Assembly (NCBI RefSeq): GCF_009649845.1
Contig: NZ_WJIE01000003.1
Coordinates: 806,001 to 870,000 of the forward strand
From: Polyangium spumosum
GTDB lineage: Bacteria; Myxococcota_A; Polyangia; Polyangiales; Polyangiaceae
Direction: 5' to 3'
Length of the DNA stretch: 64,000 nucleotides
Shown: in pieces, positions 1 through 64,000 of the stretch
Layout of the letters: the number at the start of each line of letters is the position of its first letter
How positions within the stretch are numbered: the first letter of the stretch is position 1
The notes under the pieces: generated by a model
Told to the model about the DNA's origin: nothing
Database searches by the model: none
Seen by the model: only the letters and a program-made list of their open reading frames with translations
Program-made: the position numbers and the translations under genes

Positions 1-797
1 TCGGCCTCGGCACGACGCCGCTTTGCGCCGAGCCCCCGGCCGAGCCTCCGCCGGCCGCGGCGCGCCCCGTGACGCTCGCGCGGATCCGCCTGCGCGCGGC
101 CTCGCATCGTATGGGCGCGGCGGCGCCGGATCTCGCGGGGGACGGTGAACGAACGCGGGCGCAGCCGCGGCCACGCAAGCGGGGTCGCCCGAGCGCGTTC
201 ACGCTCGCCGCGCGCCGCATCGAGACACCTCGGCCGATGGAGGCCGCGAGCGAGCCGCCGCCGTCGGCGGTCGTCGAGACGGACCCTTCGCCGCCGAACG
301 TCCCCCGGCCCGCGGAGCCGCAGCCTCTCGACACGGCCTCCTCGGAGAGCGACAAGGCGCCCGCGGTCCCGATGCCGCCCGAGGGGCAACCGGACGCCGC
401 GCGGCCTGCGCACGCGCTTTATTGCCTCGCGACGGCGCGGCTCGGCGAGCGTGACCTCGTGGGCGCGCTCGCGGCTTGCCAGCTCGCGCGTGAGGTCGAT
501 CCCACGCAGCCCGACTATGCGGCGCTCGCCGTGTGGATCCGCTCGCTGCTCGGCGGCGCGGATCTACGCGCCCGGGTGGCGGAGCTCGACGCGCTGCTCG
601 AGGCGCGCGACGACCACGCGCAGGCCTTGTTCTACCGAGGTTACCTGCGCCGCCGGGTCGGCGACGAGCAAGGCGCGGTGCAGGACCTCCGGCGCGTGCT
701 CGACCTCGACCCGGGCCACCAGGACGCGGCGCGGGAGCTACATCGGATCGCCCTCGGCAAGCCGGCGAAGAGGCCAAGCGGGCTTTACCGCAGTTAG
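1..797 (+). CDS. TPR-containing protein, C-terminal part (5' end outside window)
   Basis: The reading frame is open to the left edge (first full codon at base 3), so this is the end of a longer protein. A Pro/Arg/Ala-rich linker comes first and contains a PRKRGRP stretch that resembles an AT-hook DNA-binding motif. About 120 residues of helical repeats follow and end with a clear tetratricopeptide unit (ALFYRGYLRRRVGDEQGAVQ and the DLDPGHQDA that follows). TPR units bind partner proteins. The N-terminal domain that would define the function is missing. Myxobacteria often place such TPR tails behind J-domain or PilZ-type modules, but that is only a possibility here. Confidence 0.7.
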   Translation, partial: GLGTTPLCAEPPAEPPPAAARPVTLARIRLRAASHRMGAAAPDLAGDGERTRAQPRPRKRGRPSAFTLAARRIETPRPMEAASEPPPSAVVETDPSPPNVPRPAEPQPLDTASSESDKAPAVPMPPEGQPDAARPAHALYCLATARLGERDLVGALAACQLAREVDPTQPDYAALAVWIRSLLGGADLRARVAELDALLEARDDHAQALFYRGYLRRRVGDEQGAVQDLRRVLDLDPGHQDAARELHRIALGKPAKRPSGLYRS

Positions 798-838
798 CCG
801 GCGCGTCACGTCGAACGTATGGGGGTGCACCGCAGAGC

Positions 839-1024
839 CGTCTGTCAAACGACGGACGTGTTCGCGGTGAGCGCGAAGCCTTCTGTCAAACGACGGACGT
901 GTTCGCGGTGCGCCCGAACACGTCCGTCAAACGACGGACGTGATCGCGCCTACCCCGAAGCCGTCCGTCAGATGACGGACGCGTTCGCGGCGCCCCCGAA
1001 GCCGTCCGTCGTTCGACGGACGGG
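839..1024. repeat. Five-copy 41-bp tandem array of short hairpins
   Basis: Five units begin at 841, 882, 923, 964 and 1005, exactly 41 bp apart. Each has an inverted repeat of the form TCCGTC-N4-GACGGA; units 3, 4 and 5 extend to 8-9 bp stems. The loops differ (AAAC three times, then AGAT and GTTC). The only stem change is T for C in units 1 and 2, which still allows a U-G pair in RNA. Linkers of about 25 bp are related (GTTCGCGG core, CCGAAGCC ends) but drift more. The array fills the 283-nt gap between two convergent genes. Possible roles are a bidirectional terminator cluster or a multi-site operator. Confidence 0.9.
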
Positions 1025-1080
1025 CCAGCGGCGGCCACGAAGGCGTTTCCCACGCTCCTTGGCGCTTGCGGCGCGTCAGG

Positions 1081-2853
1081 TCACGGGGAGAGGCGGACGC
1101 CGAAGAGATCGGCGCCGCCGGTGCTCGTCCTGGTGTCGACCGGAGCGCCGACGACGAGCTGGTCGTAGAACCCGCCTCCCACGACGGCATTTCCCTTCGC
1201 GTCGACCGCCAGGCCCCAGCCGAACTGGTTGCCCTGTCCGCCGAGCGCCTTGACCCAGATCGGGGCCAGATCCTCGCCGGCGAGCTTGATGACCAGGGCG
1301 TCGACCCCGTTCGGGTTGGGGATCGCCTGGCCATCCACATCGAGCGCGCCTCCGGTGTAACGCCCCGTCAGAATGATGTCGCCCGCGCCGTCGGCGACGG
1401 CGCCGATGCCGCGCGTCTCCGTATTCATGCTGCCGATACGCTTGACATGGATCGCGGCGCCATTGGTCGCGTCGAGCACGGCGAGATACGTGTCGGTGCT
1501 GCCGATCGAATTGACCGGGCCCGATCCCAGATCGACGGCGTCCACGAAGCGCCCCGTGACGAGGACCTCCCCGTTCGGCGCGACGGACACGTGGTTGGCG
1601 TTCTGGCTGTTGGGCGAGGCGACATACTTGCTCCAGATGTGCGCGCCGGTGTCCTTGTCGTACATGGCGACGATACCATCCTGGCTCGAGCTGTAGGAGG
1701 GGCTCGACGAGCCCCCGAGATCCACGGCTTCGCTCGTCTGGCCCACGATCACCGGGTGGCCCTGCAGCGTGACCGCGACGCTCCAGGCCCGCTGATCCCC
1801 ACCTTCGATGAAGACGCGGTCCCATCGATGCGTGCCATTCGCGGTGAAACTCACCAGGTACATCTCGTCGTTGTTCTCGGGATCGAACGTATCGCCGCCG
1901 AAGCTGAAGGCATCGTTACGGATGTAACCCGTGACGAAGAGGTTGCCCTGCTCGTCGAGCGCCACGCCCTGCGCCGTCTGCACGTTCGTCGTGCCGTACC
2001 GCTCGCTCCAGACGTGCTCGCCCGCGGCGTCGAGCGTCGCGATGAAGATGTCCGCGCTCGGGCTCGGCGCCGTCAGAGCGTCGCCGCCAAAGTTGATGGT
2101 CCCGCTGAACTCGCCCACGATGACGATTTCGCCGTTCTTGTGGACGGCGACCCCGCGGGCGGCACCAAATCTCGTCGTCGGGTACTTCTTCTCCCATTGC
2201 ATGGCCCCCATCGCGTCGAACTTCGCGACGTAGACGCTGCCCGCCGAGACGCTGGCGAAATCGGAGTTGTCGAGCGTGCCGTCCATCATGCCCGCGATCA
2301 CGTACCCGCCGTCGGGCGCCATCGCGACGTCGAAGATCGCGTCGTCCAGCGGGTCCGACGTCTTGCCGGCAGGCGTGAACGCGTCCAGCGGCGTGCCCGT
2401 GCAACCGTCGACGCCGTCACAATCCTCGTCCCCGACGGTCGTGCACTTCTCGACGGGCGCCGGCGTGATCTCGTCCGCGCAGGGGCTCCACTCCGTGCCG
2501 TCGTCCCCGCAAGTCTCCACGCCGGCCTTGCAGTTGCCGACGCCCTTCGTGCCCGCGGGCCCCGTATAACACTCCCTCGTCTCGCTCGGGTTGCACGTCA
2601 CGCCGCCGCCGGCGCCCCCCGCGCCCCCCGCGCCGCCCATACCGCCGGGCCCCGCCATACCCCCCGCGCCCGCCATACCCCCGGCACCCGCCATCCCGCC
2701 CGCGCCGCCCATGCCCCCGGCGGCACCCGCCCCACCCGTCTCCGGGGGCTTCGCCCCGAACTCGTCGAAACCACACGCCACCGGCGACACGGACAACCCG
2801 AGCACGGCGAGCAGACCCAGCGAGCGACGAATTCTACGATCCGCGTGAGGCAT
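1081..2853 (-). CDS. Lipoprotein with Gly-rich linker and beta-propeller (SBBP-type) repeats
   Basis: The predicted 590-aa protein begins with a lipoprotein signal ending in VSPVACG, so it should be lipid-anchored. A low-complexity Gly/Ala/Met linker follows, then a small Cys-rich segment (CNPSETREC, CKAGVETCGDDG, CTTVGDEDCDG) common in myxobacterial surface lipoproteins. The rest is a series of repeats with the pattern G-x-V-x-V-A-G and F-D-x-x-G-x-W, typical of SBBP/delta-60 propeller blades. The start at 2853 is preferred over an in-frame ATG at 2859 because AGGAG then lies 7 nt upstream. It is divergent from the next gene. Ligand unknown. Confidence 0.85.
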   Translation of the reverse strand: MPHADRRIRRSLGLLAVLGLSVSPVACGFDEFGAKPPETGGAGAAGGMGGAGGMAGAGGMAGAGGMAGPGGMGGAGGAGGAGGGVTCNPSETRECYTGPAGTKGVGNCKAGVETCGDDGTEWSPCADEITPAPVEKCTTVGDEDCDGVDGCTGTPLDAFTPAGKTSDPLDDAIFDVAMAPDGGYVIAGMMDGTLDNSDFASVSAGSVYVAKFDAMGAMQWEKKYPTTRFGAARGVAVHKNGEIVIVGEFSGTINFGGDALTAPSPSADIFIATLDAAGEHVWSERYGTTNVQTAQGVALDEQGNLFVTGYIRNDAFSFGGDTFDPENNDEMYLVSFTANGTHRWDRVFIEGGDQRAWSVAVTLQGHPVIVGQTSEAVDLGGSSSPSYSSSQDGIVAMYDKDTGAHIWSKYVASPNSQNANHVSVAPNGEVLVTGRFVDAVDLGSGPVNSIGSTDTYLAVLDATNGAAIHVKRIGSMNTETRGIGAVADGAGDIILTGRYTGGALDVDGQAIPNPNGVDALVIKLAGEDLAPIWVKALGGQGNQFGWGLAVDAKGNAVVGGGFYDQLVVGAPVDTRTSTGGADLFGVRLSP

Positions 2854-2953
2854 GACCATTCTCCTGTGCGAAAAGCAATACGCGCCGCGCGACGACGCCC
2901 GAGGAATTCCGCCGACTCTACGGGAGCGAGCCGCGCGAAGCAATCACGCGCCC

Positions 2954-4276
2954 ATGATCCGACGGGTTGACGCAGACCCCCGCCGGCCTCATCGCCTCGA
3001 CGTGCCCCGCCTCCCCGCCCGCGTGTTTCTGCCCTCCGGCCGCGTGGCGCGCCTCTCCGACGAGGCCGCCCGTCGCGCCGCCGCCCAGGCCCGCGCGCCC
3101 GACATCCAGCCGGGCGGCTGCATGGAGGCCCTCACGCTCCTCGAGGCCGAAGACGTCACCCGCGACGGCGACGGCGCCCCGCTCGACGTGCGTGGTTTGT
3201 CCTTACGCGACTTCCACGTGCTCCGCGCGTTGCTCCTGCGCGCCGGCGTGCAGAAAGAGGAGACCGCCGAGTTGCCTTGCGAGAACTGCGGCGAGGCCTT
3301 CCGCGTCGCGCCCTCGAGCCTGCTCGAGATCGCGCCCTTCGTCGACGGAGAGCTCGACGACCCCGAGCTCGACGCGCCCTTTGATCACGACGCCGCCCAC
3401 GTGATCCCGGCGATCCGCGTCGGCGCCGAGCTCGCCCGATCGGTCCGCGTCGCTGCCCGCACGGTCGAGGAGGCGCTGCCGCTCTTCCGCGCCGAGTCCG
3501 CGCCGGCCCGGATCACGCCCGCGATCGTCATCGCCATGGGCATCACCACGCTCGGCCGCGAGCGCCGCGCCTCGGCGATCGCCAAGGCGCTCGGCGAGGC
3601 CCCTCCCGAGGCCTACCAGTCCGTCGCCGATCTGCTCTACGAGGCCCACTACCCCGCGCGCCTCGGCGCCGTGCACCGCTGCGCCACGTGCGGCGCGCGG
3701 AGCGACCTCGACGTCCCCTGGCGACGCGAGATCCCCTACGAGATCGGCGAGCCCCGCAAGGCGCGGCGCGATTTCCCGGACCTCGACGCCTTCGAGGCGA
3801 TGGTCGCGAGCGCCGCCGATCGTATCTACCGCGCGCGCGGCGTGCGCAACATCGACCTCTTCGTCGACGACGACGTGCCGGCCTGCGACGACGGCGGCGA
3901 GCCGCTGCTCGGCTGCTACACGCCCGGCGGGACGGACCCGACGCTCGGCATGCCGAGGCCGCCCGAGATCCGCTTGTTTTACCGGACATTCCAGGCCGAG
4001 CACCGCCGCGATCGTTCCTTCGACGTCGCCGCCGAGATCGACGAGACGATCGACCACGAGATCACCCACCACCTGCACCACCTCGCCGGCGACGATCCGC
4101 TCGACGACGAAGAACACGCGCAGATCGAGGAAGAAGCGCTCCGGAGGATCGGCAAGCGCGAGGCCACGCGCCGCGCCGGCAAGGGCGTGGCCTCGGAGCT
4201 CGCGGGGTTCGTGCGGACGACCTGGCCTCTCTTCGTGATCGCGTTCGTCGCCACGTATTTCACGTTCTGCCGCTGA
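2954..4276 (+). CDS. Predicted membrane-anchored HExxH protein with two CxxC pairs
   Basis: 440 aa from the ATG at 2954; earlier in-frame starts would overlap the divergent lipoprotein gene. The sequence shows two CxxC pairs (C109/C112 and C243/C246), which could form zinc-ribbon knuckles, an HEITH motif at 368-372 followed by more His residues (a zincin-type signature), and one C-terminal hydrophobic segment (about 423-437) ending at the C-terminus. The N-terminal half, with LRDFHVLRALLL followed by PCENCG, loosely recalls the small hub-assembly chaperones of phage-like baseplates. That link is weak. A zinc-dependent peptidase fits the HExxH best, but no substrate can be inferred. Confidence 0.6.
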   Translation: MIRRVDADPRRPHRLDVPRLPARVFLPSGRVARLSDEAARRAAAQARAPDIQPGGCMEALTLLEAEDVTRDGDGAPLDVRGLSLRDFHVLRALLLRAGVQKEETAELPCENCGEAFRVAPSSLLEIAPFVDGELDDPELDAPFDHDAAHVIPAIRVGAELARSVRVAARTVEEALPLFRAESAPARITPAIVIAMGITTLGRERRASAIAKALGEAPPEAYQSVADLLYEAHYPARLGAVHRCATCGARSDLDVPWRREIPYEIGEPRKARRDFPDLDAFEAMVASAADRIYRARGVRNIDLFVDDDVPACDDGGEPLLGCYTPGGTDPTLGMPRPPEIRLFYRTFQAEHRRDRSFDVAAEIDETIDHEITHHLHHLAGDDPLDDEEHAQIEEEALRRIGKREATRRAGKGVASELAGFVRTTWPLFVIAFVATYFTFCR

Positions 4277-4328
4277 AAGAAGCGAGCCGCCTTGACCTCG
4301 GCCCCCACCCGGCAAGAATGGCCTCGCC

Positions 4329-5360
4329 ATGCGCCCTGCCTCGATCCTGCGCGCGATCCTCGCCTCCTCGATCGCGCTCGTCGCCGCCACGGCCACGAGC
4401 TCGTACGTGCTCGCCGACGCAGCCGCGCCGAGTGACGCCGACGCGGTCGTCGCGAAGGTCGGCGTTCGAACGATCACCGTGCGCGAGGTGGAGCGGCGGC
4501 TCGCCGCGATCCCCCCCTTCCAGCTCCGCTACTTCGGCAAGACGCACGACGAGATCCGCCGCAAGTTCCTCGAGGAGAGCGTGCTCAAGGAGACGCTCTA
4601 CGCCGAGGGCGCCGAGGCCACGAAGATGCGCGAGCTGCCCGAGGTCGCAGAGCGCATCCGCGGCGTCCTGCGGAGCACGATCGTCGCCCAGATCCGCGCC
4701 GAGGTCCTGGCGCAAGGCCCCGTCTCCGAGGAGGACGTGCGCGCCTACTACGAGGCGAACCGCGACAAGTACCACGCGCCGCCGCGCGTCGCGATCTGGC
4801 GCATCCTCGTGGCGACGCGCGAGCAGGCGCTCGACGTGATCGGGAAGGCGAAGGCCGACCTCTCGCCCAAGCGCTGGAACGAGCTCGCGCGCGACACGTC
4901 GCTCGACAAGACGACGAGCATGCGCGGCGGCAACCTCGGGCTCGTCGCGCCCGACGGGACGACGACGGAGCCGAACATGAAGGTCGACCTCGCCCTCGTC
5001 AAAGCCGTCGAGGGCGTGAAGGACAGCGAGCTCGTGCCCGAGCCCGTCGCGGAGGGCTCGGCGTGGGCCGTCGTCTGGCGGCGCCAGAGCGTCAAGGCGG
5101 TCGATCGACCGCTCGAGCTCGAAGCGCCCTCCATCCGGCAGCTCCTGATGCACGAGCGCACGCAAAAGAAGATCGGGGAGCTCGTCGCCGAGCTGCGCAA
5201 GAAGCACCTCGGCGAGACGAACGTCGACCTGCTCGAGATCCTCGGCGTGAGCGCGATGGGCGAGGTCTCACCCGCCAGACGCCCCGGCACCTTGCCCTCG
5301 TCGCGCCGCCCCGCCGAAGGCAAGCCCGCGCCGACGCAGACGCCCATCGGGCCGCGTTAA
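4329..5360 (+). CDS. PpiC/SurA-like periplasmic peptidyl-prolyl isomerase
   Basis: 343 aa with an N-terminal signal peptide (ASSIALVAATATSSYVLADA). The layout matches SurA/PrsA-type foldases: an N-terminal helical chaperone segment containing VVAKVGVRTITVREVERRL, then a parvulin-like domain from about residue 140 (VSEEDVRAYYEANRDKYHAP, then the AIWRILV strand and RGGNLGLVAPDG). The mature protein should act in the periplasm, helping outer-membrane or secreted proteins fold. The C-terminal tail is Pro/Arg-rich. It starts 52 nt after the preceding gene and runs into a convergent membrane-protein gene, overlapping it by 4 bp. Catalytic activity of the parvulin domain is not assured. Confidence 0.85.
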   Translation: MRPASILRAILASSIALVAATATSSYVLADAAAPSDADAVVAKVGVRTITVREVERRLAAIPPFQLRYFGKTHDEIRRKFLEESVLKETLYAEGAEATKMRELPEVAERIRGVLRSTIVAQIRAEVLAQGPVSEEDVRAYYEANRDKYHAPPRVAIWRILVATREQALDVIGKAKADLSPKRWNELARDTSLDKTTSMRGGNLGLVAPDGTTTEPNMKVDLALVKAVEGVKDSELVPEPVAEGSAWAVVWRRQSVKAVDRPLELEAPSIRQLLMHERTQKKIGELVAELRKKHLGETNVDLLEILGVSAMGEVSPARRPGTLPSSRRPAEGKPAPTQTPIGPR

Positions 5361-6172
5361 GCGAGCGCGATCGCCACGAGCAAACCAAACGCCGACACGA
5401 TCGCCGAGATCACCGCGACGACCGTGCCCGTGCGCCGCGCGCGCGCCGCCGCCTCCTCGGGCAAACCGTAGACGCCCTTCAAGAGCGCGTCCGAGGCCTT
5501 CCCAGGCACGCGCATCGAGAGCGCGAGGACCTCCGCCGCCGCCTTCGCGCCGCGTGATCCGAGCATCCAGAGCCCGCCGAGCGGGCCCGTCATCAGGTCC
5601 CAGCCACACGCGTACAAGCCAAACCGAAGCGCGCGCCTGCGCTGCGGACGCGCCCCCTGCTTGCGCGCGCCCGCGTCGAGCGCCGCGCCGTGGCTCGCGT
5701 GCGCGACGACCATCCAGAGCGCGAGCGCAGGCACGCCGATCACGAACCACTCGAGCGCCCGCACGCGCATCTCCGGATCGGCGATCACCTGCAGCGCGAG
5801 GTGCGGCAGCGCGAGCGCCGCGATCGGCAAGAGCATCGCCACCATCGACCCGACCGCGAGCATCTCCGCGAGGATCGCGAACCGCACCGCCGGCGGCAGC
5901 GCTCCGTCCGGCATCGCCGCGAAGAACTGATCGGCGCCCTGCGTCGTCGCGAGCGCCGTCCCCCACATCCGCGACCACGCCGTCCCACCCGGGCGCTCCC
6001 ACGGCACGATCGCCATCACGCCCGAGGCCGTCTCGTCGGCGGGCGTGCAGCCCGAACAATCCGACTGACCGCAGATCGTGCAGAGCACGGCCGCGGGCAC
6101 CTCGAAGGTGTCCGTGTCGGACGAGTCCGCTCTCGGCCGGACGCGTTGCGCGCTCATCGGTGTCTTGGCCAT
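5357..6172 (-). CDS. Predicted membrane protein of unknown function
   Basis: 271 aa. GGAGGT lies 7 nt before the ATG at 6172 and supports this start. The N-terminal part has a short Cys cluster (CTICGQSDCSGC), possibly a metal-binding knuckle. Hydrophobic stretches follow (VRFAILAEMLAVGSMVAMLL, ALEWFVIGVPALALWMVVA, and a C-terminal TVVAVISAIVSAFGLLVAIA), which suggests an integral membrane protein with the Cys cluster outside the membrane. The middle resembles the loose pattern of Yip1-type membrane proteins, but I cannot confirm that. Its stop overlaps that of the convergent PpiC-like gene. Confidence 0.7.
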   Translation of the reverse strand: MAKTPMSAQRVRPRADSSDTDTFEVPAAVLCTICGQSDCSGCTPADETASGVMAIVPWERPGGTAWSRMWGTALATTQGADQFFAAMPDGALPPAVRFAILAEMLAVGSMVAMLLPIAALALPHLALQVIADPEMRVRALEWFVIGVPALALWMVVAHASHGAALDAGARKQGARPQRRRALRFGLYACGWDLMTGPLGGLWMLGSRGAKAAAEVLALSMRVPGKASDALLKGVYGLPEEAAARARRTGTVVAVISAIVSAFGLLVAIALA

Positions 6173-6269
6173 GGCGCACCTCCGACGGACCCGCCCCGCG
6201 CCGCGCAAGGAAAAGCCGCCGTCCAAAGGATACGCGAGCGAAGAGGCCCTGTCGACCCCGCGGCCCGCG

Positions 6270-6893
6270 TCAATGCAGCATCTCGTCGCCCTTGCGGGCC
6301 TCCTTCGAGGGCAGATCGTCGACGCGCCCGCCGAAGCGCGACGCGGCGAAGAGCGCGAGCAAGCCGAGCACGAACGTCGCATGCAGGCCAGGGGCCCACG
6401 CGAAGCGGACAGGCCTGTACGGCGTGCTCTCGGGGACCACCGTCACGCGCACGATCACCGTCGCGATCACGATCGCCGCGAGGAATCCCACGGCGAGCCG
6501 CGCGCCGCGCATCGCGTGGATCGAGCGGCGCGAGAGCACGAGCGGGAGCATCACGATCCACGACACGAAAGGCGCCCACATCCACTGCAGCCGCTCCGCG
6601 AACCCGAAGCCAGTGAGCACCCGGAGCTCCGGCGCCGTCTCGCGCACCCAGGGCAGAAAAAAGGCGACGAGCCCGAGCGACGCGATCCCCGCGAGCAAGC
6701 CTCGTCCACGCGCGACGTACGTGATGGGCAGCGTCTCCAGCTCGGGCGGCACCGGCGGCTCGTCCTCGAGGGCCTCACGCGAGGGCGGCAGCTTGCGGAT
6801 GTCCTCGAGCGGCAAGCCACACTCGGGGCAAACCCGCGCCTCCGAGGGCTCGAACATCTCACGACAGAAGGGGCAAGCGACGAGGCCGGGCAT
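6270..6893 (-). CDS. Membrane protein with N-terminal zinc-ribbon
   Basis: 207 aa. The first 30 residues form a classic two-CxxC zinc ribbon (CPFCREMF, then CPECGLPLED). A Pro/Glu-rich linker follows, then about four hydrophobic segments (GLLAGIASLGLVAFFLPWV, MWAPFVSWIVMLPLVL, LAVGFLAAIVIATVIVRVTV, FVLGLLALFA). A cytoplasmic zinc ribbon tethered to a small membrane domain is common among uncharacterised myxobacterial proteins. Function unknown. It lies 97 nt upstream of the other membrane-protein gene on the same strand and may be co-transcribed with it. Confidence 0.75.
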   Translation of the reverse strand: MPGLVACPFCREMFEPSEARVCPECGLPLEDIRKLPPSREALEDEPPVPPELETLPITYVARGRGLLAGIASLGLVAFFLPWVRETAPELRVLTGFGFAERLQWMWAPFVSWIVMLPLVLSRRSIHAMRGARLAVGFLAAIVIATVIVRVTVVPESTPYRPVRFAWAPGLHATFVLGLLALFAASRFGGRVDDLPSKEARKGDEMLH

Positions 6894-6963
6894 CGGGTGA
6901 CGCGGGAGTTTAGCGCGCGCCGGGTTCCCAGCGCGCGCCATGCCGTCTACAAATGCGTTCACC

Positions 6964-7260
6964 ATGTCGAAGCGACAGAAGCTCGAAGACGACGCGATCC
7001 AGGTGTTCCTGGCCGCGCACGGGGGCTGGTCCCGCGCGGGCGAGGCCATCCAGAAGTCGTACACGTTCCCCGACTTCTCCACGGCGCTCGCCTTCGTCGT
7101 GCGCGTGGGCCTCGCCGCGGAGAAGCGTGATCATCACCCCGACGTGCACCTCGGCTGGGGCCGCGTGACGGTCGTGTGGTCGACGCACGACGCGGGCGGG
7201 ATCACGAGCATCGACGCCGAGATGGCCGAAGCGACCGATCGGCTCTACGGAGGCCCGTGA
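6964..7260 (+). CDS. phhB: 4a-hydroxytetrahydrobiopterin (pterin-4a-carbinolamine) dehydratase
   Basis: About 98 aa, normal for the PhhB/PCD family. The enzyme dehydrates 4a-hydroxytetrahydropterin to quinonoid dihydropterin and so recycles the cofactor of aromatic amino acid hydroxylases. The family signature EKRDHHPDV is present, as are the FPDFSTALAFVVRV helix and the closing ITSIDAEMAEATDRL. A second in-frame ATG lies at 6940; neither has a good ribosome site, and 6964 gives the usual short N-terminus. It sits 19 nt before rnc and is probably co-transcribed with it. Confidence 0.92.
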   Translation: MSKRQKLEDDAIQVFLAAHGGWSRAGEAIQKSYTFPDFSTALAFVVRVGLAAEKRDHHPDVHLGWGRVTVVWSTHDAGGITSIDAEMAEATDRLYGGP

Positions 7261-7279
7261 ACGAGGATCCGACGCGGTG

Positions 7280-8065
7280 ATGGATTCCCCTCGAGAAGCG
7301 CTGCTCTCGCGGCTCGGGCTGAGCGGCGAGCTCCCTCATCTGGAGGAGGCGCTCACGCACCCGAGCTTCTCGAACGAGCAACGCAAGGGCGCATGCGCAG
7401 ACAACCAGAGGCTCGAGTTCCTCGGCGACGCGGTGCTCGGGCTCTGCGTGGCCGAGATCCTGATGCAGCGTTTTCCAGACGCAGACGAGGGTGAGCTCAC
7501 GCGGATGCGCGCGATGCTCGTGAACCCGAACCCGCTCGCCGCGTGGGCGCGCAGCGTCGAGCTCGGCGCAGCGCTGCGGCTCGGCCGCGGCGCACAATCC
7601 GCGGGCGAGCGCGATCGGACGAACGTGCTCGCCGACGCGGTGGAGGCGATCATGGGCGCGATCTACCTCGACCGCGGCTTCCAGGACGCGCGCCTCTTCG
7701 TGCAGGTGGTGCTCGCCGAGCCACTCGCGCGCCTCGCGGAGCGCCCGGCGCGGACGCTCGACCCGAAGAGCGAGCTGCAGGAGCGCGTGCAAGCCACGGG
7801 TGGCCCTTCGCCCCGCTACCGCGTCGTGGGCATCGAGGGACCACCCAACCAGCGCACGTTCACGGTGGTCGTGGAGATCCACGAGCAGGTCATGGGCGAG
7901 GGCCAGGGCCCCTCGAAGAAGTTCGCGGAGCAGCAGGCCGCGCGGGCCGCGATCCTGCGCTTGTGGTCAGGTGACGCGGAGGCGACGGGCGAAGTATCTT
8001 CGGGATCGAACGAGTCTCCGGTTCGTCCGTCCAATGGGGCCCTCCCTCGGACGGAGGGGACCTGA
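7280..8065 (+). CDS. rnc: Ribonuclease III
   Basis: About 261 aa. RNase III cleaves double-stranded RNA and processes rRNA precursors. The signature NQRLEFLGDAVL lies at residues 42-53, and the second acidic cluster (DAVEAIMGAIYLD) is present. The C-terminal double-stranded-RNA-binding domain runs from PKSELQERVQATGG to SKKFAEQQAARAAILRL. A Ser/Pro-rich tail of about 30 residues extends past the usual end. GTG at 7277 and ATG at 7280 are both possible starts. Era, its frequent partner, is not beside it. It follows phhB closely, and a small exported-protein gene follows. Confidence 0.95.
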   Translation: MDSPREALLSRLGLSGELPHLEEALTHPSFSNEQRKGACADNQRLEFLGDAVLGLCVAEILMQRFPDADEGELTRMRAMLVNPNPLAAWARSVELGAALRLGRGAQSAGERDRTNVLADAVEAIMGAIYLDRGFQDARLFVQVVLAEPLARLAERPARTLDPKSELQERVQATGGPSPRYRVVGIEGPPNQRTFTVVVEIHEQVMGEGQGPSKKFAEQQAARAAILRLWSGDAEATGEVSSGSNESPVRPSNGALPRTEGT

Positions 8066-8088
8066 GACGCTCGAGGAGGTTTTCGAGG

Positions 8089-8508
8089 ATGCTCCGTCGG
8101 ATCGCGCTCGCCGTGCTCGTGACGCTCGCGCTCTGCTTGACCGTGCTGCCGGCGTGGGCGGGCAGTTATCTCGACCGCGCCGCGCTCCTGCTCGACGAGG
8201 CGCGCAAGGAAGGGGACATGCTCCAGCCCCGCACGTTCGACAAGGAGCTCGTGCTCGTGGTGAAGGCGCTGGCCGAGGCGCGCGCGAGGGTGGCCCAGAA
8301 GATGGAGGTGCCCGCGCAGGTGACGAAGGCGCACCCGCACCTCTTGCTCGTGCTCGCGAACTACGAACGCGCGGCCACGGCGGCCGAGGACGGCAACTTC
8401 AAGAAGTTCATGGAGCACCTCACCACCGCGCGTGACGAGGACCGGAACTTCCGCGCGATCCTGCGGGAGCTCGGCTACACGTTGCCCGACGTGAACGCGA
8501 AGAAATGA
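8089..8508 (+). CDS. Small exported helical protein of unknown function
   Basis: 139 aa with a clear signal peptide (LAVLVTLALCLTVLPAWAG). The mature part is Ala/Leu/Glu-rich and helical (YLDRAALLLDEARKEGDMLQ, KALAEARARVAQKM), with the look of a small periplasmic helical bundle. GAGGAGG lies a few bases upstream of the ATG and supports the start. The gene is 23 nt after rnc and ends just before a strong terminator hairpin, so phhB-rnc-this gene probably form one transcript. I do not recognise the family. Confidence 0.75.
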   Translation: MLRRIALAVLVTLALCLTVLPAWAGSYLDRAALLLDEARKEGDMLQPRTFDKELVLVVKALAEARARVAQKMEVPAQVTKAHPHLLLVLANYERAATAAEDGNFKKFMEHLTTARDEDRNFRAILRELGYTLPDVNAKK

Positions 8509-8532
8509 AGCGTCGCGCGGGCTGAAAACGAA

Positions 8533-8570
8533 ACGGGCCGCCTCGGAGCGAGGTGGCCCGTCTTCGTTTC
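8533..8570. terminator. Bidirectional intrinsic terminator
   Basis: A 13-bp stem (8533-8545 with 8549-8561, one G-T mismatch) lies in the 77-nt gap between two convergent genes. It is flanked by an A-rich stretch on the left (GAAAACGAAAC) and a T-containing stretch on the right (TCTTCGTTTCG). This symmetry suits termination from both sides. Confidence 0.8.
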
Positions 8571-8585
8571 GCCTCTCGGCTTTTT

Positions 8586-9746
8586 CTAGAGAACGAGGCC
8601 GATGTCGAAGGCCAGCGTGTACTGCCGCGGCATCCCCTCGAACTTGTTCACCGTGGCGTTCGGGTCGTCGTTCGGATCGGGCGTCGCGACCATCGAATCC
8701 TCGTCCTGGTTGGCCTCGGTCGGGTCGACGATGTCGGTCACGAAGTGCGCGCCGATGCGCACCATCTGGAAGCGGAACTGCAGGCCCGCGTCGATGCGGT
8801 GGCGCTGCATGCGGACCGGATCGAAGACGGCCGTGTTGTTGAAGTCCGCGCTCGTGCCGCCGCCGCAGACGGGCTGGCCGTCGCGGTAGGGTTTGTTCGG
8901 ATCGGGCGTCGCCGGCGAGTTGCCGCCCTGGTAGCCGCAGTAGTTCAGCGCGTCCGTGTTCGGCGTGAGGTCGATGAGGCCCGAGTCGCCGAAGATGTAG
9001 AGGTACGAGTAACCGAGGTACGGCGTGAGCACGACGCTGCCCGCGATCGGGATGGGCTTCGAGAGCTGCACGTCCGCGCCCGCGACCGTCATCTGGAACT
9101 CGGGGTTGCCGGTCAGCGTCGTGACCGAGCCGCCGACCGCGAGGTCCGGGAAGATCGCGGGGATGCCCGTGCGGAAGCCTTCGACCAGCGCGATGCGCAC
9201 GTCGGCGCCGAGGATGCCGATGTTCGAGTTCGCCATGAACCCGATCTTCGTGCCGAGCTCCATGCCGAGGATGCCGAGCGGCAACGAGAGCGGCGCGAAG
9301 CCGTAGCGGGTCTTCATCGAGAAGACCTGGAGGAAGCTGTCGGGCCCCGTGTTGCGCGTGGAGAAGAGCTTGTTGTTCGGGTCCTGCTTGCCTTGCGTCC
9401 CGAGCGCCCAGTATTGCGCGTTCGACGAGATGTTCGTGAACGCGCCCTCGAACGCGAGATCGAACCCGCCGTAGCCGGTCGTCCGCGCGGGGTGCATCGC
9501 CGTCGGCGCGAGCGCGAAGCCCCACTCGCCGATGAGCTTGGCGAACGCGAGATCGTCGGTGCCGCAGCGGGAGTAGCCCGACTGCGGGTTGTAGTAGAGG
9601 CCGCCTTGACCGCCCGGCGCGCGGCAATTCTCGTCCGTCACGAGGCGCGCGAGGGCGGGGTCCATCGTGTCCGCCTCTGCCTGGCGAGGCACCGCCACAG
9701 CCGCGACGAGCGCGGCTGTCGCCGCGATCCACCCGAATCGACGCAT
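8586..9746 (-). CDS. Predicted outer-membrane beta-barrel-type protein
   Basis: 386 aa with a signal peptide (IAATAALVAAVAVPRQAEA). The mature sequence is rich in alternating strands with Gly and aromatic residues (YGGFDLAFEGAFTN, TPYLGYSYLYIFG, IDAGLQFRFQMVRIGAHFVT) and ends with a strand (YTLAFDIGLVL), consistent with an outer-membrane barrel. A loop carries four Cys-Gly features (CGTDD, CGYQGG, VCGGG). No known family was recognised. The gene stands alone between a terminator and the divergent trmL gene. Confidence 0.75.
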   Translation of the reverse strand: MRRFGWIAATAALVAAVAVPRQAEADTMDPALARLVTDENCRAPGGQGGLYYNPQSGYSRCGTDDLAFAKLIGEWGFALAPTAMHPARTTGYGGFDLAFEGAFTNISSNAQYWALGTQGKQDPNNKLFSTRNTGPDSFLQVFSMKTRYGFAPLSLPLGILGMELGTKIGFMANSNIGILGADVRIALVEGFRTGIPAIFPDLAVGGSVTTLTGNPEFQMTVAGADVQLSKPIPIAGSVVLTPYLGYSYLYIFGDSGLIDLTPNTDALNYCGYQGGNSPATPDPNKPYRDGQPVCGGGTSADFNNTAVFDPVRMQRHRIDAGLQFRFQMVRIGAHFVTDIVDPTEANQDEDSMVATPDPNDDPNATVNKFEGMPRQYTLAFDIGLVL

Positions 9747-9849
9747 ACCAGGATCTCCGAGGCGCGAGGCTACGGTGGGGGCCGCTTTCCCGTCAAGGTC
9801 TCTGAGGGCGGAAGCTTGTACCTCGGGCGCATACGGCTACAAACACGCC

Positions 9850-10368
9850 GTGGCCAAGGATGGGCGCCCTCGCCTCCGCGCAACCCCCCTCGCAGAGCCC
9901 CTGCACGTCGTGCTGGTCGACCCGGAGATCCCGCAGAACACCGGCAGCATCGCGCGGCTCACGGCCGCCACGAAGAGCAAGCTGCACCTCGTCGGCAAGC
10001 TCGGCTTCCGCATCGACGAGCACGCGGTGCGCCGCGCCGGCGTCGACTACTGGCACCTCGTGGAGCTCGAACAACACCAGGACTTCGAGCACTTCCGCGC
10101 GAAGATGCCCGAGACCCGGCTCTGCCTCTTCAGCGCCGTGGGCACGAAGAGTTACCTCGACGCGGGCTTCCGGCCGGGCGACGCGCTCGTGTTCGGCAAG
10201 GAGAGCAAGGGCCTGGACGACGCGTTGCTCGAGCGCTTCCCCGACGACGTCTACGGCATCCCGACCCTCGGGCCCGTGCGCTCGCTCAACCTGGCCAACG
10301 CGGTGGGGATCGTGCTCTACGAGGCCTTGCGGCAGATCGGCGCGTTCTCGTCGACGACGCTCGGGTGA
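9850..10368 (+). CDS. trmL: tRNA (cytidine(34)-2'-O)-methyltransferase TrmL
   Basis: About 172 aa from a GTG start. TrmL is a SPOUT-class methyltransferase that 2'-O-methylates the wobble base of certain leucine tRNAs using S-adenosylmethionine. Family landmarks are present in order: HVVLVDPEIPQNTGSIARL at the start, LVFGKESKGLDDALL in the centre, and PTLGPVRSLNLANAVGIVL as the knotted SAM-binding end. The usual length is about 155-160 aa; the small excess is an N-terminal extension. The next gene starts a few bases after its stop. Confidence 0.92.
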   Translation: MAKDGRPRLRATPLAEPLHVVLVDPEIPQNTGSIARLTAATKSKLHLVGKLGFRIDEHAVRRAGVDYWHLVELEQHQDFEHFRAKMPETRLCLFSAVGTKSYLDAGFRPGDALVFGKESKGLDDALLERFPDDVYGIPTLGPVRSLNLANAVGIVLYEALRQIGAFSSTTLG

Positions 10369-10373
10369 TCGTG

Positions 10374-10826
10374 ATGATGAGACCCGCCCTGCTCTCGCTG
10401 GCCCTGCTCGTCGCCGCGGCGGGCTGCAACCGCAAGCCGGTGAACGCCACGCCCGACGGCGCCGTGCGCGAGCTCGTCGAGCGCCTGCGCCTCGTGAACG
10501 GCGATCCGGCGGCCGCGAAGGCCGCGTTCGAGCTGCTCTCCAAGCGCGCCCGCACGAACCTCGCCGAGCGAGCGCAGCGGTACAGCGCGGCGAGCGGCAA
10601 GACGATCGCGCCCGAGGCGATGATCGTGCCCTCGCGATTCGTCGTGCGTTTCGAGCCGCAGCGTTATTCGGCGCAGGTCTCCGGCAACCACGCGCTCGTC
10701 GAGATCGTCGGCCTCGGACCCGCGGACCGAGCGCATGTCGGGTGTGTGTTCGAGGAAGAGGCGTGGCGCGTGGATCTGCCGCTGCCGCCGCTGCCGCCCG
10801 TGCAGGTTCGTCCGGGAAATCCCTGA
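10374..10826 (+). CDS. Small lipoprotein of unknown function
   Basis: About 150 aa with a lipoprotein signal (SLALLVAAAGCN). The mature part has a helical segment (PDGAVRELVERLRLVNGD) and a beta-rich half (RFVVRFEPQRYSAQVSGNHA) and ends in a short Pro-rich tail. It may belong to the NTF2-like or DUF4878-like group of small lipoproteins, but that is a guess. Its start lies 5 nt after the trmL stop, so the two are one transcript that ends at the terminator just downstream. Confidence 0.75.
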   Translation: MMRPALLSLALLVAAAGCNRKPVNATPDGAVRELVERLRLVNGDPAAAKAAFELLSKRARTNLAERAQRYSAASGKTIAPEAMIVPSRFVVRFEPQRYSAQVSGNHALVEIVGLGPADRAHVGCVFEEEAWRVDLPLPPLPPVQVRPGNP

Positions 10827-10833
10827 AAAACCA

Positions 10834-10868
10834 AAGGGCCGACTCCTCCTGGAATCGGCCCCTTTTCT
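10834..10868. terminator. Intrinsic terminator between convergent genes
   Basis: An 11-bp stem with one mismatch (10836-10846 with 10851-10861, loop TCCT) is followed on the + strand by CTTTTCTTC. On the other strand it is followed by a CTTTGGTTTTTC run, so it can serve both the upstream lipoprotein gene and cdnL, which arrives from the right. Confidence 0.85.
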
Positions 10869-10921
10869 TCGGGGAACCGAGCGGGGACCCCGAAACCCCC
10901 GTGCCCGCGCGGTCCTAAAGA

Positions 10922-11428
10922 TCAGTTGGCGAGAAAGATCGCCTCGATCTCCGTCTTCACCTGTTCCTCGGTTTGACCACGAGCGATCGCGATCTCCTTG
11001 ACGATCAGCGAGCGCGCCGTGTCGAGCATGCGGCGCTCGCCAAAGGAGAGCTGCTTGTCGGTCTTCAGACGGTAGAGGTCACGCAGGACCTCGGCCACGT
11101 CGTAAATCGAACCCGTCTTGATCTTGTCCATGAAGCCGCGGTAACGGCGGTTCCAGGTCTGGTTGTCGAACGCGATCGTACGCTCACGGAGGATGTCGAA
11201 GATCTCGCGGATCTCCTGCTCCGAGATCACCTGACGAAGCCCGACGGCGCTGGCGTTGGAGACCGGCACCATGATCTTGCGGTCGGTGTCCAGGATGCGG
11301 AGAACGTAGAAGCGCTGGCGGTTCCCGGCGATGTCTTTCTCTTCGATGTTGACGACCTCAGCCACGCCCTGGGCCGGATAGACCGCCTTGTCGCCTACCT
11401 TGAACTGGATCTCCGAACGAGCCTGCAT
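10922..11428 (-). CDS. cdnL: CarD/CdnL-family RNA polymerase-binding transcription regulator
   Basis: 168 aa, close to the length of Myxococcus CdnL. The protein stabilises open promoter complexes by binding the RNA polymerase beta subunit and DNA, notably at rRNA promoters, and is essential in Myxococcus (known for the family). The N-terminal CarD_TRCF-type domain (FKVGDKAVYPAQGVAEVVNI to about residue 70) and the all-helical C-terminal domain (YDVAEVLRDLYRLKTDKQLS, ERRMLDTARSLIVKE) are both complete. No AT-hook region is attached, which distinguishes it from CarD itself. A consensus promoter lies about 300 bp upstream. Confidence 0.95.
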   Translation of the reverse strand: MQARSEIQFKVGDKAVYPAQGVAEVVNIEEKDIAGNRQRFYVLRILDTDRKIMVPVSNASAVGLRQVISEQEIREIFDILRERTIAFDNQTWNRRYRGFMDKIKTGSIYDVAEVLRDLYRLKTDKQLSFGERRMLDTARSLIVKEIAIARGQTEEQVKTEIEAIFLAN

Positions 11429-11733
11429 ACTGTCTCCTTTGCCTACCGCCCCGCCGCTTCGATCCCTTGTCCCCGCTGGGCCGAGCGAAACGATCGCTCG
11501 AGGTCGGCCAGGAACCGTTGGATCTGGTGTCTCATTCCGAAGAGCGAAGCGCCGCCGCGAAGACCACTATAAGGGCCTGGGGGATGCGGGAGATCGCAGA
11601 GCGCTGCTGGTTCGGTCACCATCGAAGACACCGCGGGGGAGCTGACGGTGGAAGGGGTTTCGGGGTTGTTGAGAGAAGTCCCCTCACGCCTCGAGATCTC
11701 GAAGCCTCGATGAGGGGTTAGTTTGCGCCAGGC
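11429..11733 (-). promoter_or_regulatory. Long 5' leader of cdnL
   Basis: If transcription starts about 7 bp after the -10 box at 11740-11745, cdnL carries an untranslated leader of roughly 300 nt. It contains a near-palindromic hairpin (11680-11717) near its 5' end and a TATAGT box around 11568-11573 that could be a second, nearer promoter. A 30-codon frame (11535-11443) ends 14 nt before cdnL but lacks a ribosome site. This is most of the 442-nt gap between ppx and cdnL; nothing else was seen there. Confidence 0.45.
11680..11717. repeat. Inverted repeat in the cdnL leader
   Basis: CCCCTCA at 11680-11686 pairs with TGAGGGG at 11711-11717. The interior around AGATCT is itself nearly palindromic (GCCTCGAGATCTCGAAGC). 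There is no T run after it on the - strand, so a simple terminator for ppx is not well supported. It would form a strong hairpin near the 5' end of the cdnL transcript. Confidence 0.6.
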
Positions 11734-11739
11734 GCGCGC

Positions 11740-11768
11740 ACTCTAGTGAGAACGCCGGGATCTGTCAA
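11740..11768 (-). promoter_or_regulatory. Consensus housekeeping promoter facing cdnL
   Basis: Read on the - strand: TTGACA (11768-11763), a spacer of exactly 17 bp, then TAGAGT (11745-11740). This is a textbook sigma-70/sigma-A arrangement, unusual to see so clearly in such GC-rich DNA. It lies just past the end of ppx and points at cdnL. Confidence 0.75.
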
Positions 11769-11870
11769 CCGAATTGGCAGTTCCGGCGTGGCTCCATACA
11801 GATATGGCAACGGTCCGGTGAAACGGCAACGGACACGCGTATGTATGAACGGCAGAGCGAGCCCTCGCCG

Positions 11871-12821
11871 CTACACCTCGCGCCCCTCCGCGAGCCGACG
11901 AGCGAGCCCCCAGCGCACGCCCCGATCCGAGACCACGAGCTCGACGCTGGAATCCACGCCGGGCGTGCCCAAAGGCCGCGCCTCGGCGGCCCACGCGAGC
12001 ACCTCCTCGACGATCACGCCCCCGGCGACGATCACGTCCGCACGCTCCGGCTTGACCGTTCGTAGACCCCGCCGCGCCTCGAGCCGCATGGCCGCGAGCG
12101 AGCCCACCGCCGAGACGACCTCGTCGCGCGACATACGCGCGCCATGGACACGCGAGGCGTCGTACGGGAACACGTCTCGCGCATAGGCCGCGAGCGTCGT
12201 CACCGTGCCCGCCACGCCGACGAGCGCGCCGCTCGGCGGAAAGCCCGCGCTCGAGAGCGCAGCCCGCACGTCCGCCCTCACCGCTTCGAGCTCCGCGGCG
12301 GTCGGCGGGTCGCTCTTCACGTGCCGCTCGGTCAGCCGCACGCTGCCGATGTCGAGGCTCGTCGCGCGGGCGAGCCCCGAGGCCGCGTCGCCCGTCACGA
12401 TCTCCGTGCTGCCGCCCCCGACGTCGAAGACCGTGACCGGCCCCGAGAGGCCGAGCCCCGAGAGCGCGCCCTCGAAGGTGAGCTCGGCCTCCTCGCGCCC
12501 GGAGACGACACGCGGCTCGACGCCGAGACGCGCCTTCGCCTCCGCGCGGAACGCGTCGCCGCCGCGCGCGTCGCGCATCGCGCTCGTGCCGACGGCCGCG
12601 ACACGCGAGACGCCGGCCGCGCGCATCGCCTCGCCGTACGCCGCGAGGCAGTCGAGCGTGCGCGTCACGGCCTCCGGGGCGAGCGCGCGCGTCGCGTCGA
12701 CCCCCTGACCGAGCCGCGTGATCGTCGCGCGCTCGAGGATCGGCACGAGCTCGCCTCCCCGCGGCTCGGCGATCAGCAAAAGGACGGAGTTCGTGCCGAT
12801 GTCGATCGCGGCGAATCGCAT
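11871..12821 (-). CDS. ppx: Ppx/GppA-family exopolyphosphatase or guanosine pentaphosphatase
   Basis: 316 aa. The family hydrolyses terminal phosphates of polyphosphate or converts pppGpp to ppGpp. The actin-like ATPase fold landmarks are present: FAAIDIGTNSVLLLI at the start, VFDVGGGSTEIVTG in the middle, and VGVAGTVTTLAAY and ADVIVAGGVIVEEVL towards the end. Length fits the short Ppx/GppA class without the C-terminal HD domain of E. coli Ppx, so which substrate is used cannot be told. It begins 37 nt after the OmpA-like lipoprotein gene, so the two likely form an operon. Confidence 0.9.
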   Translation of the reverse strand: MRFAAIDIGTNSVLLLIAEPRGGELVPILERATITRLGQGVDATRALAPEAVTRTLDCLAAYGEAMRAAGVSRVAAVGTSAMRDARGGDAFRAEAKARLGVEPRVVSGREEAELTFEGALSGLGLSGPVTVFDVGGGSTEIVTGDAASGLARATSLDIGSVRLTERHVKSDPPTAAELEAVRADVRAALSSAGFPPSGALVGVAGTVTTLAAYARDVFPYDASRVHGARMSRDEVVSAVGSLAAMRLEARRGLRTVKPERADVIVAGGVIVEEVLAWAAEARPLGTPGVDSSVELVVSDRGVRWGLARRLAEGREV

Positions 12822-12858
12822 GGAGCTCGAAGGATGGGAGGACAAACGGGGGGGTCGC

Positions 12859-13683
12859 TCAGTTCGCGAGCGTCTTGAGGTCGAGCATCTCCTCGACGTT
12901 CGGGAGCACGACGAGCTCGCAGCGGCGGTTCGCCAGCTTGTTCTCGGGCGTGTCGTTCGGCTTCACCGGGTCGGTGTCGCCGTAACCGGCGGCGCTCCAG
13001 CGCGCCGGGCTCAGGCCGCCGCCGCCCTTCTCGGTCGTCTCGATGAGGTACGCGAGCACCTCACGGGCGCGCATCACGCTGAGGCCCCAGTTGTCCTTGA
13101 AGCGGCCACCCGCGAGCTTGTCCGAGTCCGTGTGACCCGCGACCTGGAACGAGCGCTGCGAGAGGGCCGCGTCGTTGCGCACGACCTCGGCGACCTTGAG
13201 CAGGATGTCCTGCCCGTCCTTCTTCAACGTCTCCTTGCCCGGATCGAAGAGCACGTCGCCCGGGAGCTGGATGACCATGCGGTTGTTGCGCACGGTCACG
13301 TTGAGGCCGAGCTTCGTGAGGGCCTGGAGCTTCTCGCGCAGCATCTCGAAGCGCTTCTTGATCTGCTCGAGCTGCTCGGCGCGACGGCGGTACTCCTCGA
13401 GGGCCTTCGACTGCTCCTCGAGGTTCGCGTTGAGCTTCGAGATATCGACGCCGGCGTTCTTGAGCTGCTGCCTGAGCTGCTCGACCTGCGCCTTTGCATC
13501 GTCGAGCTCGCCGCGAGCCTTCTTGTTTTGCCTCTCCTGATCGGCGAGCTGGCCCTTCAAGGCCTCGATTTCACGAACTTTGGCCTGCATCTCCTCCTCG
13601 GAGTAGCCGCACCCCGCAGCGCCCGTGAAGGCGAGGAGCGCGGAACCGAGCAGGAGCCACGAGGTCGTGCGACGCATCGACAT
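12859..13683 (-). CDS. OmpA-family lipoprotein with coiled coil
   Basis: 274 aa. A lipoprotein signal ends in FTGAAGC. Residues about 30-125 form a long charged coiled coil (MQAKVREIEALKGQLADQER and the following Gln/Glu/Leu-rich stretch). An OmpA/MotB domain follows (VLFDPGKETLKKDGQDILLK, VAGHTDSDKLAGG, NRRCELVVLP). It should anchor the outer membrane to peptidoglycan, with the coiled coil bridging the periplasm. The ATG at 13683 is preferred because AGGAGGG lies about 6 nt upstream; another ATG follows at 13677. It is the first gene of the pair with ppx. Confidence 0.9.
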   Translation of the reverse strand: MSMRRTTSWLLLGSALLAFTGAAGCGYSEEEMQAKVREIEALKGQLADQERQNKKARGELDDAKAQVEQLRQQLKNAGVDISKLNANLEEQSKALEEYRRRAEQLEQIKKRFEMLREKLQALTKLGLNVTVRNNRMVIQLPGDVLFDPGKETLKKDGQDILLKVAEVVRNDAALSQRSFQVAGHTDSDKLAGGRFKDNWGLSVMRAREVLAYLIETTEKGGGGLSPARWSAAGYGDTDPVKPNDTPENKLANRRCELVVLPNVEEMLDLKTLAN

Positions 13684-13774
13684 CCTGTCCCTCCTGGACG
13701 CTTGACGGACGCCCGGACGGTAGCCGAGGTCCCCCACGCCGCACAAGGGGGGACATGCTCCCGGAGCCCCGAAG

Positions 13775-13789
13775 CACGTTCTTTACGTG
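13775..13789. repeat. Short inverted repeat upstream of the OmpA lipoprotein gene
   Basis: CACGT-N5-ACGTG lies about 90 bp upstream of the OmpA-family gene and overlaps a TTGACA box on the - strand (around 13793-13788). No convincing -10 box sits at 16-18 bp from that TTGACA, so this is only a possible operator. Confidence 0.3.
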
Positions 13790-13953
13790 ATGTCAATAGG
13801 CGACATTCGGCGACGAAAGGCGAGGTTGTAGGCGCTTGGAACCGCGAGGGACACTACACCTCATCTGTTCCTTCGTTCCGCCCTCGCAATGCTTGCAGAG
13901 CGATCTCCCTTCAACCGAAGGGGTACATCAGAGCAGGCCTTGCAAGAATTTCC

Positions 13954-13982
13954 TTGACCGTCACCATGCGTGGCAATATACG
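13954..13982 (+). promoter_or_regulatory. Promoter for the histone-H1-like gene
   Basis: TTGACC (13954-13959), a 17-bp spacer, and TATACG (13977-13982) on the + strand. A start near 13989 gives a leader of about 77 nt before the ATG at 14066. The rest of the 382-nt divergent gap (13684-14065) shows only the inverted repeat at 13775-13789. Confidence 0.6.
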
Positions 13983-14065
13983 TCGTGCAACATCTGTTGT
14001 CTCGGGGCTCGCGACTCAGGCAAATAGGCGAGAGCGAGAGCGAGGCGGCCAATCAGGAGGGTCAG

Positions 14066-14443
14066 ATGGCTGCGAAGAAGACTGCGAAGAAGCCCGCGAA
14101 GAAGGCGACCACGAAGGCCGCCACGAAGGCCACGAAGGCCACGAAGGCCGCCAAGAAGCCCGCCAAGAAGACGGCCGCCAAGAAGACGGCCGCCAAGAAG
14201 ACGGCCGCCAAGAAGACGGCCGCCAAGCGCGCCCCCGCCAAGAAGGCAGCGAAGACGGCCGCCAAGCGCGCCCCCGCGAAGAAGCGCGCCGCCGCCACGA
14301 CGAAGCGCACGGCGAAGAAGGCCACGAAGCGCGCCCCGGCCAAGAAGTCGGCCGCGCCACGGAAGGCTCGCGCCGCCAAGGCTCCCGCTCCGAAGTCCGC
14401 GCCCGCTCCGGCGCCCGTCGCGCAGAGCGACGACGAGGAATAG
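14066..14443 (+). CDS. Histone H1-like Ala/Lys/Pro-rich DNA-binding protein
   Basis: 125 aa, almost entirely Ala, Lys, Thr, Pro and Arg in AAKKT and KRAPAKK repeats, like the C-terminal tail of eukaryotic histone H1. It ends in a short acidic tail (SDDEE). Such basic proteins bind and compact DNA. AGGAGGG 4 nt before the ATG at 14066 fixes the start. A 15-bp unit coding for TAAKK is repeated three times perfectly at 14171-14215 with partial copies on each side, so copy number probably varies between strains. The gene has its own promoter and stands alone. Confidence 0.88.
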   Translation: MAAKKTAKKPAKKATTKAATKATKATKAAKKPAKKTAAKKTAAKKTAAKKTAAKRAPAKKAAKTAAKRAPAKKRAAATTKRTAKKATKRAPAKKSAAPRKARAAKAPAPKSAPAPAPVAQSDDEE

Positions 14444-14483
14444 GCCAGCCAGCCGTTTCACAACGCTCTTCGCAGTCCTCTCG

Positions 14484-14506
14484 GAGGCGGACGTCGCGTC
14501 CGCCTC
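14484..14506. repeat. Perfect stem-loop downstream of the H1-like gene
   Basis: GAGGCGGACG-TCG-CGTCCGCCTC, a perfect 10-bp stem with a 3-nt loop, 41 nt after the stop codon. No T run follows, so it may protect the 3' end or act with the later hairpin at 14597-14625. Confidence 0.55.
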
Positions 14507-14596
14507 GCGGGAGTCGGGGCCTCGAGAAACTCGAGACATGATGTGCCCCGAACAGGCTCGGATCCGTCGGACAGGACATCGAAGAGCCTCGACCGG

Positions 14597-14637
14597 ATGG
14601 ACGTCGGAACAGACCGTACGTCCATTCGTGTTTTTGT
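14597..14637 (+). terminator. Hairpin with T run ahead of the MFS gene
   Basis: ATGGACGT (14597-14604) pairs with ACGTCCAT (14618-14625), with an inner CGG/CCG pair, followed by TCGTGTTTTTGTG. It has the form of an intrinsic terminator. It lies 150 nt after the H1-like gene and only 25 nt before the MFS start, so it could end the first transcript or act as an attenuator for the transporter. Confidence 0.55.
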
Positions 14638-14662
14638 GCGCCTCTTTCCGTAGTCTCGTCCC

Positions 14663-15919
14663 GTGATCAAGAGCCCGCGCGCGATCCTCGCGCTGCTCAC
14701 GGCCCTGAACCTCCTGAACTACGTCGATCGCTTCGTCGTCACGGCCGTAGGACCACGCATCCAGGAACACCTCGGGCTCTCCGACAAGGGGCTCGGCCTC
14801 GTCACGAGCGCCTTCATGCTCGGCTACTTCGTCACGAGCCCCGTCTTCGGGTGGCTCGGCGACAGGTTCCCCCGAAAGGCGCTCATCGCCGCCGGCGTCC
14901 TCGTCTGGTCCGCAGCGACCGCGGCCTCCGGCCTCGCAGGCGCGCTCGCGTCGCTGCTCGCCGCGCGCGTCGTCGTCGGCGTGGGCGAGGCGAGCTACGC
15001 GACCCTGAGCCCCACGATCATCGACGACGTCGCGCCCATCGCGAAGAAGAACCGCTGGCTCGGCATCTTCTACGTGGCGATCCCCGCAGGCTCCGCGCTC
15101 GGCTTCATCCTCGGCGGCCTGCTCGAACAGCACTACGGCTGGCGCAACGCCTTCTACATCGCAGGTGGGCCCGGCGTGCTGCTCGCGCTCGTCGCGCTGC
15201 TCTTGCGCGAGCCGGAGCGAACGCTCGCGAAGAAGAAGGACGAGCGCGGCGTCATCACGAGCTTCGCCGAAGACACACGCGCGCTCGCGCAGAACCGCGC
15301 GTACGTGCTCACCGTCGCCGGCTACATCGCGCAGACGTTCGCGCTCGGCGGCTTCGTGCAGTGGGCCGTGCCGTTCCTCTACCGCAGGCTCTGCCTCGAT
15401 CTGCACGTCGCCGACGGCGCGTTCGGCAAGCTCACGGTGCTGACGGGCCTCGTCGGCACGGCCGTGGGCAGCCTCGTCGCGGAGCGCGTCCCCGGATCGG
15501 ATCGCGTGCGCGCGGCGCTCTGGGTCTGCGCGATCTCCTCCGCGGTGGCCACGCCGCTCGCGGTCTTCGCGATCCTCGCGCCGTCCTCGACGAGCTTCCT
15601 CGTGCTGCTCGGGCTCTGCGAGCTCGCGGTGTTCGCCAGCGTCGCGCCGACGAACCTCGCCATCCTGAAGAGCGTGCCCGAGGAGCGACGCGCGAGCGCG
15701 ATGGCGCTGTCGATCTTCCTCATCCACCTGCTCGGCGACCTGATCTCGCCGCCGATCGTCGGCGCGGTGAGCGACGCGTTCGGCGACGTGAAGGCGCAGT
15801 GCACGTCGGGCACGGGCCTCTTCTGGGGCATGCTCGTCTTGCCGATCGCGCTCGCGCTGTCCGCCGCGTTCTGGTTCGTCGGCGCGCGCCGGACCGACGA
15901 CGCTTTGACCACCAACTAA
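14663..15919 (+). CDS. MFS transporter (spinster-like)
   Basis: 418 aa from a GTG start, with about 12 hydrophobic segments. The N-terminal NLLNYVDRFVVTAVGPRIQE, GWLGDRFPRK between helices 2 and 3, and GVGEASYATLSPTIIDD match the spinster-like branch of the major facilitator superfamily. Some members move sphingolipid-type or aromatic substrates; the substrate here cannot be inferred. Its stop codon overlaps that of the convergent gene by 4 bp. A terminator-like hairpin lies just upstream. Confidence 0.88.
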   Translation: MIKSPRAILALLTALNLLNYVDRFVVTAVGPRIQEHLGLSDKGLGLVTSAFMLGYFVTSPVFGWLGDRFPRKALIAAGVLVWSAATAASGLAGALASLLAARVVVGVGEASYATLSPTIIDDVAPIAKKNRWLGIFYVAIPAGSALGFILGGLLEQHYGWRNAFYIAGGPGVLLALVALLLREPERTLAKKKDERGVITSFAEDTRALAQNRAYVLTVAGYIAQTFALGGFVQWAVPFLYRRLCLDLHVADGAFGKLTVLTGLVGTAVGSLVAERVPGSDRVRAALWVCAISSAVATPLAVFAILAPSSTSFLVLLGLCELAVFASVAPTNLAILKSVPEERRASAMALSIFLIHLLGDLISPPIVGAVSDAFGDVKAQCTSGTGLFWGMLVLPIALALSAAFWFVGARRTDDALTTN

Positions 15920-17520
15920 TCGCCGAGGTAGAGCCGGAGCGATCGCGCCGCCGCGGGCCTGTCGAAGGGCACGCCCGCGAGCTCGCGCTGCGACATGCGC
16001 TCGAAGAGCTGGATCGAGAAATCGTAGAACGCCTCGCACTCGCGCGCGGCCACGCCGAGGCGCGCGGGGTCGAGCAGATCGGTGTCGCGCAGCGCCGCGA
16101 GCGTCGCGATGAGCTCGCGCGCGCGTGGATAATCGCCGAGCACCACGAGCGGATAGCCCATCGCGCGGAAGTAGCCGAGGAAGTCACGCACGAAGCCGAA
16201 GCTCTCGGGCACGCTCCATCGATCACTCGCCGGATCCGCGTGCCTGAGCTTGCTCGTGAACGCGCGCGTGATCTGCGCGAACATCCACACGTTCTGCCGC
16301 ACGCGCGCGATCGTCGCGCGCCGCACGCCGATGTCCTCGAAGACGCGACCCTCCTCCAGCGTCGCGCCGAGCGCGCGCCCGAGGAAGAGCACGCAGAGCT
16401 CGATCGCCGGCCGCAGGAGCGCGGTCGCGCTCTGGATCTTCGCGCGCAGCTCCGCCTCCGAGAGCTTCGCGTCCGCGGGCGGCAGCTCGTGCTCGAAGGT
16501 CCTCCGCAGCTCGACGCGCAGGCTCGCCGACACCGTCAAGAGCGCGTCCTTGATCGCCCCGAGCCTCTGCCCCTCCGCCACGAGGCTGTCGTGTCGCGCC
16601 GCGATGTCCGCCGCGCCGACGCGCGCGATCTCGCGGCCGAGGCCCTCCGCGAGCAGCTCGCCCGATCGCCTGCGCAGGTAGTTCGAGAGCGCGCGCCCGT
16701 CGCTGCGCAGCACCGCGAGCACGAGGTACGCGCGCCCTGCCACGCGACGGTCGGTGTGATCGAGCGCGATCGCGTCGAGCAGGCGCAGGTACCTGAGCAT
16801 GCGAAAGAGCGACAGGAACGTGAGCGCCACGAGCCTGTGCGGGTGCTCCCCCGCCACGTTCTGCATCAGCTCGAGCACCGACGGCGAGGCGATGCGATCG
16901 AACTCGGGCCGGAACTCGAGCGCCGAGAGCGGGTTGAAGAACGCGCTCTGCGTGATCTCGCGCATCGTGATCGAGAGGTGCGCGTAGAAGACGCGGTAGC
17001 TCACCTTCGGCAGGCGCAACATCGCCGTGCCCGTCTCGATCAGGTTCGTGAACGCCTGCCGCAAGAGGAACAGCGCTGCCTCGGGCGACTCCTGCGCCAT
17101 CGTCGCGTAGACGAGCCGCGTGCGCGAGTTGTCCTCGGGCAGGACGGTCTCGAGGTAACGCTGGAACACGAACGCGCGGTCCTTCTCGCCGAGCATCGTG
17201 CGCGCGAGCTGGACGACGCGCGCCATGCCCTCCTTCGCGTGCGCGAGCTGCTCGCGGAAGTCGTGGCTGACGATCATCTGCTTGCGACCCGAGCCCGGGT
17301 GGTTGCGCGGGTTCGCGAAACAAGCGAGCCCCTTCAGCAGGATCTCCAGCTCGAAGAGGATCTCGTCCTTCTGCTTCTCGGCGAGCTTCGAGAACCAGGC
17401 GTCGCGCGCCTCGCGTTGCTCGCGGCGCAGCCCGCGCGAGTCACGCAGGAGCTCGGCGTAGGCGTTGCGCGCGCCGCCCAGGCCCTGGCCGCGCGTGGGA
17501 GGGTTCGAATCGCTCGTCAA
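15916..17520 (-). CDS. Large helical protein of unknown function
   Basis: 534 aa, predicted soluble and almost entirely helical, with many Arg/Glu-rich amphipathic segments (EARDAWFSKLAEKQKDEILF, RQKQ-free leucine-rich runs such as LTFLSLFRMLRYLRLLDAI). No catalytic motif was seen. The best start is a TTG at 17520; the first internal Met is at about residue 82, and sequence before it looks coding. It starts 15 nt after the upstream lipoprotein gene on the same strand and is probably co-transcribed. I do not recognise it. Confidence 0.7.
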   Translation of the reverse strand: MTSDSNPPTRGQGLGGARNAYAELLRDSRGLRREQREARDAWFSKLAEKQKDEILFELEILLKGLACFANPRNHPGSGRKQMIVSHDFREQLAHAKEGMARVVQLARTMLGEKDRAFVFQRYLETVLPEDNSRTRLVYATMAQESPEAALFLLRQAFTNLIETGTAMLRLPKVSYRVFYAHLSITMREITQSAFFNPLSALEFRPEFDRIASPSVLELMQNVAGEHPHRLVALTFLSLFRMLRYLRLLDAIALDHTDRRVAGRAYLVLAVLRSDGRALSNYLRRRSGELLAEGLGREIARVGAADIAARHDSLVAEGQRLGAIKDALLTVSASLRVELRRTFEHELPPADAKLSEAELRAKIQSATALLRPAIELCVLFLGRALGATLEEGRVFEDIGVRRATIARVRQNVWMFAQITRAFTSKLRHADPASDRWSVPESFGFVRDFLGYFRAMGYPLVVLGDYPRARELIATLAALRDTDLLDPARLGVAARECEAFYDFSIQLFERMSQRELAGVPFDRPAAARSLRLYLGD

Positions 17521-17535
17521 AGGGTGGTCCGGCGC

Positions 17536-18177
17536 CTAGCGGCGCGCCTTGAACTCGAAGGGGTACGTGAAGATCGTGTCCTTGCCGCTCGGCGACGGCG
17601 GGTACGTCAAGCCCTTGGCGACGTCCTGCATGCAGCTCTCGATCTCGGGCGCCGTGGCGTCGCTCTTCTCGGGCTTGACCTTCGCTTCCTTGAGCCGACC
17701 GTCCGGCGCGAGCTCGAACGTGAAGGAGATCTTCACCTTCTGCCCCGGGTTGTCCTTCGCCCAGAGATCGAAGCAGCAGCGGAACGCGTCGCGCTTCGAC
17801 TTCACGAGGTCGCTCATCGGCTGGAAGCGATCACTCGCGCCCGCGTCGCCCGCGGTCTGCGCGTTGTTCATCACGACGCCGCTCGCCGGCGGCTCGTTCG
17901 TGAGCTCGGCGAGCATGTCCTTGCAGTCGGAGGCCTTCTCCGGCGCCTTGCGCGGCGCGGACGGAGGCGCCTGGGCCGCGGCGACCGCGCCTTGATCACC
18001 CGTCGGCGCCGCGGCCTTCTCGTCCTTCGGCGCGGCCTCTGCGCCGCTCGCCGGCTTGTCCGTCGAGGCTTCGGGGGCGCTCGCCTCCGGGGGTGATCCG
18101 CTCGCGCACGCCGAGAACAGCGCCGCGAAGGTGAGGCTCAACGTCGCGAAGAAGGAGGCTGTCGCGCAGGCTCGCAT
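17536..18177 (-). CDS. Lipoprotein with TonB/AgmX-like C-terminal domain
   Basis: 213 aa from the ATG at 18177, with AGGA 8 nt upstream; another ATG at 18186 overlaps that site. A lipoprotein signal ends in LFSACASG, followed by an Ala/Pro/Glu-rich spacer of about 70 residues. The C-terminal 110 residues (YRCCFD-like RDAFRCCFDLWAKDNPG, VKISFTFELAPDGRLKEAKV, EIESCMQDVAKGLTYPPS) match the TonB-C-like fold used in many myxobacterial AgmX/PglI-type proteins, with three conserved Cys. Its role may be in envelope complexes; the exact partner is unknown. Confidence 0.8.
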   Translation of the reverse strand: MRACATASFFATLSLTFAALFSACASGSPPEASAPEASTDKPASGAEAAPKDEKAAAPTGDQGAVAAAQAPPSAPRKAPEKASDCKDMLAELTNEPPASGVVMNNAQTAGDAGASDRFQPMSDLVKSKRDAFRCCFDLWAKDNPGQKVKISFTFELAPDGRLKEAKVKPEKSDATAPEIESCMQDVAKGLTYPPSPSGKDTIFTYPFEFKARR

Positions 18178-18252
18178 GACGGCCATCCTACTCGATCCAC
18201 TCTCGACGTGCGCGACCTCGCCTCGCGGCGCGCGCCGGGCCATCCTTCGGCC

Positions 18253-18714
18253 ATGCGTAGGCTCCCCGCCAGGCTGGCGCTTCTCGTGCTCCCGCTCGCA
18301 TTTGCCCTGCCAGCCGCGTGTGGCGACGGCTTCGACGTTCGTCCCTGCGGTGAGATCCCCGCCCAGGGTTGCCCCGTCGGCCGCGGCGGGACGTGCGACG
18401 ACCTCACCTGCGTGGCCCTCTACGATTGCGTGGACGGCGCCTGGCGCCTCGTCGAGCCCTGCCCCGGCGGCGGACAGGAGCCCGACGCCGGCGCCTCGCC
18501 GGATGGTTGCGCCAAACCTGTCATCGACCGTACCGGCGAGGCCACGGGCTGCATGCCGGACCTGCAGAACCCGGACTGCCCCGCGGTCGCGGCCGAGCAG
18601 TGCTTCGAAACCGTTTGCCTCACCGATTGCATCGATTTTTTCATTTGCACGGTAGATGGCTGGAACCTCGTGGCATACTGCAATGAAGAAGGGGCGCTGG
18701 TACTGACCCAGTGA
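18253..18714 (+). CDS. Cys-rich lipoprotein
   Basis: About 153 aa with a lipoprotein signal ending in LPAACGDG. The mature protein has 14 or so Cys residues in small clusters (CGEIPAQGC, CDDLTC, CVALYDC, CMPDLQNPDC, CFETVCLTDC), implying a disulfide-rich extracytoplasmic protein. It recalls the tags-and-Cys lipoproteins frequent in Polyangiales but has no named domain. A GTGA overlap with the next gene means the two are translated together. It is divergent from the TonB-C-like lipoprotein. Confidence 0.75.
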   Translation: MRRLPARLALLVLPLAFALPAACGDGFDVRPCGEIPAQGCPVGRGGTCDDLTCVALYDCVDGAWRLVEPCPGGGQEPDAGASPDGCAKPVIDRTGEATGCMPDLQNPDCPAVAAEQCFETVCLTDCIDFFICTVDGWNLVAYCNEEGALVLTQ

Positions 18715-19181
18715 GGCGACGAGGTCTGCATCGAGACCTGGGAGCCGCGGCGCTTTTCGCGATGGCGATGGCGCTCGTGGGCTGCCCGGATGAACGCGCG
18801 ACGGTCGAGGTCACCGCCGAAGCCGCGGCGAACGTCGCGCGCGCGCCGACCCCGAACATGATCGTCGAGGTGGGCTCGGTGCGCTCGGAGGCGGCGATCG
18901 ACGCGGAGGCGGTGCGCGCCGTGCTGCGTGACGCCGAGCCCGCCTTCTTCACCTGCCTCGACCCCGACGCGTCGACGGGCGTGATCGCGCTGAAGCTCGG
19001 CATCGAGGAGGACGGCGCGACGCTCGACGTCGCCTCGTTGCCCGCGACGACCTACGGCACCGACGACGCGCGCGCGTGCTTCGAACGCATCGTGGCGGCG
19101 CTCCGGTTCCCGACGACCGACTCACGCGAGCGCTTCGAGCTCACGCTCTCGCTCGAAGTGCGCCCGCGCCACGAGCTTTGA
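18711..19181 (+). CDS. Lipoprotein with TonB-C/AgmX-like fold
   Basis: 156 aa from a GTG that overlaps the preceding stop (GTGA). The lipoprotein signal ends in MALVGCPD. The rest (RAVLRDAEPAFFTCLDPDA, IALKLGIEEDGATLDVASLP, ARACFERIVAALRFPTTDSR) has the same order of helix, strands and Cys as the TonB-C-like domain of the lipoprotein at 17536-18177, so the two are probably distant paralogs. Function unknown. Confidence 0.75.
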   Translation: MRRRGLHRDLGAAALFAMAMALVGCPDERATVEVTAEAAANVARAPTPNMIVEVGSVRSEAAIDAEAVRAVLRDAEPAFFTCLDPDASTGVIALKLGIEEDGATLDVASLPATTYGTDDARACFERIVAALRFPTTDSRERFELTLSLEVRPRHEL

Positions 19182-19190
19182 GCCGCGAGC

Positions 19191-19919
19191 TCAAGCGGAT
19201 TTGAGGAACGGCTCCCACTCCTTGAACGGCTGCGGCCTGCCGAGCAGGAGGAGCATCGAGGCCGACCAGCGTGGCGCCGTGGGCGCGCGCAGGAGGCGCA
19301 TGCTGGCCTCCTCGGGCGTGCGCCGGCCCTTGCGCAGGTTGCAGGGCCGACACGCGGTGACGAGGTTCTCCCACGAGTCGACGCCGCCGCGGGATCGCGG
19401 AACGACGTGGTCGATGTTGAGGTCACGCACCGGCGGACGCTTCGAGCAGTACTGACACTGGTGCGCGTCGCGCAGCATCACGTTGCGGCGCGAGAGGCGC
19501 ACCGTCGGGCGACGCACGCGCTCGTAGCGGCGCAGGTGCAGGACACGAGGCACGCGCAGCGAGCCGCCCACGATGGGAAGGCCGTCGTCGGAGTCGCGAA
19601 CGGGCAAGCGGCGCCAGGAGAGGAAATCGTGGACGTCGCCCGCCTCGTCGAGGGCGTGCGCCGCGCCGCCGAAGAGCAGCAGGAATGCGCGGCGCGCGGT
19701 CGTGACCTGTACGGGATGGAAATGCCGGTTCAGCGCGAGGACCGGTAACGTCAGGGGATCTCGGCTCCGGACGTGCAAGCTCGCGTGGGCGAGGTCGTCG
19801 TCGATCTCGAACGAGCCGTCGAGCTCGTCGAGCCCGGACGCCACGTCGGCGTCCCCCTCATCCGCGGGGCTCGTGATGAGCGAGTCCCCCAATCGCTTGG
19901 AGAGCTCAGTCCTTGGCAC
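19191..19919 (-). CDS. HNH endonuclease family protein
   Basis: 242 aa from a GTG start. The C-terminal half holds a complete HNH nuclease fold: CQYCSKRPP zinc knuckle, LNIDHVVPRSRGG (catalytic DH), WENLVTACRPCNLRKG with the Asn and second CxxC. The N-terminal half (LTLPVLALNRHFHPVQVTT, ARRAFLLLFGGAAHAL) matches the widespread housekeeping-type HNH family seen next to ordinary genes rather than phage homing nucleases. Its natural role is not established. No neighbouring methylase or immunity gene was seen. Confidence 0.88.
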   Translation of the reverse strand: MPRTELSKRLGDSLITSPADEGDADVASGLDELDGSFEIDDDLAHASLHVRSRDPLTLPVLALNRHFHPVQVTTARRAFLLLFGGAAHALDEAGDVHDFLSWRRLPVRDSDDGLPIVGGSLRVPRVLHLRRYERVRRPTVRLSRRNVMLRDAHQCQYCSKRPPVRDLNIDHVVPRSRGGVDSWENLVTACRPCNLRKGRRTPEEASMRLLRAPTAPRWSASMLLLLGRPQPFKEWEPFLKSA

Positions 19920-20029
19920 GGGCAGAATGTAGCAACAAATGGCCCGGCCTGGCGGCCCCCCGCGCGAAAAAAAGTGAGCGGACGACCGCGGGTCTTTGCC
20001 CCGGGCTCTCCATCGCTTACAGCCTCCGC

Positions 20030-20896
20030 ATGTTCAAAGAGCGATGCTTGCAAGGCAGGACCGCGATCGTGACCGGCGGCGGCACGGGCCTCGGGCTGTC
20101 CATGGCGCTGAAGCTCGCCGACCTCGGCGCGAACCTCGTGCTCACGAGCCGCGACCCCGGGCACATCGAACCCGCATGCGAGAAGATCCGCGAGCGCGGC
20201 GCAAAGGCCCTCGCGGTGCGCTGCGACGTGCGGCACTTCCCCGAGGTCGAGGCCATGGTCGCCGAGGCCGAGCGCGCGTTCGGCTCGATCGACGTCCTCA
20301 TCAACAACGCCGCCGGCAACTTCCTCTGCCCCACGGAAGATTTGAGCCCCAACGGGTTCAACGCGATCGTCTCCATCGTGCTGAACGGCACCTTCCACGC
20401 GACGCTCGCCGCGGGCAGGCGCATGATCGCGGCCGGCAAGGGCGGCGTGATCCTGAACATGCTGGCCACGTACGCCTGGACGGGCTCGGGCTTCGTGATC
20501 CCGAGCGCGTCGGCGAAGGCGGGCGTGATGGCGATGACGCGCTCGCTCGCCGTCGAGTGGGCGAAATACAAGATCCGCGTGAACGGCGTCGCGCCCGGCC
20601 CCTTCCCCACGGAGGGCGCGTGGAAGGCGCTCGTGCCGGAAGGCATGGAGGGCTTCGGCAAGAGCAAGATCCCGCTCGGCCGCTTCGGCGAACACGAGGA
20701 GCTCGCGAACCTCGCGGCATTCCTGGTGAGCGACTATTCGGCGTACATCACGGGCGACGTGATCACGATCGACGGCGGCGCCTGGCTTTCCGAAGGCGGC
20801 ACGTTCAACCAGATCGCCATGATGGAACCCGACACCATCAAGCCCCTCATCACGATGATGCGCGGCGCCGGCGCAAAGCCCAAGACGAGCGGCTGA
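20030..20896 (+). CDS. SDR oxidoreductase of the 2,4-dienoyl-CoA reductase type
   Basis: 288 aa. A Rossmann NAD(P)-binding motif lies at residues 14-21 (TGGGTGLG), with INNAAGNF at 91-98. The active-site region ATYAWTGSGFVIPSASAKAG places Tyr148, Ser161 and Lys163 as in mitochondrial DECR1, where Tyr and Lys are 15 residues apart instead of the usual YxxxK. The end (LGRFGEHEELANLAAFLVSD) matches that family too. The likely reaction is NADPH-dependent reduction of 2,4-dienoyl-CoA during breakdown of unsaturated fatty acids. Its stop overlaps the next start (TGATG), so they are co-translated. Confidence 0.87.
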   Translation: MFKERCLQGRTAIVTGGGTGLGLSMALKLADLGANLVLTSRDPGHIEPACEKIRERGAKALAVRCDVRHFPEVEAMVAEAERAFGSIDVLINNAAGNFLCPTEDLSPNGFNAIVSIVLNGTFHATLAAGRRMIAAGKGGVILNMLATYAWTGSGFVIPSASAKAGVMAMTRSLAVEWAKYKIRVNGVAPGPFPTEGAWKALVPEGMEGFGKSKIPLGRFGEHEELANLAAFLVSDYSAYITGDVITIDGGAWLSEGGTFNQIAMMEPDTIKPLITMMRGAGAKPKTSG

Positions 20897-21783
20897 TGTC
20901 GAAGCGGCGCAAGGCCGAGATCGAGCGACAGAAGCACCCCGCGGACGCCGCCGGGCCGCCGCCGGGTTCGCCGTGGGACGACCCCATCGACGAGGCGCCG
21001 CTCGTCTTTCTGGACCTCGAGATGACGGGGCTGCGGCCCGCGTCCGATCGCGTGATCGAGCTCTGCGCCGAGCGCGTCCGCGGCGACCGCGTCGAGGCCT
21101 CGCTCACGACGCTCGTGCGCCCCGACGACGGCGCCTTCGGCAACGCCCACGTCCACGGCATCCAGCCCGAGGACCTCGCGCACGCGCCGACGTTCGCCGA
21201 GATCACCGACGAGCTGCTCGCCGTGTGTGACGGTGGCATCCTCGTCGCGCACGCGGCCTCGTGGGACGTGACGTTCCTCGAGGCCGAGCTCTCGCGGGTG
21301 AAGAGGCCCGAGCGGTTCCCGTTTTTCCTCGATACCCTCATCCTGTCGCGTCGCGCCTTCGCGCTGCCGACGCACGCGCTCGGATCCCTCTGCGCCTCGC
21401 TCGGCGTCGCGCAGTCCCGCGCTCACCGGGCCGAGGACGACGTGCACGTGCTGCGCGAGATCTGGAAGAAGATACGCGAGGTGCTCGCGCCAAACACGCC
21501 GCGGGACCTCTGGCACGTCCGCATCGGGCAGCGGCACGCGCGCCCGGCCATCGTGGCGGCGGCCGTCGCTGCGGCCGAGATCGGGCGGCCCGTGCGTCTG
21601 CGTTACCGCCCTGCCCATCGCGGCCCCGAAGACCTCGAGTTCTGCGTGACGGGCGTACGAACGGACCTCGACCCTCCGCGGGTTCTCGGCTATCTGCTTC
21701 CCTCGCGCAGCCGCCGGGAGCTGCGGGCCGATCGGATCCTTTTGATCGAGGCTCCCCCGGGCAGCGGCGAAGCGGGAAAGTAG
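20896..21783 (+). CDS. DnaQ-like 3'-5' exonuclease fused to a WYL-like domain
   Basis: 295 aa. Residues about 35-195 are a DEDDh exonuclease: FLDLEMTGL (D40, E42), AHAASWDVTFL (D124) and HRAEDD (H177, D182). Residues about 219-286 (GRPVRLRYRPAHRGPEDLEF, LGYLLPSRSRRELRADRILL) follow the WYL-domain pattern, a ligand- or nucleic-acid-binding module usually found in regulators. It may trim single-stranded 3' ends under control of that module (inference). It overlaps the dienoyl-CoA reductase gene by one base, which need not mean a shared pathway. Confidence 0.8.
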   Translation: MSKRRKAEIERQKHPADAAGPPPGSPWDDPIDEAPLVFLDLEMTGLRPASDRVIELCAERVRGDRVEASLTTLVRPDDGAFGNAHVHGIQPEDLAHAPTFAEITDELLAVCDGGILVAHAASWDVTFLEAELSRVKRPERFPFFLDTLILSRRAFALPTHALGSLCASLGVAQSRAHRAEDDVHVLREIWKKIREVLAPNTPRDLWHVRIGQRHARPAIVAAAVAAAEIGRPVRLRYRPAHRGPEDLEFCVTGVRTDLDPPRVLGYLLPSRSRRELRADRILLIEAPPGSGEAGK

Positions 21784-21808
21784 AAGCGAAACGTCCGTGC
21801 GAAGCAGT

Positions 21809-23242
21809 ATGTCTCGACGAGATCCCGAAAGGCCCCTGAGCCGCTTCTCCCTCCTCGGCGCGGCAGCCCTCGCGCTGCTGCTCGCGGGTTGCCCCTCGGC
21901 GGGCACGCTGCAGAACGCGCGCCCCGCGACGGCCGAGAAGTGGTTCCAGCGCGCGCAGCAGGACTTCAACGTCGCCGACATCAACGAGGCGCGTGACTCC
22001 GTCAAGCGCGCGCTCGCGATCGTCCCCGACGACCCCGAGGTCCGCAAGCTCGCGGCCCGCATCGCGCTCGCGCAGCTCGATTACGCCGAGACGCTCCGCC
22101 TGCTGAAGGGCCTCAAGGGCTCGGAGGTCGCGGGCCTGCGGGGCCGCGCGCTCTGGTACAACGGCGACCTCGAGGCCGCCGCCGATCAGCTCGACGCGAT
22201 GCTGAACGACCCCGACGTCGTCGACGAGTGGGCCAAGGGGATCACGAAGCTCGCGCGTCGCGGCCAGGGTCGCACGCCCTTCGCGCTCTCGGGCGCGTTG
22301 CTCGCGGCGGTCGAGCTGCCGCACGTCAGCCCCCTCGCGCCCTTCTTCGTGGTGCCCGTCGAGATCGACGGCGAGAGCGCGCTCGCGATGATCTCCACCG
22401 GCAACGCCGAGGTCGTGCTCGACAGCGCGACGCGCCCCGAGCCGAGCTGGATCTCGCTCCGCTTCGGCAAGAAGCTCGAGGTGCACGACGTCCCTGCGCT
22501 CACGCAGGACCTCTCGGGCCTCACGAAGCAGATGGGCGCGCCGATCAAGGCGCTGCTCGGCGTGAACCTGCTCCGCCACCTGCACGCGACGATCGACTAC
22601 GAGGGCCACCAGTTCGTGGCGCGCACCTTCTCGCCGCCTCCGCCGCCCGACGCGACACGCGTCGACCTCTCGTACATCCGCGGCGGCGGCATGATCCTGC
22701 GTGGCCGGTTCGGCGGCGAGCGCGGCGAGCCCGTGAGCTTGCTGCTCGACACGTCGATGACCTTCCCGCTCGCGCTCGACGAGGGCGGCTGGAAGAAGGC
22801 CGGCTCGTTGACGAAGGACCTCAAGATCGTGGCCGAGGATCCGGAGGGCAAGCTGCGCGAGGGCGTGGTCCCGATGGTGCGCCTCGGCGCCTTCGACGTT
22901 CCCAAGGTGCCCGGCGTGTTCGGCACGCCGGTCGCGCAGATCGAGAAGCAGATCTCGCTCGACATCGACGGCGTGCTCGGCACGGGCCTGCTCGCGCCGT
23001 TCCGCGTGACGTTTGGCGATCAGGGCCGGCACATGTGGCTCGAGGACACGACGGCGATGCTCCAGCGCATCATGTCCCAGGGCTCGAGCGGCGACGGCCT
23101 CCCCGCGGATCCGATGCCTGGCATGCCGGATCCGATGTCGCCCTTCGGCCCGCAGCCGGGGCTCGGCGGGCCTGGGCTCGCGCCGCCGGGTGGAGGAGCT
23201 CCCGCGGGCAACACGCCGCCGAAGAAGGCCCCGGAGCGCTGA
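21809..23242 (+). CDS. Lipoprotein with TPR segment and two retropepsin-like domains
   Basis: About 477 aa. The lipoprotein signal ends in LLLAGCPS. A short TPR-like segment follows (WFQRAQQDFNVADINEARDS). Two similar halves come next, each with a strand-loop motif and a closing hydrophobic motif: ALAMISTGNAEVVLDS with LLGVNLLRHLHATIDY, and VSLLLDTSMTFPLALD with VLGTGLLAPFRVTFGD. These match the lobes of pepsin/retropepsin-type aspartyl proteases, but lobe 1 has Ser in place of the catalytic Asp and lobe 2 reads DTS rather than DTG. It is probably not an active protease. The tail is Pro/Gly-rich. Confidence 0.75.
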   Translation: MSRRDPERPLSRFSLLGAAALALLLAGCPSAGTLQNARPATAEKWFQRAQQDFNVADINEARDSVKRALAIVPDDPEVRKLAARIALAQLDYAETLRLLKGLKGSEVAGLRGRALWYNGDLEAAADQLDAMLNDPDVVDEWAKGITKLARRGQGRTPFALSGALLAAVELPHVSPLAPFFVVPVEIDGESALAMISTGNAEVVLDSATRPEPSWISLRFGKKLEVHDVPALTQDLSGLTKQMGAPIKALLGVNLLRHLHATIDYEGHQFVARTFSPPPPPDATRVDLSYIRGGGMILRGRFGGERGEPVSLLLDTSMTFPLALDEGGWKKAGSLTKDLKIVAEDPEGKLREGVVPMVRLGAFDVPKVPGVFGTPVAQIEKQISLDIDGVLGTGLLAPFRVTFGDQGRHMWLEDTTAMLQRIMSQGSSGDGLPADPMPGMPDPMSPFGPQPGLGGPGLAPPGGGAPAGNTPPKKAPER

Positions 23243-23245
23243 GCC

Positions 23246-23734
23246 ATGCCGAGCCCGATCGCCGTCTACGCTGGTAGCTTCGATCCGCCGACGCTCGGCC
23301 ACCTCGACTTGATGGAGCGCGCGGCGAAGCTCTTCGACCGCGTGATCATCGCGGTCGGCCGCCACCCGACGCGAAACCCTCTCTTCACCTTCGACGAGCG
23401 CCTCGCGCTGCTCGCCGAGGTGACGAAGGGCATCCCGAACCTCACGGTCGACTCGTTCGAGGGCCTGCTCTACCAGTATTGCGAGAAGGCTGGCGCGCGC
23501 GTGATCGTGAGGGGCCTGCGGGCCGCGACCGATTTCGAGTACGAGCTGCAGATCGCGCACGCGAACGCCGACATGGCGCCGCACATCGACACGGTCTTCC
23601 TGCCGACGCGCACGAATTACGGCTTCGTGTCGGCCTCGCTCGTGCGTGAAATCGCGAGCCACGGCGGCGACGTGAGCCATTACGCGCCGCCCGCGGTGAG
23701 CAAGGCGCTCGAGAAAAAATTCGGCCGCGGCTAG
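23246..23734 (+). CDS. coaD: Phosphopantetheine adenylyltransferase
   Basis: 162 aa, normal for CoaD, which transfers AMP to 4'-phosphopantetheine in coenzyme A synthesis. The nucleotidyltransferase motif TLGH lies at residues 16-19 within AVYAGSFDPPTLGH. RGLRAATDFEYELQIAHAN and the ATP-binding NYGFVSASLVREIASHGGD are also typical. It starts 3 nt after the retropepsin-like lipoprotein gene, so it is likely expressed with it. The usual partner rsmD is not adjacent. Confidence 0.96.
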   Translation: MPSPIAVYAGSFDPPTLGHLDLMERAAKLFDRVIIAVGRHPTRNPLFTFDERLALLAEVTKGIPNLTVDSFEGLLYQYCEKAGARVIVRGLRAATDFEYELQIAHANADMAPHIDTVFLPTRTNYGFVSASLVREIASHGGDVSHYAPPAVSKALEKKFGRG

Positions 23735-24108
23735 CTCCCCTCCTCACCCCTCTCCCGGGACGGGAGAGGGGCGGGGGTGAGGGTGAGCAACGTTCGCACC
23801 ACGTACGGCACCGACGCGACCCCGGCGAGCTCGGCGAGCGCGTAGGCGATGTGCTCGCGGCTCGCGTGCGGCGGGATGCCCACGCTCGCGACGCGGTAGC
23901 CCTTCCTGGACACGTCCTCGACCGCCTCCACCTGCATGGTCGAGACGGCCTGGTAGAGGGCGATCCGGAGCCGCTTCGGCCGCAGCACGTCGAGCGCGCG
24001 CAGGGCGAAGCCGATGCGGTCGAACTCCTCCGGGTCGTGGTACTCGACGATGCGCCGCGGATCGGTCTGCTCGAAGCGGGCGTCCTGGAGCGTGGCGCGC
24101 GAACGCAT
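23731..24108 (-). CDS. Small protein of unknown function with a REP-derived C-terminus
   Basis: 125 aa. The first 105 residues (RIVEYHDPEEFDRIGFALRA, VSRKGYRVASVGIPPHA) look like a folded alpha/beta protein that I do not recognise. The last residues, LTPAPLPSRERGEEGS, are encoded by a palindromic repeat (23741-23783) and appear to be an accretion: the original stop was probably lost when the repeat inserted. The gene is convergent with coaD and its end overlaps the coaD stop by 4 bp. Confidence 0.65.
   Translation of the reverse strand: MRSRATLQDARFEQTDPRRIVEYHDPEEFDRIGFALRALDVLRPKRLRIALYQAVSTMQVEAVEDVSRKGYRVASVGIPPHASREHIAYALAELAGVASVPYVVRTLLTLTPAPLPSRERGEEGS
23741..23783. repeat. REP-like palindromic element
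   Basis: CCCCTCTCCCG (23747-23757) pairs perfectly with CGGGAGAGGGG (23761-23771) across a GGA loop, and outer CCTCA/TGAGG arms extend it. The sequence is of the type that reads LTPALSRERG-like in translation and is scattered widely through many bacterial genomes. It overlaps the 3' end of the gene at 23731-24108 and could also terminate coaD. Confidence 0.8.
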
Positions 24109-24148
24109 GGTCGAAGCGTAGCCCGGACCTTCCGGCCTGGATAGCCCG

Positions 24149-26842
24149 TCACTCGAACGTCGCGCGCACCAGCCCGAACTTGTTGTTGAGCTCCGGCGTC
24201 GTGAGTTTGTCGAAGACGCGGGGCCCGCCGAGCTCGTTCGCGAGCGAGCCCATGCGGCCGTGCTCGGTCATGAAGTAGAACGTCTTCACGCCCTTCTTTT
24301 TCTGGTCGAGCACGTAGTCCTGGAACTTCTTGCCGCTGGACACGAACGCCGGGATGGCGTTGCCATTGTAGAAGTTCTCGCCCTTCCAGTTCATCTGAAA
24401 GGCGATGAGCGGGCCGGGGATCTCCCGTTTGGCGCGGTTGTACGCGAGCACCGTCTCGCGTTGCCCCCAGTGCGGCGAGGTCTTCATGAAATACACGTCG
24501 ATGCCCCAGGCGGCGAAGAGCACGGCGGCGGCCGAGAGCGCGGTCACGACGTGGCGACGCGCGCGGGCCCAGACGAGGGCGAACGTCAAGACGGCGGCGG
24601 CGCAGGTGAAGACGAGGAGCGGGGTCTTGAAATCGAGCGTCGGCGGGAAGGGCCGCTTGTAATTGTACGTGAAGAGGTGCAGGAGCCGCACCTGCCCGAG
24701 CATACCCTCACGCGCGCCCACGAGGTCGCGGCCCACGAAAAAGACGAGCAGGCCGCCTGCGATCCCGGCGACGCCCCAGAGGGCGCGCTCGTATTGTTGC
24801 ACGAAATCACCTGCGGCTCGTTTCACCTTGCCCGAGCGCTGCACCATCTCGTCGAGCAGGATGCCCGTGAGCATCGCGGCCGGCGGCAGGGCCGGCAGGA
24901 TGTAATGGTGGAACTTCGTGAGCATGAGCGTGAAGAGCGCGAACGCGAAGAAGAACCACATCGCGAGGAAGATCGAGGCGTCGCTCTTTCGACAGTCCTC
25001 CTCGCGCCGCCGGAGCCAGGCGACGAGCGCCGCCGGCACGAGGCCGGTCCACGGGAACATCGCGTAGCCGAGCTGCCAGATGTAGAAGCGGAAGCCCACG
25101 TCGTCGCCCTCGTTCGTGTCGTGCACGTGCGTGAAGGCGCGCTTGAACATGTCGTGAAAGAGCAGCCGATCCGTGAAAGGTTGCCCGTGCCGCGCGTACA
25201 TCGCCACGAACCACGGCAGGGCGACCGAGAGCAGGATGAGCAACCCGGCGACGATCTCGAGGCGGAGCAGGTCGCGATAACGGCGCGAGACGACGATATA
25301 GGCGAGGCAGCAGAGCACGGGCAGGCCGAAGCCCGCGGGCCCCTTGGCCATCGTGGAGAGGGCGGCGAAGAACCAGGCCGCGAGGAAATAAAGCCGCTGC
25401 GCGCGCCGCTCGCCCCAGGACATGTAAAGCACGAGGCCGAGCGCCTGGATCCACAGAATGGCCTGGAGCGCGGGCTGCAGGCCCTTCAGGACGGGGAAGG
25501 CGTCGCCGCAGGGCTGGTTGCCGGGCAGGCCGCAGTTGCCGGGGGATCCGGAGCGGAAGGCGTCCGCGTGGAGGCGGATGGCGAAGGGGCTCGTGAGGAT
25601 CTCGAAGTTGCGCGAGAGCAGATAGAGGACCTGCGGCAATGCGCAGGCGATGATCATCCCGAGGACGAGGTGATAGCTGGAGAGGCGATACCTCGCGCCG
25701 AAGACGGAGACCTCGTAGACGCGCACCTCGCGCTCGGTGTCCTCGTGGATGCCGAGGAGGAAGAGGGCCATCGCCGCGGACATGGTGGCGACGAAGGGCA
25801 TGTCGGTCATGGTCTGGTGCGAGACCAGAAACCATTGCGGCATCGTGGTGAGGACGAGCCCGCCGAGGAAGCCGGCGCGGCGGCCGAAGACCCGCGCGAC
25901 GGCCTTGTAGAGGAGGTAGGTCGCGACGAGCGTGAGGAAAAAAATGGGCAAACGCACGGCCCACTCGGGGAAGGGCGTGCGCCCGTCGGCGACGGCGGAG
26001 AGCATGGCGCCGGGCCGATAACGCACGCCGAAGGCGGCCATGGCGAGCGCCTGCATCCAGAAATCGAGGATGGGCTTCGACCAGAACCAGCCGTCCTGGG
26101 CCCACCAGAGGGAGATCCAGTCATTGCGGGCGAGGATCTCGCGGGCGACCTCGCCATAATGGGTCTCCCAGGGGTCGCTGAGCGAATGGCTGCCGAGCGC
26201 GGGCAGGTAAAGCAGCGTCACGAGGGTGACGAGCCAGAACCCATGTCGTCGAAGGAGCGGCAGAGGTTTGCCGGCGGGGTCTTTCTCCCAGGCGCCGAGT
26301 TTTTCCCCTGCGCCGTAGACGCCGACGACGGCGGCGAGAAAACAGGCCGGCACGGCGAGGCCCGCCACGACGGGGCCGATGTATCCGGCGACGGCGAGGG
26401 AGACGGACACGAAGAGGCCGAGGGTCGCGCCGCCGAGCAGGGCGAGGGGCGCGGCGAGGTCGGCGAGGGCGAGTCGTTTCTCGACGCGGTCGTCGGGGTC
26501 GTCGAAGGTGCCGCAGAGGTCGAGCAGGCCGAAGGTCGCGACGAGGACGGCGAGGAGGCCGAGGGGGACGCCGACGCGGTACTGCGGGCGCAAGGCCATG
26601 AGGAGGAAGGCGACGAGCGCGCCGACGGCGAGCGTGGAGGTGCCGCGGACGAGCTGGAGCGGGTTGCCCGGGCGAAGGAGAGGATCGGGGGCGGGAGGCG
26701 CGTCGGCGTCGTCAGCGTCGGCTTCCGCGTCGGCTTCCGCGCCCGCTTCCGTCTCCGCCTCCGCCTCCTCCGCGGCCGGTTCTTCCGGCCCTTCGGCTTT
26801 TTCGTCGGCGTCTTCGCTTGGATCTTGCTTGATCTCGCTCAT
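24149..26842 (-). CDS. ArnT/PMT-like GT39/GT83 membrane glycosyltransferase
   Basis: 897 aa from the ATG at 26842. An acidic cytoplasmic head of about 60 residues (Glu/Ala/Asp-rich repeats) precedes many membrane segments. The first periplasmic loop has SLSDPWETHYGEVAREILAR and WFWSKPILDFWMQAL, the acidic-pair region typical of PMT and ArnT-type enzymes that use polyprenyl-phosphate sugars. FHHYILPALPPAAML is the later conserved loop. The soluble C-terminal region is probably periplasmic. It should glycosylate lipid A, a lipid or proteins at the periplasmic face; the acceptor is unknown. Longer than ArnT (about 550 aa) because of extra helices at both ends. Confidence 0.85.
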   Translation of the reverse strand: MSEIKQDPSEDADEKAEGPEEPAAEEAEAETEAGAEADAEADADDADAPPAPDPLLRPGNPLQLVRGTSTLAVGALVAFLLMALRPQYRVGVPLGLLAVLVATFGLLDLCGTFDDPDDRVEKRLALADLAAPLALLGGATLGLFVSVSLAVAGYIGPVVAGLAVPACFLAAVVGVYGAGEKLGAWEKDPAGKPLPLLRRHGFWLVTLVTLLYLPALGSHSLSDPWETHYGEVAREILARNDWISLWWAQDGWFWSKPILDFWMQALAMAAFGVRYRPGAMLSAVADGRTPFPEWAVRLPIFFLTLVATYLLYKAVARVFGRRAGFLGGLVLTTMPQWFLVSHQTMTDMPFVATMSAAMALFLLGIHEDTEREVRVYEVSVFGARYRLSSYHLVLGMIIACALPQVLYLLSRNFEILTSPFAIRLHADAFRSGSPGNCGLPGNQPCGDAFPVLKGLQPALQAILWIQALGLVLYMSWGERRAQRLYFLAAWFFAALSTMAKGPAGFGLPVLCCLAYIVVSRRYRDLLRLEIVAGLLILLSVALPWFVAMYARHGQPFTDRLLFHDMFKRAFTHVHDTNEGDDVGFRFYIWQLGYAMFPWTGLVPAALVAWLRRREEDCRKSDASIFLAMWFFFAFALFTLMLTKFHHYILPALPPAAMLTGILLDEMVQRSGKVKRAAGDFVQQYERALWGVAGIAGGLLVFFVGRDLVGAREGMLGQVRLLHLFTYNYKRPFPPTLDFKTPLLVFTCAAAVLTFALVWARARRHVVTALSAAAVLFAAWGIDVYFMKTSPHWGQRETVLAYNRAKREIPGPLIAFQMNWKGENFYNGNAIPAFVSSGKKFQDYVLDQKKKGVKTFYFMTEHGRMGSLANELGGPRVFDKLTTPELNNKFGLVRATFE

Positions 26843-26937
26843 GGCTCGCGGGCTCGGGCCATGCACTAGCAAGCCTGCGGGCGGGGGCAAAGGGGGAGGT
26901 TTCTCCGGGTCGAGAGTTGCCGTGGTAGGCTTCGGCC

Positions 26938-27519
26938 ATGGCCCTCGCTCGCCCCCTCGGCCGCCCCGCGACCCTGGCGGATCTGGAGTCCCTCCCGGAG
27001 CACCTCCGCGGCGAGATCATCGACGGGATGCTGTACGTCTTCCCGCGCCCGCGCGCCCTGCACGCCAACATGGAAGCCGAGGTGGCGGAAGCGCTGCGCG
27101 GACCCTTCCAGAAGGGCCGCGGGGGCCCTGGCGGCTGGTGGATCCTGCCCGAGCCTGGCATTCAGCTCGCGCGCGCGCCGGAGTTCGTGCCGGATGTGGC
27201 GGGATGGCGGCGGGAGCGGCTCGCCAGGCTCCCCGAGGACGCGCCCCTCACGACGGTGCCGGATTGGCTCTGCGAGATCCTTTCGCCCACGACACGCCGG
27301 TACGACCTGATCGTGAAGCGGAGGTTTTATGCGGAGATCGGCGTCGGGTATTTATGGTACGTGGACCTCGACGCGCGCGCATTGATGGTGAGCCGGCTCG
27401 AGAATGGCCATTGGGTCGAGCTCGGGGTGTACGGGGCCGAGGAGAAGGTGCAGGCGGAGCCGTTCGAGGGGGTGGAGATCGATCTGGCAGCGTGGTGGGA
27501 GGTGCTGGAGGCGCAGTGA
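26938..27519 (+). CDS. Uma2-family putative endonuclease
   Basis: 193 aa. Uma2 (DUF820) proteins have a PD-(D/E)xK nuclease-like core. The usual signs are here: EHLRGEIIDGMLYVFPRP at the start, FVPDVAGWRRERLARLPE in the centre, and WLCEILSPTTRRYDLIVKRR with YLWYVDLDA following. The family is expanded in cyanobacteria and myxobacteria, and its function is not established. The gene is divergent from the glycosyltransferase with 95 nt between them and lies just before the toxin-like gene. A second Uma2 gene begins at the right edge of the window. Confidence 0.85.
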   Translation: MALARPLGRPATLADLESLPEHLRGEIIDGMLYVFPRPRALHANMEAEVAEALRGPFQKGRGGPGGWWILPEPGIQLARAPEFVPDVAGWRRERLARLPEDAPLTTVPDWLCEILSPTTRRYDLIVKRRFYAEIGVGYLWYVDLDARALMVSRLENGHWVELGVYGAEEKVQAEPFEGVEIDLAAWWEVLEAQ

Positions 27520-27585
27520 TCCGAGGTCGCAGGCGGGCTACCGATCGGGCTCGACGAGGCGGTACCCTGGGCGCGGGAGGGTCCC

Positions 27586-28926
27586 ATGCGCCGTCATCTC
27601 GTCTCGTCGATCCTTCTGCTGTTCGCCCTCGCCCTCTGCGTCTCGCCCGCGCTCGCGGATGCACCTGCGAAGAAGGCGCCCTGGGTCGTCGCGGCGTGCA
27701 TGCGTCCGCATGGGCCGGGGATCCTCCGGTGGACGTACGACCATTCGGGCAAGCCGGTCACCGAGGAGCCTTGGATCACGCTGATCGCGGAGAGCAGCGC
27801 GCACCATCCGATCTTCGTCTTCAATCCGCGGGTGGGGTCGAAGACCCGGTACATGATCCCCACGCGCTACCATTTACCTTGCGAGCCGGCGCCGCCGCCG
27901 CCACCGCCGAAGCCCGCTCCTGCGAAGCGACCGGCGCCGAAGAAGGAAGTTGAGAACGAAGGTGGAGGGCGGGGCGGCGAGGATCCCGTGGACGACGAGA
28001 GACCCGTCGAGGAGCGCGTCCGCGAGAAGTTGATCACGCAGCCGAAGGAGGAGGCGACGCCGCCGTCACGCCCGGCGAAGCTGCGGCAGGATTCGATCTT
28101 GCCGCGCGAGGGCGTCTTGTCGAAGGAGTCGATCCTCCCGAAGCGGGAGGAGAAATGGATTGACGAGGAGCACGGGCTCGTGGATCGCGGCGGGGCGTTG
28201 CCGAAGCTCGTCGACGTTCCGGAGCGAAAGCCGCTGAGCGTCTCCTCGTGCGAGCAGACGAAGGAGGGCTGCCCCGCGCGAAAGAAGAAGACGCGAGCCG
28301 GGGCGATCCTGGAGCAGGTGGTGATCGCGGGGGCGATCTTCAACCTGCAAATGAACGAGGACCTCCATCGGGCCGACGGGAAGGAATACGGGATCGTCGG
28401 CGGGATGAACGCCGATGGGCCGAACGACCCGCGGCTCCAGGCGGCGGCCGTGGCCGTGTTGTTCTCGCCGGTCTCGATGGCGGTGGGGAACAAGTTCATG
28501 AAGGCCACGTCGGAGGCCCTGGCGCGTGGCGAGAAGGTGATCATCAAGGATGTGAGTGGGCTGTCGGAGGATGCGGCCAAGTACCTGGCGGCGGAGTTCG
28601 GGGAGGAGCTGACGCAGGCGCTCGCCAAAGCGGAGGTGGTCGGGCCGTTTCGGGTGATGCGGCACTTCACGAAGGGGTATGAAAGGAAGTGGCAAGCTCA
28701 CCATATCTACGAGACGGCGAAGATGGAGGGCATCGGCCTCAACGCCCTGGATGGGCCGTCGGTGATCCTGTCGAGCGAGGCGCACACGGTGATGACGAAC
28801 AAGCTTGCAAAGCTCACGAAGCACATTCATCCGGCCGCCCTGCCGGCGCTATGGAAGGGATACCAGGAAGCCTACAGTAACTTACCGCATTGGCTAAAGG
28901 CCATGGAGCATTATTTTCTGGATTGA
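27586..28926 (+). CDS. Secreted protein with C-terminal HHI nuclease-like domain (probable polymorphic toxin)
   Basis: 446 aa. A Sec signal peptide ends in SPALADA; the Cys at 18 is not in a good lipobox, so lipidation is doubtful. A Pro/Lys/Glu-rich disordered region (about 100-200) leads to a small hydrophobic region (AGAILEQVVIAGAIFNLQM, AAAVAVLFSPVSMAVGN). The last 80 residues carry KWQAHHIYE (H372, H373) and ILSSEAHTVMT (E398, H400), the pattern of HHI-type HNH/endonuclease VII toxin tips. The next gene, 32 nt away, encodes a double-CXXCG protein like Myxococcus SitI immunity proteins. Base composition turns AT-richer near the 3' end, as expected for swapped toxin tips. Confidence 0.65.
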   Translation: MRRHLVSSILLLFALALCVSPALADAPAKKAPWVVAACMRPHGPGILRWTYDHSGKPVTEEPWITLIAESSAHHPIFVFNPRVGSKTRYMIPTRYHLPCEPAPPPPPPKPAPAKRPAPKKEVENEGGGRGGEDPVDDERPVEERVREKLITQPKEEATPPSRPAKLRQDSILPREGVLSKESILPKREEKWIDEEHGLVDRGGALPKLVDVPERKPLSVSSCEQTKEGCPARKKKTRAGAILEQVVIAGAIFNLQMNEDLHRADGKEYGIVGGMNADGPNDPRLQAAAVAVLFSPVSMAVGNKFMKATSEALARGEKVIIKDVSGLSEDAAKYLAAEFGEELTQALAKAEVVGPFRVMRHFTKGYERKWQAHHIYETAKMEGIGLNALDGPSVILSSEAHTVMTNKLAKLTKHIHPAALPALWKGYQEAYSNLPHWLKAMEHYFLD

Positions 28927-28958
28927 TAAGGATGGTGGGAAACCATAGAGCGTGAACG

Positions 28959-29876
28959 ATGAGAACAAAGATACGCGTACATTTCGACGGCAAAGCTGTC
29001 CCGGGACGCGAGCAGACCGTGCTTTCTGCCGCCGGCTGCGGGCCCGATGTGGCCGAGGTGGAGGACATCCCCGTCCTGAAAAAAGTTTTTGTCGATGTCC
29101 GACTGGATGTCACCGACCCTCGCCTGCCCCTCCTGCAAAAGCTTCTCCTCGCCCACAAGGTCGAATGGACCGAGGATCGCTGGGACGAGTACACGGACGA
29201 GGAGTTCGAAGCGGCACCCCTCATCATGGCGGGCGGCACCTGGGAAATAGAGGTTCTCGGAGGTCCGCGGTTCGGCACGGATTACGACATCTCGAACGCG
29301 TGCGGAGCTTGTGGCGCGGGGATGCGGCAAACCTCCGCGTACGTGCTCGATGGCACCAGCAGGGACAGCATGCCGAAGCTCGGGCAGTATCGCGTTGTCG
29401 TCAGCTACAACGAGATCCTCGTCGACGAGCGGCTCGCCGAGACGCTCGAGAACGCGGGGCTCTCGGGGCTCTCCTTCCGGAGCGTGTACGCAAGGCAGAA
29501 GGACATGCGGCAGACCAAGCTGCCCTGGAGGCAAATGTGGGCGTCGCACACGCTCCCCCCGATGTCGCCGCGCTCGACGGGCGTCGAACGGAACAAGGTG
29601 TGCAAGACGTGCGGGCGCGGCAAGTTCAACACCTCCACCAAGGAGCCCTTACGACTCGCCTACCACGCTCGGGACCTCGTCGGAGCCCAGGACGTCAACC
29701 GGATGTGGGAGCGCTTCGGGATTGCGCGCTGGAACGGCGACCTGAAGACGGCCGTCTTGTGGCAACCCGATTTCCTCGTCTCCCCCAAGGTCTGGCGCAT
29801 CTTCAAAGACGCAGGCGTCACCGGCTTCCGATGGCTCCCCATCCGCGTCGTCGAGGATGACGCCCCCGCTCCGTGA
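28959..29876 (+). CDS. Double-CXXCG protein, probable immunity protein
   Basis: 305 aa, no signal peptide or membrane segment, so cytoplasmic. Two CXXCG pairs are visible: C115-C118-G119 and C215-C218-G219, about 100 residues apart. The end (IFKDAGVTGFRWLPIRVVED) matches the family-typical closing motif of a G-[VL]-x-G-[VF] strand followed by P. This layout is that of the double-CXXCG family that includes SitI6-type immunity proteins of Myxococcus (recalled, not searched). With the HHI-domain protein directly upstream on the same strand, it most likely protects the producer. A regulatory or unrelated zinc-binding role is the alternative. Confidence 0.65.
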   Translation: MRTKIRVHFDGKAVPGREQTVLSAAGCGPDVAEVEDIPVLKKVFVDVRLDVTDPRLPLLQKLLLAHKVEWTEDRWDEYTDEEFEAAPLIMAGGTWEIEVLGGPRFGTDYDISNACGACGAGMRQTSAYVLDGTSRDSMPKLGQYRVVVSYNEILVDERLAETLENAGLSGLSFRSVYARQKDMRQTKLPWRQMWASHTLPPMSPRSTGVERNKVCKTCGRGKFNTSTKEPLRLAYHARDLVGAQDVNRMWERFGIARWNGDLKTAVLWQPDFLVSPKVWRIFKDAGVTGFRWLPIRVVEDDAPAP

Positions 29877-29942
29877 CATCCCCTCCACATTTTAAGAGCC
29901 GACAGGCTGAAGAACCGCGCATTTCAGGCCCTGCGCGCGCTC

Positions 29943-30273
29943 GGAGCGCGCGTCCCTCGCCAGATTTTTTGTTTCTACATTTTTCAGCCGTCGCCCCACC
30001 CGGAGGAACAAACGCTCCGCCGAGGCGGAGCCTGCGTCCCTCGTGAAGGACGCGCCCTCCGCCCACGCGCGGCCCGTCCTCCCTCCCGAAGGACGCGCCC
30101 TCCGACGCGGCCTACGCCCGTTTTTCGACGCGACGACGCGCGCTCCGCGATCTCGGAACGCGCGTCCCTCCGGACGTCCCGCGCCTCCGCCCGGTCGGAG
30201 CGCGTGTCCCTCCGGGAGGCCAGGCGCTCCGGCCGGGCGGAACGAGGTTTTCTCGCGACGTCCAGGCGCTCCG
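29943..30273. repeat. Non-coding mosaic of short repeats
   Basis: The 481-nt gap (29877-30357) after the immunity-like gene has no convincing gene. It holds four copies of GGARCGCGYGTCCCTC-like sequence (29943-29958, 30027-30042, 30155-30170, 30197-30212), two identical 17-mers GAAGGACGCGCCCTCCG (30045-30061 and 30088-30104, 43 bp apart), and two copies of CAGGCGCTCCG (30221, 30263). Some are partial complements of one another, so the region could fold. It may be a decayed repeat element or encode a structured RNA. Confidence 0.7.
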
Positions 30274-30357
30274 CTCGCGCGCAGTCACTTTTTGTCCAAA
30301 ACCGCCCCTCTCGCCACCACACACACCCTGGCACACCCGCTGCCCCCTCCGCTCCCC

Positions 30358-31008
30358 ATGCCCGCGGCCCCCACCCTGCTGCTCCCCTTGCTCACGCTCG
30401 CCGCGTCTCTGGCGCTCCTCGCCTGCGAGCCCGATCCTGCCCCTTCCCCTCGTTTCGCCCTGCGCCTCGACGATCCGAACCCGAGCGCGGAGGCCGATTA
30501 CCCCACCGTGTACGAGATCGACCCGCTCACGCCCTTTTTCCTCGACCCGCGTGGCGCCTCGACCGGCGATCCTTATGCCTTGACGTGCGCGGACGACGAG
30601 CTCGTGGTCGGGCTCCGGGGGCGCAGCGATGGGACGATCGGCGCGCTCGGGCTGGTGTGCGCGCGAATGCTGGACAATGGCATGTTCACGAGCAGGGACG
30701 AGAGGCCGATGATCGGGGCGATGACGGGGGAAACGTTCTCCTCGGATTGCCCGCAAAACGAGGCCGTGATGGCCGTGCGTGGTCGCGCAGGCACGACGCT
30801 CGATCGGATCGGGGTGCGCTGCGCGCGCGTGCGGGCCTGGGTGCAAATGGGCGCGCCCGGGAGCATCGAGCCCTCGTCCGGGGGCACCGGCGGCAGCCCG
30901 TTCACGGAGACCTGTCCGCCCGGGTATTTCTTGCAAGGATTGCTCGGCTACGCGACCTCGACGGCCATCCACGGCGTGCAGGGGCTCTGCGTGCCCATCA
31001 CGACGTGA
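30358..31008 (+). CDS. Lipoprotein with repeated G-R-S/A-G-x-x-[IL]-x-x-[IL]-G motif
   Basis: About 216 aa with a lipoprotein signal ending in LALLACEP. The mature part contains two matching strands: LVVGLRGRSDGTIGALGLVC and VMAVRGRAGTTLDRIGVRC. This I-x-G-x-x-G-x-x-[IL]-x-x-[IL]-G form is like the repeat of jacalin-type and related carbohydrate-binding beta-prism proteins. A third looser copy near the end reads YFLQGLLGYATSTAIHGVQG. It may be a surface carbohydrate-binding protein (inference). It is convergent with the next gene, 1 nt apart. Confidence 0.75.
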   Translation: MPAAPTLLLPLLTLAASLALLACEPDPAPSPRFALRLDDPNPSAEADYPTVYEIDPLTPFFLDPRGASTGDPYALTCADDELVVGLRGRSDGTIGALGLVCARMLDNGMFTSRDERPMIGAMTGETFSSDCPQNEAVMAVRGRAGTTLDRIGVRCARVRAWVQMGAPGSIEPSSGGTGGSPFTETCPPGYFLQGLLGYATSTAIHGVQGLCVPITT

Positions 31009-31009
31009 A

Positions 31010-32371
31010 TCAGCGGTAGAGCGTCACCGTGTAGGAGCGAGGCAATCCAGGGCCGAGGTCCGGGTCGAAGGGGTGGCTCCGGTCGATCGAGCCCACGTTG
31101 ACGCCAACGACGAGCAAACCCGCGAGGCCCCGCACGTCGCGGATCTCGCGCTCGGCGTGCGTCGCGCCATTGATGCCCGCGATGCTCACGCGACCGACCT
31201 CCATCCCCGCGGCGTCGATCTTCAGGAGCGACCAGTGGAAAAAGACGCCGAGCTCCCAGTCCGCGGCGAAGGTGATCGCGGCGTCCTCGGGCGCGCCCTT
31301 CAAATCGAGCCACAGATAGGTCGCGCCGGTCGCCTCGATCGGGCGGAGCGGGGCGAGCCGGCGCGGCAAGCTGTCGTAAGGGACGGACCACTCGAAACGC
31401 ACGCGGCCAAAATCGCCAAACCGATCGACGTCCGAGAGGTGCCCGCCGTCGCTCCGTGAGCCCACGAAGGCGCGGTGAACGGCGAAATCGAGGAGCAGGT
31501 CCTCGAAAGGTTTCTCCCGCGCGCGGGTGTTGCTGCGCAAGGCGTCGAAGACGTCGGGCTCATTGTGGAAATGGAGGGCGGAGGGCGGCGTGCGCTGGCC
31601 CGCGACGGCGAGCAGGCCCAAGAGGACACCCGAAGGCACGCCCGTGCCGTAATGGTCGTCGAGGAACCGCGCAAAAAGGAAGGAGCCCGCGGGCGCGCCA
31701 GGGTCGCGGAGGGTGGTGAGCGCGCGCTCGGGGGCGCGCTGGAAATCGTCGACGGCCGCGGCGTCGAGCAAACCACAATCGTCGATCGCCGCGGAGAGCT
31801 CGGCGCCGGCCATGGTTATGGCCGAGGCCTCGGCGCCCGCGTCGAGGCGGAGCACGGAGGCATGGACGAGGGCGCGGGTAATGGCGGCGTCGACGTCACA
31901 ACCCGCCGCAGGATCGGGCGGCGGGAGGACGGAGAAGGCCGCGGCGCGGTCCCAGGCAAGGCCGGTGGTGATGCCGTCGGGCACGGTGAAGGGCGCGGAG
32001 GCGCCTTCGACGAGGTAAAGGTCGTACCGCGCGTCGCCGCCGCGACCGTCGTCGGGCAAAGGGAGCGGCAAGCCGAGCGCGATCATGGCGCGGAGGGAGC
32101 GCTCGGCCGAGGCGAGCGCGCGGAGGATCGAGCCCTCGGCCACGGAGGCGCCAGCATGCACGCAGACGGGCGCGTGGAAGGAGCAGGCCCGCGTCGGGGT
32201 CGAAGCGGCGCTCGGGCGCTCGCGGGCCGGAAAGACGGAGGGCCCCGCGGGCGCGGACACGGGCGCGGACGCGGGCGCGGCGGCGGCGGAAGCGGCGGCG
32301 GCGGCGGCGGTCACGAGAAGTGCCACCCACCCCGCGGCCCGGCGCCAGCGCCACGAGGGCGACGCCGCCAT
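31010..32371 (-). CDS. Exported protein of unknown function
   Basis: 453 aa from the ATG at 32371. An N-terminal signal peptide is rich in Ala (WVALLVTAAAAAASAAAA). The mature protein has a helix-rich middle (ILRALASAERSLRAMIALGL, AFSVLPPPDPAAGCDVDAAI, FLFARFLDDHYG) and a beta-rich end (ATYLWLDLKG, AGLLVVGVNVGS). The middle has the feel of a peptidase-like fold because a conserved helix precedes SFLFARFLDDHYG, but no HExxH is present. The function is not known. Divergent from the gene at 32403. Confidence 0.7.
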   Translation of the reverse strand: MAASPSWRWRRAAGWVALLVTAAAAAASAAAAPASAPVSAPAGPSVFPARERPSAASTPTRACSFHAPVCVHAGASVAEGSILRALASAERSLRAMIALGLPLPLPDDGRGGDARYDLYLVEGASAPFTVPDGITTGLAWDRAAAFSVLPPPDPAAGCDVDAAITRALVHASVLRLDAGAEASAITMAGAELSAAIDDCGLLDAAAVDDFQRAPERALTTLRDPGAPAGSFLFARFLDDHYGTGVPSGVLLGLLAVAGQRTPPSALHFHNEPDVFDALRSNTRAREKPFEDLLLDFAVHRAFVGSRSDGGHLSDVDRFGDFGRVRFEWSVPYDSLPRRLAPLRPIEATGATYLWLDLKGAPEDAAITFAADWELGVFFHWSLLKIDAAGMEVGRVSIAGINGATHAEREIRDVRGLAGLLVVGVNVGSIDRSHPFDPDLGPGLPRSYTVTLYR

Positions 32372-32402
32372 TTGACACCCCTCGGCGCGACGCCCTACAA
32401 CC

Positions 32403-33026
32403 ATGAGGTCCGAGCTCGTCGGGCTAGAAGGCCGCTCGACACGGGAAGGTATGTACACGAACGCGGGGACTTTGTCGTTCGACCTCGCCGAAGGGCTCGT
32501 GCGGCTCGGCGGAGAGGCGCGCCTCGTCGTGCCCGCCTCCGCGCTGATGGCGCTCTGGGGCGGCGCGAGCCCGGCCGCGCGCCGCGTCTTCGCGCGCGCC
32601 CTCGGCGAGTCGATCGGGCGCGCCGCGGAAAAACGCCTCGCCGCCGAGGGCCCGGACGCGCCGCGCGGGATGCTCGACGCGAGCCCCGAGGCCGCGCTGT
32701 CGGAGCTCGCCGCCGCATGGGCGCTCGCCGGGCTCGGCGCGCTCGACATCGAACGATGGGGCCGCGCGCTCGTGTTCGTCGTGGCAGGTTCGCCGCTCGG
32801 CGGAGACGGCGACGAGCTCTGCGAGATCGCCCTCGAAGGCGCGCTCGCCACGGCGAGCGGCAAGGGCGTGCGTGTCGTGCGGCTCGAGCGCGTGGAGTCA
32901 CGCGCGCGGTTCTTCGTGAGCAGCGCTTCGGCGACGGCGAGGATGCGCGCCGAGCTCGCGCGAGGCACGGTGTGGGCCGAGGTGCTCGCCGAGCTCGACC
33001 GGCCGGCCCCACGAGGTGACGCTTGA
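32403..33026 (+). CDS. Protein of unknown function
   Basis: 207 aa, probably soluble and cytoplasmic. Visible features are an amphipathic helical centre (ARRVFARALGESIGRAAEKR) and an alternating alpha/beta pattern (LDIERWGRALVFVVAGSPLG, GKGVRVVRLERVESRARFFV). The overall plan of a helix after LVVPASALMALW is a little like V4R/heme-NO-binding modules, but I would not assign it. A TTGA overlap couples it to the next gene. Confidence 0.65.
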   Translation: MRSELVGLEGRSTREGMYTNAGTLSFDLAEGLVRLGGEARLVVPASALMALWGGASPAARRVFARALGESIGRAAEKRLAAEGPDAPRGMLDASPEAALSELAAAWALAGLGALDIERWGRALVFVVAGSPLGGDGDELCEIALEGALATASGKGVRVVRLERVESRARFFVSSASATARMRAELARGTVWAEVLAELDRPAPRGDA

Positions 33027-33541
33027 GCGACGACGACCAGCCCTTTTCCGGCTCGCCCGAAACGAAGGTCTCGAAGTCCACGCCGGACCTCGTGCCGCCC
33101 GCTTCGTCACGGCAACCCCGCTCGATGAAGGACGAGCTGCCGCTCGACGACGCCCTGCCCGGCATCCTCGACCCCGAGGCCGAGCCGAGCCCCGAGTCCG
33201 AGGAGCGAGCGCCCGCCTCGCGCAAGGTCGCGAGCGTACGCGCCGCCGACGTGCGCGGCGACGAGGGCGTCGACGACTACTCGACCTGGGAGATCGACGG
33301 CCTCACGGCAGAACCGCCGCCCACGCGCAAGGCCGGCTGGCTCGGCGTGGAGCGAAAGGCGCCGGTCGAGGAGGCGCGCGTGCTCGTCGAGCAGAGCTCG
33401 TCCACGGGGCCCGAGCACGTGCGGCGCGTGTTGCCGGAGGACGAGCTCGTCGCGCTCGGCTCGCCCGCACGCGCGCACCACGGCGCCACGTTCGGCGAGC
33501 TGCTCGACGCGACGCTGTCGCTCGGCGAGGACGAGGCGTAG
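33023..33541 (+). CDS. Low-complexity acidic protein of unknown function
   Basis: 172 aa from a TTG start that overlaps the preceding stop (TTGA), with GAGGTG upstream. The sequence is rich in Glu, Asp, Ser, Pro and Ala and is mostly predicted disordered (SGSPETKVSKSTPDLVPPAS, EPSPESEERAPASRK). A short ordered-looking segment lies at the end (VRRVLPEDELVALGS, GATFGELLDATLSLGE). It is probably a partner or regulator of the previous gene product because the two are coupled. No known domain. Confidence 0.55.
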   Translation: MSDDDQPFSGSPETKVSKSTPDLVPPASSRQPRSMKDELPLDDALPGILDPEAEPSPESEERAPASRKVASVRAADVRGDEGVDDYSTWEIDGLTAEPPPTRKAGWLGVERKAPVEEARVLVEQSSSTGPEHVRRVLPEDELVALGSPARAHHGATFGELLDATLSLGEDEA

Positions 33542-33610
33542 CTCAGCCTCACCCCCCCTCGACGGGCATGCAGAGCCGTGCGAAGGTCCGGCCCACGCGT
33601 TCTTCGCATG

Positions 33611-33694
33611 GAAGGGTGCAGCGACGGTCGCTGCAGGATCGAGGATGGTCGGGCCGCCATCCGAGCCGGCGAATCCGCCGGCGAGGGATGAGGC
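33611..33694 (+). promoter_or_regulatory. Three-hairpin leader of nhaA, candidate nhaA-I-type (Li+/Na+) riboswitch
   Basis: Three hairpins lie directly upstream of the nhaA start: GCAGCG/CGCTGC (33619-33624 with 33630-33635, loop ACGGT), GGATGG/CCATCC (33644-33649 with 33658-33663), and CCGGCG/CGCCGG (33667-33672 with 33677-33682, loop AATC). The purine-rich GAGGGATGAGG that follows holds the ribosome site and ends 1 nt before ATG. From memory this resembles the nhaA-I RNA motif, which lies upstream of Na+/H+ antiporter genes and was later found to sense lithium. Pairing was done by eye. Confidence 0.6.
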
Positions 33695-35116
33695 ATGTCG
33701 ACCACACACGCACCGGGGCGGAGCCCCCTTCCTTCGACGCCGCCCGAAGCCTGGGAGCCGCTCTTGCGCCTGACGCGGCTCGCGGGCCGGCCGCTCGAGC
33801 GGTTCCTCCACATCGAGGCCGCGAGCGGCATCCTGCTGCTCGTCGCCGCGGCCGTCGCGCTCGTCTGGGCGAACTCACCCTGGGCGGAGAGCTACCAGCA
33901 CCTCTGGCACACGCCGCTCGGGATCCGCGTCGGCACGTTCAGCTTCGAGCGCTCGCTCGAGTGGTTCGTCAACGACGGGCTGATGGTGATCTTCTTCTTC
34001 GTCGTGGGCATGGAGATCCGGCGCGAGATCCACCACGGCGAGCTCTCCGAGTGGCGGCGCGCGGCGCTGCCCGCCGCCGCGGCGCTCGGCGGGATGATCG
34101 CGCCCGCGGCGCTTTACCTCGCCTTCGCCGGCGCCCCCGCGATCCGCTCGGGCTGGGGCGTGCCCATGGCGACGGACATCGCCTTCGCCGTCGGTATCCT
34201 CACGCTGCTCGGAAAACGCGTCCCGGCCGCGCTGCGCGTGCTCCTGCTCGCGCTCGCCGTGATCGACGACCTCGGGGCCATCGTGGTCATCGCGCTCTTT
34301 TATTCGAAGGGCATCTCGGTCTCGGGGATCGTGCTCGCCGCGGCGGGCTTCGCCGGGGTGTTCGCGATGCAGCGCTTCGGCGTGCGGCAGAAGCTCGTGT
34401 ACATCGTGCCGTCCGTGGTCGCGTGGGCCGGCATCTACATGGCCGGCGTGCATCCGACGATCGCGGGCGTGATCGTCGGGCTCGCGACGCCGGTGCGCGC
34501 GTGGCTCGGGCCGGACGGGTTCATGGTCGGCATCCGGAGCGAGCTCGAGCAGCTCGCGAAGGCCCCGGCGGACGCGCTCTCCTCGCACGCGCTCGCGGAG
34601 ACGCTCCGCCACGTGGACCGCGCGCGCCGCGAGGCCATGTCGCCCGCCGAGAGCCTGATCACGATGCTGCATCCGTGGGTGGCCTTCGGCATCATGCCCG
34701 TCTTCGCGCTCGCGAACGCGGGGGTCACCGTCGCGGGGGGATCGCTCGACGACGCCTCGCAGCTCGTGATGATCGCGGCCGCCGTGGGTCTGCTCATCGG
34801 CAAGCCGCTCGGCGTGCTCGCCATGTGCTGGGTCACGCTGCGCCTGCGGATCGCGACGTTGCCCGTGGGCCTCGGCGGGCGGCACCTCGTGGTGCTCGGC
34901 GTCGTCGCGGGCGTGGGCTTCACGATGGCCTTGTTCATCGCGCAGCTCGCGTTCGTGGACGCGAAGCTGCTCGCCGCGGCGAAGCTCGGCGTGCTCGCGG
35001 CGAGCGGCGCCGCGGCGGTCCTCGGGCTCGTCCTCGGCCGGCTGCTGCTCGCGCCGGCCCCGACGCCGGGCGAGGCGCGGACGGCGGATGAGGCGGAGAG
35101 CTCGACGGAGGTGTAA
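33695..35116 (+). CDS. nhaA: Na+/H+ antiporter NhaA
   Basis: 473 aa, longer than E. coli NhaA (388 aa) because of an N-terminal cytoplasmic extension of about 45 residues and a hydrophilic tail. It exchanges Na+ or Li+ for protons at the inner membrane and controls pH and salt. Landmarks: FFFVVGMEIRREIHHGELS, GWGVPMATDIAFAVGIL, and the ion-binding Asp pair in LALAVIDDLGAIVV. The membrane segments continue to GVGFTMALFIAQLAF. The leader immediately upstream is a likely riboswitch, so expression probably responds to cations. The CaCA exchanger gene follows 20 nt later. Confidence 0.96.
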   Translation: MSTTHAPGRSPLPSTPPEAWEPLLRLTRLAGRPLERFLHIEAASGILLLVAAAVALVWANSPWAESYQHLWHTPLGIRVGTFSFERSLEWFVNDGLMVIFFFVVGMEIRREIHHGELSEWRRAALPAAAALGGMIAPAALYLAFAGAPAIRSGWGVPMATDIAFAVGILTLLGKRVPAALRVLLLALAVIDDLGAIVVIALFYSKGISVSGIVLAAAGFAGVFAMQRFGVRQKLVYIVPSVVAWAGIYMAGVHPTIAGVIVGLATPVRAWLGPDGFMVGIRSELEQLAKAPADALSSHALAETLRHVDRARREAMSPAESLITMLHPWVAFGIMPVFALANAGVTVAGGSLDDASQLVMIAAAVGLLIGKPLGVLAMCWVTLRLRIATLPVGLGGRHLVVLGVVAGVGFTMALFIAQLAFVDAKLLAAAKLGVLAASGAAAVLGLVLGRLLLAPAPTPGEARTADEAESSTEV

Positions 35117-35136
35117 ATGTCGAGCCCGGTGGTGGA

Positions 35137-36114
35137 ATGACGAACCCGTGGATTCAGCTCGCCGGCGGCGGCGTGCTCCTCTACTTCGGCGCCGAGTGGT
35201 TCGTGGGCGGCGCGTCCGCCCTGGCCCTCGCGCTGCGCGTGCCGCAGATCCTCGTCGGCCTGACGGTCGTCGCGTACGGGACGTCGGCGCCCGAGGTGAT
35301 CGTGGGCGTGCAGGCGGCGATCGACCAGCACGGCGAGGTGGCGCTCGGGAACGTCATCGGCTCGAACATCGTGAACATCGGGCTGATCCTCGGCGTCGCC
35401 GCGCTCATCCGGCCGGCGCGGGTGGACGGGTCGCTACGCCAGCGCGAGCTGCCGATGTTCGTGGCGAGCGCGCTGCTCGTGCCGCTGCTCTTGCTCGACG
35501 GCGCCGTGCGCACCTGGGAAGCGGCCGGGCTGCTCCTCGTGGCCCTCGTCTACACCGGGTGGATGATCCGCGCCGCGCGCTCGGCTTCGATCGTCGCCGA
35601 GGCCCGCGCGGACACGCTCGCCACGGAGCGGGCCGCGGACGAGGCGGGCGCGCCGAAGCCCGGCGGCGCCCTGCGCGCGGCGGCGACGGCGGCGGTTGGT
35701 TTGCTCGTCCTGCTCGTCGGCGGCGACATCTTCGTCGACGGCTCGGTCGCGGTCGCGCGCGCGCTCGGGATGAGTGATCGGCTCGTCGGCCTGACCATCG
35801 TCGCGGTGGGGACCTCGTTGCCGGAGCTCGTGACGGCGGTGATCGCGGCGCGACGCGGAGCCTCGGACATCGCCATCGGCAACGTCGTGGGCTCCAACAT
35901 CTTCAACACGTTCCTGTGCCTGGGCGCGGCGGCGCTCGCGGGCCCGGTCGCTGCCCCGCTGGGGACGCTCGGGATGGATCTCGCGGGGCTGCTCGTGATG
36001 ACGGCGCTCGGGGCGGTGTTCATCCGGAGCGAGCGGACGATCTCCCGCCTCGAGGGCGCCTTCGCGGTGGGTCTCTACGTCGCGTTCACGGTGGTGACCG
36101 TGCTGCGGGGCTAG
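35137..36114 (+). CDS. CaCA-family calcium/sodium antiporter (YrbG type)
   Basis: 325 aa with about ten membrane segments in two homologous halves. The two alpha-repeat signatures are clear: LVGLTVVAYGTSAPEVIVGV with LGNVIGSNIVNIGL in the first half, and LVGLTIVAVGTSLPELVTAV with IGNVVGSNIFNTFL in the second. Such proteins swap Ca2+ for Na+ or K+ at the inner membrane. The acidic residue in each GTS-[AL]-PE is conserved, so it should be active. It starts 20 nt after nhaA and would be made from the same message, fitting a cation-stress module. Confidence 0.93.
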   Translation: MTNPWIQLAGGGVLLYFGAEWFVGGASALALALRVPQILVGLTVVAYGTSAPEVIVGVQAAIDQHGEVALGNVIGSNIVNIGLILGVAALIRPARVDGSLRQRELPMFVASALLVPLLLLDGAVRTWEAAGLLLVALVYTGWMIRAARSASIVAEARADTLATERAADEAGAPKPGGALRAAATAAVGLLVLLVGGDIFVDGSVAVARALGMSDRLVGLTIVAVGTSLPELVTAVIAARRGASDIAIGNVVGSNIFNTFLCLGAAALAGPVAAPLGTLGMDLAGLLVMTALGAVFIRSERTISRLEGAFAVGLYVAFTVVTVLRG

Positions 36115-36119
36115 TCGTC

Positions 36120-37097
36120 CTAGCCCTTCTTCGGCGGCTGCTGCGGCGACATCGTCCGCGCCATGAACGAGTAGACGTCCATCTTGTCGCGCGGCGTCTG
36201 CCCCTTCTCGATGAGCTTCTGCGCGATGTCGTCGACGAGCGCGCGCATGCGCTCGTACGTGGCGGCGCTCGGCGCGCGCTCGTACTTGAGCGGGAAGCTC
36301 ATCATCGCCGCCTGCTTCTCGTAGAACGAGGGCTTCACGAAGACGTGGCTCTCCGGCTCCATGAGCGCCGAGAGCACCGTCACGAGCGGCCACGTCGCGA
36401 GCTTGGCCTTGCCGAGGACCACGACGAGCCGATCGAAGCGCGCGTCGTACGCGTCGGCGCCGTAGAGCAGATCGCGGATCGCCTCGGCGACGTCCTTGTC
36501 GTGCTCGGCCGCCATCTTGCTGAACGGGATGATGTCGCCGAGCGGGTGGAGCAGGCCCGTCGCGGCCTTGTGGATCGTGCGCACGTTCGCCACGATCTCC
36601 GTGAAGGCGCCGGCCTGGATCTGCTTGTCGAGCACGTCCCGCGCGAGCAAGTCCTTCGCCGTGGCCATGGCGATCGCGCGCGTGGCCTTGGCCTTCTTGG
36701 CCGTCGGGTTCGGGTCCTCGACCCCACGCTCCTCCTTGGCGAAACGCGCGCTCGTGAAGCCCCCCGGGAAGATCTCGAGGAAGAGCGAGAACTGCGCGTC
36801 GAAGTTCGGCAAGACGGGCGCGACGGCCTTCTGCTTCGGCTTGCCCGAACCCGACCTCGACTCCTTGAGCCCGCGGACCTTCTTCTCGAGGGCCCGCGCC
36901 TCCGCGGCGCCGAGCGTGACCGGCTCGAGCTTCGACCAGAAGGCCTTGGCGATCGAGTGGCTCATGCCGTCCTCGAAATCATAGAAACGCTTGTCGTCGC
37001 GCTCCTCGGAGAGAAAGCCGAGGCCCCACTCGGGGCAGCCCGGGTGCTTGACGATCATCGGCGCTTCGGCGGAGGCAGGGGGGACGTTCACGGTCAT
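36120..37097 (-). CDS. Protein of unknown function, DUF3553-like N-terminus
   Basis: 325 aa, soluble. The first 40 residues (MIVKHPGCPEWGLGFLSEER, KRFYDFEDG) resemble the small SH3-like DUF3553 domain, which follows a HP-x-x-PEWG-x-G pattern and ends in a strand. The rest is helical and Lys/Ala-rich (KKAKATRAIAMATAKDLLAR) with a conserved-looking segment (FDRLVVVLGKAKLATWPLVT) and ESHVFVKPSFYEKQAAMMSF. I do not recognise this part. It is the last gene of the leftward set from the MerR-type regulator, 49 nt after its neighbour. Confidence 0.65.
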   Translation of the reverse strand: MTVNVPPASAEAPMIVKHPGCPEWGLGFLSEERDDKRFYDFEDGMSHSIAKAFWSKLEPVTLGAAEARALEKKVRGLKESRSGSGKPKQKAVAPVLPNFDAQFSLFLEIFPGGFTSARFAKEERGVEDPNPTAKKAKATRAIAMATAKDLLARDVLDKQIQAGAFTEIVANVRTIHKAATGLLHPLGDIIPFSKMAAEHDKDVAEAIRDLLYGADAYDARFDRLVVVLGKAKLATWPLVTVLSALMEPESHVFVKPSFYEKQAAMMSFPLKYERAPSAATYERMRALVDDIAQKLIEKGQTPRDKMDVYSFMARTMSPQQPPKKG

Positions 37098-37146
37098 GGG
37101 CGGCCAGAGTAGCCCATGAGGGGCGCGACGCACGCGCCGAGCGGGA

Positions 37147-37800
37147 TCAATTGAGCTCGCGCCCGCCCGGCGCGAGCGTGTGCCGCTGCATCGCGAGGAC
37201 CTCGGCGACACGACGAACCCGCGCGCGTGGCGAGAGCGTCTCGAGGATCGCTTGACGTTCACGCGCGTCGAGCACGAGGTGGTGGGCGCAGAGGTCGGCG
37301 AGCAAAGCCGGCTTCGCGCCCTGCGGCAAGCGAAACTCGAAGCCCCGATCCCGCTCCCGGACGAACTGCGTGAACGCCGTCGCCGTCGAGACCAAGGCCG
37401 AGAGCTCGCTCTGCGTGATCTCCTCGTCCGGAGGCACGAGCACGTCCGCGCGGGCGCGCCGGTACGGCGGCACGAACGAGAGCTCCGACAAGCGCACCCG
37501 CGCGCGGCCCCGGAGGAGGATGTTGTAACGACCGCCCGGCAGCTCGGCGTGATCGAGGATCGTCCCGAGCCCGGCGACACCGGCGATCTCGGGATGACCA
37601 TGCGCGTCCACGGCCCGCTCGTCCGTGATCATCACGATCGCCATCGACCGGTGCGTCGCGAGCGCGTCCTCGACCATGGCGCGATACCGAGGCTCGAAGA
37701 CGTGCAGCGGCAGGTGCGCGCCGGGGAAGAGCACCGTGTTCGGCAGCGGGAAGAGCGGCAACGCCTCGAGCGCCTCCAGCAGGTCCGAGAGGGTGTTCAT
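37147..37800 (-). CDS. Lon-substrate-binding-domain protein (stand-alone LON_substr_bdg)
   Basis: 217 aa. It has the N-terminal domain of Lon protease only: LPLFPLPNTVLFPGAHLPLH at the start, VFEPRYRAMVEDAL, then VAGLGTILDHAELPGGRYNI and LRGRARVRLSE. There is no AAA+ or protease domain, so it is the stand-alone form common in proteobacteria, whose role is not settled (possible protein quality control adaptor). The rest is helical. Located between folE and the DUF3553-like gene with gaps of 30 and 49 nt. Confidence 0.9.
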   Translation of the reverse strand: MNTLSDLLEALEALPLFPLPNTVLFPGAHLPLHVFEPRYRAMVEDALATHRSMAIVMITDERAVDAHGHPEIAGVAGLGTILDHAELPGGRYNILLRGRARVRLSELSFVPPYRRARADVLVPPDEEITQSELSALVSTATAFTQFVRERDRGFEFRLPQGAKPALLADLCAHHLVLDARERQAILETLSPRARVRRVAEVLAMQRHTLAPGGRELN

Positions 37801-37830
37801 CGACGGAACGTAGCACGCACCACGCGTGGA

Positions 37831-38394
37831 TCAGCGGCCGAGCGCCGCGAGCGCGAGCGCGCGCCCCTCGCTCGTGGCGAAGGATCCCGACAGCGCCATG
37901 GTCTCCACGATCGCCCCGGTCTTCCGCTCGCCGCGCGACACGAGGCAGGTGTGCGTGAGCGAGAGCTGGCAGAGCGCGCCCTTCGCTTCGAGCTCACGGA
38001 CGAGCAGGTCGACGACCGTCGCGCCGATCTCCTCCTGCAAGGTGAGCCGACGCGCGACGACGTCGACGACGCGGGCGAGCGTGCCGATCCCCGCGACACG
38101 CGCGCCCGGCTGGTACGCGACGATCGCCGTGCCGATCGCGGGCAAGAGGTGGTGCGGGCAAACGGTCGTGACGGCGAGGTCCCGCACGACGACGATGCCC
38201 ATGCCCGTCTCGCGCGCGCCGAGCGAACCTTCGCGCAGCACCGCGGCGGCGTCGATGGACTCGCCTTCGAGCAGGTCGTCGGCCCACGCGTCGGCCACGC
38301 GCTCGCCGGTGCCCTCGAGCTCGCCCACGGGCTCCTTCCCGAGGGCGCGCAGGAAATCAACGATGGCGCGCGCGGCCGCGCTGCGATCGATCAT
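37831..38394 (-). CDS. folE: GTP cyclohydrolase I
   Basis: 187 aa. FolE opens GTP to dihydroneopterin triphosphate, the first step to folate and tetrahydrobiopterin. The zinc and active-site residues are recognisable: CPHHLLP (Cys and His ligands), GIGTLARVVDVVARRLTLQE, and THTCLVSRGERKTGA with the second Cys ligand. Overall sequence is diverged from E. coli FolE (for example CPHH in place of CEHH), and a paralog elsewhere in the genome is possible. It starts 7 nt after the MerR-type gene. The window also encodes PhhB, a downstream pterin enzyme, at 6964-7260. Confidence 0.88.
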   Translation of the reverse strand: MIDRSAAARAIVDFLRALGKEPVGELEGTGERVADAWADDLLEGESIDAAAVLREGSLGARETGMGIVVVRDLAVTTVCPHHLLPAIGTAIVAYQPGARVAGIGTLARVVDVVARRLTLQEEIGATVVDLLVRELEAKGALCQLSLTHTCLVSRGERKTGAIVETMALSGSFATSEGRALALAALGR

Positions 38395-38401
38395 GGTGCC
38401 T

Positions 38402-39022
38402 TCAGGCCGGCTCTTTCTCGCCCTCGGCCCCGCCCGCCGCGGCCGCGGCCTTGCGCGCCGGATCGTGGTGATTGCAGGGGTTGATGGACCAGAGCACGCG
38501 GACGCTGCGCGGCAAGACCGGCTGCGAGGTCATCACGGTGCAGGTCTCGCAGGCGGTGGGGAACGCCTTTTCGTCCTCGCAACGCGTGCAGGGCTCGACG
38601 ACCTTGGTCGTCTCCTCGAGGTCGTCGCGCAGGCGGTTCAGGATGGCGAGCTTCTCCTTGAGCTCGTCGATCCGCGCGGCGAGGACACGCGTGGCCTGCT
38701 GTGCGGCCGCGGCCCCGCTCGTCGCGCTCTTCTTCACGTCGAGGATGGCCTTGATGTCGTCGAGCGACAGGCCCGCCATGCGCATGTCCGTCACGAGCAT
38801 CAGCCGATCGAGCTCGGTGCGCTCGAAGAGCCGGTGCCCGCCGTCCGTGCGCCGGGCAGGCCGGAGGATGCCTTCTTCCTCGTAAAATCGCACCGTGCGG
38901 AGCGTGCTGTTCGACAGCCGCGCCATCTCACCGGTGGTCAGGAGCTGTGTTTCGCGCGGGCGGTCCGTCTCCGCATTCGCGCCGGGCGAATCGGCGCGCG
39001 GAGCAGGGGCATGAGGATCCAC
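38402..39022 (-). CDS. MerR-family regulator with C-terminal Cys cluster
   Basis: 206 aa from a GTG start. After a disordered N-terminus of about 25 residues comes a MerR winged helix-turn-helix (LLTTGEMARLSNSTLRTVRF, YEEEGILRPARRTDGGHRLF) and the dimerisation helix (ARIDELKEKLAILNRLRDDL). The C-terminal part has a Cys/His cluster: CTRCEDE, ACETCTVM, NPCNHH. This could bind a metal or an Fe-S cluster as a signal. It heads a leftward operon (regulator, folE, Lon-domain protein, unknown). A perfect 12-bp palindrome lies just upstream. Confidence 0.87.
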   Translation of the reverse strand: MDPHAPAPRADSPGANAETDRPRETQLLTTGEMARLSNSTLRTVRFYEEEGILRPARRTDGGHRLFERTELDRLMLVTDMRMAGLSLDDIKAILDVKKSATSGAAAAQQATRVLAARIDELKEKLAILNRLRDDLEETTKVVEPCTRCEDEKAFPTACETCTVMTSQPVLPRSVRVLWSINPCNHHDPARKAAAAAGGAEGEKEPA

Positions 39023-39041
39023 GGGTTTCCAAGGTACATGA

Positions 39042-39053
39042 GGTTACGTAACC
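39042..39053. promoter_or_regulatory. Perfect palindrome, candidate MerR-type operator
   Basis: GGTTACGTAACC lies 20 bp upstream of the MerR-type start codon. It sits inside a possible promoter on the - strand, where TTGCCG precedes it. MerR regulators bind palindromes between the -35 and -10 boxes, and TTACGTAA-centred sites are known for the LiuR-like branch (from memory). It probably mediates autoregulation. Confidence 0.5.
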
Positions 39054-39219
39054 GGCAAGGGGGTCCCACCTCCCGTCGTGTGCTTCACGTCCACACGCGC
39101 GCCTCGCCCGCGTCGCGCAGCCGGCTATGAACGAGTGTTCTCACTCCCCGAGGCGAGGCACGAAAGTCGGCGATTTCGCTTGAATGCGGCAGAGGCACGT
39201 CGCTTGCTGATGGGCCGGC

Positions 39220-41265
39220 ATGCTCTTGCGCTTGCTCCCCCTCACGGGCCTCGTCGCGATCACGACCCTCGCCATGACCCAGCGCGCCGACGCGGCCGGC
39301 GCCTGGCTCCCGAGTGGTCCGAGCGAGCCGATCGAAGCGCGCGTGGCCGTGGCCGTCGGCCCCACGCGCTCGACGCTCTGGACCAGCCTGCGCGTCGACG
39401 GCGTCGAGGAGCCGTTCGCGATCGTCGTCCCCGTCTCGCCAGGCGCGGCGCTCGATCACAGCTCCGACGCGTGGTTCGAAGCCCTCGCCTCGGCCACCGC
39501 GCCCCGCGTCCTCGGGCCGGTCGGCGTGAGCCCCGTCTGCCCCGGCGAAGCGCCGAGCGCTGCCGATCTGTTCCACGTGACGGAGAGCCTCGACCCGTCG
39601 GGCAGCGTCGCGCCCGTCGAGTCCGTCCTCTTGAAGGACGCGCAAGCCGTCGTCGCCTGGGCGACCCAGCGTGGCTTGGAGGTCTCGCCGGACCTCGCCG
39701 TCACGCTCGGAGGCATGGCCGGCAAGCGCTTCTTCGCCGAGCGCTACAACGCGCCGAACGCGAAGTTCGTCACCTCCACCCTGCGCGTCGTCTCCCCCAC
39801 GCCGGAGGCCGCGCTGCCGCTCGCCCTGACGCGCGCCGGGAGCACGGAGCTACGCGTCACGGCGTGGATGATCGGCGACGGCCGGGCCGCGCTCGCGGGC
39901 AGCAAGCCGATCACGCTCCCGATGAGCGAGCTCTCCTGGAAAGCGGCGTCCGCGGACTCGAACTACAAGGTGCTGCGCGCGGACGAACTGCGCGTCGGCG
40001 GGCCGAGCGCGGCGCTGATCGAGGCCGCGAGCCACGACGCGTTCGTGATGAACGAGCCGATCGCGAACGGCACGAGCTCGATCACGGGCGTGGTCACGAG
40101 CTTCTTTCAGCGCGCCGCGGGTTACGGCGACGGCGACACGAACGCGTCGCCCTGCATCACGGCGGCCGCGGTGGCGCTCGACGACGTGTACCCGGTGGCC
40201 GAGAGCTGTCCGCGCGCCGAGCTCGGCGTCGTGGACGGGAGCCTCGCGTGCGCGGAGGTGCCCGCCGGCGGGGAGATCGATCCCGAGAAGCTGCGCTGCG
40301 GCGGCATCACCGACGACCTCGCGGTCGGGTTCGCCGGCATGGTGCCGAGGGACGTGGTGCTCACGCGCGTGACGATGCTCATCCCGGCGACCAAGGCCGG
40401 CAGCACGTGGCCCGTGACGTTCGAGCCCGCGGCCCCCGACGTGAAGCCGCTGCTCACGGCGCAGAGCCTCGACCTCGCCTCGTGCAACACGAGCAGCTCG
40501 AGCACGAGCACGAGCGCCGGCAGCAGCTCGAGCTCGGGCGGGCAGCAAGGGGGATCAAACGGCGCAGGCGCAGGCGTCGGCGCGGGCGCAGGCGGATCGG
40601 CCGGCTACTACGACGACGACTACGACGACGTCGGCTGCGCCTGTGTGGGCACCGCGGAGCCGATCGTCGACGACACGACGGAGACCTACGACGACGGCTA
40701 CTACGACGACACGTCGAGCGAGGACTGCGGCGGCGACACCTCGGACACCTACGACGACAGCTACTACGACGACACGTCGAGCGAGGACTGCGGCGGCGAC
40801 ACCTCGGACACCTACGACGACGGCTACTACGACGATACGTCGAGCGACGACTGCGGCGGCGACACCTCGGACACCTACGACGACGGCTACTACGACGACA
40901 CGTCGAGCGAGGACTGCGGCGGCGACACCTCGGACGACGACTCGAGCAGCAGCGACTCGTGCAGCGGGGACACCGACGACGGCGGCGACGACTGGGACGA
41001 CGACTGGGGCGACTGGGAAGAAGAGGCGCGCGCGCCGAGCAGCGCGGCTCGACGCGTCGCGACGATCGACGCGTCCCGCCATGACGAGACGTCCTCGATG
41101 GCGCACCGCGCGCACGCGAAAAAATTGCGCAAGCGTGGGCCCAAGGCGAGCGTGATCACCCTGGGCTTGCTGGCGATCCTCGCGCCGCTGCGGCGCCTCG
41201 CGCGGCCGGATCGTTCGCGGCGCAGCGCCAAGGACAAACCACGGCGCGAGCGCTCGTCGTCTTGA
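39220..41265 (+). CDS. DUF2330 secreted protein with acidic Cys repeats and C-terminal anchor
   Basis: 681 aa. A signal peptide ends in AMTQRADAAG. Residues about 25-420 form a DUF2330-type domain common in Polyangiales. A Ser/Gly-rich spacer leads to four copies of a 21-residue acidic repeat of the form TYDDGYYDDTSSEDCGGDTSD, each with one Cys, followed by a DDW-rich acidic stretch. Near the C-terminus a hydrophobic helix (VITLGLLAILAPLRRLA) is followed by an Arg/Lys/Ser tail, like a surface-sorting or membrane-retention signal. The mature protein is probably a surface protein of unknown role. Confidence 0.82.
   Translation: MLLRLLPLTGLVAITTLAMTQRADAAGAWLPSGPSEPIEARVAVAVGPTRSTLWTSLRVDGVEEPFAIVVPVSPGAALDHSSDAWFEALASATAPRVLGPVGVSPVCPGEAPSAADLFHVTESLDPSGSVAPVESVLLKDAQAVVAWATQRGLEVSPDLAVTLGGMAGKRFFAERYNAPNAKFVTSTLRVVSPTPEAALPLALTRAGSTELRVTAWMIGDGRAALAGSKPITLPMSELSWKAASADSNYKVLRADELRVGGPSAALIEAASHDAFVMNEPIANGTSSITGVVTSFFQRAAGYGDGDTNASPCITAAAVALDDVYPVAESCPRAELGVVDGSLACAEVPAGGEIDPEKLRCGGITDDLAVGFAGMVPRDVVLTRVTMLIPATKAGSTWPVTFEPAAPDVKPLLTAQSLDLASCNTSSSSTSTSAGSSSSSGGQQGGSNGAGAGVGAGAGGSAGYYDDDYDDVGCACVGTAEPIVDDTTETYDDGYYDDTSSEDCGGDTSDTYDDSYYDDTSSEDCGGDTSDTYDDGYYDDTSSDDCGGDTSDTYDDGYYDDTSSEDCGGDTSDDDSSSSDSCSGDTDDGGDDWDDDWGDWEEEARAPSSAARRVATIDASRHDETSSMAHRAHAKKLRKRGPKASVITLGLLAILAPLRRLARPDRSRRSAKDKPRRERSSS
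40684..40935 (+). repeat. Four 63-bp in-frame tandem repeats
   Basis: Units start at 40684, 40747, 40810 and 40873, exactly 63 bp apart, and differ by a few bases (AGC for GGC in unit 2, GAT for GAC and GAC for GAG in unit 3). They encode the 21-residue acidic Tyr/Asp/Cys repeat of the DUF2330 protein. Copy number may vary by slippage. Confidence 0.92.
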
Positions 41266-41530
41266 TCCGGGCTGTCCCGGGCGAGCGGGCCATGCGGCGC
41301 GCGCTCGCGTGGCAGGAAAACGTCGAAAGGGCCCCCTGATCGGCCGTGTTGCCAGGAGGGACGACGTGGTAGGATGTCGGAATCATGTTTCGTGCCGGGC
41401 GCCCTCCTCGCGACGGGGTACAGCGTCTCCGCATCACGGGTGGAGATCGCCCGCGCGCCACGCGAGCGAAATCCGCTATGATCTGCGGGCACGAGATGCA
41501 TGAACCCGCTCAACGAAGGATGGCGTTCGC

Positions 41531-41755
41531 GTGGACTCCCTGTTCGACCAAGTAGTCCAGCGCAGCGGCCTTTCGCCGGTCTTCGCGAAGGGCACGATCC
41601 AGCGCGCCTTCGCGCGGATCGGGGTCGACGCAAACAAGATGAAGCGGGACGATCTCGAACGCGCGCTGCCGACGCTCCAGGCCGCGCTGGGCGTCTTCCT
41701 GCCGCCGCACGAGCTCAAGGAACGCATCACGGACATCGGCAGGCTCTGCCGCTGA
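41531..41755 (+). CDS. Small protein of unknown function
   Basis: 74 aa from a GTG start. The sequence is helical (FAKGTIQRAFARIGVDANKM, ERALPTLQAALGVF) and has the look of a small conserved domain rather than chance coding, with no Cys or charge clusters. A TATGAT box lies at 41477-41482, but without a good -35 box. It starts the molybdenum-cofactor/NADH-module run, 22 nt before the NuoEF-type gene. I do not recognise it. The rest of the 265-nt gap before it (41266-41530) shows nothing else. Confidence 0.55.
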   Translation: MDSLFDQVVQRSGLSPVFAKGTIQRAFARIGVDANKMKRDDLERALPTLQAALGVFLPPHELKERITDIGRLCR

Positions 41756-41777
41756 TCGCGGAGCAAGGGGGGCGCAC

Positions 41778-43406
41778 GTGGGCGCCATCATCGACGCGCT
41801 GACCGAACTGCAGCACGAGCACGGCTGGCTCGAGGACACGCGCCTCGTCGAGCTCGCGCAGAAGCTCGGCGTGCCGCTCTACCGGATCGAAGGCCTCGTC
41901 TCGTTTTACCCGCACTTCCGCCGCGAGCCGCCGCCACGCGTGGAGGTCGCGCTCTGCCGCGACATGACCTGCAGGCTCGCCGGCGGCCGCGATTTCCTGA
42001 CCCGCGCGCGGCGAGCGCTCGCGACCGATCCGTCCGTGGCCGTGCGCGACGCGAGTTGCCTCGGCCGCTGCGATCACGCACCGGCGGCCACGATCAACGA
42101 GAGGCCGGTCCACGCGGGGGACCTCGTCGCCCTCGCCGAGCTCGTTCGCCGGCCCGAGGAAGCAGGGCCCGACGAGACGACCACGACGGCGCGACGCTGG
42201 GCGAGTGATCCGTACGAGGACCAGGCATCCAGGTACGGCGTGCTCGTGTCGCTGCGCGGGGAGGCGCTCGCGGCCGATCGGATCGTGGCGACGCTCGAGG
42301 CGAGCGGGCTGCGTGGCATGGGCGGCGCGGGTTTCCCGACGGGGCTCAAGTGGAAGTTCGTCCGCAAGGAGGCGGCGCGCCCGAAGTACGTCGTGTGCAA
42401 CGCGGACGAGAGCGAGCCGGGGACGTTCAAGGACCGCGTGATCCTCGACGAGCTCCCGCACCTCGTCCTCGAAGGTATGGCCATCGCCGCGCTCGTGGTC
42501 GGGGCCTCCGAGGGGATCGTGTTCATCCGCCACGAGTACGGGCCCGAGAAGGAGAAGCTCGCGCGAGCCATCGAGGAGGCTCGCGAGAGCGGCGCGCTCG
42601 GCCCCGACGCCCTCGGCCCAGAAAAGCCCTTCGACGTGCGGATCGTCGTCTCGCCGGGCGGGTACATCCTCGGCGAGGAGACGGCGCTGCTCGAGTGCCT
42701 CGAAGACAACCGCGGCGAGCCGAGGAACAAGCCGCCGTTCCCCGGTCAGAAGGGCCTCTTCGGTTGCCCCACGCTGATGAACAACGTCGAGACGTTCTCG
42801 TACGTGCCGCTCATCGTGAAGGAGGGCGCGGAGGCGTGGAAGGCGCGCGGCGTGCGCGGCTCGGGCGGGCTCAAGTTCATCGCGCTGTCGGGCGACGTCG
42901 CGGCGCCGGGCGTCTATCAAGTGCCCATGGGCACGACGATCGGCGAGCTCATCGAGCGGGCCGGCGGCACGCGCGACGGGAGGCCGATCCTCGCGATCGC
43001 GCCCGGCGGGGCGTCGTCGAATTTCTTGCGCGCGGACGCCGTCGACGCGCCGCTCGACTTCGACGCGCTGCAGAAGCGCGGATCGATGCTCGGCTCGGGC
43101 GCGGTGCTCGTGGTGTGCGAAGGCGCGGACATCGTCGACCTCGTGACGAACGTGGTGGCCTTCTTCCGCAACGAGTCGTGCGGCAAGTGCGTGCCGTGCC
43201 GCGTGGGCACGGAGAAGGCCGTCGCGATCCTCGAAGAGGCCGTCCTCGGCCGCGGGAAGAAGCGGCACCTCGCCGTGCTCGGAGAGCTCGCCGAGACCCT
43301 CGCCGAGACCTCGATCTGCGGCCTCGGCCAGGTCGCCGTCGCGCCCTTCCTCTCCGTCCTGCGCGCGTTCGAGGACGACGTGCGCGCCCGCTTCCCGGAG
43401 GACTGA
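41778..43406 (+). CDS. NuoE-NuoF fusion (NADH-oxidising module)
   Basis: 542 aa from a GTG start. Residues 1-125 are a NuoE-like [2Fe-2S] thioredoxin fold with ligands C60, C65, C94 and C98. The NuoF-like part has the FMN site GLRGMGGAGFPTGLKW (177-192), NADH-binding VCNADESEPGTFKDR, and the [4Fe-4S] ligands in SCGKCVPC and ICGLG. Such fusions serve as the diaphorase subunit of NAD-dependent formate dehydrogenases or hydrogenases and of some complex I modules. Placement before two moeA genes and mobA favours a molybdenum- or tungsten-dependent partner, but no catalytic subunit is in the window. Confidence 0.9.
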   Translation: MGAIIDALTELQHEHGWLEDTRLVELAQKLGVPLYRIEGLVSFYPHFRREPPPRVEVALCRDMTCRLAGGRDFLTRARRALATDPSVAVRDASCLGRCDHAPAATINERPVHAGDLVALAELVRRPEEAGPDETTTTARRWASDPYEDQASRYGVLVSLRGEALAADRIVATLEASGLRGMGGAGFPTGLKWKFVRKEAARPKYVVCNADESEPGTFKDRVILDELPHLVLEGMAIAALVVGASEGIVFIRHEYGPEKEKLARAIEEARESGALGPDALGPEKPFDVRIVVSPGGYILGEETALLECLEDNRGEPRNKPPFPGQKGLFGCPTLMNNVETFSYVPLIVKEGAEAWKARGVRGSGGLKFIALSGDVAAPGVYQVPMGTTIGELIERAGGTRDGRPILAIAPGGASSNFLRADAVDAPLDFDALQKRGSMLGSGAVLVVCEGADIVDLVTNVVAFFRNESCGKCVPCRVGTEKAVAILEEAVLGRGKKRHLAVLGELAETLAETSICGLGQVAVAPFLSVLRAFEDDVRARFPED

Positions 43407-43412
43407 GCGAGC

Positions 43413-44666
43413 ATGAGCGGCAGAGACGTGCGCATGCGCGGCTTCCAGAGGCGCGCGAGCGTCGACGAGGCGCTCTCCACGCTCGCGTCCCGCTCGATCG
43501 CGCTCGACGCCGAGCGCGTGCCCGTGACGGAGGCGAGCGGGCGCGTGCTCGCCGAGGACGTATGCGCCGCCGTGAGCGTGCCGCACTTCCGACGCGCCGC
43601 GATGGATGGATGGGCCGTCGTCGGTGAGTCGACGTTCGGCGCGAGCACGTACGCGCCCGCCTCGCTCGTGCTCATCGGCGAGGCGAGGCCGGGCAGGCCG
43701 TTCGCAGGCGCGCTTCGTCATGGTGAGGCCGTGCGGATCACGACGGGCGCGCCCGTACCCGAGGGCGCGGACGCGGTCCTCATGGCGGAGCGCGCCGAGG
43801 AGATCACGCGCGGGGACCGGACGATCGTCTCGGTCGTGGAGCCGGTCTCGCCCGGCAAACACGTCGGCGCGGTGGGCGAGGACGTGCCCGCGGGATCGAT
43901 CGTGGCGCGGCGCGGGCGCAAGCTCCGGCCGCAGGACGTGGGGCTCCTGGCGAGCGTCGGCGCGGCCCTCGTGCCCGTCGTGGCGAGGCCACGCGTGCGG
44001 GTCGTGATCACGGGCGACGAGCTGCTCGCGCCGGGCCAGATGCCCGAGGGATCATGCATCGTGGACTCGAACAGCGTGGTGCTCGCGGCGCTCGTCGCGC
44101 GGGACGGCGGCGCGCTCTCGCCGACGGTACGCGCGGCGGATCGGTACGAGCTCGTGCGCGAGGCGATCGCAGCGGGTGACGAGGACGTCGTGCTCGTCTC
44201 GGGTGGCTCGTCCGTGGGGCCGGAGGATCACGCGCCGCTCGCGCTCGCCGAGATCGGCGAGCTCACCGTGCACGGCGTGGCCATGCGCCCTTCGAGCCCG
44301 GCCGGCTTCGGCTTCATCGCCGGCAAAACTCGCGAGCGCACCGTCTTCCTCCTGCCGGGCAACCCGGTCTCGTGCTTGTGTGCGTACGAGTTCTTTGCAG
44401 GTCCAACGATCCGCGCGCTCGGAGGCCTGCCCCGGGCGTGGCCACACAGGCGCGCGCGCGGCCGCCTCGCCGCGAAGATCGTCTCGGAGCTCGGCCGCGT
44501 GGATTACGTCCGCGTGGCGTACGACGGCGCGCGGGTCACGCCGATCATGACGAGCGGCGCGTCCATCCTCTCCTCGACGACCCGCGCGGACGGCGTCGTG
44601 CTCGTCTCGGCCGGCAGCGAGGGCCACGCCGAGGACGAGGAGGTCGAGGTCTTCCTGTACGATTGA
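43413..44666 (+). CDS. moeA: Molybdopterin molybdotransferase MoeA
   Basis: 417 aa. MoeA inserts molybdate into adenylylated molybdopterin. Conserved parts: VPHFRRAAMDGWAVVGEST, VRITTGAPVPEGADAVLMAE, ARPRVRVVITGDELLAPGQ, VLVSGGSSVGPEDH and FLLPGNPVSCLCAYEFF. Length is normal. It starts 6 nt after the NuoEF-type gene. A second MoeA with an extra domain follows immediately, so this organism makes two MoeA-type proteins from one message. Confidence 0.93.
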   Translation: MSGRDVRMRGFQRRASVDEALSTLASRSIALDAERVPVTEASGRVLAEDVCAAVSVPHFRRAAMDGWAVVGESTFGASTYAPASLVLIGEARPGRPFAGALRHGEAVRITTGAPVPEGADAVLMAERAEEITRGDRTIVSVVEPVSPGKHVGAVGEDVPAGSIVARRGRKLRPQDVGLLASVGAALVPVVARPRVRVVITGDELLAPGQMPEGSCIVDSNSVVLAALVARDGGALSPTVRAADRYELVREAIAAGDEDVVLVSGGSSVGPEDHAPLALAEIGELTVHGVAMRPSSPAGFGFIAGKTRERTVFLLPGNPVSCLCAYEFFAGPTIRALGGLPRAWPHRRARGRLAAKIVSELGRVDYVRVAYDGARVTPIMTSGASILSSTTRADGVVLVSAGSEGHAEDEEVEVFLYD

Positions 44667-44680
44667 CCTCGGGGGGCGTC

Positions 44681-46600
44681 GTGAAGCAAGCGCAGTTCCT
44701 CAACGTCGTGGACCGAGCCGAGGCCGAGCGTCGCTTCCGTGCGGCGATCGGCGAGCTCGGACCCGTGGGCGCCGAGGTCGTCCCGCTCGACGCGGCGCTC
44801 GGGCGCCTGCTCGCCGAGGACGTCGCGAGCCCCGTCGACGTGCCCGGCTTCGATCGCTCGAACGTCGACGGCTACGCGGTGCGCGCGGCCGACACCTTCG
44901 GCGCGACCGAACACGAGCCCCGCCGGCTGCGGCGCTTGCCCGACGTGGTCGCGATGGGCCGCATCCCCGAGGCGACCGTCGAGCCCAACACGGCCCTCGC
45001 GATCCCCACGGGCGGCGCCGTGCCCCGCGGCGCCGACGCGATCGTCATGGTCGAGCACACGCAGCTCGACGGCGACGACGTGCTCATCACGAAGGCCGCG
45101 ATCCCCGGCCGATCGATCACCTACGCCGGCACCGACGTCGCGCAGGGCGAGGTCGTGCTCCGCGCGAAGGAGCGTCTCACCTCGCGCGAGACGGGCGTGC
45201 TCGCGGCGATCGGTCTTGATCACGTTGCGGTCCTCGCGCGGCCTCGCGTGGCGATCCTCTCGACCGGCGACGAGATCGTCCCGCCCGGCCAGCCTCTGCC
45301 GCCGGGCGCCGTCTACGATTCGAACGCCCGCATCCTCGCCGACGCCGTCCGCGAGGCCGGCGGTGAGCCCTTCCTCGCGGGCATCGTGCCCGACGACGAG
45401 GCCGCCGTACGCGGCGCGCTCGTCCGCGCCCTCGCCGAGGCCCACGTCGTGCTGCTCTCGGGCGGCACCTCGAAGGGGCCGGGCGACCTCAACACGCGTG
45501 TCCTCGCCGAGGCCCTCGAGCCGCCCGGCATCGTCGTGCACGGCGTCGCCCTCAAGCCGGGCAAACCTCTCTGCCTCGCCTCGAGCGCGGGCAAACCCGT
45601 CGTCGTCCTGCCCGGCTTCCCGACCTCGGCGATCTTCACCTTCCACGAGTTCGTCGCGCCCGTCGTCCGCGCGCTCGCGGGCCGCTCCGAGCGCGCGGAC
45701 GACACGCTCGCGGCGCGCCTGCCCTTCCGCGTCACGAGCGAGCACGGCCGCACCGAGTACGTGCTCGTGCGCCTCGTCTCGGACGAACACGGCGCGCTCG
45801 TCGCGTATCCCATCGGCAAGGGCTCGGGCTCCGTGACCACCTTCTCCCAGGCCGACGGCTTCTTCATCATCGACGAGCGCGTCGAGATGCTCGACGCCGG
45901 CGACGTCGTCGCCATCCACCCCGTCGCCGGCTCTCGCCCGCGGCAGGTCGACCTCGTCGTCATCGGCAGCCATTGCGTCGGCCTCGACGTCTTGCTCGGC
46001 CGCCTCGCCGCTTCGGGCACCACGAGCAAGCTCATCGCCGTCGGCAGCGAGGCCGGACTCGCCGCCGTTCGTCGCGGCGAGTGCGACGTCGCGGGCGTCC
46101 ACCTCTACGACCCCGAGACCGGCACCTACAACACGCCTTTCCTCGGCCCGGGGCTCGAGCTCGTCCGCGGCTACGGCCGCATGCAGGGCGTCGTCTTCCG
46201 CCCCGGCGACGCGCGCTTCGAGGGCAAACGCGCCGAGGACGCCGTCCGCGAGGCCGCGCGCGCGCCCGGCGTCGTGATGATCAACCGGAACCGCGGCAGC
46301 GGCACCCGCGCGCTCTACGATCGCCTCCTCGAAGGCGCGCGCCCCGCCGGCCACTCCGTCGAGGCCTCCTCCCACCGCGCCGTCGCCGCCGCCGTCGCCC
46401 AGGGCCGCGCCGATTTCGGCGTCGCGATCGACATCGTCGCCCGCGACCGCGGCCTCGGCTTCCTCCCGATCGGCGAGGAGCGCTTCGACTTCGTGGTGCC
46501 CTCCGCGCGCCTCGCGAGGACCGCCGTACGCGCGTTCCTGGCGGAGCTCGCGAGTGAACCTGCGCGGAACACCCTGCGCGCCCGAGGGCTGCTCGCTTGA
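44681..46600 (+). CDS. MoeA-PBP fusion: molybdotransferase with periplasmic-binding-protein-like domain
   Basis: 639 aa from a GTG with a GGGGGG site about 6 nt upstream. Residues 1 to about 405 are a complete MoeA (VPGFDRSNVDGYAVRAADTF, IPTGGAVPRGADAIVMVEHT, AILSTGDEIVPPGQPLPPGA, VLPGFPTSAIFTFHEFV). The C-terminal 200 residues (LVVIGSHCVGLDVLLGRLA, GVVMINRNRGSGTRALYDRL, GRADFGVAIDIVARDRGLGF) match the PBP-like domain found behind many MoeA proteins, probably a molybdate- or tungstate-sensing fold. It starts 14 nt after the first moeA and overlaps mobA by 4 bp (TTGA). Confidence 0.92.
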   Translation: MKQAQFLNVVDRAEAERRFRAAIGELGPVGAEVVPLDAALGRLLAEDVASPVDVPGFDRSNVDGYAVRAADTFGATEHEPRRLRRLPDVVAMGRIPEATVEPNTALAIPTGGAVPRGADAIVMVEHTQLDGDDVLITKAAIPGRSITYAGTDVAQGEVVLRAKERLTSRETGVLAAIGLDHVAVLARPRVAILSTGDEIVPPGQPLPPGAVYDSNARILADAVREAGGEPFLAGIVPDDEAAVRGALVRALAEAHVVLLSGGTSKGPGDLNTRVLAEALEPPGIVVHGVALKPGKPLCLASSAGKPVVVLPGFPTSAIFTFHEFVAPVVRALAGRSERADDTLAARLPFRVTSEHGRTEYVLVRLVSDEHGALVAYPIGKGSGSVTTFSQADGFFIIDERVEMLDAGDVVAIHPVAGSRPRQVDLVVIGSHCVGLDVLLGRLAASGTTSKLIAVGSEAGLAAVRRGECDVAGVHLYDPETGTYNTPFLGPGLELVRGYGRMQGVVFRPGDARFEGKRAEDAVREAARAPGVVMINRNRGSGTRALYDRLLEGARPAGHSVEASSHRAVAAAVAQGRADFGVAIDIVARDRGLGFLPIGEERFDFVVPSARLARTAVRAFLAELASEPARNTLRARGLLA

Positions 46601-47256
46601 ACGAAGCACGTATCCCCGGCCTCGGCGCCGTCGTCCTCGCGGGCGGCAGGAGCAGCCGCATGGGCCGCCCCAAGGCCTGGCTGCCCTTCGGCGACGAGCA
46701 CCTCCTCCAGCGCGTCGTGCGTCGCCTCGCCACGGTCGCCTCGCCCCTCGTCGTCGTCCGCGCCCCCGGGCAGGACCTCCCGCCGCTGCCGCCCGACGTC
46801 ATCCTCGCCGACGACCCCGTCGAGGGCCGCGGCCCGCTCCAGGGCATCGCGGTTGGCCTCGCGTCCCTCACCGGCGCGGCCGACGCCGCGTTCGTCTCCT
46901 CCACCGACGCGCCGTTCGTGGATCCCGCGCTCGTGCGTTTCCTCTGGGAACTACGCGGCGCGTCGCACGACGTCGTCGTCCCGCGCGCCGGCGGCCATTA
47001 CCACCCGCTCGCGGCCGTGTACGGCACCTCGGTGAAATCCGAGATCGACCACCTCCTCGCAGAGGACCGCCTCCGCCCGTTTTTCCTCTTCGAACGCGTG
47101 CGCACGCTCGTCGTCCCGGAAGATCGGCTCCACGAAGCGCCCGGGCTCGCCCTCTCCGGCGACGAGATCCTCGCCTTGCGAAACCTCAACACGCAGGACG
47201 ACTGGCGCGCCGCGCTCGACGTCGCGGGCCTGCCGAGGCCACGCGATCCGGCTTGA
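46597..47256 (+). CDS. mobA: Molybdenum cofactor guanylyltransferase MobA
   Basis: 219 aa from a TTG start that overlaps the previous stop. MobA attaches GMP to Mo-molybdopterin to make the guanine dinucleotide form used by DMSO-reductase-family enzymes such as formate dehydrogenases. The nucleotide-binding LAGGRSSRMGRPKAWLPF is present, as are DDPVEGRGPLQGIAVGL and STDAPFVDPALV. A bis-MGD need fits a missing formate-dehydrogenase-like partner for the NuoEF module. The M50 protease gene follows 32 nt later. Confidence 0.92.
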   Translation: MNEARIPGLGAVVLAGGRSSRMGRPKAWLPFGDEHLLQRVVRRLATVASPLVVVRAPGQDLPPLPPDVILADDPVEGRGPLQGIAVGLASLTGAADAAFVSSTDAPFVDPALVRFLWELRGASHDVVVPRAGGHYHPLAAVYGTSVKSEIDHLLAEDRLRPFFLFERVRTLVVPEDRLHEAPGLALSGDEILALRNLNTQDDWRAALDVAGLPRPRDPA

Positions 47257-47288
47257 GCCGAGGCCGAAGGCCGGCCACCCTACGCCCG

Positions 47289-48314
47289 ATGCAAAGGGAC
47301 CAAGCCGAGACGACCGACCTTCGCCCCGCGGCCCCCGCAGAGGCCGCCGAGGCGCCTCTGCAAGATCCCTATGCCGACGCCGCCCCGGCCGCCGCGGGGC
47401 CGCTCCGGTGGCAAAAGAACCTGCTCCTCTTCCTGCTCACCATCGTCTCGACCCTCGTCACCTTCGCCCTCGCGAACGGCCTCATCCCGGCCGGTGCGCC
47501 CTTCGCCGAGCAGATCCGCGGCGTCCTCCGCGCCTGGACCTACACCGTCCCGCTCATGGCCATCCTGCTCACGCACGAGCTCGGCCATTACTTCGCGGCG
47601 CGCCTCCACAAAGTCCCGGCCTCCTTGCCCTTCTTCATTCCGCTGCCCCTCCTGAGCCCCTTCGGCACCATGGGCGCGGTCATCGGGATGAGCGGCCGCA
47701 TCAAGAGCCGCAATGCATTGCTCGACATCGGCGCGGCCGGCCCGCTCGCCGGGCTGCTCGTCGCCATCCCCGTGATCCTCTACGGCCTGCGCACCTCGCC
47801 CGTCCTGCCCATCCCCGAGGAGGGCATCCAGGAGGGGCAATGCCTGCTATATTTCGTATTGAAGCGCCTCGCCCTCGGCGCGATCCCCGAGGGGCACGAC
47901 GTCTTCCTCAATGGCCCCGCGTTCGCCGGCTGGGTCGGGCTCTTCGTGACCATGCTGAACCTGGTCCCCGTCGGCCAGCTCGACGGCGGGCACATCGCGT
48001 ATGCCCTCTTCGGCGAGAAGCAGAATCGTTATGCCCGGATCGTCCACGTGACGATGCTCGGCATGTTCCTTTTGAACCTCGCCCGCTTCCTGCCCCCCGC
48101 GCTCCGCGCCGGCGAGGGGATCGGCGACGCCGTCGGCAATTCGATCTCGTGGCTCGTGTGGTTCGTCCTGGTCCACCTGCTCGGCCGCCTCGGCGGCAAG
48201 GACCACCCCCCGACCGAGCCCGGCGAGCTCTCGCCCGTGCGCCGCGGCGTCGCCGTCCTCTCGCTCGTCGTCTTCGTCCTGCTCTTCATGCCCACGCCGT
48301 GGGCGACCTACTGA
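47289..48314 (+). CDS. Site-2-protease-type M50 metalloprotease
   Basis: 341 aa with about seven membrane segments. The zinc motif is HELGH (residues 96-100), and LDGGH further on supplies the third ligand, so the active site is complete. Family proteases cut transmembrane segments of substrates such as anti-sigma factors. There is no PDZ domain. The loop LPFFIPLPLLSPFGTMGAVI is typical of the plant/bacterial EGY-like branch. Although close to mobA, no functional link is evident. Confidence 0.92.
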   Translation: MQRDQAETTDLRPAAPAEAAEAPLQDPYADAAPAAAGPLRWQKNLLLFLLTIVSTLVTFALANGLIPAGAPFAEQIRGVLRAWTYTVPLMAILLTHELGHYFAARLHKVPASLPFFIPLPLLSPFGTMGAVIGMSGRIKSRNALLDIGAAGPLAGLLVAIPVILYGLRTSPVLPIPEEGIQEGQCLLYFVLKRLALGAIPEGHDVFLNGPAFAGWVGLFVTMLNLVPVGQLDGGHIAYALFGEKQNRYARIVHVTMLGMFLLNLARFLPPALRAGEGIGDAVGNSISWLVWFVLVHLLGRLGGKDHPPTEPGELSPVRRGVAVLSLVVFVLLFMPTPWATY

Positions 48315-48317
48315 GCA

Positions 48318-48590
48318 TCAGCCCGCCGCGCGACGCCGGAGCCCGCCCCGCGGCCGCCCCATCCGCCGCGCCCGGGCCACGCGCGCCCCGAGCGCCTGCA
48401 CGTCCGCGGCGGCGTCGGACGCAGGCCGCTCCTCCTCCTCGTCGTCGAATTCGCCCAGCACGAACTCGACGAACGTCACGGCTTCCATGTATTCGTTTGC
48501 CGTGAACGACCAGGGATCGGCCGGGACGGGCCTCCGGTCGTGGCGCGCAATGGATGGACGGCGGCGAATGCGAGGAGCAAGAAAGCGCAT
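48318..48590 (-). CDS. Small protein of unknown function
   Basis: 90 aa. An Arg-rich N-terminus (RFLAPRIRRRPS) precedes an acidic middle (YMEAVTFVEFVLGEFDDEEE) and an Arg/Gly-rich end. The acidic centre has a real-looking helix. The ribosome site is weak and the sequence is low in complexity at both ends, so it may be a non-coding frame. Its end lies 3 nt past that of the M50 protease, which is convergent. Confidence 0.4.
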   Translation of the reverse strand: MRFLAPRIRRRPSIARHDRRPVPADPWSFTANEYMEAVTFVEFVLGEFDDEEEERPASDAAADVQALGARVARARRMGRPRGGLRRRAAG

Positions 48591-48644
48591 GGTGTTCTCT
48601 CGAAGGTAAGATGGTTACAGCTCTAAGTACGTAAGAAGAGATGC

Positions 48645-48691
48645 CCGTCCCGCTCTTTTCGCTCGCCTCCCGTCACGAAAAAGAGCAGGGC
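48645..48691 (-). terminator. Probable terminator of the gene at 48696-49520
   Basis: Read on the - strand, GCTCTTTTTCG (48686-48676) pairs with CGAAAAGAGC (48661-48652), with outer GCCC/GGGC arms and a small mismatch, then CATCTCTTCTTACG. It follows the stop of the leftward zinc-ribbon membrane gene by about 4 nt. Confidence 0.55.
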
Positions 48692-48695
48692 GTTT

Positions 48696-49520
48696 TCAAG
48701 GTTGCTTCGCTTTGACGGCCTCCGCCATCGCCTCGACGAGCGACATCGCCGGCGGGGGCACCGAAGGTATCGCCTCCTCCTCGACCTCCGCCGCGGGCGC
48801 CTTCGTCGTCGCGACGGTCGGCGCATTCCGGTTCGTCCGGGGCACGTGGCTCTGCCATTTCGGCGCAGGCATCGCCGCGGCCTTCGCCGCCGGCAGCGCC
48901 ATCACCGGCTCCGGCGGCGGCGGCGGCAAGATCGTGGAGAGCCGGAAGCTCGTGGCGATCCGGTGCGCCCGCTCGGCCGCGCCCGCCATCACCTTGCCCG
49001 CGAGCTCCGGCGCCGATAACGACGAGCGCCCCGCCCGCGCCGTCCGCTCCACGCCGACCTTGTACCCCATCACGAGCGACCCGCCGACCGCCACCGCCAA
49101 GAGGACCCGGTCGAACGTGAACGCCCGCGGCGGTCGCGACGACGAAGGCGCACGCTCGCGCGAGGCGTCGTTGCTCGTGGCCGGCGCGGCCGGAAAGAGG
49201 TCCACGCCGCGGATCGCCTCGCGGACGCTGAGCGACACCTCCCCGATCCCGGGCATCGGCGGCGGCAGGATCGACGCGCGGGACGAACGATCGGCGAGCT
49301 CGTGCAGCTCCGCGATCCTGTCCCGCGTGCTCCGCGGCCCCTCGCGCCCGGCCCCGGGCGTCCAGATACACGTCGGATCCTCGTCCGGATCCGAAATCTC
49401 CGTTTTCCCCAAGAAACGCGCGGCGAAGACCTCCGACACGCACCGCGGACAGATCGCCCCCTCCGGCACCGGGCGCTCCCCCTCCCCGGTCGACCCACAG
49501 ACGCCGCAACTCGATCTCAT
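48696..49520 (-). CDS. Single-pass membrane protein with N-terminal zinc ribbon
   Basis: 274 aa. Two CxxC pairs (CGVCGSTGEG, then CPRCVSEVF) form an N-terminal zinc ribbon. One hydrophobic segment (FDRVLLAVAVGGSLVMGYKV) divides the protein, and the rest is Ala/Pro-rich with a Glu-rich patch. It has the same plan as the zinc-ribbon protein at 6270-6893 but with one membrane pass. Function unknown. It is divergent from the gene at 49740. Confidence 0.7.
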   Translation of the reverse strand: MRSSCGVCGSTGEGERPVPEGAICPRCVSEVFAARFLGKTEISDPDEDPTCIWTPGAGREGPRSTRDRIAELHELADRSSRASILPPPMPGIGEVSLSVREAIRGVDLFPAAPATSNDASRERAPSSSRPPRAFTFDRVLLAVAVGGSLVMGYKVGVERTARAGRSSLSAPELAGKVMAGAAERAHRIATSFRLSTILPPPPPEPVMALPAAKAAAMPAPKWQSHVPRTNRNAPTVATTKAPAAEVEEEAIPSVPPPAMSLVEAMAEAVKAKQP

Positions 49521-49739
49521 TGGATCCCCCCGAATCCAAGCCGTATGATCAGCTAGTGCCTCATATTACCAACCAAGGGCGGCCGCGCTTGTCCATTCGA
49601 CGCTGTTCGCCTGGTGCGGCGAGCGGGGGATAGGCGCTTGCTCCGGGCGGAAGGGGCGTTTCGCGCGGGGCGTGAAACTCGCGCGCGGCCGGGCTCGTGT
49701 GCTAGGACGGCGTTCGCTTTCAGAAAGAGGAAACGAAGA

Positions 49740-50168
49740 ATGGGACTCTCGGATGCGCTCGCGGACAAGGACAAGAAGAGCCGGATCATCTCCGACTGCG
49801 CCACGCTGATCGACGAAGAGGTCGCGTCGAAGGGGTTCACCGCGCTGCCGCTCAAGGCGGGTTACAAGGCGATCAAGGGCATCAAGCCCGGCTTCATTCC
49901 GCACGTCATCGAGTCGCTCCTGCCCGAGATGGCCACGAAGGTCGACCCGATCTGGGACGAGGGCGTGTCCACGGGCAATCCCGTGAAATTCTTCCAGGAC
50001 AACCGCGGGCGCGTCGCCGACGCGCTACTGTCCGTGACCGACGCGAAATCGAAAAACGCGAAAAACGCGATCGTCCGTTCGACCTACGAGTCGCTGCGCG
50101 GAACGGCCAAGAAGCACGTCGAGGAGGCCATCCCGCGCCTCTCGAAGGTCATCGAAAAATACGCGTGA
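49740..50168 (+). CDS. Small cytoplasmic protein of an uncharacterised family
   Basis: 142 aa from the ATG at 49740, with GAGG about 9 nt upstream. It is predicted helical, with a typical opening (GLSDALADKDKKSRIISDCA) and core (EVASKGFTALPLKAGYKAIK, then GIKPGFIPHVIESLLPEM). I recall similar small proteins in actinobacteria and myxobacteria with no assigned function. No metal or catalytic motif was seen. Its stop abuts that of the convergent CDF transporter gene. The 219-nt gap before it shows nothing else. Confidence 0.72.
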   Translation: MGLSDALADKDKKSRIISDCATLIDEEVASKGFTALPLKAGYKAIKGIKPGFIPHVIESLLPEMATKVDPIWDEGVSTGNPVKFFQDNRGRVADALLSVTDAKSKNAKNAIVRSTYESLRGTAKKHVEEAIPRLSKVIEKYA

Positions 50169-51104
50169 TCAGGCGACCTGCGCCCCCGCCACGCGCGGGA
50201 TGTCCGGCTCGACGAAGCACCAGCGGACGTCGCTCCGCCGGCTCCGCAACGCCGTCTCGAACTCGTTGATCGACGTGCAGACCTCGTTCGTGGTCACGCC
50301 GTCGTAGAAGCTCACCTTCACGCAGACGAGCACCTCGCCCGGCCCCTGCTGCACCGTGATCACGTGCAGCACCCGGTCGATCTTCGGGTGCTTCGCGATC
50401 ACCTGCCGCACGGCCACCTCGACCTCCGGATCGGCCGACTCGCCGATCAGGAGCGACATGACCTCCACCGCGAGGAAGACGGCCACGGCCATCAGCACGA
50501 CCCCGATCGCGATGCTGCCGATCGCGTCCCACTTCGGATCGTTCGTCACGTACGCCGCCGTGAGCGCGAGCGACGCGAGGATGAGGCCCAGCGAGGCCGC
50601 CGCGTTCTCGCCGAAGACCACGACGAGGTCCGAGTCCTTCGTGTCGCGGAGGTACTGGAAGAACGGCTTCTGCCCGCGGCGCTTGTTCATCTCGCGGATG
50701 TTCGAGATCGTCGCTGCGCCCTCGATCAGCAGGGAAAACCCGAGGATCCCGAGGCCGAGGTGCACCTTCTCCACGGGCTCGGGGTGGCCGAGCTTGTGGA
50801 TCCCCTCGTAGATCGAGAAGACGCCGCCGCCCGAGAAGAGCAAGAGCGCCACGAGGAACGACCAGAAGTAGAGCGAGCGCCCGTAGCCGAGCGGGTGCGA
50901 CGCGTCCGGCTTCTTCCGCGCCCGCTTCACGCCGAGCAGGAGCAGGAGCTGATTGCCGCAATCCGCCGCCGAGTGCAGCGTCTCGGCGAGCAGCGCGCCC
51001 GAGCCCGTCATGAACGCGACGACGCCCTTGCCCGCTGCGATCGCGAGGTTGGCGAAGAGCGACTGGACGATATGGGAGGTCGAGTTGTCTTCCGACGACG
51101 ACAC
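50169..51104 (-). CDS. Cation diffusion facilitator (CDF) transporter
   Basis: About 311 aa from a GTG with AAGG about 7 nt upstream; the family's usual N-terminus fits this start. CDF proteins export divalent metals such as Zn2+ or Mn2+ from the cytoplasm in exchange for protons. Features: ALLAETLHSAADCGNQ in helix 2, HPLGYGRSLYFWSFLVALLL, and the late GAIAIGVVLMA-type segment IGSIAIGVVLMAVAVFLAVE with ESAD. The cytoplasmic end (VEVAVRQVIAKHPKIDRVLH) has the CDF-C fold. The pattern is closest to the ZnT9-type branch. Confidence 0.87.
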   Translation of the reverse strand: MSSSEDNSTSHIVQSLFANLAIAAGKGVVAFMTGSGALLAETLHSAADCGNQLLLLLGVKRARKKPDASHPLGYGRSLYFWSFLVALLLFSGGGVFSIYEGIHKLGHPEPVEKVHLGLGILGFSLLIEGAATISNIREMNKRRGQKPFFQYLRDTKDSDLVVVFGENAAASLGLILASLALTAAYVTNDPKWDAIGSIAIGVVLMAVAVFLAVEVMSLLIGESADPEVEVAVRQVIAKHPKIDRVLHVITVQQGPGEVLVCVKVSFYDGVTTNEVCTSINEFETALRSRRSDVRWCFVEPDIPRVAGAQVA

Positions 51105-51134
51105 GGAAGACCTTGTATCACGAGCGCGCCGCCC

Positions 51135-51172
51135 CAAAACGAAAACCCCAGCACGGCCAGGCCATGCTGGGG
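51135..51172 (-). terminator. Strong intrinsic terminator
   Basis: CCCCAGCA (51146-51153) pairs with TGCTGGGG (51165-51172), and on the - strand TTTTCGTTTTG follows. It lies 28 nt after the stop of the leftward ATPase gene and 31 nt before the CDF gene start, so it ends the fusA-ATPase transcript. Confidence 0.88.
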
Positions 51173-51199
51173 TCCTCGCTCTCCTCGGGCGCGCCTACG

Positions 51200-52522
51200 T
51201 CAGTCGCGCTTCGAGGGCGGGTCGCCGAACGAGCGCTGGAAGAGCTCCTCGATCGCCTGCTTGCCGTCGTCGGTCAGGTTCTGCGTCCCGATGCCGGCGA
51301 AGGCCTCGCTCTTGATGAGCGGCAAGGTCGCCATCTCCCACGCCGACCCGCTCCAGCGGAACCACGTCCGCTTCTGCTGATCGAAGACGTAGAGCGGCTT
51401 CTTCCAGAGCCTCGCGAGCTCCGCGCCCCAGCCCGTCCCGCCGCGGACCGTGCCGTCGTCCTGGATCTGGCCGACGACGAAGACCTCACGCGCCGCGTTG
51501 ATCTGGTACCAGATCGTCTGCAGCACGTTGCGCACCAGCGGGATCTCGCTGAGCACGCGGCCGAGGCGCTTCGAGACGTAGACCAGGCTGAAGTCGCCGC
51601 GGCGCAGGTCCGCCTCGCTCAGCTCCACGACCCCACGCGCGCGCTCGCGCAACGTGTGGCCCTCGAAGCTGTAGTTCGTCTCCGTGAGGCCCCAGCGCTC
51701 CGCGCACGCGCCGAACGCCGCCTCCGCGCCCTTCGCGCCGCCCGAGAAGAGGCGGAAGCGCTTCGCGTCACGCGGGCGCTCCGAGGCCGGAGGGATGTCC
51801 GCGTCGATGATCCGCATCGTGTGCGGCTGGAGGCGGAGCGAGAGATCGGCGATCTCCTTGCTGTCGTGGTCCTTCAGGAGGCGCAGGCGCACGACGTCCT
51901 TCTCGGGGTCGAGGTAGACCACGACGCCGAGTTTGTCGAAGAACCGATCGATCGGCGCGGGCGCCGAGCCCGGCTTCGCCTCGCCGGCGCCCTTCGTCGT
52001 CCTCGACGAGAGCCAGAGCTCGGCCGAGTGATCCCGGGCGATCGTGGCCAGCGTGTTCACCATGGCCTCGGTCGCGTGGGCGAAGTCGAAGCCGTCGATG
52101 ATGATCACGTCCGGCGAGAAGTGCGCGATCTCGCGGGCGAACGCGACGGTCTCGACGAGCTTCTTCATCGACGACGACAGGCCCTCGGTCGTGTTCGCGT
52201 GGCCGAGGAGCGAGAAGATCAGCCGGTGACGCTCGAGGTCGAGGCGCACGGCCTCGGGCTCGGCGAGCTTCGTGTACGTCGCGATGTCGTGGAAGAGCTC
52301 GTCGTAGTAGGCGCGCACGTGATCGACGGCGTGCTCCGTCGAGATGTGCAGGACGCGCCGGTCGCGCAGCAGATCGTCCAGCGCGATCTGCACGAGCAGC
52401 GCCGTCTTGCCGACGCCCGCGCGCGAGAGCACGACACCCACGTTGCCGCGGCCCAGGCCGCCGTGCATCGACTTCTCGAAGACCCGCATGGGGCTCCGCT
52501 CGTTGACCTCTTTGCGGTACAT
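51200..52522 (-). CDS. RecA/KaiC-like ATPase fused to a SLOG-like domain
   Basis: 440 aa. The N-terminal half is a RecA/KaiC/RadA-type P-loop ATPase: Walker A SRAGVGKTALL (about 34-44), Walker B DVIIIDGFDF. The C-terminal half (EGHTLRERARGVVELSEADL, LVYVSKRLGRVLSEIPLVRN, VRGGTGWGAELARLWKKPLY) has the Gly-rich loop and Lys of SLOG/LOG-like nucleotide-binding folds. This could couple ATP hydrolysis to nucleotide sensing (inference). It starts 8 nt after fusA, and the TGAGGG around the fusA stop provides its ribosome site, so expression is tied to fusA. Confidence 0.78.
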   Translation of the reverse strand: MYRKEVNERSPMRVFEKSMHGGLGRGNVGVVLSRAGVGKTALLVQIALDDLLRDRRVLHISTEHAVDHVRAYYDELFHDIATYTKLAEPEAVRLDLERHRLIFSLLGHANTTEGLSSSMKKLVETVAFAREIAHFSPDVIIIDGFDFAHATEAMVNTLATIARDHSAELWLSSRTTKGAGEAKPGSAPAPIDRFFDKLGVVVYLDPEKDVVRLRLLKDHDSKEIADLSLRLQPHTMRIIDADIPPASERPRDAKRFRLFSGGAKGAEAAFGACAERWGLTETNYSFEGHTLRERARGVVELSEADLRRGDFSLVYVSKRLGRVLSEIPLVRNVLQTIWYQINAAREVFVVGQIQDDGTVRGGTGWGAELARLWKKPLYVFDQQKRTWFRWSGSAWEMATLPLIKSEAFAGIGTQNLTDDGKQAIEELFQRSFGDPPSKRD

Positions 52523-52530
52523 GGGTGCCC

Positions 52531-54615
<2,085 letters not shown>

Positions 54616-54694
54616 GAAGAGGACTCCTGCCGCCTACCTCAGGGAGGGCGGCTCTCGGCAAAAAACGCGGCGCGCTATAATCGTTGGCTGGGGT

Positions 54695-54723
54695 GCACGC
54701 CAGGGGAAAGTGGACTGGCGTGC
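54695..54723. repeat. Inverted repeat upstream of fusA
   Basis: GCACGCCAG (54695-54703) and CTGGCGTGC (54715-54723) form a perfect 9-bp stem with an 11-nt loop. It lies between the end of the acyltransferase gene and fusA. On the - strand no T run follows it directly. It may terminate the acyltransferase transcript or serve as an operator for fusA. Confidence 0.5.
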
Positions 54724-54740
54724 CCGCTGACACCGTCTCG

Positions 54741-55907
54741 TCACGCCGGTGAGGGACGAGATTCCCCTCTTTTCGGGCTCGCCCATCGCATCGAAGGGCG
54801 CTCGACGAGCACCCACGATGCGTAGCCCACGATCAGCGAGGCGACCAGCGCGAACGACGTGGTGCCCGCGAGGTTCTTCCAGGTTGGAGGGGACTGGGGC
54901 TCGAGGTCCGAGAGCCCGAGGGCGAGCTGGTGATACAGAAACACGCCGTAACTCACGATCCCGACGAAGGCGAGCGGGCGCGGCGCGACGATCGCGAGCG
55001 CGCGGCCGCGGCAGAGCACCGCCGAGAGGACGAGCGCCGCCGTCACGAGCGAGAGGAGCGCGTAGGGCCATCCGCCGCCCGGCTCGAGGTAACGGAGCCC
55101 CTCCAGCCGGAACGCGACGACGAGCGCGGGCACACACGCCACGAGCGCGTAGGGCGCGATCGCAGCCGCGCGCGCGGATCGTGAGAGGACGACGAACGCC
55201 CGCGCCGCGAGCGCGCCGAGCACGAACTGATCGAGCCGGCTCGGGATCCACCGCCGCTGCGTCGCTTCGAGCAAGCCCGTGTGGACCCCCGGCTCGAGCA
55301 CGATCGCGTGCAGCGCGGCGCGCGCGAGCCAGCTCCCCACCACGAGGGCCGCGCCGATCCAGAGCGCCCGCCTGCCCTCCCGCAGGATCACCGGCGCGAG
55401 CCACGGGAACAGGAGGTAGAAACAAGCCTCCGTCGTGAGCGACCACGTCGCCCCGATGATCACGATCCCGCCCGGCGAGACGTATCCTTGGAGCACCAAC
55501 AGATGCGCGGCGAGCGAGGCGGGCAGCGCGGGCGCATCGAGCACGCCGCGGTGGAAGGCGAGCGTCACGACGAGCGCGACCCAGTACGCGGGCAGGATCC
55601 GCGCGGCGCGCCGGAGCAAGAACTCGCGCGGGGTTTGTCCTCCCGAACGGAGCCACGAGAGCCCCAGCGAGAAGCCCGAGAGCACGAAGAAGAGATCGAC
55701 GCCCCACCACGCGTGGTGCAGCACGGTCAGGATCCACGGGACGAGCGGCGACGGCGCGTTCGCCTCGATCGCGGGTCGCACGAGCGGCAGGAACCGATCG
55801 CCTGCGTGCTGGACGAAGACGGCGAGGATCGCCACGCCGCGCAGCGCGTCGAGCTGCGGCAGGCTCGGGCCCGCGCGAGGCAGAGGCCTCTCGAGGGTCA
55901 GCGGCAT
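54741..55907 (-). CDS. Membrane acyltransferase 3 family protein
   Basis: 388 aa with about ten membrane segments. The family transfers acyl groups to extracellular sugars or lipids. The signature opening is QLDALRGVAILAVFVQHAG with the catalytic-type His in VFVQH, followed by WWGVDLFFVLSGFSLGLS, RRAARILPAYW and ATWSLTTEACFYLLFPWL. These are the standard OafA/NodX-like motifs. The C-terminal ends in WVLVERPSMRW. It starts 4 nt after the Tudor-knot-like lipoprotein gene stop, so these two are one transcript. Confidence 0.93.
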   Translation of the reverse strand: MPLTLERPLPRAGPSLPQLDALRGVAILAVFVQHAGDRFLPLVRPAIEANAPSPLVPWILTVLHHAWWGVDLFFVLSGFSLGLSWLRSGGQTPREFLLRRAARILPAYWVALVVTLAFHRGVLDAPALPASLAAHLLVLQGYVSPGGIVIIGATWSLTTEACFYLLFPWLAPVILREGRRALWIGAALVVGSWLARAALHAIVLEPGVHTGLLEATQRRWIPSRLDQFVLGALAARAFVVLSRSARAAAIAPYALVACVPALVVAFRLEGLRYLEPGGGWPYALLSLVTAALVLSAVLCRGRALAIVAPRPLAFVGIVSYGVFLYHQLALGLSDLEPQSPPTWKNLAGTTSFALVASLIVGYASWVLVERPSMRWASPKRGESRPSPA

Positions 55908-55911
55908 GCGC

Positions 55912-56379
55912 CTAGCGCGGCTGGATGCGGGGCAGGCCCACGGTGTCGTCCCACTCGTCGCCGTACCCTTCGAAGTGGATGCGGTACCGCTCCTGCCCGA
56001 CGATGCCGACGATCACGGCGGGGTACATCGTGCCGTGCCACTCGACGCGGACGCGATCGCCGATCTTGTAGATGTTCGTCTGCGCGGCCGCGATCGCCTT
56101 CGCGCGCACCTTCGCGGGCGGCTCGGGGTGCACGACCGTCCCCTCGACGAGGCCCTTCACGCGGTCGCGGGGCACGACCTCGTCCCAGATCGCGTCGTAG
56201 CCCTCGTAGTGCACCTTGAACTTCGTCGTCCCCTGCGTCTCGAGGATGACCGCCGGGTAGTTGTTCTTCTCCCACTCGACGAGGACCTTGTCGCCCACGT
56301 CATAGCGGCGCTTGCAGCCGGTCGACGTGACGGCGGCGAGGAGCGCGAGGGAGATCACCGAGGACCGAACGAAGGCCAT
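55912..56379 (-). CDS. Lipoprotein with two Tudor-knot/chromobarrel-like domains
   Basis: 155 aa. The lipoprotein signal ends in VTSTGCKR. The mature part is two similar repeats of about 50 residues: VGDKVLVEWEKNNYPAVILE then VHYEGYDAIWDEVV, and IGDRVRVEWHGTMYPAVIVG then IHFEGYGDEWDDTV. The pattern G-D-x-V-x-V-E-W, Y-P-A-V-I, [VI]-H-[YF]-E-G-Y, W-D matches Tudor-knot/chromobarrel folds known in eukaryotic chromatin and RNA-binding proteins. Here the domain is lipid-anchored outside the cytoplasm, so its ligand is unlikely to be chromatin. It precedes the acyltransferase gene. Confidence 0.8.
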   Translation of the reverse strand: MAFVRSSVISLALLAAVTSTGCKRRYDVGDKVLVEWEKNNYPAVILETQGTTKFKVHYEGYDAIWDEVVPRDRVKGLVEGTVVHPEPPAKVRAKAIAAAQTNIYKIGDRVRVEWHGTMYPAVIVGIVGQERYRIHFEGYGDEWDDTVGLPRIQPR

Positions 56380-56548
56380 GACGCGGAGTTCGAGCGTCGG
56401 AGAGACGTCTCCGGCTCCGGCGAGATACCCCCGAGGGACGGGGCTTGCAAGCACGCCGCGACCTCGCCCACCCAAGCGCGTGCCCTCGCGGTCGCATCAT
56501 CCAACTGCGACAACTCCCTTCCACGAGGAAGTTGCATTACACGTTACG

Positions 56549-57736
56549 ATGTCATCCATGGAACGCTTGAACCTCCTCGCTCCGGACGTCCGCCGAGACC
56601 CCTACCCTCACTACGCCGAGCTCCGCCGCTCGGCCCCGGTGGCCCTCGTCGATCCGGGCGTGTGGGCCGTGAGCCGCTACGACGACGTCGTGTCTGTCCT
56701 GAAGAACCCTGCCGTCTTCTCATCGCAGGGGCTGAAGGCGGCGACCACGCAGCCGTGGGTCGAGCACAACCCGATCGCCGAGTCGCTCGTCCTGCTCGAC
56801 CCGCCGCGGCACACGGCCATCCGCGCGCTCGTCACGCACGCCTTCACCACGCGTGTCCTGCCCCGCGTCGAGCCGCTCGCGCGCCGGATCTGCGCCGCGT
56901 TCGCCGCGCGCGCCGGGCGCGGCCTCGAGGTCGACATCTGCGACGAGCTCTCGTCGACCTTGCCCGCCGGGGTGATCGCCAACCTGCTCGGCTTCGACGG
57001 CTCGCTCGCCGCCAAGTTTCGCACCTGGTCCGAGGACATCGTGGCCATCACCCCCGTGACGCCCGAGGAGGCGCGCCCGCGGATCGCCGCGTCGATCGCC
57101 GAGCTCACGCGGTACATCGAGGAGGTCTTCGTGGATCGCAAGCGCGCGCGTCGGGACGACCTCGCGAGTGATCTGCTCGACGCGGAGGTGGATGGCCGGC
57201 GCCTCGACGACGCCGAGCTCATGAGCTTCATGTTCCTCCTGCTCGTCGCCGGCTTCGAGACGACGACGCATCTGCTCACGAATTCGATGCGGATCCTCGC
57301 CGAGCGCCCCGAGCTGCTCGACCGCCTGCGCAGAGACCCCTCGATCATCCCGACGTTCGTGGAGGAGGTGCTCCGCTTCGAGCCGCCCGTGCACGCGACG
57401 CTGCGCCTCGTGCTACGCGACACCGAGCTCGCGGGCGTGGCATTGCCTGAGGGAACCGTGATCGCCGCGCTCCTCGCCTCGGCCAACCGCGACGAGACTC
57501 GATTCGACGACGCCGAGCGATTCGACATCGACCGCGGCCGCCGTCCGAACGTGGCCTTCGGGCACGGCATCCATTTCTGCCTCGGGGCTACGCTCGCCCG
57601 CGCCGAGGCGCGTATCGCGCTCGAGGAGCTCGTGCCGCACGTGAAGTCGATCCACGTGACGGAAGAGCCCACGTGGAATCACGGGCTCACCGTGCGTGGC
57701 CCCGTGCGTTGCGGGATCCGGTTCGAGCCGCTGTGA
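56549..57736 (+). CDS. Cytochrome P450
   Basis: About 395 aa, standard for bacterial soluble P450s. The heme-binding loop FGHGIHFCLGATLARAE has the cysteine ligand. The I-helix oxygen-binding motif is AGFETTTH, and ExxR lies in EEVLRFEPP. The start can be the ATG at 56549 or 56558. The opening (APDVRRDPYPHYAELRRSAP) matches CYP107-like and similar classes. It has no adjacent ferredoxin or reductase. Substrate unknown; in myxobacteria such enzymes often tailor secondary metabolites, but no biosynthetic cluster is visible here. Confidence 0.94.
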   Translation: MSSMERLNLLAPDVRRDPYPHYAELRRSAPVALVDPGVWAVSRYDDVVSVLKNPAVFSSQGLKAATTQPWVEHNPIAESLVLLDPPRHTAIRALVTHAFTTRVLPRVEPLARRICAAFAARAGRGLEVDICDELSSTLPAGVIANLLGFDGSLAAKFRTWSEDIVAITPVTPEEARPRIAASIAELTRYIEEVFVDRKRARRDDLASDLLDAEVDGRRLDDAELMSFMFLLLVAGFETTTHLLTNSMRILAERPELLDRLRRDPSIIPTFVEEVLRFEPPVHATLRLVLRDTELAGVALPEGTVIAALLASANRDETRFDDAERFDIDRGRRPNVAFGHGIHFCLGATLARAEARIALEELVPHVKSIHVTEEPTWNHGLTVRGPVRCGIRFEPL

Positions 57737-57784
57737 AAGGTCGGGTGGGATCGGGCTTCGTTCTGCGCTAGCATCGCGCGCGAC

Positions 57785-58681
57785 GTGAGGTTCCGCCACA
57801 TCAAGCTCGAAGCGGCGAGGGCGTGGGGCGCGGGGGTCGTTCCTCTCGGCCTTTGTGTGCTCGTCGTGGCGTGCGCGCCGAACCTCACCACGACGGGAGG
57901 CGCGGGCGGCGACGGCGGCGACGACAACGGCGGCGCGGGCGCGGGCGCGGGCGGGAGCGGAGGGGCGGGGGGCATTGGCGGCGGCGACGGCGGCGTGGTC
58001 CTTTGCCCCGAGGCGCCGAACACGCCCACGATGGTGCCCGTGTCGACCTCGGCCGGGAATTATTGTATCGACAGCACCGAGGTCACGAACGACCAGTACG
58101 CGACCTGGCTCGGGCTGGTCATGGGCATGGAGATCCCGCAGGTGACCGAATGTAGCTTCAACACGAGCTTCGTGCCGGCGAATGGAATGGCGCCGCCTGC
58201 CGACGAGGCTCCGGTCACGCTCGTCGATTGGTGCGACGCCGCGGCCTTCTGCGCGTGGCACGGAAAGCGTCTCTGCGGGAAGATCGGCGGCGGCTCGGTC
58301 CCGTACTCCGAGATCACGAGCGCCGCCGTGAGCCAGTGGCACAACGCGTGCAGCCATCACGGCGAGCTGTTTTTCCCGTACGGAAATACGTACTCGGTCA
58401 GCGCGTGTAATGGCCAGGACAAGGGGCTCGGCGCCGCGGTCGCGGTCGGCAGCCAATCCATCTGCGAGGGTGGTTTTCCGGGGATCTTCGACATGAGCGG
58501 CAACGTCTGGGAGTGGGAGGACGCCTGCGACGGGGCGGCGGGGGAAAACGACACGTGTCGCCGGCGCGGCGGCGGGTTCGCCAGCATCGGATCGGACCTC
58601 GATTGCTCGACGGCCGGGGGTCAGGCGCGGAGCACGGCGAATGCGACCACGGGCTTTCGTTGCTGTGTGGATGTCCCATGA
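57785..58681 (+). CDS. SUMF1-like lipoprotein (formylglycine-generating-enzyme fold)
   Basis: 298 aa from a GTG start. The lipoprotein signal ends in LVVACAPN, followed by a Gly-rich linker. The domain (about 75-298) has the SUMF1/EgtB/PvdO pattern: YCIDSTEVTNDQYATWL, APVTLVDWCDAAAFCAWHGK, and FDMSGNVWEWEDAC with CRRRGGGFA near the end. Family members act as formylglycine-generating enzymes or, more often in bacteria, as non-enzymatic partners. Several Cys could form disulfides. It overlaps the following kinase gene by 4 bp (ATGA), a common pairing in myxobacteria. Confidence 0.87.
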   Translation: MRFRHIKLEAARAWGAGVVPLGLCVLVVACAPNLTTTGGAGGDGGDDNGGAGAGAGGSGGAGGIGGGDGGVVLCPEAPNTPTMVPVSTSAGNYCIDSTEVTNDQYATWLGLVMGMEIPQVTECSFNTSFVPANGMAPPADEAPVTLVDWCDAAAFCAWHGKRLCGKIGGGSVPYSEITSAAVSQWHNACSHHGELFFPYGNTYSVSACNGQDKGLGAAVAVGSQSICEGGFPGIFDMSGNVWEWEDACDGAAGENDTCRRRGGGFASIGSDLDCSTAGGQARSTANATTGFRCCVDVP

Positions 58682-60321
58682 AAGAACTCACCCCCGGCTC
58701 CCTCGTCGACCGCAAATACGCCATCGAAAAACCCCTCGGCGAGGGGGGCATGGGCGTCGTCTGGCTCGCGCGTGACGTGAACACCGACGTCCCCGTCGTC
58801 GTGAAGGCCATTCGCGCCGAGTACGCCCACCGCAAGGATTTCCGCGAGCGGATCCTCGCCGAGGGCCGCGCGCTCGCCCGCATCGACCACCCGAACGTCG
58901 TCCGCCTCAACGCCGTCGTCTCCGACGAGGACGGGCTCTGCCTCGTCATGCAATTCATCGAAGGCGAGACCCTCGAGGACCGCATCGCGCGCCATTCGAG
59001 ATCCGGCGCGCCGCTCTCCGTCCCCGAGGCGCTCGCCCTCTTCCGCCCCATCGTACAGGGCGTCGCCGCGGCCCACGCCGAGGGCATCATCCACCGCGAC
59101 CTCAAGCCCGCGAACGTGCTCATCCGCGGCAAGGACGGCATCGTCAAGGTCACCGATTTCGGCATCGCCAAGGACGAGGACGACGCGCAGAAAGGCAAGG
59201 GCAACACCGAGGGCGTCATCGGCTCGGTGCTCTACATGTCGCCCGAGCAATGCACCGGGAAGAAGGGCCTCGACAAACGGGTCGACGTCTACGCGCTCGG
59301 CATCCTGCTCTACGAGCTGCTCGTCGGGCAGGTGCCCTTCGACGATGACAGCCATTACATGATCATGACCTCGCACGTGAAGGAGCCGCTCCCGAAGATC
59401 CGGGCGAAGCGGCCCGACGTGCCCCCCTGGCTCGAGGCCGTCGCCGAGCGCTGCGCCGCGAAGAGGCGCGAGGATCGGTTCGGCTCGTGCGAGGAGATCC
59501 TCGCGGCCCTCGACGCGCAAGGCCGAGGTTTTTCCGGCCATACCGCTCCCGCCGCGCCGCTCCATTTCACCGCGCCGGCCGCGCCTCTCGGGGCGGACGT
59601 GGCGGCGCCGGGTTTCCCGCAGACGGCGCCGGCCTCGGTGATCACGGCGCCCGGCAACGAGCCGCCCCCGAAGCGCGGCCTCGCCGTGGCGCTCACCGTG
59701 GGGATCGCGGTCCTCGCCGGGCTCGGCATCTCCTATTCGCTCGGCCTCTTCGGCGCCCCCGAGGGCAAGGACGAGCGCGCGCAGGCCAGGGACGCGCCCG
59801 CGCCGGAGAGCCCGCCGAGCGCGACGAGCGCGGCCACGCAGGCGGCCCCGGAGCCGAATGCGGACGGGAAAAACCCCCTCGCCGCCCTCGCCGGCCCCTG
59901 GCGGAGCGACAGCGGCCGCGAGTACGACGCGGTCCTCGTCGGAGACCGCCTCGAAATGCGGATCCGCGACGCCAAGCCGTTTGCCGTCCAGGGCTACGAG
60001 CAGGGCGAGGCTCGGTTCGTGCTCCTGGTTTTACCGGGCAAACAGGACGTCTTCGGCGTCGAGGACCGACTGCGGCCGAACCCGCCCGCGGGCCATGCCT
60101 ACGACGTCGAGCTCGCCCGCTCGACCTGCATCGTCCCGTACACCGAGATCGCGGGCAAACGACTGGAAGCGCGGCTCGACGGAGGGAAGCTCCACGTCTC
60201 CATGGTGCAGACGCAGCCCCCCCCGGCGAGCTACACGCGCGACGGCAAACGCGTCACGGGCTGCAGGAACCTCGCCGCCGCGCCGCTCACGCCCATTCAA
60301 AGCGTGCTCGGGAGGCCCTGA
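58678..60321 (+). CDS. Transmembrane Ser/Thr protein kinase
   Basis: 547 aa. The kinase domain (about 14-280) is complete: glycine loop LGEGGMGVVW, Lys43, HRDLKPAN (139-146) and DFG (160-162). A Pro/Ala-rich juxtamembrane region (about 280-330) leads to one membrane helix (VALTVGIAVLAGLGISYSLG, about 335-355). The outer domain (about 410-540) has beta strands and two Cys. So an external signal probably controls the cytoplasmic kinase. The gene overlaps the SUMF1-like lipoprotein gene, which suggests the two work in one envelope signal module (inference). Confidence 0.94.
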   Translation: MKELTPGSLVDRKYAIEKPLGEGGMGVVWLARDVNTDVPVVVKAIRAEYAHRKDFRERILAEGRALARIDHPNVVRLNAVVSDEDGLCLVMQFIEGETLEDRIARHSRSGAPLSVPEALALFRPIVQGVAAAHAEGIIHRDLKPANVLIRGKDGIVKVTDFGIAKDEDDAQKGKGNTEGVIGSVLYMSPEQCTGKKGLDKRVDVYALGILLYELLVGQVPFDDDSHYMIMTSHVKEPLPKIRAKRPDVPPWLEAVAERCAAKRREDRFGSCEEILAALDAQGRGFSGHTAPAAPLHFTAPAAPLGADVAAPGFPQTAPASVITAPGNEPPPKRGLAVALTVGIAVLAGLGISYSLGLFGAPEGKDERAQARDAPAPESPPSATSAATQAAPEPNADGKNPLAALAGPWRSDSGREYDAVLVGDRLEMRIRDAKPFAVQGYEQGEARFVLLVLPGKQDVFGVEDRLRPNPPAGHAYDVELARSTCIVPYTEIAGKRLEARLDGGKLHVSMVQTQPPPASYTRDGKRVTGCRNLAAAPLTPIQSVLGRP

Positions 60322-60342
60322 GCACGTCCCTCTTCCGAGCGG

Positions 60343-61470
60343 TCATTTCGCCTTCCCCGCCTCGATCCGCTGGATGATCGCGACCTCGTTCGCGAACATC
60401 TGCTTGCGCTCACCCATCTCGAACGTGGGCGCCGGGCCATTCGGGCCGGTGCGGCCCTGCTCGCCGGACGGGCCGAACTTGCCGAGCGCGCCATTCTTGC
60501 CGCTCCTCGGCTTGCAATCGGGATCCCCCGCCTTCAGCGCGCCGGCCTCGCCGCCCCGGCCGCCCTTCCCGCCCGCCCCGCCCGGCCCGCGATCGCCGCC
60601 CGGGCCGCCGAGGCTCTGGACGAGCAGCCTCCCCTTGAGTTTGTCCGCGTTCGCGTCGTCGAGGATCACCCGGATCGACCCGCCGGGCCCGCCGTCGCCG
60701 CCCCGGCCGCCCGGTCCGCCGTCGCCGCCGTTCGTGCCGTCGAGCCCATCGGCGCATTCGTCCGTCGCGTCCTTGCCGTCCCTGCCCCGCTCGCCCGGCG
60801 CGCCCTCGAGGCCCCGGCCGCCCTCCCCGCCGTACGTCGTGATCCGCACGGGTTTGTCTGCGGAGGGGCTGATCATGTAGGCGCGGTTGCCCGGCCAGTC
60901 GAGGCGGAGGAGCGCCGCGTCGGGGAAAAACGGCGTCGAGAGCGTCGTGATCGAGATCGTGAGCTCGGGCCCGGGCGCGCCCATCTCACCGTCGCGGCCC
61001 CTCGCGCCGCGGATCGTCTGCTGCATCTGGCAATCGTAGACGGGCTCGAGCTGGGCCTCGCCCTCCATCGATTTGCCGCCCGTCGCCGATTCGAGCCAGC
61101 CGCGCAGGCCCATACCCGTGTCGGCCGTCTTGAGGACGTCCTTGTCCGGCACCCAGATGAAATTGCCGCCGCCGACGATGCCGCTCGAGCCCTGGATACG
61201 CACCATCTCCGAGGCGATGACCGTGTCCTTTTCATTCATGCACCCCTTGTTCGGATCGACGTTGCTGCAGGACGTGCCGTCCTTCAGCTTGGCGACGACC
61301 TCGACCTGGAAGGGATCCCCGGGGCAAAAGAGCAATTGCCCCGACGCCGGCCGGACCGAGACGTTGACCACGTCCTTCGGCTCGATCTGCGCGTGCGACG
61401 GGCCGCAGCCGACGAGCGCGGGCATCGCGACGAAGAACGGGAGGGTGGCAAGAAGACGCAAAAGAGACAT
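60343..61470 (-). CDS. Lipoprotein with collagen-like Gly-rich region
   Basis: 375 aa. The lipoprotein signal ends in PALVGCGPS. A beta-rich N-terminal domain (about 25-160) with several Cys (CPGDPF, CSNVDPNKGC, CQMQQ) precedes two Gly-rich stretches, RGARGRDGEMGAPGP and a longer block (GGEGGRGLEGAPGERGRDG through GGAGGKGGRGGEAG) with many G-x-y triplets. These can form collagen-like triple helices or polyglycine-type bundles. It is probably a surface fibre. It begins 51 nt after the OmpA/TSP3 gene and is the second of a two-gene unit. Confidence 0.88.
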   Translation of the reverse strand: MSLLRLLATLPFFVAMPALVGCGPSHAQIEPKDVVNVSVRPASGQLLFCPGDPFQVEVVAKLKDGTSCSNVDPNKGCMNEKDTVIASEMVRIQGSSGIVGGGNFIWVPDKDVLKTADTGMGLRGWLESATGGKSMEGEAQLEPVYDCQMQQTIRGARGRDGEMGAPGPELTISITTLSTPFFPDAALLRLDWPGNRAYMISPSADKPVRITTYGGEGGRGLEGAPGERGRDGKDATDECADGLDGTNGGDGGPGGRGGDGGPGGSIRVILDDANADKLKGRLLVQSLGGPGGDRGPGGAGGKGGRGGEAGALKAGDPDCKPRSGKNGALGKFGPSGEQGRTGPNGPAPTFEMGERKQMFANEVAIIQRIEAGKAK

Positions 61471-61521
61471 GGCTGAGCTCCTCGATGGACGGCTCGATGG
61501 ACGGGGAAGCCGGGAGATGAT

Positions 61522-62580
61522 TCAGGCGCCGCCGGCGGGCGGGACGTACGGCGTCTGCGGCGACGGCGGAGGCTGGCTCGACGGGGTCTGCCACACGCCG
61601 GCCTTGCGCTTCGTCGGGTCGATCCCGGCCGCCTTCGCCCGCCAGCAGCCGCGGGGTACGTCTTGCCAAACGCCGTTCACCTGCACGGCCTTGAGCAGGA
61701 CGCGGCGGTTCACCGGATCGTCGACCTCGTCGCCCCTGTCCACGGCGGGGCAATATTCGCCGTATCCGACCGGGACCAGCCGGTTGCGGTCCACGCCGCC
61801 GCTCACGAGGGCGTTCGCGATGGCCTGGGCGCGGCGCTCGGTGAGGTTCAGGTTGTAGTTCTTGTCGCCCTTGCTCGAGGCGTGGCCCTCGATCTCCATG
61901 CGCTGGATCTGCGGGAATTGCTTGAGCACCTTCGCGATCTCGGCGACGGTCCCCTTCGCGGCCGGCGTGAGCTCGGCCGAATCGAGCTCGAAATCGACCC
62001 GCTTCGTCTCGGGGATCACGATCTCGTGTGACGTCTCGTCGTACGCGACCTCGCCCGCGGCCTGGTCGGGGCAGCCGTCCTCGTCGCGGTAACCATTCTG
62101 CGTCTCGGGCTGCTGCGGGCACTTGTCATTGACGTCGGCGACGCCGTCCTGATCGCCGTCGGGCGCGGGGCAGCCGTCGCTCGCGTTCGGCGGGAGGTTG
62201 TCCTCGGGCTGGACGGGGCACTTGTCGAGCGCATTCGCGACGCCGTCCTGGTCCTCGTCGTCCGAGGGGCAGCCGTCCTCGGCCTTCGGCGGCAGGCCGT
62301 CCTCCTTCGCGTAGGGGCATTTGTCGTCGGCGAGCAGGACGCCGTCGTTGTCGGGGTCGGTCGCGGGGCAGCCGTCGTTCGCCTTCGGCGGCAGGCCATC
62401 CTCGGCCTCCGCGGGGCAAGCGTCGTCGATGTCGGCGGCGCCGTCTTGATCCGTGTCCGCGCCTCGATCCGCGCTCCCGTACGTCGGGCGCGGCGCATAA
62501 CCGGAGCCGCAAGCGACGGGCAGGAGCGAGAGGAGCAGGGCGACGAGGGGGCTACGAGCGAAGGTCTTTCGAGGGGACAT
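61522..62580 (-). CDS. OmpA-family lipoprotein with thrombospondin type 3 repeats
   Basis: 352 aa. The lipoprotein signal ends in LPVACGSG. Residues about 38-170 carry five thrombospondin type 3 (TSP3) calcium-binding repeats, each DxDxDGxxDxxDxCP-like (DTDQDGAADIDDACP, DPDNDGVLLADDKCP, DEDQDGVANALDKCP, DGDQDGVADVNDKCP). The OmpA peptidoglycan-binding domain (about 185-300) follows, with VDFELDSAELTPAAKG and IEGHASSKGDKNYN, then a Pro-rich tail. It links the outer membrane to peptidoglycan through a Ca-stabilised rod. It is divergent from the Rieske gene (124 nt apart). Confidence 0.92.
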   Translation of the reverse strand: MSPRKTFARSPLVALLLSLLPVACGSGYAPRPTYGSADRGADTDQDGAADIDDACPAEAEDGLPPKANDGCPATDPDNDGVLLADDKCPYAKEDGLPPKAEDGCPSDDEDQDGVANALDKCPVQPEDNLPPNASDGCPAPDGDQDGVADVNDKCPQQPETQNGYRDEDGCPDQAAGEVAYDETSHEIVIPETKRVDFELDSAELTPAAKGTVAEIAKVLKQFPQIQRMEIEGHASSKGDKNYNLNLTERRAQAIANALVSGGVDRNRLVPVGYGEYCPAVDRGDEVDDPVNRRVLLKAVQVNGVWQDVPRGCWRAKAAGIDPTKRKAGVWQTPSSQPPPSPQTPYVPPAGGA

Positions 62581-62704
62581 GGCTGAAACGGCCGGGGAGC
62601 CTAGCCGGCCTCCGTCCCGTTGGGAAGTAAAGAGGTCGGTCGGAGCGCGGACCGCGCCTTCCACCCTTGCCATCGGGGCCGAAAGTGGGGAGGCTTCGAG
62701 CGTG

Positions 62705-63835
62705 ATGGGACCCGACGATCGCGACGTTCTGGCGGAGGCCTCCGAGAGCGCGCCGCTCGTGCCGGCCGAGGCCTTGCTCGCGCCGCCGCGGGCGAAGGTG
62801 CGGGCGTCGGTGGCGCGGATGCTCGGCCACTGGTTCGTGGTGGCGGCGTCGAACGAGCTCGGAGATCGGCCGATCGCGCGGACCTTGCTCGGCGTGCCGA
62901 TCGTGCTCTTCCGCGACGGCGAGGGCAAGCCGGGGGCTCTGCTCGACCGCTGCCCGCACCGGAACGTACCGCTCTCGATCGGCGAGGTGGTGGAGGGGCA
63001 GCTCCAGTGCTCGTACCACGGCTGGCGCTTCGATCGCGGGGGCACCTGCAAGTTCGTGCCCTCGCTGCTCGGGGACGCGACGGCGAAGGCGCGCAACGCG
63101 CCGAGTTACGCGGCGCGGGAGCAGGACGGGTTCGTCTGGGTGTACGGGGCGCCGAACGAGGCGCCGAAGACCGAGCCTTACCGCTTCCCGCAGCTCGGCA
63201 AGGGGTACACGACGGTGCGGCGGCGCGTGGAGTCCGAGAGCACGATGCACGCGGCGCTGGAGAACGCGCTCGACGTGCCGCACACGCAGTACCTGCACAG
63301 CGGCCTCTTCCGCTCGAAGCCGCGGGGCATCCAGATCGAGGCGCGCGTGACGCGCACGCACGACCGCGTGGTGGCCGAATACGTGGGCGAGCCGCGGCCG
63401 ACGGGCCTCGTGGCGAGGATCCTCTCGCCGTCGGGCGGGGAGGTGACGCATTTCGACCGGTTCATCCTGCCCTCGATCGCGGAGGTCGAGTACCGGATTG
63501 GCACGGAGAACCATTTTTATGTCTCGGCCGCGATGACGCCGGTGACGGATTTCCTGACGCACATCTACGCGGTGGTGAGCTTCAAGGTGCGCCTGTTCCC
63601 GGGCTGGCTGCTCAAGCCGTTCTTGATGCCGCTCGGCCTCAAGGTGTTCGCGCAGGACGCGGCGCTCCTGAAGCTGCAGACGGAGAACATCAAGCGCTTC
63701 GGGGGCGAGCAGTACGCGTCGACGGAGATCGACGTGCTCGGCCGGCACATCTGGCGGCTGATGCGGCAGGCCGAGCGGGGCAGTGTGTCGACGGGCGAAA
63801 ACGTTCATGAAGAGACGGTGAAACTTCTGGTGTAG
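62705..63835 (+). CDS. Rieske non-heme iron oxygenase
   Basis: About 376 aa from the ATG at 62705; upstream in-frame codons would overlap the divergent gene. The Rieske [2Fe-2S] ligands are C83, H85, C102 and H105 (CPHRNVPLS, CSYHGW). The mononuclear iron site is ALENALDVPHTQYLH, with H193 and H198 and Asp190. This is the layout of aromatic and steroid oxygenases of the PaO/cholesterol-desaturase-like type. It needs a ferredoxin and reductase from elsewhere. Substrate not known. Confidence 0.92.
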   Translation: MGPDDRDVLAEASESAPLVPAEALLAPPRAKVRASVARMLGHWFVVAASNELGDRPIARTLLGVPIVLFRDGEGKPGALLDRCPHRNVPLSIGEVVEGQLQCSYHGWRFDRGGTCKFVPSLLGDATAKARNAPSYAAREQDGFVWVYGAPNEAPKTEPYRFPQLGKGYTTVRRRVESESTMHAALENALDVPHTQYLHSGLFRSKPRGIQIEARVTRTHDRVVAEYVGEPRPTGLVARILSPSGGEVTHFDRFILPSIAEVEYRIGTENHFYVSAAMTPVTDFLTHIYAVVSFKVRLFPGWLLKPFLMPLGLKVFAQDAALLKLQTENIKRFGGEQYASTEIDVLGRHIWRLMRQAERGSVSTGENVHEETVKLLV

Positions 63836-63923
63836 CCAGGTGAAAATTGGTTCCAGAAGGTAAAACGGTTTCTTTTCCCGGCGAGAGGAGCGTGGTAGGG
63901 CGATGGGCAAGGAGGCAACACAG

Positions 63924-64000
63924 ATGAGAGAGGCCGCTCGCAAGCTCGTCACGTTCGCCGAGTACATCGCGTTCGAGGAGAAGGCGGAGACGAAACACGA
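63924..64000 (+). CDS. Uma2-family putative endonuclease, 5' part (cut by window edge)
   Basis: The ATG at 63924 has AAGGAGG 8 nt upstream. Only 25 codons are present, reading MREAARKLVTFAEYIAFEEK followed by AETKHE. The TFAEYIAFEEKAETKHE segment is the usual Uma2 opening, which would be followed by a YVDG-type stretch outside the window. It is the second Uma2 gene here (the first is at 26938-27519). Confidence 0.7.
   Translation, partial: MREAARKLVTFAEYIAFEEKAETKH

Follow-up and report, generated by a model that had tools for sequence, protein, structure and literature searches.

The riboswitch class nhaA-I corresponds to the published Li+-I riboswitch, whose members bind Li+ and are activated by it (White et al. 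2022, PMC9646797). This article placed the class in the Alpha-, Beta-, Gamma- and Deltaproteobacteria; it words the control of ribosome access as a speculation for most Li+-I members and reports that the aptamer of P. monteilii prefers Li+ about tenfold over Na+. Na+-sensing variants of nhaA-I (Na+-II) are known from Deltaproteobacteria. They have intrinsic terminators, precede genes of unknown function and carry a C at the key position (position 54 of D. propionicus) that is a U in most nhaA-I RNAs (PMC9646797).

The window analysed here is the whole stretch of 64,000 nucleotides from Polyangium spumosum. A sequence-only reading had placed a candidate nhaA-I-type riboswitch of a myxobacterium in it and had named a scan with the nhaA-I and DUF1646 covariance models as the check. 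The host, of the genus Polyangium, fits this reading, and the scan confirms the candidate directly before nhaA. Positions 33614-33662 (+) match the Rfam model RF03057 (nhaA-I) end to end over model positions 1-55, with 54.8 bits for a cut-off of 37 and no base pair marked as non-standard. This is the sole Rfam match above its cut-off in the window (E 4.6e-08). When positions 33000-34200 were scanned with lax filters, the E-value of the match was 8.6e-10 and the only other models were two miRNA models (E 3 and 6), far under their cut-offs. The DUF1646 model gave no match on these positions, even at E 10, and a DUF1646/Na+-I identity was rejected on this ground. The aptamer is composed of the hairpins P1 (GCAGCG-ACGGU-CGCUGC, 33618-33634) and P2 (GGAUGG-UCGGGCCG-CCAUCC, 33643-33662), and the ATG of nhaA is located 32 nt past its end. 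The three hairpins and the purine-rich stretch that had been described before nhaA are all at the place given for them, but the aptamer model takes in only two of the hairpins, the third being localized between the aptamer and the ribosome site. A three-hairpin aptamer was rejected, as the nhaA-I model ends at P2.

The region is G+C-rich and the third hairpin taken alone is unremarkable, as would be expected of hairpins formed by chance in such DNA. However, the score of 54.8 bits, the single copy of nhaA-I in the whole Polyangium genome (10.76 Mb, 99.7% complete), which adjoins nhaA, and the presence of nhaA-I in 6/6 genomes of the genus (own included) make a chance origin extremely improbable. 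Over positions 33600-33715, the fold is 4.0 standard deviations under the mean of dinucleotide shuffles, none of the 200 shuffles being equally stable. More broadly, nhaA-I was detected in 42 of 108 genomes at the level of the family and in 22 of 282 across the phylum; four of the six genomes of the genus contain two copies. The element is a genuine member of the known riboswitch class nhaA-I/Li+-I, and its ligand would be Li+ by analogy with the characterised members.

The gene nhaA (33695-35116, +) codes for a Na+(Li+)/H+ antiporter of 473 aa that matches PF06965 with 457 bits (cut-off 23.5) and TIGR00773 with 397 bits (cut-off 254); this PF06965 match is the only one in the genome. After a gap of 20 nt, the probable second gene of the operon (35137-36114, +) codes for a calcium/sodium exchanger of the CaCA family of 325 aa (PF01699; TIGR00367 with 228 bits, cut-off 180), and the genome contains one match to this protein. 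Neither of the two upstream ORFs of this strand (32403-33026 and 33023-33541) is matched in Pfam or NCBIfam at E 0.001. A sigma-70 promoter scan found none, a type of scan that says little for this bacterial group. A single terminator-like site was detected in positions 33400-36400 (0.6 expected by chance), none being present between the aptamer and nhaA. A terminator platform was rejected, since this site, at 34282, is inside nhaA.

Myxobacteria were formerly classified in the Deltaproteobacteria. Na+-sensing variants have been described in this class (PMC9646797), and the element could be such a variant (Na+-II) of the same fold and not a Li+ sensor. The absence of a terminator-like site in the leader and the nature of the gene, nhaA, argue against Na+ sensing, which we consider rather improbable. 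The window also retains the core GGUCGGGCCGCC; this core is common to 116 of 117 places, a collection gathered by that core (one mismatch allowed) and therefore uninformative on its variation. The collection initially comprised 122 distinct places, of which five false ones were dropped by eye.

Downstream of the aptamer, the third hairpin P3 (GCCGGCG-AAUC-CGCCGGC, 33665-33682), defined from the sequence and from the 18 distinct rows of the alignment A1, is part of the proposed expression platform. It is followed by the ribosome-site region GAGGGAUGAGG (= GAGGGATGAGG; 33683-33693), assigned from the sequence and the folds. The proposed switching strand is the 3' arm of P2, CAUCC (33658-33662). 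In the minimum-energy fold, the free RNA is predicted to be OFF: bridging the third hairpin, CAUCC pairs with GGAUG (33686-33690), and the AUG of nhaA is left unpaired. Positions 33683-33685, on the 5' side of the SD, are also unpaired in this OFF fold, which counts against the switching model. When P1 and P2 are held formed, the mean unpaired probability of positions 33683-33693 goes from 0.37 to 0.66. Both hairpins are held in this ON model; with P2 alone held, the minimum-energy fold loses P1. The 3' arm of P2 is thus predicted to have two mutually exclusive pairings: one inside P2, which is the ON state, and one with the ribosome site, which is the OFF state. The free ensemble has an energy of -55.9 kcal/mol, against -43.7 kcal/mol with P1 and P2 held. 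Because this difference of 12 kcal/mol is too much for the weak binding of an ion, switching at equilibrium appears implausible and a choice during transcription would be required. In the free fold, the 5' arm and the loop of P2 (33646-33655) also pair with positions 33692-33694 and 33698-33704, which correspond to the bases just before the AUG and to the first codons of nhaA (UCGACCA).

We estimate at about 0.85 the probability that the element is a translational Li+-I (nhaA-I) riboswitch, for which we infer the Li+ ligand, the direction of switching, the co-transcriptional choice and the co-regulation of the CaCA gene. In the absence of ligand, the 3' arm of P2 would pair with the ribosome site of nhaA across the third hairpin, and translation would be low. 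Li+ bound during transcription would hold P2 together and keep its arm occupied, leaving the ribosome site open; NhaA would then be made and Li+ expelled. As the aptamer is transcribed first, the choice between ON and OFF would be made while the RNA is synthesised. The CaCA product, encoded just downstream, would probably rise too, by a shared transcript or by translational coupling.

The translational switching model is supported mainly by the comparison across relatives. Among the 117 places, the 101 with a usable start were folded; clustering reduced them to 74, of which 73 had a usable leader length. Start codons were assigned according to a rule, with some certainly incorrect. Arm-leader pairing is 0.49, against 0.24 with shuffled leaders (74 of the 101 places surpass the mean of their own shuffles, and 52 have values over 0.5), and restricted to 4-16 nt from the start it is 0.27 against 0.06, with 46 of the 74 clusters above. 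Because any ribosome site is rich in purines, a second control consisted of 129 SD-bearing leaders taken from other ORFs in the same loci. The arm pairs at 0.28 with the ribosome-site stretch and at 0.10 with the SD leaders of other genes, 40 of the 73 dereplicated places being above. These values are 0.43 and 0.09 for the 31 places with a recognisable SD (26/31 above); by subtraction, 14 of the remaining 42, where no SD is recognisable, are above. The aptamer might also act through another output, for instance RNA decay or premature termination, the third hairpin and the ribosome site not switching with P2. This would agree with the 33 of 73 clusters that are not above the control mean, and with the window's own arm-leader pairing of 0.80, which taken alone lacks significance, since 9 of 40 shuffled leaders attain this value. 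However, the partners of the arm lie mainly 4-11 nt upstream of the start codon, with a summed probability of 86.5 against 26.8 in the control leaders, and the leader is devoid of terminator-like sites; another output is consequently judged unlikely. A good part of the class seems to be under selection for the switch platform, with the clearest signal among the places that have a recognisable SD; in the 33 clusters mentioned above, the platform is not seen.

The alignment A1 contains 20 rows chosen by hand among 26 prepared references. The third hairpin is paired in 91.7% of its cells and displays changes on both sides at 2/6 pairs, a number reached by 65 of 500 shuffles. Covariation in the platform is weak, as the count of pairs changed on both sides is reached by 82/500 and 65/500 shuffles. 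The OFF helix with P3 pairs 78.7% of cells and P2 with P3 pairs 95.8%, in rows that align poorly near the ribosome site. Covariation is a poor probe of the OFF helix, since the arm of P2, which forms its 5' strand, hardly varies.

The gene directly downstream is nhaA in 59 of the 117 places. Among the 58 places without nhaA, at least 18 have, directly after the riboswitch, a gene for a small and apparently membrane-bound protein (105-135 aa), detected with a hand-written motif and sharing GCL.RLYWM..GN ... VRY.DIR...G.T....PATM.DWRRY (for example L100:3790-4119(-), L102:4525-4881(+), L069:4843-5199(-), L053:964-1320(+) and other rows of A2). No consistent Pfam or NCBIfam match was obtained with the full-length rows, the best E-values for single rows being 0.0092 and 0.093. 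It could be a protein of the lithium or sodium response, shared by several phyla and as yet undescribed. In two relatives of the family, the riboswitch precedes a gene for a subunit of the NADH-dehydrogenase/Mrp-antiporter type (L014:1-1476(-) and L046:1682-3052(+); PF00361 with 189 and 203 bits). Two or three nhaA-I places are found within a few kb on one strand in L005 and L085, and on both strands in L121 and L132; those of L005 (genome G177) are around 846 and 1534 on the minus strand. A strict pattern recovered 64 stretches from named genomes, and the titles of their records include Acidobacteria, Planctomycetota, Verrucomicrobia, Lentisphaerae, Kiritimatiellae, WOR-3 and others. According to these titles, which mostly designate MAGs and are taken as given, the motif reaches phyla beyond the Proteobacteria named in PMC9646797. 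Under the title Comamonas sp. KCTC 72670, one record contains a leader of the myxobacterial kind (L063:5322-5403) and an NhaA 77% identical to that of the window; this record possibly bears a wrong label or is of mixed origin.

Five of the six genomes of the genus, that of the window among them, have CaCA after nhaA (L141 to L144, not L145). The second copies of the riboswitch in the genus (L068, L072, L077 and L117) precede another nhaA, and no CaCA match was found there within 3600 nt or before the locus ends. Among 20 hand-picked stretches, 18 hold nhaA, followed by CaCA in five cases, and the same order was observed in L061, L081 and L088. In L101 the genes after the riboswitch are CaCA and nhaA, in this order; G177 carries a riboswitch that precedes CaCA (L005, L139) and another that precedes nhaA (L025); in L130 the riboswitch is followed by a Na+/H+ exchanger-TrkA gene and by CaCA. 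Gene order in these relatives supports a functional link of the riboswitch and nhaA with CaCA, and renders a shared control of nhaA and CaCA plausible. Gene order and the relatives favour the initial proposal of a control common to both genes. However, a switch that works by masking the ribosome site has a direct effect on nhaA alone, so this proposal is only partly supported. Exchangers of the NCLX type, which exchange Li+ and Ca2+, have N50, D54, N209 and D213 (NCX_Mj numbering) instead of T, E, T and E (PMC8366772). In the alignment, the CaCA protein of the window has the motifs GTSAPE and GTSLPE as in NCX_Mj, with an N at the position of D240. An NCLX-like CaCA carrying Li+ was rejected on the basis of these motifs of the NCX_Mj type, and Li+ transport by the CaCA protein itself is therefore not supported. 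In the set of papers searched, none joined riboswitch, nhaA and calcium exchanger. In Polyangium and some other myxobacteria, the lithium riboswitch might govern both nhaA and a CaCA Na+/Ca2+ exchanger and couple lithium stress to calcium handling, a proposal that we hold tentatively and at somewhat less than even odds.

These results place an RNA of the lithium-sensing type in a defined myxobacterial operon, where the response to lithium might include calcium exchange as its second arm, and provide a model of the ON and OFF states that can be tested base by base for what PMC9646797 words as speculation. Compared with known systems, the DUF1646 motif (Na+-I, PMC9337991) has a consensus model called similar to nhaA-I in PMC9646797, whereas the window stretch has no DUF1646 match at E 10. 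Unlike NCLX (PMC8366772), the CaCA protein of the window has ion-site motifs of the NCX_Mj type. The Na+-II variants share the same aptamer fold, but the published ones have terminators and genes of unknown function (PMC9646797), whereas the window has nhaA and a leader without terminator-like site. The closest system is Li+-I (RF03057, PMC9646797), with which the window shares the full-length match, the two hairpins, the conserved GGUGC/GCAGG and P2 loop core, the position before nhaA and the leader without terminator-like site. It differs from Li+-I by the CaCA exchanger gene after nhaA, the words "calcium" and "exchanger" being absent from the main text of PMC9646797, and by the G+C-rich third hairpin located between the aptamer and the ribosome site.
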